Assembly (NCBI GenBank): GCA_025054955.1
Contig: JANWZE010000033.1
Location: 1-39,439, forward strand
Length of the DNA stretch: 39,439 nucleotides
Source: Blastocatellia bacterium
Lineage (GTDB): Bacteria > Acidobacteriota > Blastocatellia > HR10 > J050
Direction of reading: 5' to 3'
Made by a program: the position numbers and the translations under genes. The notes under the pieces are model-generated. The model saw only the letters and a program-made list of their open reading frames with translations, did not search any database and was not told the DNA's origin. Shown piece by piece: positions 1 to 39,439 of this stretch. Each line of letters opens with the position of its first letter. Position 1 is the first letter of the stretch.

Positions 1-173
1 CCGTCGCATTCCCGAGCACGTTATTTGAAACGATTACAAAACCCGTGTTACCATTGCCCATCCTAAATCGTCGGATATGAATCAGCAGCCATCAACTGAA
101 ATCAGAGCAGGCAGCCGGCTGCCAATCCTGTTTGTTTACACGGCTGATACTGTGTGGAACCGGATGACTCATT

Positions 174-3100
174 ATGAAGACTCGGCATCTGCTGATTGCG
201 GCATATAGTGGAATGGCGCTCCTGCTTCTCGCCGCGCTGGCCACGGCGATTCATGTCGCGATGGCTCCGCAGGCTGCTACGACTACCTTGCTGATGGTCA
301 CGGTGGGCGTCAATCTGCTCGCCTGGGGATTAGGACATTTCCTGTTTCGTCGTCCCTCAGCCGCTGGCGGCCAACAACTGTTAATCGCCCTCGGCGATGC
401 GTTACTTCCGTTGAACGTCTATCTGGTGGCTATTAGCCTATTGACTCCCATCGTCGGCCATGCGCTCTTGAGCGCGTGGTTAGCAGCGAGCGTCTCGTTA
501 GCGTATGGCATCTTCGCCGACCTCGCCGGACGACATGTGCCGTTGACCGCTCACGCACATCGCGCGTATCTGTTCACATTTGGCCTGGCTGCTTCCGCTT
601 CTCTGAGCGCGGCTACATTCGGATTAAGCGCTTCGTGGCTGGCGCTGGCGCTAGCCGGCGCGCTGGGCATCATTACGGCTTTGTGTTACGCGATTCGCTC
701 GCCCATACGCGCGCATTACGCGATCGCGGGGATGATCGCCATCCTGGCCGGCATGGGTTCGTTGGCGCCATCGTTTGCGCAGCGTCCCGACCAATTGTCT
801 CTGTTGGCTGCCTGGATCAATGCTGTCTGGTTGTTTGCCATAGCCCTGGCGAACCGAGAAACCGGCATCGGGAAGGTCGTTGGCTTCGGCGCATGGGCTG
901 GATTGACGCTCGCGCTGGCGGCCACACTCTATTTCTTTCACTGGTGGGTTACGCCGAACATGATCTTTGCCGGCCTTTGGGTGGCCGCGTTGATGTATCT
1001 ATGGCGCCTGTTCGGGCCTAAGCGATTTGCGCCATTGAAAGAGCCGGCGTATTGGTTTGCGATCGCTTTCAGTCTGCTCGTGATCAGCTTGTTTGGACCA
1101 TTGTGGCGTCATTGGGCCACGGTGCATTTCGGCGCGCTCATCAATCCACTGAGAGAGGCTCCTGCGTTTAGCGTGATCCCTTCTTCCGACAATCTCTGGC
1201 GAGTTGCAACGTTGGCGATCATGATGGTGGCCACTGCCGTGGGATTCATTTTGAGGCGAGCTGAGCATCGGTCAGCCACTGCTCAGGCATCGCCTGACTC
1301 ATGGATCGCTCAGATAGACGGCGTGCTGCCGCCGGTGTTGAGCGTGGTAGTTCTGAGCACTGTGGCGGCCAAGGCATTTGGCACAACGGCCTGGGTTGTT
1401 ACATTGCTGGTTGTGCTGGGCACGGCATATTGTTGGCTCAGTGTTCATTCTGCGCGGTTCTATCCGTCCGGCATCCTGGCGTGGGTCGGATATGGCACAC
1501 TGCTCATCGCCGTTGTCACTGCCGGCTTACAAGCGCCCACCACGTTGGTCACGCTTGTGGTGGTTGTTGTCATTCTGTTCGTGCTCTCTGAACTAAACCA
1601 ATCGGCGACAGCATACGCTGTTGGATTGACCTGCCTCGTGGCGGCGTTTCTGCTGGGATCGTTTGGGTTGTACCCACAACAACCACTGTTGGCCGTGAGC
1701 GTCGGTTACGTGATCTTGCTGGTGTTGATACATTGGTGGTTTTATCGCTCACGACCAACGAGGGCTCCGTTTGTGTCCGGCACGACGCTGCAACTTGACG
1801 CGGCGGTGACGCAAAACTCAGGTGAACATGCCGGCAATGCACGACCGCAAGCAGTGATCACGTTGATAGCGACGTTGCTACTCGGCCTCTTCATCCTCAT
1901 AGCCAGCGTGCTGCGACGAGAGTATCATCCGGTCAGTTTCCTACTGGTGGCCGCGACGCTCGCGCCTCTCCGCGCAGTGTGGGAATTAAGTGAACTGACA
2001 CTGGCTGGCCGCCCAGCGCGATGGTTGTGGCTGATTGGGTGTTACGTCGGACACGCAGCGGTCGGTTTCTTGCTCTATAGTTTGCTGCGGTACTTGAACA
2101 TCGGCGCTGAGTGGCACGGGCTGAGCTTCGCCGGCTTGGCTGGCGTTTACCTCACTGGCTACATCTGGCAGCCGCGCGAGCCTGTTCGCTCAACGCGCAT
2201 CAGCATGACGCCGTTTGTTCATCTATTTTCGCTCGCGGCGATTTTCTTCCTCGTGCGCCAGACGCCGCTTGGCATCATCATGGTGGTGACGTGGCTGATG
2301 CTCATCGTAGCCCAGATGTATCTGTCAGCTCATGAAGAAACGCAATCTCTCTATCCGGTTCGCCCACTCCGGATTGTCAGCTACGGCGGCTTGCTGGTGG
2401 TGCTGGTCTACGCTTTGTGGCAGATCGCGCCGTCGTTATCGGCCCGCGCGCCGTTGCCAAGCCTATTTGAACAATGGCTTTCTGGCCCAGCCCGCGTGCA
2501 CACGCTGTTCGGGTTGGCTCTGCTGTTTACGATTTTGCTGAATCGAAGCCGATGGCTCAGCGAAGCGCTGATCAGTGTTGCCGTGCTGGCGGTGGCGCTG
2601 GCCTCAGTTGCGTTGACAGACGCATCCTTCTCCATCGCTCTGTGCGGTGGTTTGTTCTACATCTACTTATTGAGCGTTGGTCGTCTCCAGCTTCTACAAA
2701 CGAGCGAGGAGCCATTCAATCTGACGGTTCCGCGATGGATGCTCGGGCTGGCCAGCATCGTGCTGGCGCTGATCGTTGGCCTGAGCGCCGCCGAGCGCCA
2801 ATTTGATACAAACGTTTTTCTAATGCTGAGCGCCGGGTTTCTTGTGTTGAGCTTCGGCTGGGAACATCGTCTTTTATCGCCTGTGAGTCGGCTGCTGCGG
2901 TTGAGTCTGTTGACGAGCTATGCGCTCGGCCATGCAACGGTGGCCGTGACTGTGTATGCGTTGGTCAGCGCTTATGGGCTAACGGTCTCTTATCATGGCC
3001 TTGCGCTGGCTGTGCTGGCCGGGTTCCACGTCATTGGATTTTGGTTTTTGCGACAGCAACAACGAGCGCCATTGCGGCAAGCTGTCGTTGGCGTGGTCGG

Positions 3101-3815
3101 CGTTCTCTTAGCAGCCATCAGCCTGACGATGACGCTCGTGTTTGTCTCTGACAGTATGGCCAACGCCCTTACCATTCTGCTGCTGACATTGGTAGCGACT
3201 ATCGCCTACTTAGTCTCGCTGGATCAACCCACAGCTATCGCCCAACACCATCAGCATTCGCATGAACGAAGCCCTCGCCGATGGTGGCACAGAGTCTTAC
3301 TCGGCGCTGTCAGCTTGTTGATAGTTTTTCTCGGCGGCAGATTTATTCTGACCGGCGAGCTGCCATACCTGATCGCATCCGGCGTCGGCGCGGTCGTGGC
3401 AATCCATTTGTTGGTTCGGACGGGCGTTGGCGCTTGGCTTGTCTACCTGAGCGGGTTGGTGCTGGTTGTCGAAGCGCTGTGGGTACTGTTGGTGACGCCA
3501 ACCGACCTTGCAAAGGTGGCCGGTGTGGCAGCTATTGGTGTGCTGGTGATAGCTGACTTGCTTTACTTGTACGGTTACTCGACGCAGCAATCGGAAGAGG
3601 CAACGCCAAGCAGCGCAGACCAACTGATCGCTGCGAGTGCGGCTCGATCTGAAGCTGAAGTTGAGCCTGAATCAGCTTCGTCAGCGAGCACGGCTCGATC
3701 TGAAGCTGAAGTTGAGCCTGGATCAGCCTCGTCAGGCGCTGGCGATGCGCCAGTTGATGGCTCAAGCATGCAAGAGCAGACGCCAACTTCGAGTGAGGTG
3801 AGCGCCGGCTCATAG
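174..3815 (+). CDS. Giant polytopic membrane protein of unknown function
   Basis: A 1213-residue protein that is almost entirely hydrophobic from the N-terminus to about residue 1150. It shows roughly thirty or more candidate membrane segments separated by short basic or polar loops, for example around residues 58-62 (FLFRR) and 1040-1055, where a His-rich loop (HHQHSHE) occurs. No transporter or enzyme motif is recognisable. The last 60 residues are a hydrophilic acidic tail containing a 17-residue duplication, and probably lie on one side of the membrane. The ATG at 174 is the first start and opens directly with a basic-then-hydrophobic anchor. The gene is monocistronic here and convergent with the next gene. 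It could be a very large transporter-like or envelope integral protein; the function is unknown. The reading frame is long and uninterrupted, so I am sure it is a gene. Confidence 0.85.
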   Translation: MKTRHLLIAAYSGMALLLLAALATAIHVAMAPQAATTTLLMVTVGVNLLAWGLGHFLFRRPSAAGGQQLLIALGDALLPLNVYLVAISLLTPIVGHALLSAWLAASVSLAYGIFADLAGRHVPLTAHAHRAYLFTFGLAASASLSAATFGLSASWLALALAGALGIITALCYAIRSPIRAHYAIAGMIAILAGMGSLAPSFAQRPDQLSLLAAWINAVWLFAIALANRETGIGKVVGFGAWAGLTLALAATLYFFHWWVTPNMIFAGLWVAALMYLWRLFGPKRFAPLKEPAYWFAIAFSLLVISLFGPLWRHWATVHFGALINPLREAPAFSVIPSSDNLWRVATLAIMMVATAVGFILRRAEHRSATAQASPDSWIAQIDGVLPPVLSVVVLSTVAAKAFGTTAWVVTLLVVLGTAYCWLSVHSARFYPSGILAWVGYGTLLIAVVTAGLQAPTTLVTLVVVVVILFVLSELNQSATAYAVGLTCLVAAFLLGSFGLYPQQPLLAVSVGYVILLVLIHWWFYRSRPTRAPFVSGTTLQLDAAVTQNSGEHAGNARPQAVITLIATLLLGLFILIASVLRREYHPVSFLLVAATLAPLRAVWELSELTLAGRPARWLWLIGCYVGHAAVGFLLYSLLRYLNIGAEWHGLSFAGLAGVYLTGYIWQPREPVRSTRISMTPFVHLFSLAAIFFLVRQTPLGIIMVVTWLMLIVAQMYLSAHEETQSLYPVRPLRIVSYGGLLVVLVYALWQIAPSLSARAPLPSLFEQWLSGPARVHTLFGLALLFTILLNRSRWLSEALISVAVLAVALASVALTDASFSIALCGGLFYIYLLSVGRLQLLQTSEEPFNLTVPRWMLGLASIVLALIVGLSAAERQFDTNVFLMLSAGFLVLSFGWEHRLLSPVSRLLRLSLLTSYALGHATVAVTVYALVSAYGLTVSYHGLALAVLAGFHVIGFWFLRQQQRAPLRQAVVGVVGVLLAAISLTMTLVFVSDSMANALTILLLTLVATIAYLVSLDQPTAIAQHHQHSHERSPRRWWHRVLLGAVSLLIVFLGGRFILTGELPYLIASGVGAVVAIHLLVRTGVGAWLVYLSGLVLVVEALWVLLVTPTDLAKVAGVAAIGVLVIADLLYLYGYSTQQSEEATPSSADQLIAASAARSEAEVEPESASSASTARSEAEVEPGSASSGAGDAPVDGSSMQEQTPTSSEVSAGS
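3641..3735 (+). repeat. 51-bp-period direct duplication inside the membrane protein tail
   Basis: Two nearly identical 44-nt copies begin at 3641 and 3692, a period of 51 nt (17 codons). They encode two copies of ARSEAEVEP followed by a Ser/Ala-rich stretch. The duplication keeps the reading frame and lies in the hydrophilic C-terminal tail, a place that tolerates expansion. Confidence 0.85.
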
Positions 3816-3873
3816 TGCGATTTGTGAGTCAGTTTATCCTGTTATCCTGCAAGAGCGCGTTTCCAGCCTGCAT

Positions 3874-3894
3874 GCGCCCGCCAGCGGCGGGCGC
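3874..3894. terminator. GC-rich hairpin between convergent genes
   Basis: A perfect 9-bp stem (GCGCCCGCC / GGCGGGCGC) with a 3-nt loop sits between the two convergent stop codons. Flanking GCGTTT and AAACGC could extend it. There is no clear T-run, so it may be a bidirectional Rho-independent-like terminator or a palindromic repeat of the kind scattered elsewhere in this window. Confidence 0.5.
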
Positions 3895-3923
3895 TCCCAA
3901 ACGCAGCCAATTCAAAAATTGCT

Positions 3924-5267
3924 CTAAGGATTGATCGGTCGTTCGGCCAGCGGCTCGTCTGTGATCAGGATTTGTACGTTTGTTAATTTCTCGCCGGGTT
4001 GCAATGTCAGTGTCTGACCGGTGACATCCTGACCATCTACCAAGATGGCTGCCAGTTTGTATTGCAGCGCGGCGAATCCTACTTGAATCTGCGTCTGGCC
4101 TGCTTTCAAGTCGGTGAAATGGAACGTGTCCTGACCGGTATAGGTGATGCCGCGTGCGTGGGTGCCAACGCGAACGGATACCATGAAATCGCCCGGCACG
4201 GGCGCCTGAGCGTGGCCGATGTACTGCACGGTGCCGCTCACCTGTGTGGCCGGGTTGAGACGGAAGTGAACCGTATTCTCTCCAGGTTGAACGACCAGCC
4301 GTTTCAGTTTCCATTCATAGCCGTCGCCTGCCGTGCCGCCATGCGCTGAGATGGTGCAAGGGCCGGGAGACATGCCGGTCAATCGGAATGCGCCGTTTTC
4401 ATCGGTGATCACTTCGAGGCCGAGGTTGGCGCCATCAACCAAGTCAACGCGGACGTTGGCCAATGGTTGTCCAGTCAGCGCATCGGTCACCGTGCCGCTA
4501 ACGACGGTTTGATCGGCATGAGGCGTGAACATGAGTTGGATGTCACTGAGCGCATCACCGGGTTTGATCTCCAGCGGCATGGCCGATCCCCACGAGTCGC
4601 CGTCGGGATAGTAAGCAAATTCCAATTGGGCATCCGAGCCGGCGAGCCGGCGACGCTCAGCCCGTAGCACGTAACGCCCGGGCGGAATGGTGTGCAGCCG
4701 GTAGCGGCCTGCTGCGTCAGTTTTGGCAGTGAACACACCCACCGTCGCCACCTGATCGCCGGCTGTGGTCAGCGCCAGCAATTTGACGATCAGATCGGCA
4801 GCCGGCTGCCCGTGCTCGTCGAGCACAAGACCACTGACCTGACCACCCTTGCTCAGACGAATCATGAGATGGCTCACTGACGAGCCTTCGGCAATTTCCA
4901 GCGCGCTTCCCGGCTCGGCCTGTTGCTGTTGCAAGTAATCGCCGAGTAGATAATCGCTCTTATGCGCATATAACCGATAGTGCCCCGGATGGACGCGCTT
5001 GAAGACGAACATGCCAGCTTCGTTCGTCACGGCTTTGCGTCGTGGCGATAAAGCCGGCTCAGCAACTCGATCTAACCACACCTGCACGCCAGAAAGCGGC
5101 GCGCCCGTCTCAGCGCAAACAACTATCCCTTCAACACGACCGCCTCGATATGGGGCAGCCTGGGCCGTCTGCGGCAACCAGCCGGACAATAACCATCCAC
5201 TCAATAGGATTATGCCAATGACCAATCGCGAGCGATACATGCAACTGCTGCCAAGACCTCCGATCAT
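3924..5267 (-). CDS. Secreted protein with carboxypeptidase-regulatory-like (Ig-fold) repeats
   Basis: A 447-residue exported protein. An N-terminal signal sequence (hydrophobic stretch IGIILLSGWLLSGWL, then AQAA as a likely cleavage site) is followed by several repeats of the carboxypeptidase-regulatory-like type. Recurrent signatures are GxVxxxxTGxPLxxVxV and FxFxxVxPGxYxLxA, for example VCAETGAPLSGVQVWL near residue 55, TDALTGQPLANVRVDL near 265 and FRLTGMSPGPCTISA. These beta-sandwich domains usually mediate adhesion or stability in the envelope; no catalytic domain is attached. I chose the ATG at 5267 because AAGGAGGAG lies five bases upstream; a TTG at 5282 is in frame but lies upstream of that ribosome site. 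Partner and exact role cannot be told. Confidence 0.8.
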   Translation of the reverse strand: MIGGLGSSCMYRSRLVIGIILLSGWLLSGWLPQTAQAAPYRGGRVEGIVVCAETGAPLSGVQVWLDRVAEPALSPRRKAVTNEAGMFVFKRVHPGHYRLYAHKSDYLLGDYLQQQQAEPGSALEIAEGSSVSHLMIRLSKGGQVSGLVLDEHGQPAADLIVKLLALTTAGDQVATVGVFTAKTDAAGRYRLHTIPPGRYVLRAERRRLAGSDAQLEFAYYPDGDSWGSAMPLEIKPGDALSDIQLMFTPHADQTVVSGTVTDALTGQPLANVRVDLVDGANLGLEVITDENGAFRLTGMSPGPCTISAHGGTAGDGYEWKLKRLVVQPGENTVHFRLNPATQVSGTVQYIGHAQAPVPGDFMVSVRVGTHARGITYTGQDTFHFTDLKAGQTQIQVGFAALQYKLAAILVDGQDVTGQTLTLQPGEKLTNVQILITDEPLAERPINP

Positions 5268-5491
5268 GATCTCCTCCTTCAAAGCTCAATTGACGCTGTC
5301 AATCTTCAGCGCGGGCACATTCTATCCATTTTGTGCTGCCGAGGAAAGTCAATTGAAGGGTTGTTCGTGTCGGCTTGTGGCAACGGCCAACAACAATCAA
5401 AGACAAGCACAGATTGATTGATTGACTGATTTGAATCTTCCATCAGTGAATCGGCGCCCGCATTTTTCGCAAGAGCGCATTTTGATGAGAG

Positions 5492-5567
5492 CGGCATTGA
5501 TCCACTGCACCGGCGTTGAGTGAGCGCATCGGCGTTGAGTGAGTGCATCGGCGTGAATCCGCTGCAT
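5492..5567. repeat. Four-unit 19-bp tandem repeat upstream of the osmolyte transporter
   Basis: Four head-to-tail 19-nt units start at 5492, 5511, 5530 and 5549. Units two and three (CGGCGTTGAGTGAGCGCAT and the same with one change) differ at a single base; the outer two are more diverged (CGGCATTGATCCACTGCAC, CGGCGTGAATCCGCTGCAT). A partial fifth unit may follow. With a period near two helical turns, the units would be presented on one face of the DNA, as in operator or iteron arrays. The array ends about 150 bp before the transporter start codon. Confidence 0.75.
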
Positions 5568-5667
5568 CAGCGTGCATCTGCGTTCCGTGTTGGCGTGTCC
5601 CTTGTGATGGTTCGAGGCGAACGCATCTCGTTTTTGGAATTGGGTCTGAGTGATCGGTCGCGCTGCG

Positions 5668-5696
5668 TTGACAGGCGAAGCAGGCGGCTGATAGCT
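5668..5696 (+). promoter_or_regulatory. Candidate promoter for the osmolyte transporter operon
   Basis: TTGACA at 5668 is a perfect -35 hexamer and is followed after 17 bases by a weak -10 (ATAGCT at 5691). Transcription would begin only a few bases before the start codon, giving an almost leaderless message. The poor -10 makes this tentative. Confidence 0.3.
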
Positions 5697-5719
5697 TTGG
5701 CCTCGCACGCGTGCCGCGT

Positions 5720-6478
5720 ATGTCATCATCAACTGACATTGCTGTTGAATTCCGTCAGGTCAGCGTCAGCCTCGATGGGCGCGCTGTGGTGTCTGATTTG
5801 AGTTTTCAGATTCATCGCGCAGAGACGGTTGTGCTGCTTGGTCGGAGCGGGTGCGGCAAGACGACGACGCTGAAACTGATCAATCGCTTACTTGAGCCGA
5901 CGCGCGGCGAGGTTTGGGTCGAAGGCCGAGCGACGACAGAGTGGGACCCGATTCAGTTGCGTCGGCGAATCGGGTACGTCATTCAAGACGTGGGATTGTT
6001 TCCGCATTTCACTGTTGAGCGCAACGTGGCGCTCGTGCCGACGTTGGAACGATGGTCGCCGGCGCGCATTCGTGAGCGCACCGATCAACTGCTGCGCATG
6101 GTCGGGCTGGAGCCGGAGCAATTCGCCCGACGTTACCCGCACGAGCTGTCCGGTGGCCAGCGGCAACGTGTTGGCGTGGCGCGGGCGTTGGCGGCTGATC
6201 CGCCACTGCTGCTGATGGATGAGCCATTCGGCGCGCTTGATCCGATCACGCGGGTGGATATTCAACGCGAATTTCGCCAGCTTCAACAGCAGCTCGGCAA
6301 GACGGTTGTTTTCGTCACGCACGACGTGCAGGAGGCTGTGGCGTTGGCCTCCCGTATCGGCTTGATGAAAGATGGCCGCCTGGTCGAACTCGGCACGCCA
6401 AGCCAGTTTCTTGAGTCGAGCCATCCAGAAGCGCGCCACTTCATCCAAGCGTTGCAGCATAGACGGGAGCACTTATGA
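5720..6478 (+). CDS. Osmolyte/quaternary-amine ABC transporter ATP-binding protein (OpuCA/ProV type)
   Basis: ATPase subunit of an importer for glycine betaine, choline or similar solutes. Visible motifs are the Walker A GRSGCGKTT (near residue 40), the Q-loop IGYVIQDVGLFPHFTVE, the signature LSGGQRQRVGVARAL, Walker B LLLMDEPFGALD and the H-loop VFVTHDVQEA. At 252 residues it stops after the nucleotide-binding domain. It lacks the tandem CBS domains found at the C-terminus of many OpuA/OpuC ATPases, so direct ionic-strength sensing through CBS is not expected. The start is either ATG at 5720 or GTG at 5711; neither has a good ribosome site. The stop overlaps the next start by four bases (ATGA), which indicates translational coupling. 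Confidence 0.92.
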   Translation: MSSSTDIAVEFRQVSVSLDGRAVVSDLSFQIHRAETVVLLGRSGCGKTTTLKLINRLLEPTRGEVWVEGRATTEWDPIQLRRRIGYVIQDVGLFPHFTVERNVALVPTLERWSPARIRERTDQLLRMVGLEPEQFARRYPHELSGGQRQRVGVARALAADPPLLLMDEPFGALDPITRVDIQREFRQLQQQLGKTVVFVTHDVQEAVALASRIGLMKDGRLVELGTPSQFLESSHPEARHFIQALQHRREHL

Positions 6479-7116
6479 GCCTGAGCGAATTCCTCAGCCG
6501 GTACTGGAGCGAAATCCTTCTGCTCACCCAGCAACATATCATGCTTGTCGGCATCGCGACGGGTTTGGCGACGCTGATCGGCGTGCCGCTCGGTGTCCTG
6601 ATTCGGCAACGCCCTCTGTGTAGTAAGTTGGTGCTCGCACTGGCCAATGTGATACAGACGGTTCCCAGCTTGGCGCTCTTTGGATTCCTCATACCGCTGC
6701 CGCTCATTGGCGGCATCGGTCAGCGAACAGCCATTGTGGCCTTGGTGCTCTATGCGTTGTTGCCGATCATTCGCAACACCTACACCGGTCTCATGGGCGT
6801 TGATCGCGCCGTGCGCGAAGCCGGGCGCGGCATGGGCATGACCGATCGTCAGCTTCTCTTTCAAGTCGAATTGCCGTTGGCATTGCATGTGATTCTGGCC
6901 GGCGTGCGGCTCGCCACAGTCATCTCAGTCGGTCTGGCTACCATTGCTGCATTCATCGGCGCCGGCGGACTTGGCGATCTGATCTTTCGGGGCATCTCAA
7001 CCGTCAACAACCAACTGATTCTGGCTGGCGCGATTCCAGCAGCCCTGTTGGCCTTGCTGGTTGATGTGGCGCTCGGTTGGATTGAACATCGCTTCAAACC
7101 AGGCCGGAGACGGTGA
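6475..7116 (+). CDS. Osmolyte ABC transporter permease (OpuCB/YehW type)
   Basis: A 213-residue inner-membrane permease with about five to six hydrophobic helices. It carries the binding-protein-dependent transport motif, EAGRGMGMTDRQLLFQVELP, followed by VILAGVRLATVISVGLATIA and the conserved FIGAGGLGDLIFRGI. This is the loop that contacts the ATPase. Family members of this size form the channel of glycine betaine, carnitine or choline importers. The gene overlaps the ATPase gene by ATGA and its stop overlaps the next start (TGATG), so the three genes are one transcription unit. Only one permease gene is present, so it probably forms a homodimer. Confidence 0.92.
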   Translation: MSLSEFLSRYWSEILLLTQQHIMLVGIATGLATLIGVPLGVLIRQRPLCSKLVLALANVIQTVPSLALFGFLIPLPLIGGIGQRTAIVALVLYALLPIIRNTYTGLMGVDRAVREAGRGMGMTDRQLLFQVELPLALHVILAGVRLATVISVGLATIAAFIGAGGLGDLIFRGISTVNNQLILAGAIPAALLALLVDVALGWIEHRFKPGRRR

Positions 7117-8093
7117 TGAAAACAGAGCTAGCACCGCAGACCTCAAGCCTCAACCGCCGAGCTTCTCCACACCGGCCAGCGACAACCAGTGAGCGACAAC
7201 TCAATTGGCTGCCGGCTCTGAGCGGCTGGCTGTTGCTGACTGGCTTGTGGATTCTGTTGCTGAGCCATTGCGCTGGCCGTGAAGAGCGCATTGTCATTGG
7301 CTCAAAAAATTTCACCGAGCAGGTCATCCTTGGCGAGCTGTTAGCGCAGCACATTGAGACGAATACCGGTTTGGCTGTCATGCGCCGACTCAATTTGGGC
7401 GGCACGTTCATTTGCCATCAGGCTATTCGAGCCGGCGATATTGATCTGTATGTCGAATACACAGGCACGGCCTTGACGGCCATCTTGAAGCAGCAACCGA
7501 CGAGCGATGCGGCGGAAGTCTACCGGCGCGTCAAACAAGAATATGCTGAGCAGTTCCAGCTTGAGTGGATGCAGCCGCTGGGATTCAACAACACGTTTGC
7601 CATGATCGTGCGCGGCGAGGACGCGCGCGCGTTGAACATACGAACGATCTCGCAGGCGGCAGAGCACACGCCGCGCTGGCGAGCCGGTTTCGGACCTGAG
7701 TTCATGGAACGCGCCGACGGCTATAACGGGTTGGCAAAAACCTATGGACTCAAGTTTGCCCAGCCGCCGCGCATTATGGACCTGGGCTTGATGTACCGCG
7801 CGCTGATTGAAAGACAGGTAGACATCGTCGCCGGCAATTCAACCGATGGGCTGATTGCCAGCCTTGATCTTGTTGTCCTTGAAGACGACAGGCATTACTT
7901 CCCACCTTATGAAGCGGCTCCTGTCGTGCGTCGGCAGACATTAGAGCGACATCCGGCGCTGCGTCAGGCACTGCACCAACTGGGCGGATGTATCTCAGCC
8001 GAGCAGATGCGTCAGTTGAATTATCAGGTTGATGGCCGACAGCGCGATGTCAGGCAGGTTGTGCAAGAGTTTCGACAAACGGCTTGCCGGTGA
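7116..8093 (+). CDS. Osmolyte ABC transporter substrate-binding protein (OpuAC/OsmF family)
   Basis: A 325-residue periplasmic or membrane-tethered binding protein. After a basic N-terminus and one hydrophobic segment (WLLLTGLWILLLS), the mature part opens with the family hallmark IVIGSKNFTEQVILGELLAQ. GDIDLYVEYTGTALTAIL follows, as in glycine betaine/choline-binding proteins of the OpuAC domain. LLSHCAG at the end of the anchor resembles a lipobox, but His at -1 is unusual, so lipidation is uncertain. The long basic extension before the helix (about 45 residues) is atypical for a signal peptide. ATG at 7116 overlaps the permease stop by one base; GTG at 7113 is the alternative. The exact ligand cannot be read from the sequence. 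Confidence 0.9.
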   Translation: MKTELAPQTSSLNRRASPHRPATTSERQLNWLPALSGWLLLTGLWILLLSHCAGREERIVIGSKNFTEQVILGELLAQHIETNTGLAVMRRLNLGGTFICHQAIRAGDIDLYVEYTGTALTAILKQQPTSDAAEVYRRVKQEYAEQFQLEWMQPLGFNNTFAMIVRGEDARALNIRTISQAAEHTPRWRAGFGPEFMERADGYNGLAKTYGLKFAQPPRIMDLGLMYRALIERQVDIVAGNSTDGLIASLDLVVLEDDRHYFPPYEAAPVVRRQTLERHPALRQALHQLGGCISAEQMRQLNYQVDGRQRDVRQVVQEFRQTACR

Positions 8094-8120
8094 TCGGTCG
8101 GCAAAAATTTTATGTTCACC

Positions 8121-8216
8121 CCCTGTGAAAATCGCCCACAAAACACACGAATCTCATGAACGAATTGTACTTTCATCGTTCGTGGCGTGCGCGGAGCATA
8201 AGAGCGATTCCTCGGA
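8121..8216 (+). repeat. Dispersed intergenic repeat, family A (copy 1)
   Basis: About 95 nt containing ACGAATTGTACTTTCATCG, then CGTTCGTGGCGTGC and a GCATAAGAGCGATTCCT tail. A closely matching stretch occurs at 29446-29542, and the 3' module (TTTTCAnCGTTCGTGG to GCGATT) also recurs at about 8565-8605, 8616-8661, 17401-17446 (reversed), 39086-39127 and 39197-39241. No coding frame is associated. Confidence 0.8.
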
Positions 8217-8261
8217 AAACGTCAAAGCTCAGCGTGCGCCGAAGGCGCAAACAGCAGGTAG

Positions 8262-8280
8262 CCAGACGTGCAACGTCTGG
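8262..8280. repeat. Palindromic module (AGACGT hairpin)
   Basis: CCAGACGT and ACGTCTGG form an 8-bp stem with a 3-nt loop. Related palindromes, each next to the same GGTAGC or GCTACC flank, occur at 8424-8442 and 18452-18470. It is a building block of the family B repeat, of REP-like character. Confidence 0.75.
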
Positions 8281-8325
8281 AGCAGCAGACCAAACAATCA
8301 TGGCGCGTTGGCGACGCGCCGAGAT

Positions 8326-8450
8326 GTGCGCGTTCGTAGCCGCCGCTTGAACAGCCTGAACGAGCCGACGGCAGAACGAAGTGGCGCCCCCTCAGGGCGC
8401 GAGGGATTGGGGATGACGCTCACCCAGATGTTCCACGTCTGGCTACCCTC
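8326..8450 (-). repeat. Dispersed intergenic repeat, family B (inverted copy)
   Basis: On the minus strand this 125-nt stretch matches 18445-18567 along its whole length. In order it has GGGTAGCCAGACG, a GTCATCCC block, CGCGCCCTGAGGGGGCGCCAC, a TTCGTTC block and CTACGAACGCGCAC. The central GCGCCCTGAnGGGGCGC is itself palindromic. The two copies are in opposite orientation about 10 kb apart. Confidence 0.8.
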
Positions 8451-8482
8451 TTGCGGCGTCTAACGACGCTGCGTCCCAAGAT

Positions 8483-8661
8483 CGCTCCTTTGAAAATGTG
8501 GCACAGGCGTTCCCGCCTGTCCGCTCCTTTGAAAATGTGGCACAGGCGTTCCCGCCTGTCCTCCGTTTTCATGCTTCGCGGCGCGCTGTTGCATAGAGGC
8601 GATTCTCCCGAAAGCGACATTTTCAGCGTTCGTGGTGTCTCCAGAGCATAGGGGCGATTGC
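8483..8661 (+). repeat. Family A repeat with a perfect 39-bp tandem duplication
   Basis: Two identical 39-nt units lie at 8483-8521 and 8522-8560, each containing AATGTGGCACAGGCG and the palindrome ACAGGCG-TTCC-CGCCTGT. They are followed by two copies of the TTTTCA...CGTGG...GCGATT module. The same composite occurs reversed at 17401-17488 and in a diverged form at 39044-39127. With the other blocks it fills most of the 644-nt gap between the osmolyte transporter and the next operon. Confidence 0.85.
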
Positions 8662-8681
8662 CTCTGCACTGGCTTTGCGCC

Positions 8682-8711
8682 TTGTACGGTGTTTCTGCAA
8701 TTGGCTATACT
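8682..8711 (+). promoter_or_regulatory. Sigma-70-like promoter of the FAH/flavin reductase/UbiX operon
   Basis: TTGTAC at 8682-8687 and TATACT at 8706-8711 are separated by 18 bases, and the ATG of the first gene follows 26 bases after the -10. Its place argues that translation begins at 8738, not at the in-frame TTG at 8675, which would lie upstream of the promoter. Confidence 0.6.
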
Positions 8712-8737
8712 GGCGGCTCGCAATTGAGAGAGCCGTC

Positions 8738-9601
8738 ATGAAATTAGTCAGCTTTCAACGTGGCGCCACAGCTTCCTACGGCGTTGTCATCGAGGAGGGC
8801 ATCATTGATGTTGGCCATCGGCTTGACCATCCTTATTTGACGCTGCGGGCCGTGCTGGAGGCCAACGCATTGGGCGAGGTGGCGGAGTATGTCGCAGGAC
8901 GGCCCGCCGACCTGAGCTTTGACGAGGTTACGTTTTTGCCTGTTATTCCCAATCCGGATAAGATTCTCTGCGTCGGCATCAACTATGAAGCGCACCGCCT
9001 GGAGACAGGACGCGACAAAACCGAATATCCTGTCCTGTTCACTCGTTTTGCCAACACACAGGTTGGCCACAATCAACCGATCATCCGGCCGCGCGTTTCT
9101 GAGAAATTGGATTATGAAGGCGAGCTGGCCGTCATCATCGGCAAGAGAGGTCGGTACATTGATCGGGCGGCAGCGTTGTCTCATGTGGCAGGGTACGCCT
9201 GTTATAACGATGCAAGCGTGCGCGATTGGCAACGGCATACATCGCAGTTCACGCCGGGCAAAAATTTTCCCGCAACCGGCGGATTCGGTCCCTGGATGGT
9301 AACAGCCGATGAGATTCCCGATCCGACGCAACTGACACTAAGCACGCGACTGAACGGTGTTCAGATGCAGCACGCTCGGACCGACGATCTGATCTTCACC
9401 ATCCCTGAGTTGATTGCTTATATCTCGACGTTCACAGAATTGGTCCCTGGCGATGTCATTTCCACCGGCACGCCCGGCGGGGTGGGCTTCGCGCGGCGTC
9501 CACCCGTGTTCATGAAACCCGGCGATCTCGTTGAAGTGGAAATTTCAGGGATCGGCGTTTTGCGAAATCCTATCATCAAGGAAACAGCCCATGCCGATTA
9601 G
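8738..9601 (+). CDS. Fumarylacetoacetate hydrolase family protein
   Basis: A 287-residue soluble enzyme of the FAH superfamily, which cleaves or isomerises acylpyruvate-like or 2-hydroxy-dienedioate compounds formed in aromatic ring breakdown, or decarboxylates oxaloacetate. The C-terminal FAH fold is clear: KILCVGINYEAHRLETGR, then LDYEGELAVIIGKRGRYI with the metal-binding E-x-E pattern, YACYNDASVRDWQ with the third metal ligand Asp, and the closing VISTGTPGGVGFARRPP. The start is fixed by the promoter upstream and by the usual N-terminus MKLVSFQRG. The stop codon overlaps the flavin reductase start by 11 bases, so the two are translated together. The exact substrate is not readable; a catabolic aromatic or hydroxy-acid role is likely. 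Confidence 0.9.
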   Translation: MKLVSFQRGATASYGVVIEEGIIDVGHRLDHPYLTLRAVLEANALGEVAEYVAGRPADLSFDEVTFLPVIPNPDKILCVGINYEAHRLETGRDKTEYPVLFTRFANTQVGHNQPIIRPRVSEKLDYEGELAVIIGKRGRYIDRAAALSHVAGYACYNDASVRDWQRHTSQFTPGKNFPATGGFGPWMVTADEIPDPTQLTLSTRLNGVQMQHARTDDLIFTIPELIAYISTFTELVPGDVISTGTPGGVGFARRPPVFMKPGDLVEVEISGIGVLRNPIIKETAHAD

Positions 9602-10067
9602 CAAAGACGAATTTCGCCAATCACTCAGCCGCTTCGCCAGCGGCGTCACTGTCGTCACCACTCGTGATGCTGACGGATGCCCACGGGGCATGACTGTCAG
9701 CGCCTTCTGTTCACTCTCGCTTGAGCCGCCGCTGGTGCTCATCTGCATTGACAAAACTGCGGAGAGTCACCCGGCGTTTAGCCAAAGCGGTGTGTTTGCC
9801 GTCAACGTGTTGGCTGATAATCAGGAGTTTCTCTCGCGCCAATTTTCGACTGCCGTGGAAGACCGATTTGCCGGCATCGCATATCATGCAGGGCTGGATG
9901 GCGTGCCGGTGCTGGACGGCGCGCTGGCCAATTTGCAATGCCGCTTGGTGCACAGTTACGATGGCGGCGACCATACGATTTTTGTTGGCCAAATTGAAGC
10001 AACCACGGTGCGCGAGGGCAATCCATTGCTTTACTTCCGTGGGCGCTACAGACAACTGGCGGAGTGA
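9591..10067 (+). CDS. Flavin reductase-like domain protein (HpaC-type FMN reductase)
   Basis: A 158-residue flavin reductase-like split-barrel protein. FRQSLSRFASGVTVVTTRD opens the domain, then GMTVSAFCSLSLEPPLVLIC (FMN-binding loop), FAVNVLADNQEFLSRQFS and the closing HTIFVGQIEA...PLLYFRGRYRQL. Such proteins use NAD(P)H to reduce FMN or FAD for a partner monooxygenase, or are oxidoreductases themselves. The ATG at 9591 begins just before the conserved domain, inside the end of the preceding gene. UbiX follows 12 bases downstream; since UbiX consumes reduced FMN, supply of FMNH2 to UbiX is an attractive inference. No monooxygenase large subunit lies nearby. Confidence 0.9.
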   Translation: MPISKDEFRQSLSRFASGVTVVTTRDADGCPRGMTVSAFCSLSLEPPLVLICIDKTAESHPAFSQSGVFAVNVLADNQEFLSRQFSTAVEDRFAGIAYHAGLDGVPVLDGALANLQCRLVHSYDGGDHTIFVGQIEATTVREGNPLLYFRGRYRQLAE

Positions 10068-10079
10068 GGGCGGTTCTCG

Positions 10080-10658
10080 ATGAAACTGATCGTCGGCATC
10101 TCTGGCAGCAGTGGCGTCATCTATGGCATTCGTTTGCTGGAGATTCTCCAATCGGTGCCGCACATCGAAACACATCTGATCATGACGCCGGCAGCTCGGC
10201 AAACGATTACGCTGGAGACTGACTATCAGCCCAGCGCGGTCGAAGCGCTGGCCCGCGTCGTCCATAAATTCGGTGACATCGCTGCCTCGCTTTCTTCAGG
10301 ATCGTTCGCGGTCGCCGGCATGATCGTCATTCCCTGCTCGATCAAAACGCTGGCCGGCATCGCCTATTCCTATAGCGACAACTTGCTGACGCGCGCCGCT
10401 GATGTGACGCTCAAAGAGCGGCGACGATTGGTGCTCGTTGTGCGCGAAACGCCGCTGCATCTTGGCCATCTGCGGCTGATGGCGCAGGCAACAGAAATCG
10501 GCGCGATCATCATGCCGCCCGTGCCAGCCTTTTATCACCGCCCGCAAACACTCGATGACATCATCAATCAAACAGTCAATCGCGCATTAGACCTGCTCGG
10601 CATTGAGCTTGCCCAGGACCTCTTCCAACGCTGGACTGGACCTCATAAACGAGCGTGA
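10080..10658 (+). CDS. ubiX: UbiX family flavin prenyltransferase
   Basis: A 192-residue UbiX/Pad1 flavoprotein. The family uses reduced FMN and dimethylallyl phosphate to make prenylated FMN, the cofactor of UbiD-type (de)carboxylases. Hallmarks are the N-terminal IVGISGSSGVIYGIRLLEIL, LSSGSFAVAGMIVIPCSIKT with the conserved C-S near the active site, LTRAADVTLKERRRLVLVVRETPLH, and IIMPPVPAFYHRPQT. The length is normal. It begins 12 bases after the flavin reductase. No ubiD is present in the window, so its client decarboxylase must lie elsewhere. Confidence 0.93.
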   Translation: MKLIVGISGSSGVIYGIRLLEILQSVPHIETHLIMTPAARQTITLETDYQPSAVEALARVVHKFGDIAASLSSGSFAVAGMIVIPCSIKTLAGIAYSYSDNLLTRAADVTLKERRRLVLVVRETPLHLGHLRLMAQATEIGAIIMPPVPAFYHRPQTLDDIINQTVNRALDLLGIELAQDLFQRWTGPHKRA

Positions 10659-10694
10659 GCGCATGAATCAACAATAACGAGCATCCGCGCTGGT

Positions 10695-10798
10695 GGTCAT
10701 GCTTGTCGGAGCGCGTCAACGCTTGGAGCCTATAACGAACGGTTTACGCTCAATCCCATGAACGTTGGTCATGGCTGCTGGAGCGCGTCAGCACTTGG
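10695..10798. repeat. Imperfect 32-nt direct repeat pair in the convergent spacer
   Basis: Copies at 10695-10726 and 10767-10798 match at about 26 of 32 positions and share GGAGCGCGTCA. They lie between the convergent ubiX and CCA-adding enzyme genes. I see no terminator-like hairpin with a T-run here. Confidence 0.55.
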
Positions 10799-10831
10799 TG
10801 CGCCGCTTTGGTTGTTCCCCTCTGACTCGCC

Positions 10832-12271
10832 TCAGGTTCTTGACGCTTCTTCAGCAAGCATGCTTCGCGCAGCCTCAAGCGCTTCGTCTAAGTTCGTCAC
10901 CTTCCCGTCTAGTTGCTGTTCGTAGATGGCCTGTAGGATTTTGCCCATGCGCGGACCGGGTGCCATGCCTATTTGAATCAAATGCCGTCCCATCAAAATT
11001 GGTTTGGGCGGCGCATGCTCAACAGCCAATGCCCGCGCTTTCTGGATGAACCATTCTTGCGCCGATGATTCGCTGGCCGGGCCGCGCGCCAGGGCATCGG
11101 CTTTGGATGCCAGATAGAGCAGCTCCAGGTCGCATTTCTTGGCCAGGCGGCGAAACGCGCCATCGCTAACGCGGTCGCGGTCTTTGTAAAAGTGAGATGG
11201 CTTCAGATGATTGACCACTAACTGAACGACGTGATGCCGGACATCGAAGCCGTTAATTGTGTGAATGTTCAATGCGTCGAGCACGCGCAGCGTTGGTTCA
11301 CGCCCGCGTTCTTCGTGTTCGGGTGAGCGGATATGGCCACGGTCAAACACAGTCGTCTGCGGCTTGGCAATGTCGTGCAACAAGACAGCCAACACGACTG
11401 TGAGCTTCAGTTCTTTGGGCAAGCCTTGGCTCAAGGCGACGGCTTGATCCACAGCCATCAGCGTATGCACCCAAACATCCCCTTCCGGATGCCACTGCGG
11501 GTCTTGTGGACAACCGACCATCGGCAGCAACTCAGGCAGTAACTTCTCGATGATGCCCAGCTCCAACGCCGCTTGCAATCCAATCGAAGGCCGACGCGCC
11601 AGCAGAAACAATTTCTCAAACTCGCCCCAGATGCGCTCCTTTGGCAAATCATCCAGCGCAATCGAGCGGCACAGCTCTTTGGTTTGTTGGTCAATCTCAA
11701 ATTCAAATCGCGCGGCCAACTGCATGGCGCGCAGCACGCGCAGGCTGTCTTCAACAAACGTGTTCGGATCAACGACACGAATCACTCGCTGGTCAATATC
11801 GCCGATGCCGCCGTGAGGATCAATCAACTCGTCGGTCAACGGATCATACATGATCGCGTTGATGGTGAAATCGCGCCGACGGGCTGCTTCTTCAAACGAC
11901 ATGAATGGATCGCCGGTGACGTCGAATCCGCGATGCCCGCGCGCAACTTTCGATTCACGACGCGGCAAACTGACATCAATCTCCAACGACCCTGATTCAT
12001 CCCTGACCAGCAGTTTGTAAACGGTGAAACGCTCACCTACTGCATTGACACTGCCAAATGGTTCAATGACGGCTCGGAGTATCTCAGGCGGAATGCGATA
12101 GACTTCGATGTCATAATCTTTCGATGCAATGCCCATCAGGCGGTCGCGCACACCGCCGCCCACAAACAGCGCCCGACCGCCAGCCTCGCGTATCGCGCGA
12201 CAAAGCGAAACAACGACACTGTCAATCGCTTGAAGAGATGCGCCACGAATCGCCACAGCAGAACTTTTCAC
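10832..12271 (-). CDS. CCA tRNA nucleotidyltransferase / poly(A) polymerase family, with HD domain
   Basis: A 479-residue class II nucleotidyltransferase that would add or repair the CCA end of tRNA. The head domain shows ALFVGGGVRDRLMG and the catalytic carboxylates in KDYDIEVY (near residues 52-60), followed by RRDFTINAIMYDPLT with the flexible-loop and template motif. RVLRAMQLAARFEFEID and DLPKERIWGEFEKLFL match the neck and body. An HD phosphohydrolase-like domain follows (VLAVLLHDIAKPQTT, about residues 305-320). Family members with HD domains may also process 2',3'-cyclic phosphates. The start overlaps the radical-SAM stop by four bases (ATGA on the minus strand), so it is translationally coupled in an operon that also carries glyS. 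CCA-adding versus A-adding specificity cannot be settled by eye. Confidence 0.9.
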   Translation of the reverse strand: MKSSAVAIRGASLQAIDSVVVSLCRAIREAGGRALFVGGGVRDRLMGIASKDYDIEVYRIPPEILRAVIEPFGSVNAVGERFTVYKLLVRDESGSLEIDVSLPRRESKVARGHRGFDVTGDPFMSFEEAARRRDFTINAIMYDPLTDELIDPHGGIGDIDQRVIRVVDPNTFVEDSLRVLRAMQLAARFEFEIDQQTKELCRSIALDDLPKERIWGEFEKLFLLARRPSIGLQAALELGIIEKLLPELLPMVGCPQDPQWHPEGDVWVHTLMAVDQAVALSQGLPKELKLTVVLAVLLHDIAKPQTTVFDRGHIRSPEHEERGREPTLRVLDALNIHTINGFDVRHHVVQLVVNHLKPSHFYKDRDRVSDGAFRRLAKKCDLELLYLASKADALARGPASESSAQEWFIQKARALAVEHAPPKPILMGRHLIQIGMAPGPRMGKILQAIYEQQLDGKVTNLDEALEAARSMLAEEASRT

Positions 12272-13692
12272 GAACGCCGATCGCCGGAGGGCGGGTTCGC
12301 GTGTATGACCTGGTGCAATCCGGCGTGCAGCGGGTTACCACTGGCCGACGGCCCAGCGCCCTGCTCAATCACATCCATGAATGCGCTCACCGAGAAGACC
12401 GCTCGGCCGATGCCCGCCTCGCCATATCCAGGCGGCACCGGCAAACGATAACTGGCGTGCAAGTCGCGCCACGTTTCCAGCAACCGCAGATGATATTCGA
12501 GCGGCGCTCCTTGCGGATTCAGTGGACCCAGCCCCGTCAATGGCTCCGGACACCAAACGGTGAACCGGGGAGTGATGCCATGTGACATGAAAAAGTTCAA
12601 CCCTTCGGCGGTCGAGGCAATAGCTTCATCAACCGTGTCGAACCCATAGGGCTTTGCCATTTCGACGCCGGCGACGAAATTGGGAATCACATGAGACGGC
12701 TCGAAAATCGTCGCTGCATCGAGGATGCGCTTGATCCACTCGTTCCGCCCAATGTAGCGCGCTTTGCCAGGACAGATCAGGTTGAAGAGTCGTTCATCCC
12801 AAATCTCGTAGTTGGGATGATAGATTTGCACGCCGACGTCTTTGAGTTTTTTCACTTCGTCCACAGGCAGCGCCTGCACAACCATCTTGCTGATCCAGCG
12901 TCCGGGAAACCGCTGCTCAATCGCTTCGGCATACCGCGCATAAAAGTCAACTTCCGACAAACCGTGTAGCTTCGTGGTGACGCTTCCGCCGGTGATCGTA
13001 TAGGCGCGGCTGATCGGTTCTTGCGTGTCTGTCTGGTTGATGATCGCCAGCGCTTCCAGGATTTCGTCAACCGATTTGACACCCGTGTAAGGCCGTCCGG
13101 CTTCGAGTTGTTGCCTGTAGTTCTCGTTGATGTCGCAGAACTGACATTCCTCTTGCTTGCCGAAATACTGGCAGATGCGATAGACGGTCAGGTAAATCAG
13201 GTAACCCCATTCAATCGTCGGCGCAATTTCGATCACACGTTTGCCGTTGGAGAGCGTGTGCGTGTAATACTCCGGCACAGGCTGAAAGCCAACATGGCAG
13301 ATCGTCACGCCATTGAGTTTGAGCGCCACTTGCTCCTCGTCAACTTCGACACGATACGGCGAGGCCGGATTCAACCGCACGGAGACAATCGTGCGCCGGA
13401 AGCCGTATGGTCCGCCTTCCAGGCAAATTTCTTCCGGCGCGCGCCAGTGCTCCTGCTGCTCCATCTCCTTCAGTGGCACGAGATCAAATGAGAAGATGAA
13501 ATAAGCTTTGAGCTTGTGTTGCGCGGCGACACGTAGCGCCTCCTCCGTGAAGGCGACGCCCAGACGTAGCATGTCTGTCTTGACAATCGCCTCCGGTGGC
13601 AGACTGTCATGCCGCTTGATCAACGCTTCGAGCTGATCCAGATACTGCTCATGGCTGAGCGTTGGTTGCTGATTGAGTCCCGACATCAACAT
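12268..13692 (-). CDS. Radical SAM-like protein with CX8CX2C cluster motif
   Basis: A 474-residue protein of radical-SAM character. The candidate [4Fe-4S] ligands are in CQYFGKQEECQFCDINENY (around residues 174-190), spaced CX8CX2C instead of the classical CX3CX2C. They are followed by AYTITGGSVTTK, which resembles the SAM-binding GGE strand. About 120 residues precede the core and include a folded-looking segment (YRVEVDEEQVALKLNGV). Later conserved-looking parts are QIYHPNYEIWDERLF and PNFVAGVEMAKPYGF, typical of the later strands of a TIM-barrel. Additional Cys residues (ICPGKARY, WCPEP) could serve a second site. It lies 33 bases after glyS and overlaps the CCA-adding gene, so a tRNA- or glycine-related role is a reasonable inference; the reaction is unknown. 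Confidence 0.75.
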   Translation of the reverse strand: MLMSGLNQQPTLSHEQYLDQLEALIKRHDSLPPEAIVKTDMLRLGVAFTEEALRVAAQHKLKAYFIFSFDLVPLKEMEQQEHWRAPEEICLEGGPYGFRRTIVSVRLNPASPYRVEVDEEQVALKLNGVTICHVGFQPVPEYYTHTLSNGKRVIEIAPTIEWGYLIYLTVYRICQYFGKQEECQFCDINENYRQQLEAGRPYTGVKSVDEILEALAIINQTDTQEPISRAYTITGGSVTTKLHGLSEVDFYARYAEAIEQRFPGRWISKMVVQALPVDEVKKLKDVGVQIYHPNYEIWDERLFNLICPGKARYIGRNEWIKRILDAATIFEPSHVIPNFVAGVEMAKPYGFDTVDEAIASTAEGLNFFMSHGITPRFTVWCPEPLTGLGPLNPQGAPLEYHLRLLETWRDLHASYRLPVPPGYGEAGIGRAVFSVSAFMDVIEQGAGPSASGNPLHAGLHQVIHANPPSGDRRS

Positions 13693-13725
13693 TGCTGTTG
13701 CACGCTCTCCAGTAGCCTACGCTGG

Positions 13726-15048
13726 CTATCGGCAGCCGAGTTGGTCTATCAAATATGCTTTCACTTGATCAGCAGCGATACGAATTTGCTGCATTGAATC
13801 GCGGTCACGGACAGTCACCTGCTGATCCTCGAGCGATTGCACATCAACGGTGACGCAGTAGGGCGTGCCGATTTCATCTTGCCGGCGATAAAGCCGACCA
13901 ATTGAACCCGTGTCGTCATAAACGGCGCGCATCGCTGGCTGAAGATCGCGTTTGATCCTTCGCGCCATTTCGACAATTTCCGGGCGATTGCGGAGCAGCG
14001 GCAGCACGGCCACTTTGATCGGCGCGAGGTCTTTGTGAAGTTTCAGCACAACGCGCTTTTCGCCTCGCACTAACTCTTCGTCATAAGCATCGCACAAGAA
14101 AGCCAACGTCGCGCGGTCAGCGCCGGCTGATGGCTCGATCACATAAGGGATGATATGCTCCTTCGTCTCTTCATCGAAGAATGTCAGATCAGTAACGCTG
14201 TGTGTATTAGCCGGATTCAACTTGGAATGCGAGCGAAGGTCAAAATCAGTGCGGTTGGCGATGCCCTCAATCTCCGACCAACCAATCGAGAAGAGATATT
14301 CAATGTCAATCGTGCGCTTGGCATAGTGGGCGAGTTCTTCCGGAGTCTGTTCACGTTTGCGCAAATTCTCAGGGCGAATGCCCAGATTCAGATACCAATT
14401 GAACCGCTCCTCAACCCATCGCTCAAACCATTCTTCATCCGTGCCAGGCTTGACGAAGTATTCGATTTCCATTTGCTCAAACTCGCGTGTGCGGAAGGTG
14501 AAATTGCCTGGCGTGATTTCGTTGCGGAACGCTTTCCCGATTTGCGCAATGCCAAACGGCAGTTTGCGCCGCATGGTCGTCTGCACATTGAGGAAGTTAA
14601 CAAAAATGCCTTGCGCCGTTTCAGGTCGTAGATAAACAAGCGCCCCTTCATCTTCGACCGGCCCCACGAAAGTCTTGAACATGAGATTGAACATGCGCGG
14701 CTCAGTCAACTCACCGTTGCATGATGGGCATCGGTCGCCATTGACGTGATCGGCGCGGAATCGCTTCTTGCATTCTTTACAATCAACCAGCGGATCGGAG
14801 AACGTCTCTTCATGACCTGAGTATTTCCACACCTGCCGATTCATGAGGATCGCGGCATCCAGACCTTCCATGTCGTCGCGCTCATAGACCACCGAGCGCC
14901 ACCATGCGCGTTTGACGTTGTTTTTTAATTCCACACCGAGCGGGCCATAATCCCATGTGCTTTCCAGTCCACCATAGACTTCGCTGCTGGGGAAAATAAA
15001 GCCGCGCCGTTTACACAATGATTTAATTTTCTCTAAATCTCCAGGCAT
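13726..15048 (-). CDS. glyS: Glycine--tRNA ligase (alpha2, eukaryote-like type)
   Basis: A 440-residue class II aminoacyl-tRNA synthetase charging tRNA-Gly. It opens with [20 protein letters not shown] and [18 protein letters not shown], diagnostic of the dimeric GlyRS. Two CX2C pairs (CKEC and CPSC, near residues 86 and 102) suggest a zinc-binding insertion. Class II motifs follow: [12 protein letters not shown], then [20 protein letters not shown] (motif 2) and [20 protein letters not shown] (motif 3 with the invariant Arg). The C-terminal anticodon-binding domain runs from about residue 335 ([11 protein letters not shown]). It is slightly short of the usual 460-500 residues. It heads a tight minus-strand run with the radical-SAM and CCA-adding genes. 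Confidence 0.95.
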
Positions 15049-15185
15049 ATCTGTATTGCGTACCTCAACGTTTTTTGCCTCGTTACTAAAACGCAGAATG
15101 ATAACGGATCAGGGGATTACAGTAAACCGGTCGCAAGCCTTTGCCACGAAAGGGAACAAAATCCTACGACTTTTCAACAAGAGCC

Positions 15186-16343
15186 TCATGCATCGGCGAG
15201 CGCCTGCCGTACCTTCTCCAACGCGCCGTATAGGATTTCGTCTTCGCGCGCTATACACACGCGCATGTAGCGCCGCCACTCGTCGCCATCGGCGAACGCG
15301 CTGCCCGGCACAGCAGCCACGCCAGCACGCTCCATCAGAAACTGATTCAACTGCATGGCGTCGTCAAACCTGTCGGGTATGCGCGCCCAAAGGTAAAATG
15401 CCGAGCCGGATTCGTAGACCTGAAAGCCAACCTCGGCGAGCGTGTGGGCCGCGAAACGACGACGAGCCATGAACTGGTCGCGTAATCGCGGGTAGTAGCC
15501 GGGATCAGCCATCAACACGCGGGCCAACGCCTTCTGGAGCGGCGTCGGCGTGCACACATAGAGCACATTGATTGCGTTGTTCAATGGCGCAACCAGCGAG
15601 CCTGAACCGTAGGTATAGCCGATCCGCCAGCCCGATATGTTCCATGATTTGGAGAATGAATTGATTGTGATGGTCCGCTCCCACATGCCGGGCAACGAGG
15701 CGATAGAAATATGCTTCCGCTCGCCAACCACGTGATGCTCGTAGACCTCATCGGCGAGGCATAGCAGATCGAGTTCCTGACAGATCGAGGCAATGATTTC
15801 AAGCTCGTCCTGGCTAAACACTTTGCCGGTGGGATTCGCCGGCGTGCAGACAATAATCGCGCGCAAGGGGAACGACGAGCGATCCTTTAACTGACGGCAA
15901 TGTGTCTTTAGTGCGTCGCCGTCGAGTTCAAGCGATGGGCCGCGCAGCGGAAATACTTCCGTGTGGCCGCCCAGATCGCCGATGACGCGCCGATGGTAAG
16001 GATAATATGGCTCGAACACGAGCGCGGCCGCGCCGCGAAGATACGTATGCGCGACGGCCACCACGCCGCCAGTGCCGCCAGGCGTGATGAGCAGTTCCAT
16101 CGGCGTCGCATCAGGATCAACACGGACGCCGTTGAACGCAGCGATTTTGGCGGCGACAGCCGCGCGCAATTGCGCATCGCCTTCCGATGGACTGTAATGA
16201 TTCTCACTCGCTGTGATGATCTCACAAGCCGCACGCGCCAGCGCCGGATCAATCGGCAACTCTGACTGCCCCTGAACAAGATTGCCGCTGCGTGGCACGA
16301 GTCGGGTAATGGCGCGAATGTCTGGTTGGTGTTTGTTGCTCAT
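15186..16343 (-). CDS. Class I/II pyridoxal-phosphate aminotransferase
   Basis: A 385-residue fold-type I aminotransferase similar to aspartate/aromatic aminotransferases. Visible features are the cofactor-anchoring GGTGGVVAVAHTYL (about residues 90-103), substrate-region CTPANPTGKVFSQDELE with the conserved Asn, LLCLADEVYEHHV with the PLP-ring Asp and Tyr, SFSKSWNISGWRIGY with the Schiff-base Lys, and a C-terminal Arg in RRYMRVCIARED that would bind the substrate carboxylate. A GGAGG sequence precedes the ATG at a good distance, and a promoter sits upstream. It is 137 bases ahead of glyS on the same strand and may be co-transcribed. The amino donor and acceptor cannot be decided from the sequence. 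Confidence 0.93.
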   Translation of the reverse strand: MSNKHQPDIRAITRLVPRSGNLVQGQSELPIDPALARAACEIITASENHYSPSEGDAQLRAAVAAKIAAFNGVRVDPDATPMELLITPGGTGGVVAVAHTYLRGAAALVFEPYYPYHRRVIGDLGGHTEVFPLRGPSLELDGDALKTHCRQLKDRSSFPLRAIIVCTPANPTGKVFSQDELEIIASICQELDLLCLADEVYEHHVVGERKHISIASLPGMWERTITINSFSKSWNISGWRIGYTYGSGSLVAPLNNAINVLYVCTPTPLQKALARVLMADPGYYPRLRDQFMARRRFAAHTLAEVGFQVYESGSAFYLWARIPDRFDDAMQLNQFLMERAGVAAVPGSAFADGDEWRRYMRVCIAREDEILYGALEKVRQALADA

Positions 16344-16378
16344 CTGTGTGTTGTGCCTCCTGTGATTGCGGGCGGCGC

Positions 16379-16408
16379 ACTATAACACATGACCTTGATC
16401 CAGGACAA
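16379..16408 (-). promoter_or_regulatory. Sigma-70-like promoter of the aminotransferase gene
   Basis: On the minus strand TTGTCC (16408-16403) and TATAGT (16384-16379) are 18 bases apart. They lie 36 bases upstream of the ATG, with GGAGG in between. Confidence 0.5.
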
Positions 16409-16409
16409 T

Positions 16410-16709
16410 CAACCGAGCAGGGTTGATAACAAATGCCGATGAAGATCACACATTACCGCTCAGTTAGTTTTAGAGCAATTTTCAATTGCCATTGGCCTGG
16501 TGGCGCCGCATCTTGCTGGCTCATGCACGCCGGCGTGGCCTCCCAGGGTAAGCTCACTCGCAAACCGCTCTAGGTTCTGCCATGCTTTTTGGCTCTATGA
16601 ACGTGATCTCTCCCTTCGCAATTGGATAACCCTCGGCGAGCTTCTTGTTGTTTTGGAAAGTCGAAACCGGCGATCACTCGTCTGGCAATGAGCCATCCGC
16701 CATCAACGC
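16410..16709. other. Spacer without recognisable gene
   Basis: I see nothing protein-like here. A TTTAGAGCAATTTTCAATTG motif near 16469 resembles, in reverse, sequence at 3909-3928, so it may be a remnant of another dispersed repeat. The short open frame at 16500-16691 has no recognisable features. Confidence 0.4.
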
Positions 16710-17342
16710 TCACGCTTGACCAATACTCTCCAACGATTCAGCAGGGAAGATGATGCGATCATAAACACCCGCCAATCTCAACGTGACACCAATCGAGGTT
16801 AACAATACGCTTGCCTCCAAGCCGCTCAACATGGAATACAACCAGGTGCCATCGGGTTGGCGGCGATCGTGTTCAATCAGCGGCTTCGATGGAGAGACGA
16901 GCAGGTAATCCGTCAGCGAACGCAGCCACACCTGATACCGTGACCACTTCTCTTCTCGATCAAAGGCTTCGATGGCCGGTGAAAGTACCTCGATGATGAC
17001 GGTCGGATTCAGAAGTACATCCTAATGCTCGTCATGGAACTGCATGTCGCCACATACCACGAGCACGTCGGGATACGAATACAACCCCTTCGATGATTCG
17101 AGCGGTTTGGATGTCGGCCCACTACGCACTTTCGTGTCTTTTGAAAAAACGCGACAGGGCTTGTCACGCAACTGAGCGTAGAGCTCGCCGGTAATGTTCG
17201 TGCAAATCGTGCCATGGTCAGGATGCTCGCCCGCCATGGCATAGACCTCTCTATCCAGGCATTCGTGGCGTTCTTCTGACTGCCGCTCCATAGCGAGGTA
17301 TTCATCCACGGTGAAGCGAAGTCGGTTTTGTGGAAAACGCAT
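16710..17342 (-). pseudogene. Uma2 family (DUF820) PD-(D/E)XK nuclease-like gene, interrupted by one in-frame stop
   Basis: Two collinear, in-frame pieces together make a typical Uma2 protein of about 210 codons. The first (17342 to 17022) has LRFTVDEYLAMERQSEERHE, YAMAGEHPDHGTICTNI, VFSKDTKVRSG and the nuclease-like YPDVLVVCGD. After the TAG at 17024-17022 the same frame continues with DVLLNPTVIIEVLSPAIEA (the E-V core), FDREEKWSRYQ and LIEHDRRQPDGTWLY to a normal stop at 16710. No frameshift is needed. A single C-to-T change from a sense codon such as CAG would explain the break. It is either a recent pseudogene, a sequencing error or a readthrough case. The function of Uma2 proteins is unknown. 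Confidence 0.82.
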
Positions 17343-17719
17343 AAACCTAACCCCCGCCCTGATTGTATCTCGCCGGAAGACGACCGAGAAGACTCATCAG
17401 GGGAATCGCCCATGTGTCATCACACGCCACGAACACTGAAAATGGAGCACAGGCCGAATGCCTGTGCCACATTCTCAAAGGAGCACGGTTGCAGTTCGTT
17501 TGAAAGCCATGAGGTTTGAAGGAGCTCATTGTTGAAGGATGAACATGAGCACGGAGCCATCGAAAGAAAATCGCCTCTGCCGCCGGAGGCACTTCCCGTC
17601 CTTGGCGTTCACTGTGCTTCTGTGGCCGGCTTTGAAACGGACTTGCACAAACAGTTTCAGCCGAGCCATCTTGTCGGTTCGTGCGGGAACTCACCGGCGG
17701 CAGAGTTGCTAGGAGAGGG
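17343..17719. other. Spacer between two broken genes, holding a family A repeat
   Basis: The region carries the reversed family A repeat at 17401-17488. The rest (17489-17719) includes a second GAGCACGG next to a TTGAAGGA stretch but no gene, tRNA or clear promoter. Confidence 0.5.
17401..17488 (-). repeat. Dispersed intergenic repeat, family A (reversed copy)
   Basis: Read on the minus strand it runs GCTCCTTTGAGAATGTGGCA, CAGGCATTCGGCCTGTG, CTCCATTTTCA, GTTCGTGGCG and GCGATT. This is the same order of blocks as at 8522-8605 and 39044-39127. The CACAGGC...GCCTGTG core is palindromic. Confidence 0.82.
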
Positions 17720-18321
17720 CTACTGAGATGACGAGTTTACCGCCCACACAATCGGCTTGAACGTCCAGAATTGCAGCTTGGTCAGCTCGTCAGCCTGGCG
17801 ATTTTGGATGACGCTCGTCGGCAGCACGCTCACGGCACGTAGACTCACCGGGGTTGGCGCCCCTTGCGCCAGGGCGGTCTGTTCCGGACGATTGACCAAT
17901 CCCATGAACCAGCCGTCGTTGCGATTGGCGCCGGTGTTTTCCTGTAAACCTACGCCCATGCGCGCGCCCATTTCCTTGGAGACCGCGAGAATCGGTCCTT
18001 TTTGATAGCGTCCCGTCGAAAACGGCGTGCGGCCAAACACGGACCGCCAACCCGCGATGCCGCCGACATGCTCGCCCGTTCGGGGATTGCGACCATCCCG
18101 CTCAAACGTGCCACGAGCGCGCGATTCTGGATGTATAAATTCCTATTGGCCAGGTAATCGGGCCGTGTCCGAATCGGTTCTTCATCGTGCGTGATGATCG
18201 TGACATAGAGCGGCGGCAAGGCGCTGGCACTATCGGGTCTTTCTTGCGCCAGTGGCCGTAAAGCCAATCCTACATGGACCAGGTCCAGCATTAACAGAGC
18301 GCAAAGTGTAAGCTTCAACAT
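17720..18321 (-). pseudogene. Frame-disrupted gene for a secreted protein
   Basis: The 5' part (from ATG at 18321) encodes a signal peptide (LKLTLCALLMLDLVHVGLAL) and a plausible domain start, PPLYVTIITHDEEP then YLANRNLYIQNRALVARLSG. Beyond about 18090 that frame becomes a low-quality, Ala/Arg-rich run. The frame two bases away then carries protein-like sequence, RGTFERDGRNPRTGEHVGG, IAGWRSVFGRTPFS, MGVGLQENTGANRNDGWFMG and so on, to a stop at 17720. The overlap suggests either a small indel or a larger internal deletion that joined two parts of a longer gene. I do not recognise the family. It lies in a zone with other decayed genes and repeats. Confidence 0.5.
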
Positions 18322-18444
18322 AACAGAAGAAGTTCGGTTTGATTTTTTTCATTTTTGTGACTCCTGTGAAAACTCCCTGGGAGCGCACGCTCCAGCATGC
18401 CGGAGCCTGCTCACAAGCGGGTGCTGCGCTGGAGGCGCAAACAC

Positions 18445-18567
18445 AGGGTAGCCAGACGCGCAACGTCTAGGCAGTCGTCATCCCAAAATCGTTCGCGCCC
18501 TGAAGGGGCGCCACCCGTTCCCCATCGCTTCGTTCATGCTGTCCAAATCGCTGCTACGAACGCGCAC
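18445..18567 (+). repeat. Dispersed intergenic repeat, family B (direct copy)
   Basis: Inverted counterpart of 8326-8450. It contains the palindromic module CCAGACGcgcaaCGTCTAG at 18452-18470, GCGCCCTGAAGGGGCGCCAC near 18500 and CTACGAACGCGCAC at the end. It occupies the space between the broken secreted-protein gene and the hydrolase gene. Confidence 0.8.
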
Positions 18568-18584
18568 CACGAGGCACTGCTTCT

Positions 18585-19646
18585 TCACTTGGCAGTGATC
18601 GTCGCCACACCATTGGTCCGTGACTCCACGCTGCCGGAAACAAGCCAGACTTTGGCCGGCTCGTAGTCGGAGAGGTAGGCGTCCAAGAACGCAACGCCGG
18701 CCATCGCAATCTCATCGTGGAAGCGACGGCCCGGTCCCGAATCACTCAAATTGAACGTGCTGTGAACGGCATCCGGACTTTCGATCCACAGCTCGTACTT
18801 ATCGCCCGGCGGCATGCGCTTGAACGGCTCACGACGATCAATCGCGATCTCTCCCAGTACATTGTCACCGGCTCCGCTGGCCGTCATCACAGGCCGGTCC
18901 ACCTCGCGCCACGAGTCATCAAAAAATCCAAACCGGCCCGGCCCCTGTGGCGAGAGCGCCAAGAACGCACGCGGCAGCGGGTGTCGCCAGCTTATGTCGT
19001 TGTATCCTTCGACGTAGTTCACGCGTGCGCCAGCTATTGTCATCGTGGTAAACGCGCCGAACGAATGCCCGGCATAAGCCACACGTGTCAGATCAACTCG
19101 TCCTTGTAGTTGAGGAAACGCAGCAACAATCTGAGGCAGCGCGTCCAGAACGGCGCGCGCATCGGTTGGACGATACCAGGTCATCGCGATGAGCTGCAAG
19201 CAGGTTTGCAGATCGCTGATGCCCAGCTTCCGACACAAAGCCAACCGGTCTGGCTCGACGTGCGCCGGATGAACCACGATGTAACCGGCGCGCGCGAGCA
19301 CTTCGCTCCATTCACGGTTCATGTCGAGGCTGACGGTGTTTCGCGGCCCGCCGCCGTGCGACCAAACAATCACAGGGCGCGGTTGCATCACTGCGCGCGA
19401 AAACCGCACCAGAATCGGCAGTCGGCGATTCTCGGCCACATTGTGCACAGTGTATCCTTGAAGCACTTCAATTGTGGAGAGGTCATACCAGATCGGCGGC
19501 TGATAGGCCGACGCGAGCTGCGCTGGGTTACTCGGCCTCACTGGGCGTGTTGCCGCGCCAGACCTCCCTTGGGCGGCGTTGAACGGCGAAAGCCAACATG
19601 TGAGCATCAACAAGCAAAATCCTAGGATCGAGGTTGAGAGCCTCAT
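18585..19646 (-). CDS. Secreted alpha/beta hydrolase (dienelactone/PAF-acetylhydrolase-like)
   Basis: A 353-residue exported alpha/beta-hydrolase. A signal peptide (MRLSTSILGFCLLMLTCWLS, then NAAQG) leads into a domain with the oxyanion-loop motif VIVWSHGGGPRNTV, WSEVLARAGYIVVHPAHVEP, and the nucleophile elbow VAYAGHSFGAFTTM with Ser as nucleophile. PVMTASGAGDNVLGE probably provides the acid, and DAVHSTFNLSD the catalytic His. This is a complete Ser-Asp-His arrangement for an esterase or lipase-like enzyme acting outside the cytoplasm. The ATG at 19646 is preferred because GGAGGACC lies eight bases upstream; the longer reading from 19724 would put that site inside the gene. The substrate is unknown. 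Confidence 0.85.
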   Translation of the reverse strand: MRLSTSILGFCLLMLTCWLSPFNAAQGRSGAATRPVRPSNPAQLASAYQPPIWYDLSTIEVLQGYTVHNVAENRRLPILVRFSRAVMQPRPVIVWSHGGGPRNTVSLDMNREWSEVLARAGYIVVHPAHVEPDRLALCRKLGISDLQTCLQLIAMTWYRPTDARAVLDALPQIVAAFPQLQGRVDLTRVAYAGHSFGAFTTMTIAGARVNYVEGYNDISWRHPLPRAFLALSPQGPGRFGFFDDSWREVDRPVMTASGAGDNVLGEIAIDRREPFKRMPPGDKYELWIESPDAVHSTFNLSDSGPGRRFHDEIAMAGVAFLDAYLSDYEPAKVWLVSGSVESRTNGVATITAK

Positions 19647-19847
19647 TGTTTGGTCCTCCGAAAGCGTTTCGAGGTGGCGAGCTGGGAAAAAGTCTGACTT
19701 TTTTTGAGTGGGCGTCGTGCACAATCCATCACAGCACTCTCCGTAGTCTTATTCGGCACACTAGGGAAAATAACCGGCGATTGTACGTAGGAATGCTGAT
19801 TCCAGCAACGCGCGCCTTTTGAGATAATGATGGCGACGATGTTTGAA

Positions 19848-20013
19848 GGAGGTAAAGAGCCAAGATCGTGGTCGCAGAGATGGGCTGACCGTCTGACATC
19901 GTCCGGTCGGCCCTGGAGTTGATTTCGACAACAGTCCTCCTGGTAACCGCCAGGATGCCGCTACAACATCCTCGTTCCTCCCAATGGCTGACGGGCATCC
20001 TGGCGGTTTTTTT
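19848..20013 (+). ncRNA. Candidate small RNA or leader with two hairpins and a terminator
   Basis: GGGCTGACCG (19882) pairs perfectly (one G-U) with CGGTCGGCCC (19904). CCGCCAGGATGCC (19947) pairs over 13 bp with GGCATCCTGGCGG (19994) and is followed by T7. Within the left terminator arm, CCTGG (19939) can pair instead with CCAGG (19950), which would compete with terminator formation. A GATAAT box at 19822 could be its -10, though I find no good -35. No known riboswitch consensus, 6S, SRP, RNase P or tmRNA signature is recognisable. The next gene starts 268 bases further on, so it is either an independent small RNA or a distant leader. The 5' end is a guess. Confidence 0.35.
19947..20013 (+). 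terminator. Rho-independent terminator with 13-bp stem and T7
   Basis: A perfect inverted repeat (19947-19959 and 19994-20006) with a 34-nt loop is followed directly by seven T. No coding gene ends upstream on this strand, so it must end a non-coding transcript or attenuate a leader. Confidence 0.65.
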
Positions 20014-20281
20014 CTTTCAGCACATCCCTGTGGGCAGATGCCATCGGGTGGCTGAAGCTGGAGAGAGCAGACTGACGACGGTTGCCCGTTGTCAATGGCC
20101 AATTGGTTACAGTGGGCTTTGGTTGCGTGTTCATCCCTGACGGTATTTTGCTCACTACCGACAGGCCTTTGACCTGAACCTCCTCTGAAAACTGGTGTAA
20201 TTACCGTGGCGCGGCCTGCTCCTGGTCCATACGCGCTGTCACTTGGCGTTTGGGCGTTGGCTGATTATGCTTTAACGCGAT

Positions 20282-21538
20282 ATGAAGCAGTCAGGGCGGC
20301 GGTCAATAGCAATAGCATCGTGGAGCGTGGCGCTCCTGTTGTTGATCGCAACGCTGGTGAGTTGGACGCCAGCTCAACAAAGCCCTCGCCTCACCCGACC
20401 ACGCTGGGTTACTAAGCCGGCTCCCAACGATCAACCCTCGTCGGCAGCCGGACGCTCAACCGAGACTGCTTCCTCGCCGGGCTCGGCTCTGGACCGCGAC
20501 CTGGAGATTGCCGCCCATTTTGCGCCGATCATCCATCAAGGATTGAATGGCCAGCCACGCTTCGACTTCATCACTAACTTTGACTTCGACGGCGATTGGC
20601 GCGGCGACAACAATTGGCAGAATGCCGATGATCGAACCTATCCGCTACGCGCTTACGTCTATTACGCTGTGATCGAAACAGAGACGCATTACTACGTCCA
20701 TTACGCGCTGTTCCATCCGCGCGACTACAAGGGTGGCTTGTTTCAATCATGGTTGCTGGCCGAAGCATTGCGTCAAGCGCAGGATCGTATTAAAAACGGT
20801 CTGCCGCCTGAAGCCGAAGACCTATCACTGTCTCATGAAAACGATCTGGAAGGGTGCTTGGTAGTGGCCGAAAAGCGCCAGCAGAAGTTGGACGAAGCGA
20901 TTGTCGTCTACGTGGTGACGATGGCTCATCACACTTTTCATCTGTATCGCGCGCCGAACGAGCTGAACTCAATTGGCTATGTGATCCAAGTGGAAGGGTC
21001 GCATCCGGTGTTGTTCTGCGAGCCGAAAGGCCATGGCGTCTTCGCCTACACGGGCAAGCCACATCAACTGAAAGACGCCACGCGAGGCACGCTGATCTAC
21101 TCATACACCGGCCAGCCGGACGACCCGGAACAGATCGGGGATCGAAAAGTCGGGTATCGTTTGATTCCGATCTACGGAACGCTCTGGCAACGGGCGCGCG
21201 CCAACGCCGAAGAGACCTACGGACTGATGACTGATTATGGTTCGATCACCTTGAACGTCATCGAGAACAATCAATCGGTTCAAAAGCAAATCCCTATCGG
21301 TCGGCTCGGCGCTGCATTCCTTGGCGTGGTCGGCGCAGCGAATAAAGCTCGCCCGCCGTGGGCATGGTACGACTATCGTGAGCGCCAATCGGTGCGTGGC
21401 GAGTTCTTCTTTGATCCCGCCGGGTTTGTCAAGCGCTCCTTTTACCTCTACAACACCTGGTCAACGACCTACGTTCACCATCCGTTTTTGGAGGTGTGGC
21501 GAGACCCGTCAACGCCCGGACGAGCGGCTGAGCGTTAA
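20282..21538 (+). CDS. Exported protein of unknown function (possibly Vps62/DUF946-like)
   Basis: A 418-residue protein with an N-terminal membrane or signal segment (SWSVALLLLIATLVSWTPA) and a low-complexity Ser/Pro linker. The soluble domain starts near residue 78 (LEIAAHFAPIIHQG). Characteristic stretches are FDFDGDWRGDNNWQNADD, YPLRAYVYYAVIETETHYYV, HYALFHPRDYKGG, HENDLEGCLVVAEKR and VEGSHPVLFCEPKGHGV. The Tyr-rich strands and the YYxVxYxFxHPxDW-like and HEND-E patterns recall beta-sandwich proteins of the Vps62/DUF946 group. This assignment is from memory of the pattern and is tentative. It would act outside the cytoplasm. It stands alone downstream of the candidate RNA. The ATG at 20282 gives the most natural signal sequence. 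Confidence 0.72.
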   Translation: MKQSGRRSIAIASWSVALLLLIATLVSWTPAQQSPRLTRPRWVTKPAPNDQPSSAAGRSTETASSPGSALDRDLEIAAHFAPIIHQGLNGQPRFDFITNFDFDGDWRGDNNWQNADDRTYPLRAYVYYAVIETETHYYVHYALFHPRDYKGGLFQSWLLAEALRQAQDRIKNGLPPEAEDLSLSHENDLEGCLVVAEKRQQKLDEAIVVYVVTMAHHTFHLYRAPNELNSIGYVIQVEGSHPVLFCEPKGHGVFAYTGKPHQLKDATRGTLIYSYTGQPDDPEQIGDRKVGYRLIPIYGTLWQRARANAEETYGLMTDYGSITLNVIENNQSVQKQIPIGRLGAAFLGVVGAANKARPPWAWYDYRERQSVRGEFFFDPAGFVKRSFYLYNTWSTTYVHHPFLEVWRDPSTPGRAAER

Positions 21539-21683
21539 CGCAAGCGCCGGGCCTGGCATTGATCTGCTTTGCTCGGCTCTGCCTTGCATGCGCGGCTGAA
21601 TTGCATTGATGATTATTCGCCAACCGTCGCTTGCTTATGCGCAAGAGCGAAAACGCCAGCGAGGTTGGGCTCAATTGCATTGA

Positions 21684-22076
21684 CTATTCGCCAAGTGCGG
21701 CTAGCGCCTTCTGCACATTGGCGACTGCTAGAATCACAGTGGCTCGAGGCGTGCCGCTATTGGTCGTTGCATAGGCATACTTGATGTTGATCCGAGCCTT
21801 GGCTAGTTTTTGTGCGACCTCGGCCAACGCGCCGGGGCGGTTCTCCAAACTCACTGCTAGCACGTCTTCTTCTGTGACGCGAAACTTCGCCAGCTTTAAC
21901 AATTCCTTGACACGAGCCGGATGATCCACCACCAACCGAAGCTTCGCTTTGCCTTTTTGCTCCGGCGCTAACATGGCAAAGATGTTCACGCCGGCCTGCC
22001 CCAGCGTTGAGCATAGGTGAGCCAGCGCTCCCGGTTTGTTTTCCATCGCAATGACCAGTTGAGTGATTTTGGGCAT
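21684..22076 (-). CDS. Tandem ACT-domain protein
   Basis: A 130-residue protein made of two ACT modules. The first is QLVIAMENKPGALAHLCSTL followed by GVNIFAMLAPEQKGKAKLRL; the second is DVLAVSLENRPGALAEVAQK then INIKYAYATTNSGTPRATVI. ACT pairs bind amino acids and act as free-standing regulators or sensors. This layout matches small amino-acid-binding ACT proteins common in anaerobes and acidobacteria. AAGGAGG stands six bases before the ATG. It is flanked by an unrelated secreted-protein gene on each side, so its target enzyme cannot be inferred. The last bases of the gene (TTGCATTGA...ATTCGCCAA, read on the plus strand) are repeated just outside it at about 21600-21624. Confidence 0.88.
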   Translation of the reverse strand: MPKITQLVIAMENKPGALAHLCSTLGQAGVNIFAMLAPEQKGKAKLRLVVDHPARVKELLKLAKFRVTEEDVLAVSLENRPGALAEVAQKLAKARINIKYAYATTNSGTPRATVILAVANVQKALAALGE

Positions 22077-22267
22077 AGGTCCTCCTTATACCAATTGCGA
22101 ATCGTGGATTGCCGATTGATAAAGCTCAGTCAAATTGACGAGTGACCACAGGCAACTGAGCATGGAGTTTTCAAACGCAACTGGCATTATAGTTGAATTA
22201 TGAATGCCCCCGTCTCTCAATCGTGTATGCCAACACGCAGGTTGATGACCTTTCGTGAGCTCGGCAG

Positions 22268-24049
22268 TTACTTCGCTGAAGATGTTTCAGCATGACTCTG
22301 GGATTGTTGTTTGCGAACGTTGGCGCGGTTGGACGCGATGTTGGACGCGAGGACAACCGGCAGAAAACCTTCAGGCAAACGAAATTCCAGAGCCAGATGA
22401 CGGTTCTCCTTCCATATTCCGAGTGAGGCCGGTTGGAACGCCGTGGCAAACATCGAAAGCATCCCGGCGATGCGGGCATCATCCTTGACCGCCTGCTGAC
22501 GCAATGTGTCGGTGAAGTGTCTGATCGTGGACGGCGATACATAACCCCAACCCGACACAGACTGCGGCAATCCCTGCATGGCTCGTGTAAATTCGGGCAC
22601 ATCAGCCAGCGTACGACCTGCCCGACGCTGTTCTATAGCACTTTGGATCGAACTCGATTGAGGACTCACGGCAAGAAAATCATCAAGCAGAGCGTAATGC
22701 CACTGACCAAACTGGTTGATCCGAATGCCACGGTGAGAGACCGCGCGGCGATTTGAACGGTTAGCAATTTGCATCAGATTGAGCGTCCGCTCCACAAGCG
22801 GGCGGTTGCGTAAACTGACAAGAGCAGTGAGATTCAGTGTATCAACCTGGCCGTGCGATTCGTTGAGCCACGATTGAAGCGAATCGGTGCTGACGCTAAG
22901 ACTGCCGAGCGCGGGGAGCAATTGATAGCGAAGCTGACGATCGAGCACTCTTTCAATCACCGGACGCAGCAACCGACCGCTGCCTCGGCTCGACGACACG
23001 GACTGCTGCTGCCCCAACGCATAGGCGTCGTACAGCATCGGCCAGTCGAGAGCTAACGTGATAGAGGCATCGGTTTGAGCAGACTGCCATTGCGCAGGGC
23101 GTAATCCGACATCAACGAGTTTGAACAAATCCGAGATGGCCTGCGCTGAACCACTGAAGGAGCGTTCTTCCAGCAAGAGCCCGCTGACGATTGTCTGCGG
23201 GCCTTGGCACTGTATGCCGAGGGCGACTTTGGGCAGTTTCTGGATATTGAGCCGTTTCAGCATCTGACCTACAGCGGTAAAGGAATTTGCTTTTTCCTGC
23301 GAGGCGGATACTGACACGGGTCGTTGTGCTTCGATCAATTGCTGTGCCAGGGCTGGGTCTACATACACAAAGATCGGCATGCTCGCCCAGCGAGCTCGCC
23401 CGGCTTTGAAACCGGGATCATCGGATAAGCTGCGCGGCGACGTCTTTCCCTGAAGCGCGCCCGCCACGACGCTTGGATCGCCTACGACCAGCGTGTCATT
23501 GAGCATCGCGAAATCCAGTTTCGGTAAGCCATTGGATGAGCCGCCGAGCGAGAGGTTCTTGGCCAGCGGCGACTTCAAGAGCTGAACCAGTTGGTTGTTG
23601 CCAGAAGCGAACTGAATGAACGCGCCGACAAGCAATTTGCGATTGAGTGGTTGCTCGGCAGAGACAGCCTGCGCCGGATCGGGCCACAGCGCCAATGTCA
23701 GTTGCGCTCCTTCCAACGAGGGGGCCACCACCGGCCAGAACGCTTCGACAATGGCCCCGCCTTCCGGCGCTTGTTTCAGCTTCGGATAAAGCAACGGCCA
23801 AAGGCCTTTCCACAGATCAATCAATCTGAGGGTCTCAACCTGTGCCTTCAGGTCTTTCACCTGGATGAAGGCAACAGCATCTGAGGGAACGAATTGATCA
23901 AGCCTCGGACTACTGGTTGAAGCCGGCGACGCAGTGACGCGCGCTGCCGGTTGTTGCGCGGAAGCTGGGGTTGCGATCAGTTGGGTTGGGACATGGATTG
24001 CCAGAAGAAAACTGACAACCGCGCTCAATATGATAGTCGCCATGCGCAT
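22268..24049 (-). CDS. Exported DUF3352-like protein
   Basis: A 593-residue protein with a signal peptide (MATIILSAVVSFLLAIHV, cleaved near ASAQQ). The opening of the mature domain, DQFVPSDAVAFIQVKDLKAQ, resembles DUF3352 and related proteins in which a 'P-x-D-x-x-x-x-V-x-D' strand starts the fold. Internal repeats of the same logic appear at KLDFAMLNDTLVVGDPSVV and HYALLDDFLAVSPQSSSIQ. Both halves end in a strand describing a comparable structure, suggesting two homologous halves. It is probably periplasmic or anchored outside. Role unknown. ATG at 24049 is chosen because AGGAG is seven bases upstream; the in-frame ATG at 24055 is too close to it. Confidence 0.72.
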   Translation of the reverse strand: MRMATIILSAVVSFLLAIHVPTQLIATPASAQQPAARVTASPASTSSPRLDQFVPSDAVAFIQVKDLKAQVETLRLIDLWKGLWPLLYPKLKQAPEGGAIVEAFWPVVAPSLEGAQLTLALWPDPAQAVSAEQPLNRKLLVGAFIQFASGNNQLVQLLKSPLAKNLSLGGSSNGLPKLDFAMLNDTLVVGDPSVVAGALQGKTSPRSLSDDPGFKAGRARWASMPIFVYVDPALAQQLIEAQRPVSVSASQEKANSFTAVGQMLKRLNIQKLPKVALGIQCQGPQTIVSGLLLEERSFSGSAQAISDLFKLVDVGLRPAQWQSAQTDASITLALDWPMLYDAYALGQQQSVSSSRGSGRLLRPVIERVLDRQLRYQLLPALGSLSVSTDSLQSWLNESHGQVDTLNLTALVSLRNRPLVERTLNLMQIANRSNRRAVSHRGIRINQFGQWHYALLDDFLAVSPQSSSIQSAIEQRRAGRTLADVPEFTRAMQGLPQSVSGWGYVSPSTIRHFTDTLRQQAVKDDARIAGMLSMFATAFQPASLGIWKENRHLALEFRLPEGFLPVVLASNIASNRANVRKQQSQSHAETSSAK

Positions 24050-24109
24050 CGTCATACTCCTGCTACTGTGATATACATCCGCGCCTATAGATGCACATCC
24101 GGCTCAAAG

Positions 24110-24133
24110 TGCTGCAAGCAACATTTTGCAGCA
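24110..24133. terminator. Hairpin after the deoxyhypusine-synthase/SDR operon
   Basis: TGCTGCAA and TTGCAGCA form an 8-bp stem with an 8-nt loop 22 bases beyond the SDR stop on the minus strand. There is only a short T-stretch, so termination activity is uncertain. Confidence 0.35.
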
Positions 24134-24155
24134 AAAGGTCGGCAGCGATGACTGC

Positions 24156-24869
24156 CTAGGCGCCAGTACCGTAAACCGGGATCAGCGCGCCGTGAATGTG
24201 TTTGGCGGCATCCGAGGCAAGAAACAGAATCACCTGAGCAAGAGCTTCGGGTTGAACCCATGTTGAAAAATCGGCATCAGGCATGGCCTGACGATTCAGC
24301 GGTGTATCAAGCGTGGCAGGCAGCACAGCATTGACGTTGATGTTGTGACCAGCTACTTCACTGGCAATAGCCTGTGTGAGCGCATGAACGCCTGCTTTGG
24401 AAACAGCATACGCAGCAGCCCCAGGAAATGGCGCGACCGCAGCACGGGCACCGACAAAAATAATTTTGCCGCCGCCTTGATCGAGCATGTGATTGAGCAC
24501 GGTCTTACTGCAAAAGAAGGCCGACTTCAGATTCAGCGTCATCATGTAATCCCATGTCGTCTCCTCCATCTGAACGACACGAACATCGCCAATGTAGCCG
24601 CCGACCAAATGCACCAGTACGTCAATCCGACCAAACGTGTCGAAGACCTGATAGACCGCGTCGCGGAATGGTTCCTCACGAGTGACATCAACAGCGTAGC
24701 CGCGAAGTCGCTCATGTTCGCCTCCGAGAAAATCAATCAGTTCAGCCCAATGCTCCGGTGTCCGGTAAATCGCAATGACGGTCGCATCGGTCTGTAAAAA
24801 CGCGCGCGTCACGACTCGGCCCAAACTGCCGGTGGCGCCCGTGATGATGGTGACAGGTCTGTCCATCAC
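24156..24869 (-). CDS. Short-chain dehydrogenase/reductase with atypical active site
   Basis: A 237-residue SDR with a Rossmann nucleotide-binding start ([18 protein letters not shown]), [10 protein letters not shown], an NAG-like strand ([12 protein letters not shown]) and the catalytic YAVSKAG. The residue 13 before the catalytic Tyr, usually Ser, is Ala here ([16 protein letters not shown]), as in dihydropteridine-reductase-like members. It may therefore use a different proton relay or substrate. NADH versus NADPH preference is not settled by eye. The start overlaps the deoxyhypusine-synthase-like stop by four bases (ATGA), so the two are translationally coupled and probably act in the same pathway. 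Confidence 0.88.
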
Positions 24870-25975
24870 TCCCTCATTTGCAGCGTTTGCAGGTGCTGTA
24901 GATAGGCTTGCTGCAAGTCCTGATAAAGTTGTTCGAGTCGGTCATACAGCCGCTTATGTTTCCGTGGTGGTCGCTTGGCCAATGCGTAAGCCGTGATGAT
25001 GGGCAGCGCGACCGTTGAATCCAAATAGCAGGTGACCATATCAGGCAATAATTCTGGATCAACCTTCTTCCACGTCATCGCCTCTGACGGCGTTGCGCCA
25101 GACAAGCCACCGGTGTCAGGACGGGCATCGGTGACCTGCAGGAAGTAATCGTGTCCGTTATCTTGCAATCCTAATACTTCCTGAATTTGTGGCTCGGTCT
25201 GCAAGATGAAATTCTTGGGCGAGCCGCCGCCGAAAATGAGCACCGCGCTACGGCCACCCTCGCGCTTGGCATTCCATACAATGGCCGTTGTTTCATTCAC
25301 GTCGCGCGACACATCAAAGCGCAGCCGGCTGCCAATCAAGGCTTGCTCAGCGACATTCATACCAATAGAGCTATCACCAGGCGACGAGGTGTAAATCGGC
25401 ACGCCGTGCTGATAGGCAGCAGAAAGCAACGACTTCGTGCCCAGTCCCAGCGCATTCTCCCGCTCGTGAATGTAACGACCAAGCCGATAATGAAATTCGG
25501 CTGTGCTCATCTCATGCTGAAACTCGTCTGAGGCCAACACCTGACGGAAAAACTTGTCAGTTGAAAGCAGCACGTCATAGTCGAAGAACACATCATAGAT
25601 GCGCACCACGCCATGCTCGCGGAGTTCATAGTCGCTGATGCGCGGCGTACCCACATGCATGGACAAGCCAAGGCCGAAATGTACGTCGTGATAGAGATTG
25701 GCGCCCGTGCTGACGATCCAGTCAACAAACCCATTTTGGATGAGTGGAATGATCGCGGACATTCCCAGGCCCGCCGGCGTCAACGCACCAGTCAGGCTCA
25801 TGCCAATAGTGACGTCGTCAGCCAACATCTTCTCTGTGAACAATTGACAGCCTTCACGCAACCGCGCTGCGTTGTAGGCTAGGAAATTGTTTTCTACCAA
25901 CTCAACAATGGTCGTCTCGGCCGTGACCGGCCGCGGGTTGATGGCCCGCCGTAAAAAACGGTTTTGCCTGGACAT
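24866..25975 (-). CDS. Deoxyhypusine synthase family protein (bacterial type)
   Basis: A 369-residue member of the deoxyhypusine synthase family, which transfers the aminobutyl group of spermidine through an enzyme-Lys imine using NAD. Visible are [40 protein letters not shown], the small-residue loop [35 protein letters not shown], and [16 protein letters not shown]. The last contains the Lys that aligns with the catalytic Lys of human DHS (SWGK). The eukaryotic KHH motif after the Gly-rich loop is replaced by KNF. Bacteria lack eIF5A, so the acceptor is probably a polyamine (homospermidine-type reaction) or an unknown protein. It sits between the CinA-like gene (18 bases upstream) and the coupled SDR. 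Confidence 0.9.
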
Positions 25976-25993
25976 GTCTTGCTCCTCATCGAA

Positions 25994-26725
25994 TTAGCAA
26001 ACACCTACAACCATCTCAGCATCAAGGCTGTTCATCAGCGCAACAAAGGCTCGCTCAAGTAGTTCCCGATCTTTGGACTCGAGCACGATCTTGACTCGAT
26101 AGTCCGTCTCGGGAAAAGTAGGGTACGAGCCAATCGCAACCGCAGGAAACTGCTCACTCAAGCGCGACAGCATGGGAGCCAGGGCGACCTCATCTTGATT
26201 AACAAACACGGTCTTGCTATGAAATGGGACAGCGCGGAAATGGTCGCGAATGGCTGTAAACTTGCTCTTGAGAATCCACGGCACGCCAGGAAAGATATAC
26301 ACATTCTCGTAATGCAGCACCGGCCATGGGCTCTGTTCTGAATAAATCAGTTGAGCGCCTTCCGGCACCTCAGCAAAGCGAAGCTGTTCTGGAGTGAGCG
26401 ACCCTTCGAAATATGAAGCAACCAGTGTCTTAAGTTCCTCGTGGTGTACGACACGCCGGCCAAAGGCTCGCGCTACGCCAGCAATGGTTAAATCATCATG
26501 CGTCGGCCCGACGCCGCCCGATGTAAAGACATAGTCAAATCGTCCCGCGCAGTCCCGGACCGTTTCAGCAATTTCATCAACGTCGTCCGGTATGACAACC
26601 ACACGTTTGACGGCAACGCCAAGAGCATATAATTCCGGCAATAGGAATTTGGCATTGGCATCTTCGACCCGACCACTCAAAAGCTCATTGCCGATTAAGA
26701 TCACAACTGCTGTTGGCTGATTCAC
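25994..26725 (-). CDS. CinA/MoaB-like molybdopterin-binding domain protein
   Basis: A protein of about 243 residues matching the N-terminal half of CinA. It has AVVILIGNELLSGRVEDANA, the nucleotide/molybdopterin-binding FTSGGVGPTHDDLTI, and FAEVPEGAQLIYSEQSPWPV followed by YIFPGVPWILKSK. In the family this domain hydrolyses or binds pyrophosphate-containing cofactors (CinA-type ADP-ribose/FAD pyrophosphatase) or molybdopterin. The C-terminal deamidase half of full CinA is absent. The open frame extends to 26866, but that would overlap the divergent Mut7-C gene's start and adds a non-conserved extension. I prefer the GTG at 26725, just before the conserved strand. It is the first gene of the operon with the deoxyhypusine-synthase-like gene. 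Confidence 0.85.
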   Translation of the reverse strand: MNQPTAVVILIGNELLSGRVEDANAKFLLPELYALGVAVKRVVVIPDDVDEIAETVRDCAGRFDYVFTSGGVGPTHDDLTIAGVARAFGRRVVHHEELKTLVASYFEGSLTPEQLRFAEVPEGAQLIYSEQSPWPVLHYENVYIFPGVPWILKSKFTAIRDHFRAVPFHSKTVFVNQDEVALAPMLSRLSEQFPAVAIGSYPTFPETDYRVKIVLESKDRELLERAFVALMNSLDAEMVVGVC

Positions 26726-26790
26726 GCGGCTTATCTTACCGATTTGCTCGTGAATTGGCAATCGGTGTTCATCGTCTTGCGTCGGTTTGG

Positions 26791-26796
26791 TATACT
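26791..26796 (+). promoter_or_regulatory. -10 box upstream of the Mut7-C gene
   Basis: TATACT lies nine bases before the ATG at 26805, so transcription would begin within a few bases of the start codon (near-leaderless). No convincing -35 is seen at the proper distance. Confidence 0.35.
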
Positions 26797-26804
26797 GAGC
26801 GACG

Positions 26805-27254
26805 ATGCGATTTGTTGTTGATGCCATGCTCGGACGCTTAGCTCGCTGGTTGAGAGTGGTCGGCATTGATACGCTCTATGCCGCTGGCCTCGACGATCAT
26901 GCACTCGTTGAGCTGTGTAACACACAAGGGCGCGTCTTGTTGACCAAGGATGTAGCACTGCTACGCGAAAACAAGGTTGAGGGCTACCTGGTTCGCAGCC
27001 GTACGTGGCAAGATCAACTGCTCGAAGTTATTGATGAATTCCACCTGCGTGCTCACATCAAACCATTCTCGCGCTGCCTCAATTGCAATGAGGTGCTCGT
27101 CGAAGTTTCCAAGCAAGATGTGGTGAACTGCATCCCCCCATTTGTCCTGCAGAACCAGCACCAATTTTTTCGGTGTCACGGTTGCCAGCGGGTTTACTGG
27201 AACGGTTCGCACACTGATCGAATGGCAGCAACGCTAAGCAAGATAATAGGTTAA
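26805..27254 (+). CDS. Mut7-C RNase-like (PIN-related) domain protein with zinc ribbon
   Basis: A 149-residue protein. MRFVVDAMLGRLARWLRVVG carries the first acidic residue of the Mut7-C/PIN-like fold. TLYAAGLDDHALVELC and GRVLLTKDVALL contribute others, giving the acidic pocket expected of a metal-dependent nuclease. The C-terminal part has CLNCNEVL and CHGCQRVYWNGSHTDRM, a zinc ribbon with the family-typical ending. Family members are thought to be RNases; the target is unknown. The start codon has no clear ribosome site and the -10 box is only nine bases away, so a leaderless message is likely. Divergent from the CinA-like operon. Confidence 0.92.
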   Translation: MRFVVDAMLGRLARWLRVVGIDTLYAAGLDDHALVELCNTQGRVLLTKDVALLRENKVEGYLVRSRTWQDQLLEVIDEFHLRAHIKPFSRCLNCNEVLVEVSKQDVVNCIPPFVLQNQHQFFRCHGCQRVYWNGSHTDRMAATLSKIIG

Positions 27255-27319
27255 TCGTCTCGCTTTGGGCTTTTCAGAGCTTCTGGAATGAAAATTAACG
27301 AAACCAAAGTTAATTATCC

Positions 27320-27346
27320 TTGACTTTTTAAGCAATTCACTATAAT
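27320..27346 (+). promoter_or_regulatory. Strong-looking sigma-70 promoter of the small exported protein
   Basis: TTGACT at 27320-27325 and the perfect TATAAT at 27341-27346 are 15 bases apart in an A/T-rich patch, unlike the surroundings. The spacer is a little short. The ATG follows 42 bases later behind TGGAGG. Confidence 0.6.
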
Positions 27347-27388
27347 ATAACAATGCCCGGTTCATAAAGAATAAATGGAGGCTATAGA

Positions 27389-28045
27389 ATGAAAATGCTG
27401 ATGAAAGTTCGCTACATCATTGTTTCCGCCATGCTGCTTATGATTGGCGCTGGTCCGCTGGCAGCCGGTCCGGTCTCCAGTTCGCCTACGCCGGTCCAGT
27501 CTGAGGCTGAGAACGCTGACGTGGCTCCATTGGTCGCTGCGCTCATGGCAGTGCTAGAGGGCCGGGCTAGCCAATATCGCGCAAGAGTGGACACTGTTCA
27601 GGCCAAGCTGTTTCAGATTGGTGAGACGTCTGCTGTGATTGCTCCGGTGACCGAGCTGAGCCTCACCGACCTAGGGCTGTTGGGCATTCTGGAGGTTGCT
27701 GGCAACTTCAAAGTGAGAGGCACGGATTTACCTGCCGGCTCATATCGCATGGAGCTGGGTGGCACGCTGTCACAAATGCAGTTGCATTTTCGGAATTCGT
27801 TCGGTCAGCGCGTGATGAGCATCCCGGTGGAGTTTTACTCTAACGTTACCTTTAACGGTTCGGGGCAAGCTGGCGCTAGTGCACTGCGCCGCCCACCCCT
27901 TACTCCGCTGCGTGTGATCGGCCCCAATGTCAACATTAATTTCAATCTCACGCGGACGCCACCTTACGTCTCCAACGTCAACACGTGCATCGGGTTTTTT
28001 ATCCCGTTTTCCTCTGGCACCTTTACCATCCGGTTTTGCTTCTGA
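27389..28045 (+). CDS. Small exported protein of unknown function
   Basis: A 218-residue protein with a signal peptide (KVRYIIVSAMLLMIGAGPLA, then AGPVSSS). The mature part has a helical stretch (PLVAALMAVLEGRASQYRAR) followed by beta-rich sequence with LLGILEVAGNFKVRG, LPAGSYRMELGGTLSQMQLH and FYSNVTFNGSGQ. Two Cys near the end (NTCIGFFIP and FTIRFCF) could form a disulfide. I do not recognise the family. It has its own promoter with good -35 and -10 hexamers and a clear TGGAGG ribosome site, and is followed by a strong hairpin. It therefore looks like a well-expressed, monocistronic envelope or extracellular protein. Confidence 0.8.
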   Translation: MKMLMKVRYIIVSAMLLMIGAGPLAAGPVSSSPTPVQSEAENADVAPLVAALMAVLEGRASQYRARVDTVQAKLFQIGETSAVIAPVTELSLTDLGLLGILEVAGNFKVRGTDLPAGSYRMELGGTLSQMQLHFRNSFGQRVMSIPVEFYSNVTFNGSGQAGASALRRPPLTPLRVIGPNVNINFNLTRTPPYVSNVNTCIGFFIPFSSGTFTIRFCF

Positions 28046-28077
28046 TTGGGTCCGGCACCGAGCAGGGCAAACGACCA

Positions 28078-28116
28078 CCTTCCATAGCAGGGAATTGGAC
28101 ACCCTGCTATGGAAGG
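28078..28116. terminator. Bidirectional hairpin between convergent genes
   Basis: CCTTCCATAGCAGGG (28078-28092) and CCCTGCTATGGAAGG (28102-28116) form a perfect 15-bp stem with a 9-nt loop, between the stops of the exported-protein gene and the AcuC-type gene. There is no T-run on either side. Confidence 0.7.
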
Positions 28117-28133
28117 GATATTGAGGCTCGGAG

Positions 28134-29273
28134 CTAACCACTCAGTCCGTGGCGTGGAAAGATTTTTTGCTGAATCGTTTTGACCTGACGTTCTGCATAT
28201 TGGCGAACATGCTGATGGATAGGTTGAGTTGGTTCCGGGTCGTGCAGTTGAGTTCCTTGCAGGCCAAAACGCTGTAACGTTTCAACGCAGGCCGGCGGAA
28301 TTTCGTCGGGCAGTTCAATGTCGTTCATGATGGCATAGGCCAGCGTCCAAGCCCGCGCGACATTGGCCAAGTGATAACCGCCGCCGCCGAGCGCCACCCA
28401 CGGGATGCCCCACGCCTTGATGCGATGAAGGATTTGGACAAAGCCATGTGTGGTCAGCCGCAGGTGCGCCAGTGGGTCATCCACGAACGTATCTACGCCC
28501 AGTTGCGTCACGATGGTATCCGGCTTGAATGCTTCGATCAACGGCTGCACTACTTGATCGAAGACCCACAGATAGGTCTCATCGTCGGTGCCAGGATAAA
28601 GCGGTACGTTGACCGAATAGCCCTGCCCGGCGCCTTGGCCGATTTCTTCCACAAAACCGGTTCCGGGGAAGAGGAATTGTCCATCTTCATGGAGCGAGAT
28701 TGTCAAAACCTGATCGGTGTCATAAAAACCGGCTTGCACGCCGTCGCCGTGATGCACATCCACGTCCAAGTAGACCACCCGCTGACCTTGTTTGACCAAG
28801 TCCTTGATGGCGATGACAGGATCGTCGAAGTAGCAAAAGCCTGAGGCGCGGTCTGGCATGGCGTGGTGCAGTCCACCGGCGATATTGAAGGCCACAGGTA
28901 CATCTCCCGCCCGGACAGATCGTGCAGCTTGAAGCGAGGCGCCTGTGATCAGCAGTGATGCCCGGTAGACGCCTTGGACGATCGGGTTGTCGCCTGGGCC
29001 TAGTCCGTAGACATAAGGATTGGGCGGAACCAAGCCCTGATCAATGTTGCGCAGCACGGCAATATAATCGGGTGTATGAAACCAAGCGATCTCATGTTCA
29101 CTGGCCGGCTGGGGTTCGCTTTTGAGAATGTCCGGCCGGTCAAACACACCATACGCTTGCAGCAAATCGTGGGTGAGCTTCAAGCGCACTAAACGCATTG
29201 GGTGGTGAGGGCCGTAGCTGAATTGTTGCAATTCGTCGCTATAGATGAAGCTGCTCTTGTATGTTCCGGTCAT
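28134..29273 (-). CDS. acuC: AcuC-type histone deacetylase superfamily protein
   Basis: A 379-residue zinc-dependent deacetylase of the class I HDAC/AcuC type. It has YGPHHPMRLVRLKLTHDLL at the N-terminus, the active-site LHHAMPDRASGFCYFDDP with the paired His, VVYLDVDVHHGDGVQ with metal-binding Asp and His, LTISLHEDGQFLFPGTG, and the C-terminal WVALGGGGYHLANVARAW with the catalytic Tyr. AcuC deacetylates proteins such as acetyl-CoA synthetase in other bacteria. GAGGAG is 11 bases upstream of ATG 29273; the in-frame TTG at 29282 is too close to it. No acuA or acsA is nearby, so the substrate is open. Confidence 0.93.
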   Translation of the reverse strand: MTGTYKSSFIYSDELQQFSYGPHHPMRLVRLKLTHDLLQAYGVFDRPDILKSEPQPASEHEIAWFHTPDYIAVLRNIDQGLVPPNPYVYGLGPGDNPIVQGVYRASLLITGASLQAARSVRAGDVPVAFNIAGGLHHAMPDRASGFCYFDDPVIAIKDLVKQGQRVVYLDVDVHHGDGVQAGFYDTDQVLTISLHEDGQFLFPGTGFVEEIGQGAGQGYSVNVPLYPGTDDETYLWVFDQVVQPLIEAFKPDTIVTQLGVDTFVDDPLAHLRLTTHGFVQILHRIKAWGIPWVALGGGGYHLANVARAWTLAYAIMNDIELPDEIPPACVETLQRFGLQGTQLHDPEPTQPIHQHVRQYAERQVKTIQQKIFPRHGLSG

Positions 29274-29445
29274 GATGCACAACGCTCCTCATAATCTAAG
29301 CGGCAGCATATCTTAGCACATCAATCAACGACACGTTTACAGGAAATGCCGCGTTCTTACTGCCGAGTAGCTCATCGTGCCAGTGTTTTCCAGTATATCA
29401 CGTCCGAGATTTTCTCTTCCGCCACCTTGAGTAAAAGGACGAACT

Positions 29446-29542
29446 GCTCCTCTGAAAAATAGCCCACGAAACACACGAACCTCACGAAAGAATTGTATTT
29501 TCATCGTTCGTGGTGTGCTGTTGCATAGGGGCGATTTCCTGG
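29446..29542 (+). repeat. Dispersed intergenic repeat, family A (copy close to 8121-8216)
   Basis: CCCACGAAACACACGAACCT, then AAGAATTGTATTTTCATCG, TTCGTGGTGTGCTGTTGCAT and AGGGGCGATTTCCT follow the copy at 8121-8216 block by block. It fills the spacer between the AcuC-type gene and the YpdA-type gene. Confidence 0.8.
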
Positions 29543-29580
29543 CATTGGGGGCCTCTGACTCTTCTGCGAGTTGGCGGCGG

Positions 29581-30582
29581 TTAAGAAATGTTAAGCGACT
29601 CACGATTGAGGGCGCTCCTCAACGCTTGCATGATCTGCCGGCCGTGGAAGCGGCCGTTCTCGATGAAAATTTTGTTTGTTTCTCGTCCCGCGATGATTGG
29701 GCCGGCTAAGTAGATCCCTTTGACGTTACTCTCAAGCGTCTGTGGATCGTGGGCCGGAATCAACGTGTCTCCGTCCACGTGGATGCCAACGCGACGTAGG
29801 AAATCTACATCGGCGTGATAACCAGTCAGAGCAAAGACGAAATCATTGGCCAATTCGTTTCGCTCGCCTGTTTTGAGAGATTCAGTCACAATGGTCTGAG
29901 GCTTGATCTGTACGACGAGCGTGTTAAAGAGCGCGGTAATGTCGCCGCTGCTGATGCGGTTACGCAGGTCGGGAGCGATCCAGTACTTCAGGTGCGGGCT
30001 CAGGTCCTCGCCACGATGAATCAACGTCACACGCGCGCCGCCGCGGAATAAATCGAGCGCCGCTTCTGCCGCCGAGTTACCAGCGCCGATCACAGCGACA
30101 TCGCGCTGAAAATACGGATGCGCCTCGGTGTAGTAATGCGAGCACTTAGGTGAATCTTCACCGGGGATGCCGAGTCGGTTAGGATGATCGTAGTAACCGG
30201 TTGCCAGAATGACTTTCCGTGCCGCGTAGCTGTGACGTTGACCGACACTGGTTTCTGTCAGCACTTGCCAGGAACCATCCTCTCCATTGATGTCTATGAC
30301 CCGTTCATACTGATGAATGTTTAGCCGGTAGGCTTGCGCCACACGGCGGTAATATTTCAACGCTTCCAATCGCGTCGGTTTTTGAGATAAACAGACCATC
30401 GGCAGGTCGCCGATTTCAAGTAGCTCTGGGGTGGTGAAGTAGACCATGTCTTTAGGAAAGTGTGCGAGCGAGTTGACCAGACAGCCTTTCTCGATGACCA
30501 GATAATCCCACTGCGCACGCTGTAATTCAATGGCGCAGGCCAGCCCCGTCGGCCCGGCCCCGACGACAATAACATCGTACAT
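29581..30582 (-). CDS. YpdA-type FAD-dependent thiol-disulfide reductase
   Basis: A 333-residue flavoprotein of the YpdA/Bdr type. VIVVGAGPTGLACAIELQRA binds FAD. LVIEKGCLVNSLAHFPKDMVYF is typical of the family and carries the single conserved Cys near position 38. VILATGYYDHPNRLGIPGE closes the FAD domain, and DVAVIGAGNSAAEAALDLFR binds NADPH. YpdA-like enzymes reduce bacillithiol disulfide with one active-site Cys; here that Cys is in IEKGCLVNS. It suggests that this organism uses bacillithiol or a similar low-molecular-weight thiol. That is inference, because no bshABC genes lie nearby. The ferritin-like gene lies upstream of it on the same strand and may be co-transcribed. Confidence 0.88.
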   Translation of the reverse strand: MYDVIVVGAGPTGLACAIELQRAQWDYLVIEKGCLVNSLAHFPKDMVYFTTPELLEIGDLPMVCLSQKPTRLEALKYYRRVAQAYRLNIHQYERVIDINGEDGSWQVLTETSVGQRHSYAARKVILATGYYDHPNRLGIPGEDSPKCSHYYTEAHPYFQRDVAVIGAGNSAAEAALDLFRGGARVTLIHRGEDLSPHLKYWIAPDLRNRISSGDITALFNTLVVQIKPQTIVTESLKTGERNELANDFVFALTGYHADVDFLRRVGIHVDGDTLIPAHDPQTLESNVKGIYLAGPIIAGRETNKIFIENGRFHGRQIMQALRSALNRESLNIS

Positions 30583-30671
30583 GGTTACTCTCCAACGATG
30601 AGGGCTGCGTGCTCAACGCAGCACAATTGAAGAATTCTCTTGATGCGTCACGGATTGTTTTGGGGTCATGC

Positions 30672-31097
30672 TCATTGTTGTTGCCGTAGCATCTTTTCCA
30701 CTTCTGAGACGTGGACTTCTTCGTCGTGGATCATCCGTCGAGCAAACTCTTCAAGCATGATGCTCTGCTCTTGAACCAGTTTGAGCAATTCCTTGAACAA
30801 GCCCAATTGGAGGCGCTCATGAGCCAGACTTTCGCCTAGAATGTCGGCCAGCGAATGCTTATGCGTCTCGAGCAACCCGGCGATCTTCAGCGATGGATGA
30901 CCTCCCAGCGCGGTGATATGCTCACCGATTTGCTCTGCATGAGAGAGCGACTCGCGAGCCTGCTGGCGTAGCCAGCTCACAATTGGAATACGATGAGGAC
31001 CAAACACCATGAACGAGTAGTGGGTGTAGCGAACGACGCCGGCTAGTTCGTTTTCCAGCAGCGCATTCAATTTCTGGATGACTTTTTCCTTTCTCAT
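30672..31097 (-). CDS. Ferritin-like/bacterioferritin-family iron-binding protein
   Basis: A 141-residue four-helix protein. LNALLENELAGVVRYTHYSF has the first metal Glu and WLRQQARESLSHAEQIGEHI has the ExxH pair. LAHERLQLGLFKELLKLVQE and IHDEEVHVSEVEKML complete the second half of a di-iron site. This pattern fits bacterioferritin-like proteins, which oxidise and store iron or protect DNA from Fenton damage. ATG 31097 begins the recognisable domain; the open frame upstream (to 31256) has no similarity to the family and is rejected. It is 89 bases upstream of the YpdA-type gene on the same strand. Together they suggest an oxidative-stress function. Confidence 0.88.
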   Translation of the reverse strand: MRKEKVIQKLNALLENELAGVVRYTHYSFMVFGPHRIPIVSWLRQQARESLSHAEQIGEHITALGGHPSLKIAGLLETHKHSLADILGESLAHERLQLGLFKELLKLVQEQSIMLEEFARRMIHDEEVHVSEVEKMLRQQQ

Positions 31098-31745
31098 TAT
31101 TCGTGCCTCTGTTTTGTGGGAATGAAATGAGCCAGGATTATAGAGGCCACCCAGCGAATACACAAGCAAAGGGTCGGCAGGTAATCGTTTCATCATTGGT
31201 GCTTGAACGAAGAGGTGTCCTCTGGCACCCTGGTGGGAACATTCGGAGGAAGCCATGATGAAACGAGAGCTTGCTCCTAATTATTCCTCTCGTCAGCCAA
31301 GCGGCCCAGTCGGATTTCGGATTGCAGATTACTCAAGCTCAAAGTGAGTAGCAGTCACGGCTAACTGAGATACCTTTCAAAGTGAATTGGCGTAATTACT
31401 CATCCACATAGCGGCCATCGAATTGAATGTGTGTCGCGCAGAACCTGGAAGTGGGACTGAACCCCATGAGAAGAGAGAAACAAGCCTATCCCAAATGCCG
31501 AGTGAATATCGCACATTGCCGTTCGGGCAGCGCAGGTCCTGCCGTGCTTTCTGGCCTCATAACGTGGTCTTTGGCGGCCAATTTGTATTGGGGTCGGCGT
31601 GTGCCGCTTGGTGTACGTGCCTCTGCTGCTTATTAAGCCAAACGTACCGCAAAGAGACTCTGGGCATCTGGGTTGTCCTTGGTGATCCCCGAGCGCTAGA
31701 TGAGCGACTGACTTGGAGCATGCAGAGTGCAGCTAGGGAATATCC
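31098..31745. other. Long spacer without recognised gene
   Basis: About 650 bases between the divergent ferritin-like and FHA genes. I see no tRNA, no conserved open frame and no strong hairpin with T-run. The open frame at 31423-31812 reads a Trp/Cys-rich mixture without domain features and would have to end on top of the FHA gene's start. Confidence 0.45.
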
Positions 31746-31772
31746 TTGCTCGGTGACAGCTTTCGATATAAT
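31746..31772 (+). promoter_or_regulatory. Promoter of the FHA/kinase cluster
   Basis: A perfect TATAAT (31767-31772) preceded by TTGCTC (31746-31751, spacer 15) leads to GGAGG (31792) and the first start codon. This is the only convincing promoter ahead of the four signalling genes. Confidence 0.5.
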
Positions 31773-31811
31773 CTTATGTGCCTGTACCGACGGAGGATTT
31801 CGTTCACGGTG

Positions 31812-32381
31812 ATGATTCAATGCCCTCATTGTGGTGCCGACCTTTTGGACACTGACCTGTACTGCGGCACGTGCGGGATCCGAGTCCAGTCATCGGCGCG
31901 GACTCTAGCCTCTGCCAGACCAAGCGGCCCGGCCTTGCCTAAAACCGATGAGGATGATGAATCGCTGCGCTGGATGCCGAAAACATTAGCCGGCATAGAG
32001 TCAAATCCGGTTGCGCCAACCGAACCACGCGAGTGCAGGCCGGTTGACGCGCCGCCGGCGCGCTTGGTGGTTATTCGTCATGGACAACTTGTGCGCGAAT
32101 TTCCATTGCAGGGAAGCCGCTGGTTGATCGGACGATGGGACCCGCAACGGCGCGTTTTTCCTGATGTGGACTTGGATAATGAGGATCCGGAGGCAACTGT
32201 ATCGCGACAGCATGCCTGTCTGACTTATCAAAATGGGCAGTATTTCATCGAAGACTTGGGCAGCACCAATGGCACGTTCATCAATCGTGGGCATCGGCTC
32301 ATTCCGGGACGGCGTTATCTGGTCGAGGACGGCGATGAGATTATCGTTGGCAAAACGTTTTTGAAATTGGTGATTGGATAA
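31812..32381 (+). CDS. Zinc-ribbon plus FHA domain protein
   Basis: A 189-residue protein. An N-terminal zinc ribbon (CPHCGADLLDTDLYCGTCG) is followed by a Pro/Ala-rich linker and a C-terminal FHA domain from about residue 80. The FHA core shows WLIGRWDPQRRVFPDVDLD, TVSRQHACLTYQNGQYFIE and DLGSTNGTFINRGHR, with the Arg, Ser, His and Asn that bind phosphothreonine. Such proteins read the output of Hanks-type kinases. The kinase gene starts only nine bases downstream and carries the same zinc-ribbon/FHA pair, so this protein is a probable scaffold or substrate. The start is ATG at 31812, or GTG at 31809 which has better distance to GGAGG. Confidence 0.92.
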   Translation: MIQCPHCGADLLDTDLYCGTCGIRVQSSARTLASARPSGPALPKTDEDDESLRWMPKTLAGIESNPVAPTEPRECRPVDAPPARLVVIRHGQLVREFPLQGSRWLIGRWDPQRRVFPDVDLDNEDPEATVSRQHACLTYQNGQYFIEDLGSTNGTFINRGHRLIPGRRYLVEDGDEIIVGKTFLKLVIG

Positions 32382-32390
32382 GACTCCATC

Positions 32391-33977
32391 ATGGCCAGCA
32401 ATATCTGTAACAGATGTGGCGCACCGGCATTTCCCACCGATCTGTTCTGTGGTGAATGCGGCCATGCGCTGGTCAGCGCGCCGGGCGCAAGCGCAACGCC
32501 ACGGCCTGCTACGTCGTCGCCACTGGCTGAACTGCCGCCGGGCATGCTGTTGCAAAACCGCTACGAGATTGTCAAGCGCGTTGGCGGCGGTGGCATGGGC
32601 AATGTGTACAAGGCTTACGATCGCAATCTGGATTATGCGTTGCGAGCCGTCAAGGAGATGATGGAGATGTTTTCTGATCCGTCGCAGCGCGAGAAGGCGG
32701 TGGAAGATTTTCGTCGTGAAGCCAAGCTGCTGGCCAGTTTGAAGCACCCGTCCATTCCGGTCATTTACGATCATTTCATCGAGCACGGGCGCTACTACCT
32801 GGTGATGGAGTTTATCCGAGGTGGTGATTTGATGACCCGCCTGCGGTATGCGCAAGGGCGCGTGCCGGAGCCGGCTGTCACCATGTGGGCGATACAAATC
32901 GCTGATGTGCTCGATTATCTGCATCGGCGTCAACCGCCGATCATCTACCGCGATTTGAAGCCGGCCAATGTGATGGTTGATCCAGATGCCAATCAAGTCA
33001 TGTTGATTGATTTTGGGATTGCCCGCACGGTTGCGCCGATGCAAGCGGGTGTGACGGCTATCGGCACGATGGGCTATGCGCCGCCTGAATTGTTCTCCGG
33101 CAAGGTAGAGCCGCGTTCAGATATTTATTCGTTAGGCGCGACCATGTTTCACTTGTTGACGGGCGTTGATCCGCGTGACAAGCCGCTGCTGATTTTCGAT
33201 TTCACAAAGAATCCCAAGCCGCGCGAACTCTGCCCGGAGCTTACGCCCCGGATGGAAGCGATCATCATGCGGGCTGTCGAATACGAACCGGCCAACCGGT
33301 TTCCCTCGGCGCGTGAGATGAAGATCGCTCTGCAAGAGCATTTGCAACAACTGGAGAAAGAGTCGCCCGAAGAGGTCGAAAAAGCGCAACGTGTGGCGTT
33401 TGGCGAGATCATCCGTGAATCGGGCTATGAGCCTGCTCGTCGAGTGGCCAGTTCATCGTCTTCTTCGTCTGCCGGCTCAGCTTCAATGCCTGTGCCCTCA
33501 ACCTCGTCGCCGGCCGGTTCGGCATCAGCGGCGCCGGCCTCTGAATTGGTGTTTTGCAGTAACTGCGGCACGTCTCTGAATGCAAGCGACCTGTTTTGTG
33601 CGCTCTGTGGCGCGCGCCAACCAATCTCGTTAGATCAAGGTCGCGCCTCAGCCAAGTTGCTCGTGCTTGATCCTCTATCGGGCCAGATACAAGGCTCCTA
33701 CATGCTGGAGAAGCACTCCAGTTTGATCGGTCGGATGGACCCTGTTTCCGGCATCTTCCCGGAGATTGATCTGTCGCCGCTTGACACGGAATCGAAGGTG
33801 TCTCGCCGTCACGCACGGGTGTGGCGGCAGACCAATCAGTTTTTCGTCGAAGACCTCAATAGCATCAACGGCACGCATGTCAATGATGAGTTGCTTGTGC
33901 CGAAGCAACCAGTGCGGTTGAAGGACGGCGATGTGTTGCGTGTTGGCCAGATTCAACTGGTGTTTAAGGAACCATAA
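32391..33977 (+). CDS. Ser/Thr protein kinase with zinc ribbons and FHA domain
   Basis: A 528-residue fusion protein. The domain order is: N-terminal zinc ribbon (CNRC and CGEC, residues 6-23); Hanks-type kinase (about residues 58-317); Ser/Pro/Ala-rich linker; second zinc ribbon (CSNCGTSLNASDLFCALCG, near 388-406); FHA domain (about 420-528). The kinase has a Gly-rich loop VGGGGMGNVYKAYDRN, catalytic Lys88 in LRAVKEM, a YRDLKPANVM loop (Tyr in place of the usual His) with Asp188, and DFG at 207-209. The FHA has SRRHARVWRQ and DLNSINGTHVN. There is no membrane segment, so it is soluble. It would phosphorylate Ser/Thr and also bind phosphothreonine. It is embedded between an FHA protein and an RDD protein, with a phosphatase downstream. 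Confidence 0.95.
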   Translation: MASNICNRCGAPAFPTDLFCGECGHALVSAPGASATPRPATSSPLAELPPGMLLQNRYEIVKRVGGGGMGNVYKAYDRNLDYALRAVKEMMEMFSDPSQREKAVEDFRREAKLLASLKHPSIPVIYDHFIEHGRYYLVMEFIRGGDLMTRLRYAQGRVPEPAVTMWAIQIADVLDYLHRRQPPIIYRDLKPANVMVDPDANQVMLIDFGIARTVAPMQAGVTAIGTMGYAPPELFSGKVEPRSDIYSLGATMFHLLTGVDPRDKPLLIFDFTKNPKPRELCPELTPRMEAIIMRAVEYEPANRFPSAREMKIALQEHLQQLEKESPEEVEKAQRVAFGEIIRESGYEPARRVASSSSSSSAGSASMPVPSTSSPAGSASAAPASELVFCSNCGTSLNASDLFCALCGARQPISLDQGRASAKLLVLDPLSGQIQGSYMLEKHSSLIGRMDPVSGIFPEIDLSPLDTESKVSRRHARVWRQTNQFFVEDLNSINGTHVNDELLVPKQPVRLKDGDVLRVGQIQLVFKEP

Positions 33978-34020
33978 GCGGGTTTCATGCTGAGTGAGTC
34001 GTGGCTTGCCAGATGCTTGT

Positions 34021-34132
34021 ATCACGGACCATGGATCACGAATCACGATCCATGGATCACGAATCACGAATCACGGAGCACGATTCACGACCCACGACCC
34101 ACAGACCACGGATCACGAAGCACGGAGCACGA
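34021..34132. repeat. Heptanucleotide tandem repeat, 16 units
   Basis: Sixteen contiguous 7-nt units with consensus ATCACGA (mostly NNCACGR, with two CCATGG variants), starting at 34021 and ending at 34132. They lie between the kinase stop and the RDD start codon, which is three bases beyond the array. A heptamer is not a multiple of three, and the open frame through it has no protein-like character, so it is non-coding. Heptanucleotide short tandem repeats are known from heterocystous cyanobacteria. Confidence 0.9.
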
Positions 34133-34135
34133 ACA

Positions 34136-34615
34136 ATGACGAATGACCAGATCAAGTTGGCCCCATGGCGCAGTGCTGTCGTGGCTCCGCAGCCTGAGCC
34201 AAGAATCGAATATGCCGGATTTGGTATTCGTTTAGAAGCGGCGTTGATTGACTACATGCTTTGCCTACTCGGCTCGGTGTTTCTGGTCTGGGTCGCTTCA
34301 CTGTTGGCTCGTTACATGAGTTTGACTGCGCTGATGATGGCAGCGGCGTTGGGCTTCACGCTGGTCTTTTTCTTCAATCACATGGGGCTTGGCACTGTCA
34401 CACGACAGACGATTGGCAAATGGATTGTCGGCATTGAAGTCATCAGCGCCGATCGGCAGCCGTTGACACTGTCGCGTCTGCTGGCGCGTTGCACTATTGG
34501 TTATGCTGTGTCGCTGGCGCCATTGGGGCTGGGATTCATCCGTATCCTATGGAATCCAGACCGGCAGGGCTGGCACGATGTAATGTTTGGCACCTACGTG
34601 GTGAGGACGAGATAA
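34136..34615 (+). CDS. RDD family membrane protein
   Basis: A 159-residue integral membrane protein. EYAGFGIRLEAALIDYMLCL shows the R...D motif of the RDD domain, followed by hydrophobic segments LGSVFLVWVASLLARYM, LMMAAALGFTLVFFFNHMGL and SLAPLGLGFIRILW, which is followed by NPDRQGWHD. TRQTIGKWIVGIEVISADR is also typical. RDD proteins are often transporters or signalling partners whose role is not known. The open frame extends upstream through the heptamer array, but the natural start is the ATG at 34136. It lies three bases ahead of the phosphatase gene, so it is probably the membrane component of this signalling cluster. Confidence 0.9.
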   Translation: MTNDQIKLAPWRSAVVAPQPEPRIEYAGFGIRLEAALIDYMLCLLGSVFLVWVASLLARYMSLTALMMAAALGFTLVFFFNHMGLGTVTRQTIGKWIVGIEVISADRQPLTLSRLLARCTIGYAVSLAPLGLGFIRILWNPDRQGWHDVMFGTYVVRTR

Positions 34616-34618
34616 CCT

Positions 34619-36337
34619 ATGCTGAAATTAAACATCAAGTCACCTGGTAAACCGCCGTTCACGGTCAACGCTGACAAAATGCGTATGACGATTGGGCGCT
34701 CGGTGCGGAATGACATCTGTTTGGAAGACCCGTTTGCTTCACGATTGCACGCCGAGTTGCGGATTGAAGGCGATACTTACTGGTTGAGTGATCTGGGGAG
34801 CGCCAACGGCGTCTTTCTGAATGGCCGACGGATCAGCGGCACTGTACAGGTTTTCCCTGGCGACCAGATTCAGATTGGTGAGAGCCTCGTCCAGTTGCAT
34901 CAAGCCGGGGATGTGATGCGCGTTCCTGCCGGCGGGACGACTGATCAACTGCTTGGGCAGGATGTTATTGCTGAACCTCAGATCACCAGGGAACCGACCG
35001 ATCCGATGCAGGTCACATCGGGCCTGCTTTCGATCATTCAGACTGTCAAGAGCGCTTCAGGTGATCGTGAGCCGGTGGAGGCGTTTGAGCATCGCAAGGA
35101 TTTGTTTTCGGTGATGGCGAAAGTCAGTCTGGAATTGCTTTCGCCGTTATCCTTGAACGAAGTGTTGGGGCGCATCATTGATCTGATATTCGAGGGTGTG
35201 CCGGCGGATCGCGCCTATTTGTTATTGCGGGAGGGGAAGGATGGAGAGTTGGTCTGCAAAGTAGCCAGTTATCGTCAGGCACAACCTGCCGGCCAAGATC
35301 GGCAGGTACGTATCAGTCAATCCATCACTAAAGAAGTTGTTGGCAAAGGCCAGGCGGTGTTGACCTCCGATGCGCAACAAGACGAGCGGTTTCGCGGGCA
35401 TCAATCCATCATGCTGGGCAACGTGCGCTCGGTGATGGCTGTGCCACTGTCGGTTAACCAACAGGTCATCGGCATGATTTACGTGGATAGCCCGATGAGC
35501 GTGAACGTCTTCACTGAAGACGACCTGCGCCTGCTGACGACAATTGCCAGCGTGGCCGCCATCAAAATCGAGAACACGCTCTTGCTGGAGCAGCGATTGG
35601 AAAACGAGCGCATGAAGCAGCAGTTGAGCCATGCGCGGGACATTCAGTTTCGCTTGCTGCCCGTCAATCCGCCGCCGTTGCCGGGCTACGACCTGACCGG
35701 CATCAGCTTTCCTTGTTACGAAGTCGGCGGCGACTACTTTGATTTTATCAAACAGCCCAATGGAACAGTTGTCATCGCCTTGGGCGATGTTTCGGGCAAG
35801 GGCATGGACGCGGCGTTGCTTATGTCCAGCCTGCATGCCACGGTGCGCGCGCAAGCTGAAACGAGCCGTTGCGTCGCCGAGCTGGTCGGGCATATCAATC
35901 GCTACCTGAACGGGACGACGCCGCCCAATAAATTCGTCACGCTATTTTGCGCTCAGTTAGATTGCCAAACGCACCAGCTTCGGTTCACCAACGCGGGGCA
36001 TAATCCGCCGTTGTTGATTCGTCGGGGCGGCGAGGTAGTCTACTTGGAAGCAGGCGGACTACCAGTCGGGATCACCGAGTTCATCACGTATGAAGAAGGC
36101 TTGATCACGTTTGAACCCGGCGATGTGCTGATCACCTACAGCGACGGCATCAGCGAGGCGCTCAATCCGCATGGCGAAGAATTCACGGCTGAGCGATTGA
36201 TCCAGGTGGTGCAACAAAACAAGGATTGCAGTGCTGCCCAGTTGCGCGACCGGATTGACGAAGCGTTGCTGCAGTTCATGGGCACGGCCTCGCCGGTGGA
36301 TGATATGACGCTGGTGATTGTGAAACGAACCGAATGA
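34619..36337 (+). CDS. FHA-GAF-PP2C (SpoIIE-type) phosphatase
   Basis: A 572-residue protein with three parts. The FHA domain (residues about 1-100) has MTIGRSVRNDICLEDPFASR, LHAELRIE and LSDLGSANGVFLNGRR. A GAF domain (about 170-315) has SLNEVLGRIIDLIFEG and GNVRSVMAVPLSVNQQVIGM. A coiled linker with QLSHARDIQFRLLPVNPP leads to a PP2C/SpoIIE phosphatase domain. That domain carries YEVGGDYFDFI, LGDVSGKGMDAALLMS (metal-binding Asp), TYSDGISEALN and VDDMTLVIVKR. It would dephosphorylate phospho-Ser/Thr proteins under control of a GAF ligand, with the FHA domain recruiting phosphorylated partners. It is the natural opposing enzyme to the kinase two genes upstream. Confidence 0.95.
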   Translation: MLKLNIKSPGKPPFTVNADKMRMTIGRSVRNDICLEDPFASRLHAELRIEGDTYWLSDLGSANGVFLNGRRISGTVQVFPGDQIQIGESLVQLHQAGDVMRVPAGGTTDQLLGQDVIAEPQITREPTDPMQVTSGLLSIIQTVKSASGDREPVEAFEHRKDLFSVMAKVSLELLSPLSLNEVLGRIIDLIFEGVPADRAYLLLREGKDGELVCKVASYRQAQPAGQDRQVRISQSITKEVVGKGQAVLTSDAQQDERFRGHQSIMLGNVRSVMAVPLSVNQQVIGMIYVDSPMSVNVFTEDDLRLLTTIASVAAIKIENTLLLEQRLENERMKQQLSHARDIQFRLLPVNPPPLPGYDLTGISFPCYEVGGDYFDFIKQPNGTVVIALGDVSGKGMDAALLMSSLHATVRAQAETSRCVAELVGHINRYLNGTTPPNKFVTLFCAQLDCQTHQLRFTNAGHNPPLLIRRGGEVVYLEAGGLPVGITEFITYEEGLITFEPGDVLITYSDGISEALNPHGEEFTAERLIQVVQQNKDCSAAQLRDRIDEALLQFMGTASPVDDMTLVIVKRTE

Positions 36338-36378
36338 ACCATCGGACGTCAGACGTTCGTCATGAGGGCATCAGGTTA

Positions 36379-36408
36379 GCATCAGGTGTAAGCCCTGCGG
36401 CCTGATGC
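36379..36408 (+). other. Small hairpin ahead of the methyltransferase-like gene
   Basis: GCATCAGG (36379-36386) and CCTGATGC (36401-36408) form an 8-bp stem with a 14-nt loop, 18 bases before the start codon. It could be a weak transcription attenuator or RNA-processing site; no T-run follows. Confidence 0.35.
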
Positions 36409-36426
36409 CTGACGGCATGAACCATT

Positions 36427-37239
36427 ATGAGATCGGAGAAAGAGCTCGCCTATCGCTACGATCTGTACATTGTTCCGTACTGGCGCGATGCCTTCGACCA
36501 GATGGTCATCGAACATGTGAAGCTGCCTCAGCAGGGGAACGTGCTGATCGTCAATTGTGGCACGGGCGGGCTGGCGCTGGAGGTGGCCTCATCGCTGGGC
36601 GCGCGGGGCGACGTCATCGCCACCGACCCCTATCCCGAACGCCTCCATCTAGCGCGGGCAAAAGCTGAAGTGAAGAAACTCACCAACGTGTTTTTCTATG
36701 ACCGACAGCCGACGCAGTTGGGCATGGAAGATGAACTCTTTAGTCTGGTCGTAGGCGATGCCGCTTTGATGCCGACCGAACAGATCGAGCCTATGCTCGG
36801 CCAGATGGTGCGGTTGACAGACAGCAACGCGACGGTGGCCTTGCTGATGTTGACGCATGGCAGCTTTGGCGAAATCTTCTCGCTGCTGTGGGAAGCGCTC
36901 TATCACTGCCGGCTCGATCACTATACAGCTTCACTCGAAGCGCTTATCAATGAGCACCCGACAACAACACAGGCGCGGCAGATGATGATGCAGAACGGAT
37001 TGACCCACGTGCACCATTTCACCGAGCGTCGAGAATTAGATTTTGCTTCGGCTCAGGAATTATTTGAATCGCCGTTGGTCGAAGATTATTTTCTCGACCA
37101 CTGGCTCCAGTTCCTTCCCGATAAGGCAACACGTCGAGACGTCATCGGCGCCATGACCGAGATCATTGATCGGGAACGCGGGCAGGCGTATGTGGAGATG
37201 TCGGTCAAGGCCAGCCTCCTGATCGGCCAGCGAGGATGA
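36427..37239 (+). CDS. Class I SAM-dependent methyltransferase-like protein
   Basis: A 270-residue protein whose N-terminal half has a Rossmann methyltransferase core. VLIVNCGTGGLALEVASSLG is the SAM-binding motif I, VIATDPYPERLHLARAKAEV is motif II with the acidic residue, and LVVGDAALMPTEQI is the post-II strand. FYDRQPTQLGMEDELFS falls in between. The C-terminal half contains a helical stretch (SLEALINEHPTTTQARQMMM) and DYFLDHWLQFLPDKATRRDV. Substrate unknown. It begins 89 bases after the phosphatase and overlaps the transporter gene by four bases (ATGA), so it is more closely tied to the transporter than to the signalling genes. Confidence 0.8.
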   Translation: MRSEKELAYRYDLYIVPYWRDAFDQMVIEHVKLPQQGNVLIVNCGTGGLALEVASSLGARGDVIATDPYPERLHLARAKAEVKKLTNVFFYDRQPTQLGMEDELFSLVVGDAALMPTEQIEPMLGQMVRLTDSNATVALLMLTHGSFGEIFSLLWEALYHCRLDHYTASLEALINEHPTTTQARQMMMQNGLTHVHHFTERRELDFASAQELFESPLVEDYFLDHWLQFLPDKATRRDVIGAMTEIIDRERGQAYVEMSVKASLLIGQRG

Positions 37240-38600
37240 ATCCGGCCACCAACATCCGTGAACGTCCGACGCTCATCCGCCCGATCACGATGCGTGAAAC
37301 ATTCAAAACGCGATTCGGTTCACTGATGGCGTTGGTGGGTTTGGCCATCGGGCTGGGCGACATCTGGCGGTTTCCCTACATGGCCGGCTTGTTTGGCGGC
37401 GGCGCGTTTTTGGTGCTGTATCTGGTCATCACCGTGCTGATTGGCATTCCGGCGATCATGGCGGAGCTGGCGCTGGGACGCTATGCCCGGCAGGGGCCAG
37501 CGCGTGCGTTCACGGCCATTGGTATGCCCGGCGGTCGCTGGGTCGGCGCGCTGATTTGCTTGACCATTGTCATGGCGTCGGGATTCTATCTGGTTGTCAT
37601 TGGCTGGTCGCTTTATTATCTGGGCGCGACAGCAACAAAATCCTATTTCGGCGTGGACACACAGGCTTATTTTGATGGGCACTTTGGTGGCTTCCGCTGG
37701 TCGTCGTTATGGACGGCGATGCTTGTCGCTCTGCTGCTCGGGCTAGCCGTCGCTCGCGGCGTCCGTCAGGGCATCGAGAAGCTGAATGCTATACTGGTTC
37801 CGATCATGTTTGTTTGCTTTGTGCCGATGATTGCCCGGAGTCTTACCTTGCCGGGCGCGGTGGATGGCCTGCGATTTTTTCTGATTCCGGATTTTTTCAA
37901 ACTGCTTCAACCGCAAGTGGCGCTCGCTGCCCTTGGGCAGGCGTTCTTCTCGCTGACGCTTGGTGGACACGCGCTGGTGATGTACGGCAGTTATCTGGCC
38001 GATGAGGAGAACCTGCCGATGACAGCCGCCAAGACAGCGTTTGGCGACACATTGGCCGGCGTGTTGGCTGGGTTCGTCATCTTTCCTGCCGTATTCGCTT
38101 ATGGCCTGAATCCGCAAGGCGGCCCCGGCCTCTCGTTTGTCACATTGCCGCGCGTGTTCAGCGAAATGCCGCTCGGTCAGGCGATGGGCATGCTGTTTTT
38201 TCTAGTGGCTTTCTTGGCCGGGTTCACCAGCCTGCTTGGTTGTTTTGAGATTTGTCATGATGCCTGCCACCAGTACTGGGGCTGGTCACGGCGTCGCTCG
38301 CTGCCACTGACAGCGGCGTTGATCGTCCTTATGTCTGTTCCCTCGCTTCATTCTGCGACGGTGCTTCAGATTAACGACTTGATCTGGGGCACGACGATGT
38401 TTCCTTTCGGCAGCTTGATGGCTGTGGTCGGGCTCGGTTGGTGTGTGGCGCGGGGACGCGCGCTGGCTGAGGTGCGCAAAAATTCGTCGGCGCCAGTGCC
38501 AGATTTTTGGCTCACGTGGATTCGCTATGTTATTCCCACATTCATCCTACTCGTGCTGATCTACGGCTGGTGGGATTATTTCCATTCTGGACGACCATGA
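37236..38600 (+). CDS. Sodium-dependent transporter of the NSS/SNF family
   Basis: A 454-residue sodium symporter of the neurotransmitter:sodium symporter (LeuT-fold) family, with about 11-12 membrane segments. TM1 shows GLAIGLGDIWRFPYMAGLF, followed by GGGAFLVLYLVITVLIGIPA and MAELALGRYAR. TM6 shows FFSLTLGGHALVMYGSYLAD. LAGVLAGFVIFPAVFAYGL, NPQGGPGLSFVTLPRVF and a MFPFGSLMAVVGLGWCVARG end segment are typical. Compared with LeuT the Na1-site Asn of GLGN is Asp here, and the TM6 unwound region reads GGHA, so the ion or substrate preference may differ. It probably imports an amino acid or related compound. The start overlaps the methyltransferase-like stop. Confidence 0.93.
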   Translation: MNPATNIRERPTLIRPITMRETFKTRFGSLMALVGLAIGLGDIWRFPYMAGLFGGGAFLVLYLVITVLIGIPAIMAELALGRYARQGPARAFTAIGMPGGRWVGALICLTIVMASGFYLVVIGWSLYYLGATATKSYFGVDTQAYFDGHFGGFRWSSLWTAMLVALLLGLAVARGVRQGIEKLNAILVPIMFVCFVPMIARSLTLPGAVDGLRFFLIPDFFKLLQPQVALAALGQAFFSLTLGGHALVMYGSYLADEENLPMTAAKTAFGDTLAGVLAGFVIFPAVFAYGLNPQGGPGLSFVTLPRVFSEMPLGQAMGMLFFLVAFLAGFTSLLGCFEICHDACHQYWGWSRRRSLPLTAALIVLMSVPSLHSATVLQINDLIWGTTMFPFGSLMAVVGLGWCVARGRALAEVRKNSSAPVPDFWLTWIRYVIPTFILLVLIYGWWDYFHSGRP

Positions 38601-38610
38601 GGTAGAGATC

Positions 38611-39042
38611 ATGCGCAATCAATTTAACCTGTGGATACCAATGAGCGTGCGCTGGGGTGATATGGACGCCATGGGGCACGTCAATAACGCTGTCTATTTC
38701 ACCTACTGCGAATCGGCGCGTATTAGCTATTTCAACGCCATTGAGCTTTGGAAACACCGCGAGCATGAGCAGCAAGGCCCGGCGTTAGTGATGGCCAATC
38801 TGAATTTCAGACAGCAGGTTCACTATCCGGCTGAATTGGAGGTGGGTGTGCGGTGCACGGAAGTGCGCCAACGCAGTTTCACGTTGGAATACGAAATCTA
38901 CCGACGTGGCACAGAGCAGTTAGTCGCCGACGGCGCGTCGGTCGTCGCGTGGACAGATTATGCGGCGAGCCGAGCGGTGCCCATTCCTGAGGCATTGCGG
39001 GCTGCCATCTCACGGTTTGAGGGTTGGGCATCACAGCCTTGA
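38611..39042 (+). CDS. Acyl-CoA thioesterase (4HBT hotdog fold)
   Basis: A 143-residue hotdog-fold protein. MSVRWGDMDAMGHVNNAVYF carries the 4HBT active-site signature (Asp and Asn around a helix), and YFTYCESARISYFNAIEL and FRQQVHYPAELEVGVRCTEV complete the fold. QRSFTLEYEIYRRGTEQLVA gives the long central strand pair. The length is typical of YbgC/FadM-like thioesterases, which hydrolyse acyl-CoA. Its start follows the transporter by 10 bases, so it is the last gene of that run. The acyl chain preference is not readable. Confidence 0.9.
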   Translation: MRNQFNLWIPMSVRWGDMDAMGHVNNAVYFTYCESARISYFNAIELWKHREHEQQGPALVMANLNFRQQVHYPAELEVGVRCTEVRQRSFTLEYEIYRRGTEQLVADGASVVAWTDYAASRAVPIPEALRAAISRFEGWASQP

Positions 39043-39043
39043 A

Positions 39044-39241
39044 TTGCTCCTTTGAGCATGTGGCACAGGTCCCGCCTGTGCTCGATTCTTGTGCTTCGTG
39101 GCGCACACTCGCATGGGAGCGATTCCATCGAAAAAGGTCACCGAAGGCGCAGAGAGGGCAGCGAGCGCTCGGTGGATTCTGTGACCTCGGTGGCTTCATT
39201 TTCACCATTCATGGCATGTGCTCAACATATAAGCGATTGCT
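39044..39241 (+). repeat. Family A repeats, diverged copy plus extra 3' module
   Basis: TTGCTCCTTTGAGCATGTGG, then CACAGGTCCCGCCTGTG, CTTCGTGGCG and GGGAGCGATTCC follow the order seen at 8522-8605. A second TTTTCACCATTCATGG...GCGATT module lies at 39197-39241. The stretch between them (GGTCACCGAAGGCGCAGAGAG... GTGACCTCGG) can also fold back on itself. Confidence 0.75.
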
Positions 39242-39328
39242 CGGTCGAATCGCTCGACCACAGCGTGGAACTACCACGCGACAGTCAGCGGCCAATAGCA
39301 TTAAGTTAGTGGAGTTGGATAGAACGCT

Positions 39329-39412
39329 GATGAGGCGGATGCGGCGGATGCGGCGGATTTTCGCCGATTGATCCGCGTTGATCGGCCAAATCCGCGTCAT
39401 CCGCGTTCCATC
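39329..39412. repeat. 9-bp tandem repeat with CCGCG array
   Basis: GATGAGGCG, GATGCGGCG and GATGCGGCG stand head to tail from 39329, then GATTTTCGCCGATTG. ATCCGCGTTGATCGG and AAATCCGCGTCATCCGCGTT follow, which pair in part with the GCGGAT units. It reads as an interrupted inverted-repeat structure of GCGGAT and ATCCGC blocks. Confidence 0.6.
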
Positions 39413-39439
39413 ACATGCATAAGTTGGAGGATTAGGAAA

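Follow-up and report, generated by a model that had tools for sequence, protein, structure and literature searches.

A locus on contig JANWZE010000033.1 of a Blastocatellia bacterium (assembly GCA_025054955.1) places genes for a Hanks-type kinase, a small zinc-ribbon/FHA protein, an RDD membrane protein, and an FHA-bearing phosphatase side by side. This arrangement raises two questions: whether the four proteins belong to one signalling unit, and how such a unit might work. The window, i.e., the whole stretch of 39,439 nucleotides that was analysed, comes from a genome of 4.69 Mb (99.5% complete). Because the genes stay together across the whole class, they very probably constitute one signalling unit of soil and hot-spring Blastocatellia (Acidobacteria). 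A full-text literature search found no description of the four-gene combination, nor any under Blastocatellia kinases or RDD plus FHA operons, and it appears to be new: a class-wide, undescribed variant of the kinase-FHA-phosphatase operon.

Genes and protein domains of the locus

All four genes lie on the + strand, to which all coordinates refer, in the order P1 (31812-32381), P2 (32391-33977), P3 (34136-34615), and P4 (34619-36337), with intergenic gaps of 9 bp (P1/P2), 158 bp (P2/P3), and 3 bp (P3/P4). The initial annotation had described four co-directional genes, FHA domains on all three soluble proteins, and the same CxxC...CxxC ribbon on two of them; the layout, the Pfam FHA matches in P1, P2, and P4, and the ribbons identified in P1 and P2 by Pfam and from the sequence bear this out. 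Its domain list was also correct for P1 to P3, but the phosphatase is of the SpoIIE/RsbU type, and P1 and P3 start at other codons than it had assumed.

P1 (189 aa) consists of an N-terminal zinc ribbon (Pfam Zn_Ribbon_1; C4..C21, 31821..31874), whose four cysteines are invariant in 50/50 orthologues, and an FHA domain (32061..32372; Pfam FHA, 1.4e-16), the AF2 model of which matches GarA/OdhI FHA structures. FHA residues R108, S131, R132, H134, N153, and G154 are invariant in 50/50 aligned orthologues. The start is most likely ATG 31812 rather than TTG 31746, because orthologues begin with MI/MR-x-C.

P2 (528 aa) is a zinc-ribbon/kinase/zinc-ribbon/FHA protein according to Pfam (Pkinase, 2e-42; Zn_Ribbon_1/3; FHA). 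The N-terminal ribbon (C6..C23, 32406..32459), a CxxC..CxxC pattern read from the sequence, occurs in 39/56 orthologues, and the second (C389..C406, 33555..33608; Zn_Ribbon_1, 3.4e-8) has cysteines that are 100% conserved. The kinase domain (32562..33350) has the Gly loop, catalytic Lys, RD-Asp, and DFG of a Hanks-type Ser/Thr kinase; the corresponding motifs (GGGGMG, RAVKEM, YRDLKPAN, and DFG) are about 98% conserved. The activation segment (GVTAIGTMGYAPPE) is nearly invariant across orthologues as GVTAxGTMGYAPPELF, with T222 and T226 invariant in the alignment (A1). In the C-terminal FHA domain (33678..33968; 9.9e-16) the GR, SRRH, and NG residues are conserved, and across orthologues the G-R, S-R-x-H, and N-G-T positions are nearly invariant.

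P3 (159 aa) matches the RDD family (PF06271, 3.5e-20 to 3.6e-20), and R32, D39, and D148 are invariant in 31 sequences. The most likely start codon of the gene is ATG 34136; a longer frame from GTG 34001 was rejected, as the extra part merely reads through a degenerate heptamer array (34021..34134; consensus ATCACGA) found by TRF between P2 and the RDD gene. The array is a member of a genome-dispersed repeat, with 44 forward and 43 reverse 20-mer matches and 0 in the reversed control.

P4 (572 aa) combines, by Pfam, an FHA domain (34661..34903; 7.3e-20), a GAF domain (35147..35572; GAF_2, 1.7e-15), and a SpoIIE/RsbU-type phosphatase domain (35759..36328; PF07228, 1.5e-50) with conserved metal-binding Asp motifs. 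In these motifs (GGDYxD, GDVxGKG, SDG, and DD) key residues are about 96% conserved, and key positions of the FHA residues and metal-site motifs taken together are 94-100% conserved. Given that catalytic, zinc-ligand, and phosphothreonine-reading residues are near-invariant, the three soluble proteins all look active, as judged from their sequences. A search of orthologues for a conserved, phosphorylatable Thr motif in the linker of P1 or the tail of RDD found none, so that within the module the kinase activation loop is the only candidate target identified.

Conservation and variants of the operon

The kinase, P1, P4, and the RDD protein were each searched in 58 genomes from 30 genera and 9 families, and the genes in regions of up to 20 kb around the loci were classed by purpose-built profiles. 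P1 lies directly upstream of P2 on the same strand in 55/55 Blastocatellia loci with a complete P2 (the window's own locus counted). An RDD gene comes after P2 in all 48 of the loci outside genus g16 (0/7 inside it), and P4 follows in 52/52 loci on contigs of sufficient length. From the ninth family there is a single truncated contig (L091), on which the last part of P2 is followed by RDD and P4. P2 proteins share about 70-73% identity within the same family and about 50-60% with those of other families of the class. The next commonest flanking clusters are restricted to one or a few families, and none is common across families like the operon.

The initial annotation had proposed that its module be checked by looking for this adjacency in relatives and given up if the genes proved not to be kept together, and they are kept together. 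A chance neighbourhood was rejected, since the order is kept while the flanks change. Gene order thus supports the view that the four genes form one unit, with the order held across the class. The relay had further been pictured as one unit, self-contained and built around the RDD protein. That the genes form one unit agrees with constant order amid varying flanks; the central place of RDD does not follow, as g16 (several of its loci are from 3.7 Mb genomes in two contigs) lacks the RDD gene and retains P1, P2, and P4, so that the RDD protein is no obligatory hub.

Outside the class the arrangement is different. Among 297 sampled Acidobacteriota genomes, a close kinase was listed in 32 genomes of the same class and in only six from two other families. 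In those six a PP2C gene adjoins the kinase where contigs reach, and the stretches retrieved yielded neither an RDD nor a SpoIIE gene.

Within the class, families differ in how the parts are distributed. The same zinc ribbon stands at the N-terminus of the RDD protein in families f3, f4, f6, and f9 and in one f7-type record, and is absent from it in f1 (the family of the window), f5, and f8; the presence of the ribbon on the RDD proteins of several families strengthens the link between RDD and the module. A zinc-ribbon/TPR gene is inserted between RDD and P4 in f8 and part of f9, and a gene for a PrsW-protease/FHA protein is added after P4 in f3 and f8. The ribbon also occurs on kinase-like/PP2C proteins encoded next to the operon or to the same kinase pair. 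In Binatota, such a zinc-ribbon/kinase-like/PP2C gene comes after the P1-P2 pair, and a further kinase after that. We infer from this recurrence that zinc ribbon and FHA domain form a shared assembly vocabulary.

The phosphatase and the RDD protein

Hanks kinases are usually reversed by PP2C phosphatases of the Stp/PstP type, and the known substrates of the SpoIIE/RsbU family are mostly STAS anti-anti-sigma proteins. P4 had been annotated as a PP2C, an assignment that Pfam and the closest structures overturn: there was no match to PF13672 or PF00481 (Stp/PstP, group I PP2C) at E<=0.001, and the closest solved chains to the catalytic domain are a response-regulator phosphatase (3es2/3eq2), Rv1364c, and SpoIIE. 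The genome of the window has two PF13672 matches, both on other contigs. In families f6, f7, and f9 a kinase-like/PP2C gene lies directly upstream of the operon and coexists with P4; by reading, the kinase part of its product is without RD and DFG motifs. In f4 a close homologue of this protein is encoded at another place in the genome, and in the other families all PP2Cs are more distant.

The coexistence of a PP2C with P4 in three families speaks against P4 being simply the phosphatase that reverses the kinase, the role first given to it; a true PP2C also lies beside P1-P2 in Binatota. A closed phospho-relay is only putative because P4 is of the SpoIIE/RsbU and not the Stp/PstP type. The operon does show an association of FHA-guided SpoIIE phosphatases with Hanks kinases.

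The operon also connects phosphosignalling with the RDD membrane proteins, which are poorly understood. An RDD protein of Halobacillus is reported to act as a Na+/H+ antiporter (PMC5996927), an RDD protein of Bacillus inhibits the SppA protease (PMC7568657), and the RDD domain has been described as containing an intramembrane site that faces the cytoplasm (PMC12419801). The AF2 model of P3 (pLDDT 89) was compared with the PDB using Foldseek, and the sole notable family was the Pex2-Pex10-Pex12 retrotranslocon (7t92), with three chains matched (prob 0.87-1.00, E 0.036-0.57). VIA-align of P3 with the best Pex chain gave Z 10.6 (rmsd 2.8, 127 residues), a value that helical membrane folds may reach by chance; the next entry has Z 4.1. 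The profile Pex2_Pex12 (PF04757) gave five sub-threshold matches in 20 whole genomes, two of them in RDD proteins, namely the module RDD of one genome (G018) and another RDD protein of a second (G019), the latter being the best of the five. Direct scans of RDD with PF04757 gave E 0.0045-0.3, below the cut-off and in inconsistent registers. Sequence searches of the PDB with RDD did not find the Pex chains, a BFVD fold search with RDD found nothing, and the literature search found no paper making the RDD-Pex connection.

Since helical membrane folds can attain such Z values by chance, the model-based likeness is a lead rather than a result. We consider it unlikely that the module RDD shares ancestry with the Pex2/Pex10/Pex12 transmembrane domain; were it so, the operon would represent a bacterial relative of that membrane gate under the control of a kinase and a phosphatase. 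If the fold match holds, a bacterial relative of the peroxisomal retrotranslocon would have been found. As in peroxins, a zinc-binding domain is often present on the same polypeptide as the RDD domain.

Putative mechanism, alternatives, and known systems

We estimate a probability of roughly one half that the products of the four genes make up a single Ser/Thr phosphorylation unit of cytoplasm and membrane, operating as follows. The soluble zinc-ribbon kinase P2 would be activated via phosphorylation of its own conserved activation-loop threonines, and the active kinase would then presumably phosphorylate its partners in the module. P1, a small adaptor or effector resembling ArnA and GarA/OdhI, may bind the resulting phosphothreonines, as may the FHA domain of P2 itself, with the common zinc ribbons probably helping the complex to assemble. 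The RDD protein is a candidate for a phosphorylation-controlled membrane output or anchor. P4 would be recruited through its FHA domain, its activity perhaps set by the GAF domain as an input, and would strip phosphate from a partner or downstream target. Domain content, gene order, and the conservation of active-site, phosphothreonine-reading, and zinc residues are established here; the phosphotransfer and binding steps are proposed.

The strongest rival divides the locus into two linked pathways, in which P1 and P2 (possibly with RDD) form a kinase/adaptor pathway and the FHA-recruited, RsbU-like P4 acts on a STAS protein encoded elsewhere, the kinase output being gene control by partner switching. 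We view this as unlikely, yet serious. The SpoIIE/RsbU catalytic domain of P4, nearest to the response-regulator phosphatase and Rv1364c, fits it, as do RsbW-like HATPase_c_2 proteins in 30/30 relatives tested. So does the persistence of P4 where a PP2C adjoins the operon, the two phosphatases then probably serving different functions. Against this, no STAS or RsbW-like gene was recognised within the conserved unit, and of the HATPase_c_2 matches listed in 30 genomes a single one (in G023) is found less than about 15 kb from the module.

A regulatory role for P1 itself seems improbable. On this account P1 would resemble ArnA/ST1565, bound to DNA when unphosphorylated and freed by P2, and the operon would control a regulon rather than act via RDD. 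P1 is similar to ArnA end to end, and ST1565, an FHA protein, reportedly binds DNA (the archaellum promoter) as long as it is not phosphorylated (PMC5300886); however, the P1 FHA domain is about as close to GarA/OdhI, which are enzyme-binding proteins, and the partner ArnB (vWA) is without a counterpart in the operon. Still far less probable is that the genes are neighbours through common ancestry and general co-regulation, without direct interaction, given that the four are kept between families, the flanking genes are not, and zinc ribbons and FHA domains recur in added or alternative members. The single phosphorylation unit is the reading that we prefer. Since the operon is kept intact across the whole class, it very probably controls something central in these abundant, hard-to-culture soil and hot-spring bacteria, and as a compact, mostly soluble kinase-FHA-phosphatase set it is amenable to in vitro reconstitution.

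Among known systems, PknB/StkP with the PP2C Stp/PstP and FhaA/FhaB follow the same operon logic of Hanks kinase, FHA protein, and phosphatase, and the P2 kinase domain is by sequence closest to PknB-type kinases. In contrast to these, P2 carries zinc ribbons and a C-terminal FHA domain on the kinase itself, and the phosphatase is of the SpoIIE type. Assignment of P2 as a PASTA kinase was rejected, as Pfam finds no PASTA domain and the score is 211.4 bits against the NF033483 cut-off of 450 bits. The Binatota cluster (FHA, kinase-FHA, and zinc-ribbon/kinase-like/PP2C) has the same P1-P2 pair and domain vocabulary, and the kinase-FHA plus PP2C clusters of a few other Acidobacteriota have the same kinase type; both differ in having a true PP2C and neither an RDD nor a SpoIIE gene in the stretches examined.

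The archaeal counterpart of P1 is Sulfolobus ArnA, likewise a zinc-ribbon plus FHA protein that is phosphorylated by a kinase, with complex formation reversed by a phosphatase (PMC7472852). P1, with its N-terminal CxxC..CxxC ribbon followed by one FHA domain, aligns with it end to end (phmmer, 1.5e-9, residues 2-174 of the P1 query). In that system, ArnC acts as the kinase of both ArnA and ArnB, and PP2A breaks up their complex (PMC7472852). The Arn system differs in being archaeal, in its PP2A phosphatase, and in involving no RDD; its ArnB has no equivalent here, as the conserved unit includes no vWA gene, and the operon is thus not assigned to the ArnA/ArnB system.

The closest bacterial analogy is PknG with GarA/OdhI and GlnX, which likewise combines a soluble kinase, containing a Cys-rich metal domain, with a small FHA protein and a membrane protein as partners (PMC8546545). 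Among bacterial solved structures, the P1 FHA domain is most similar to GarA/OdhI, both by sequence and in its AF2 model. Identification of P1 as GarA/OdhI was nevertheless rejected (42.5 bits versus the NCBIfam OdhI equivalog cut-off of 200 bits), as was that of P2 as PknG, no match to the PknG rubredoxin (PF16919) or TPR being found by Pfam. Unlike PknG, P2 has its own FHA domain, the RDD protein of the operon is not GlnX, and a SpoIIE phosphatase is added. Because curated cut-offs or defining domains are missed, we say that the module works like PknG-GarA/OdhI and ArnA-ArnC, by analogy, and is a member of neither family.

Flanks and variable membership of the operon

A methyltransferase gene (36427-37239) starts 89 bp after the FHA/GAF/SpoIIE-type phosphatase gene that closes the four-gene operon. 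Since flank comparison places the same methyltransferase gene cluster after this phosphatase in two relatives' genomes (G001 and G003), the operon may be one gene longer in this order. On the other side, a conserved and divergently transcribed gene set (gene clusters c3, c4, and c5) precedes the operon in the Blastocatellia family f5 (loci L099, L103, and L119); among the families compared, these clusters were not seen upstream of the operon outside f5.

Relatives' operons also gain a PrsW-protease/FHA protein, placed after the phosphatase, and a zinc-ribbon/TPR protein, placed between the RDD protein and the phosphatase (added genes at L092:11858-13123, L106:8123-9820, and L110:7627-9396). 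The window's genome holds two more phosphosignalling clusters, one of FHA, PP2C, and kinase genes (L233:8514-16008, contig C50) and one of kinase and double-FHA genes (L234:3468-6111, contig C104).

Kinase-like/PP2C fusion proteins

Genes for proteins of about 600-690 aa, in which a true PP2C is fused to a kinase-like domain (L100:4828-6678, L141:13454-15280, and L222:10138-12201), adjoin the operon in three families and, in Binatota, the pair formed by the zinc-ribbon/FHA and kinase genes. RD and DFG motifs are missing from the kinase-like domain in the sequences read, and the fusion is possibly a pseudokinase-regulated phosphatase.

The heptamer array and the RDD protein

Between the kinase and RDD genes lies a degenerate heptamer array (34021-34134; consensus ATCACGA), which may resemble cyanobacterial heptanucleotide STRR repeats. 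The repeat is also dispersed over many contigs of the window's genome, with 44 forward and 43 reverse matches at ≤2 mismatches (reversed-pattern control, 0).

As modelled by AF2, the RDD protein (34136-34615, + strand) resembles in fold the Pex2/Pex10/Pex12 membrane domain of peroxisomes (7t92). VIA aligns 127 residues with Z 10.6 and rmsd 2.8, against Z 4.1 for the runner-up, and profile scans give RDD proteins weak matches to PF04757 (Pex2_Pex12). RDD proteins and the Pex2/Pex10/Pex12 membrane domain may thus have a relationship that has gone unrecognised.
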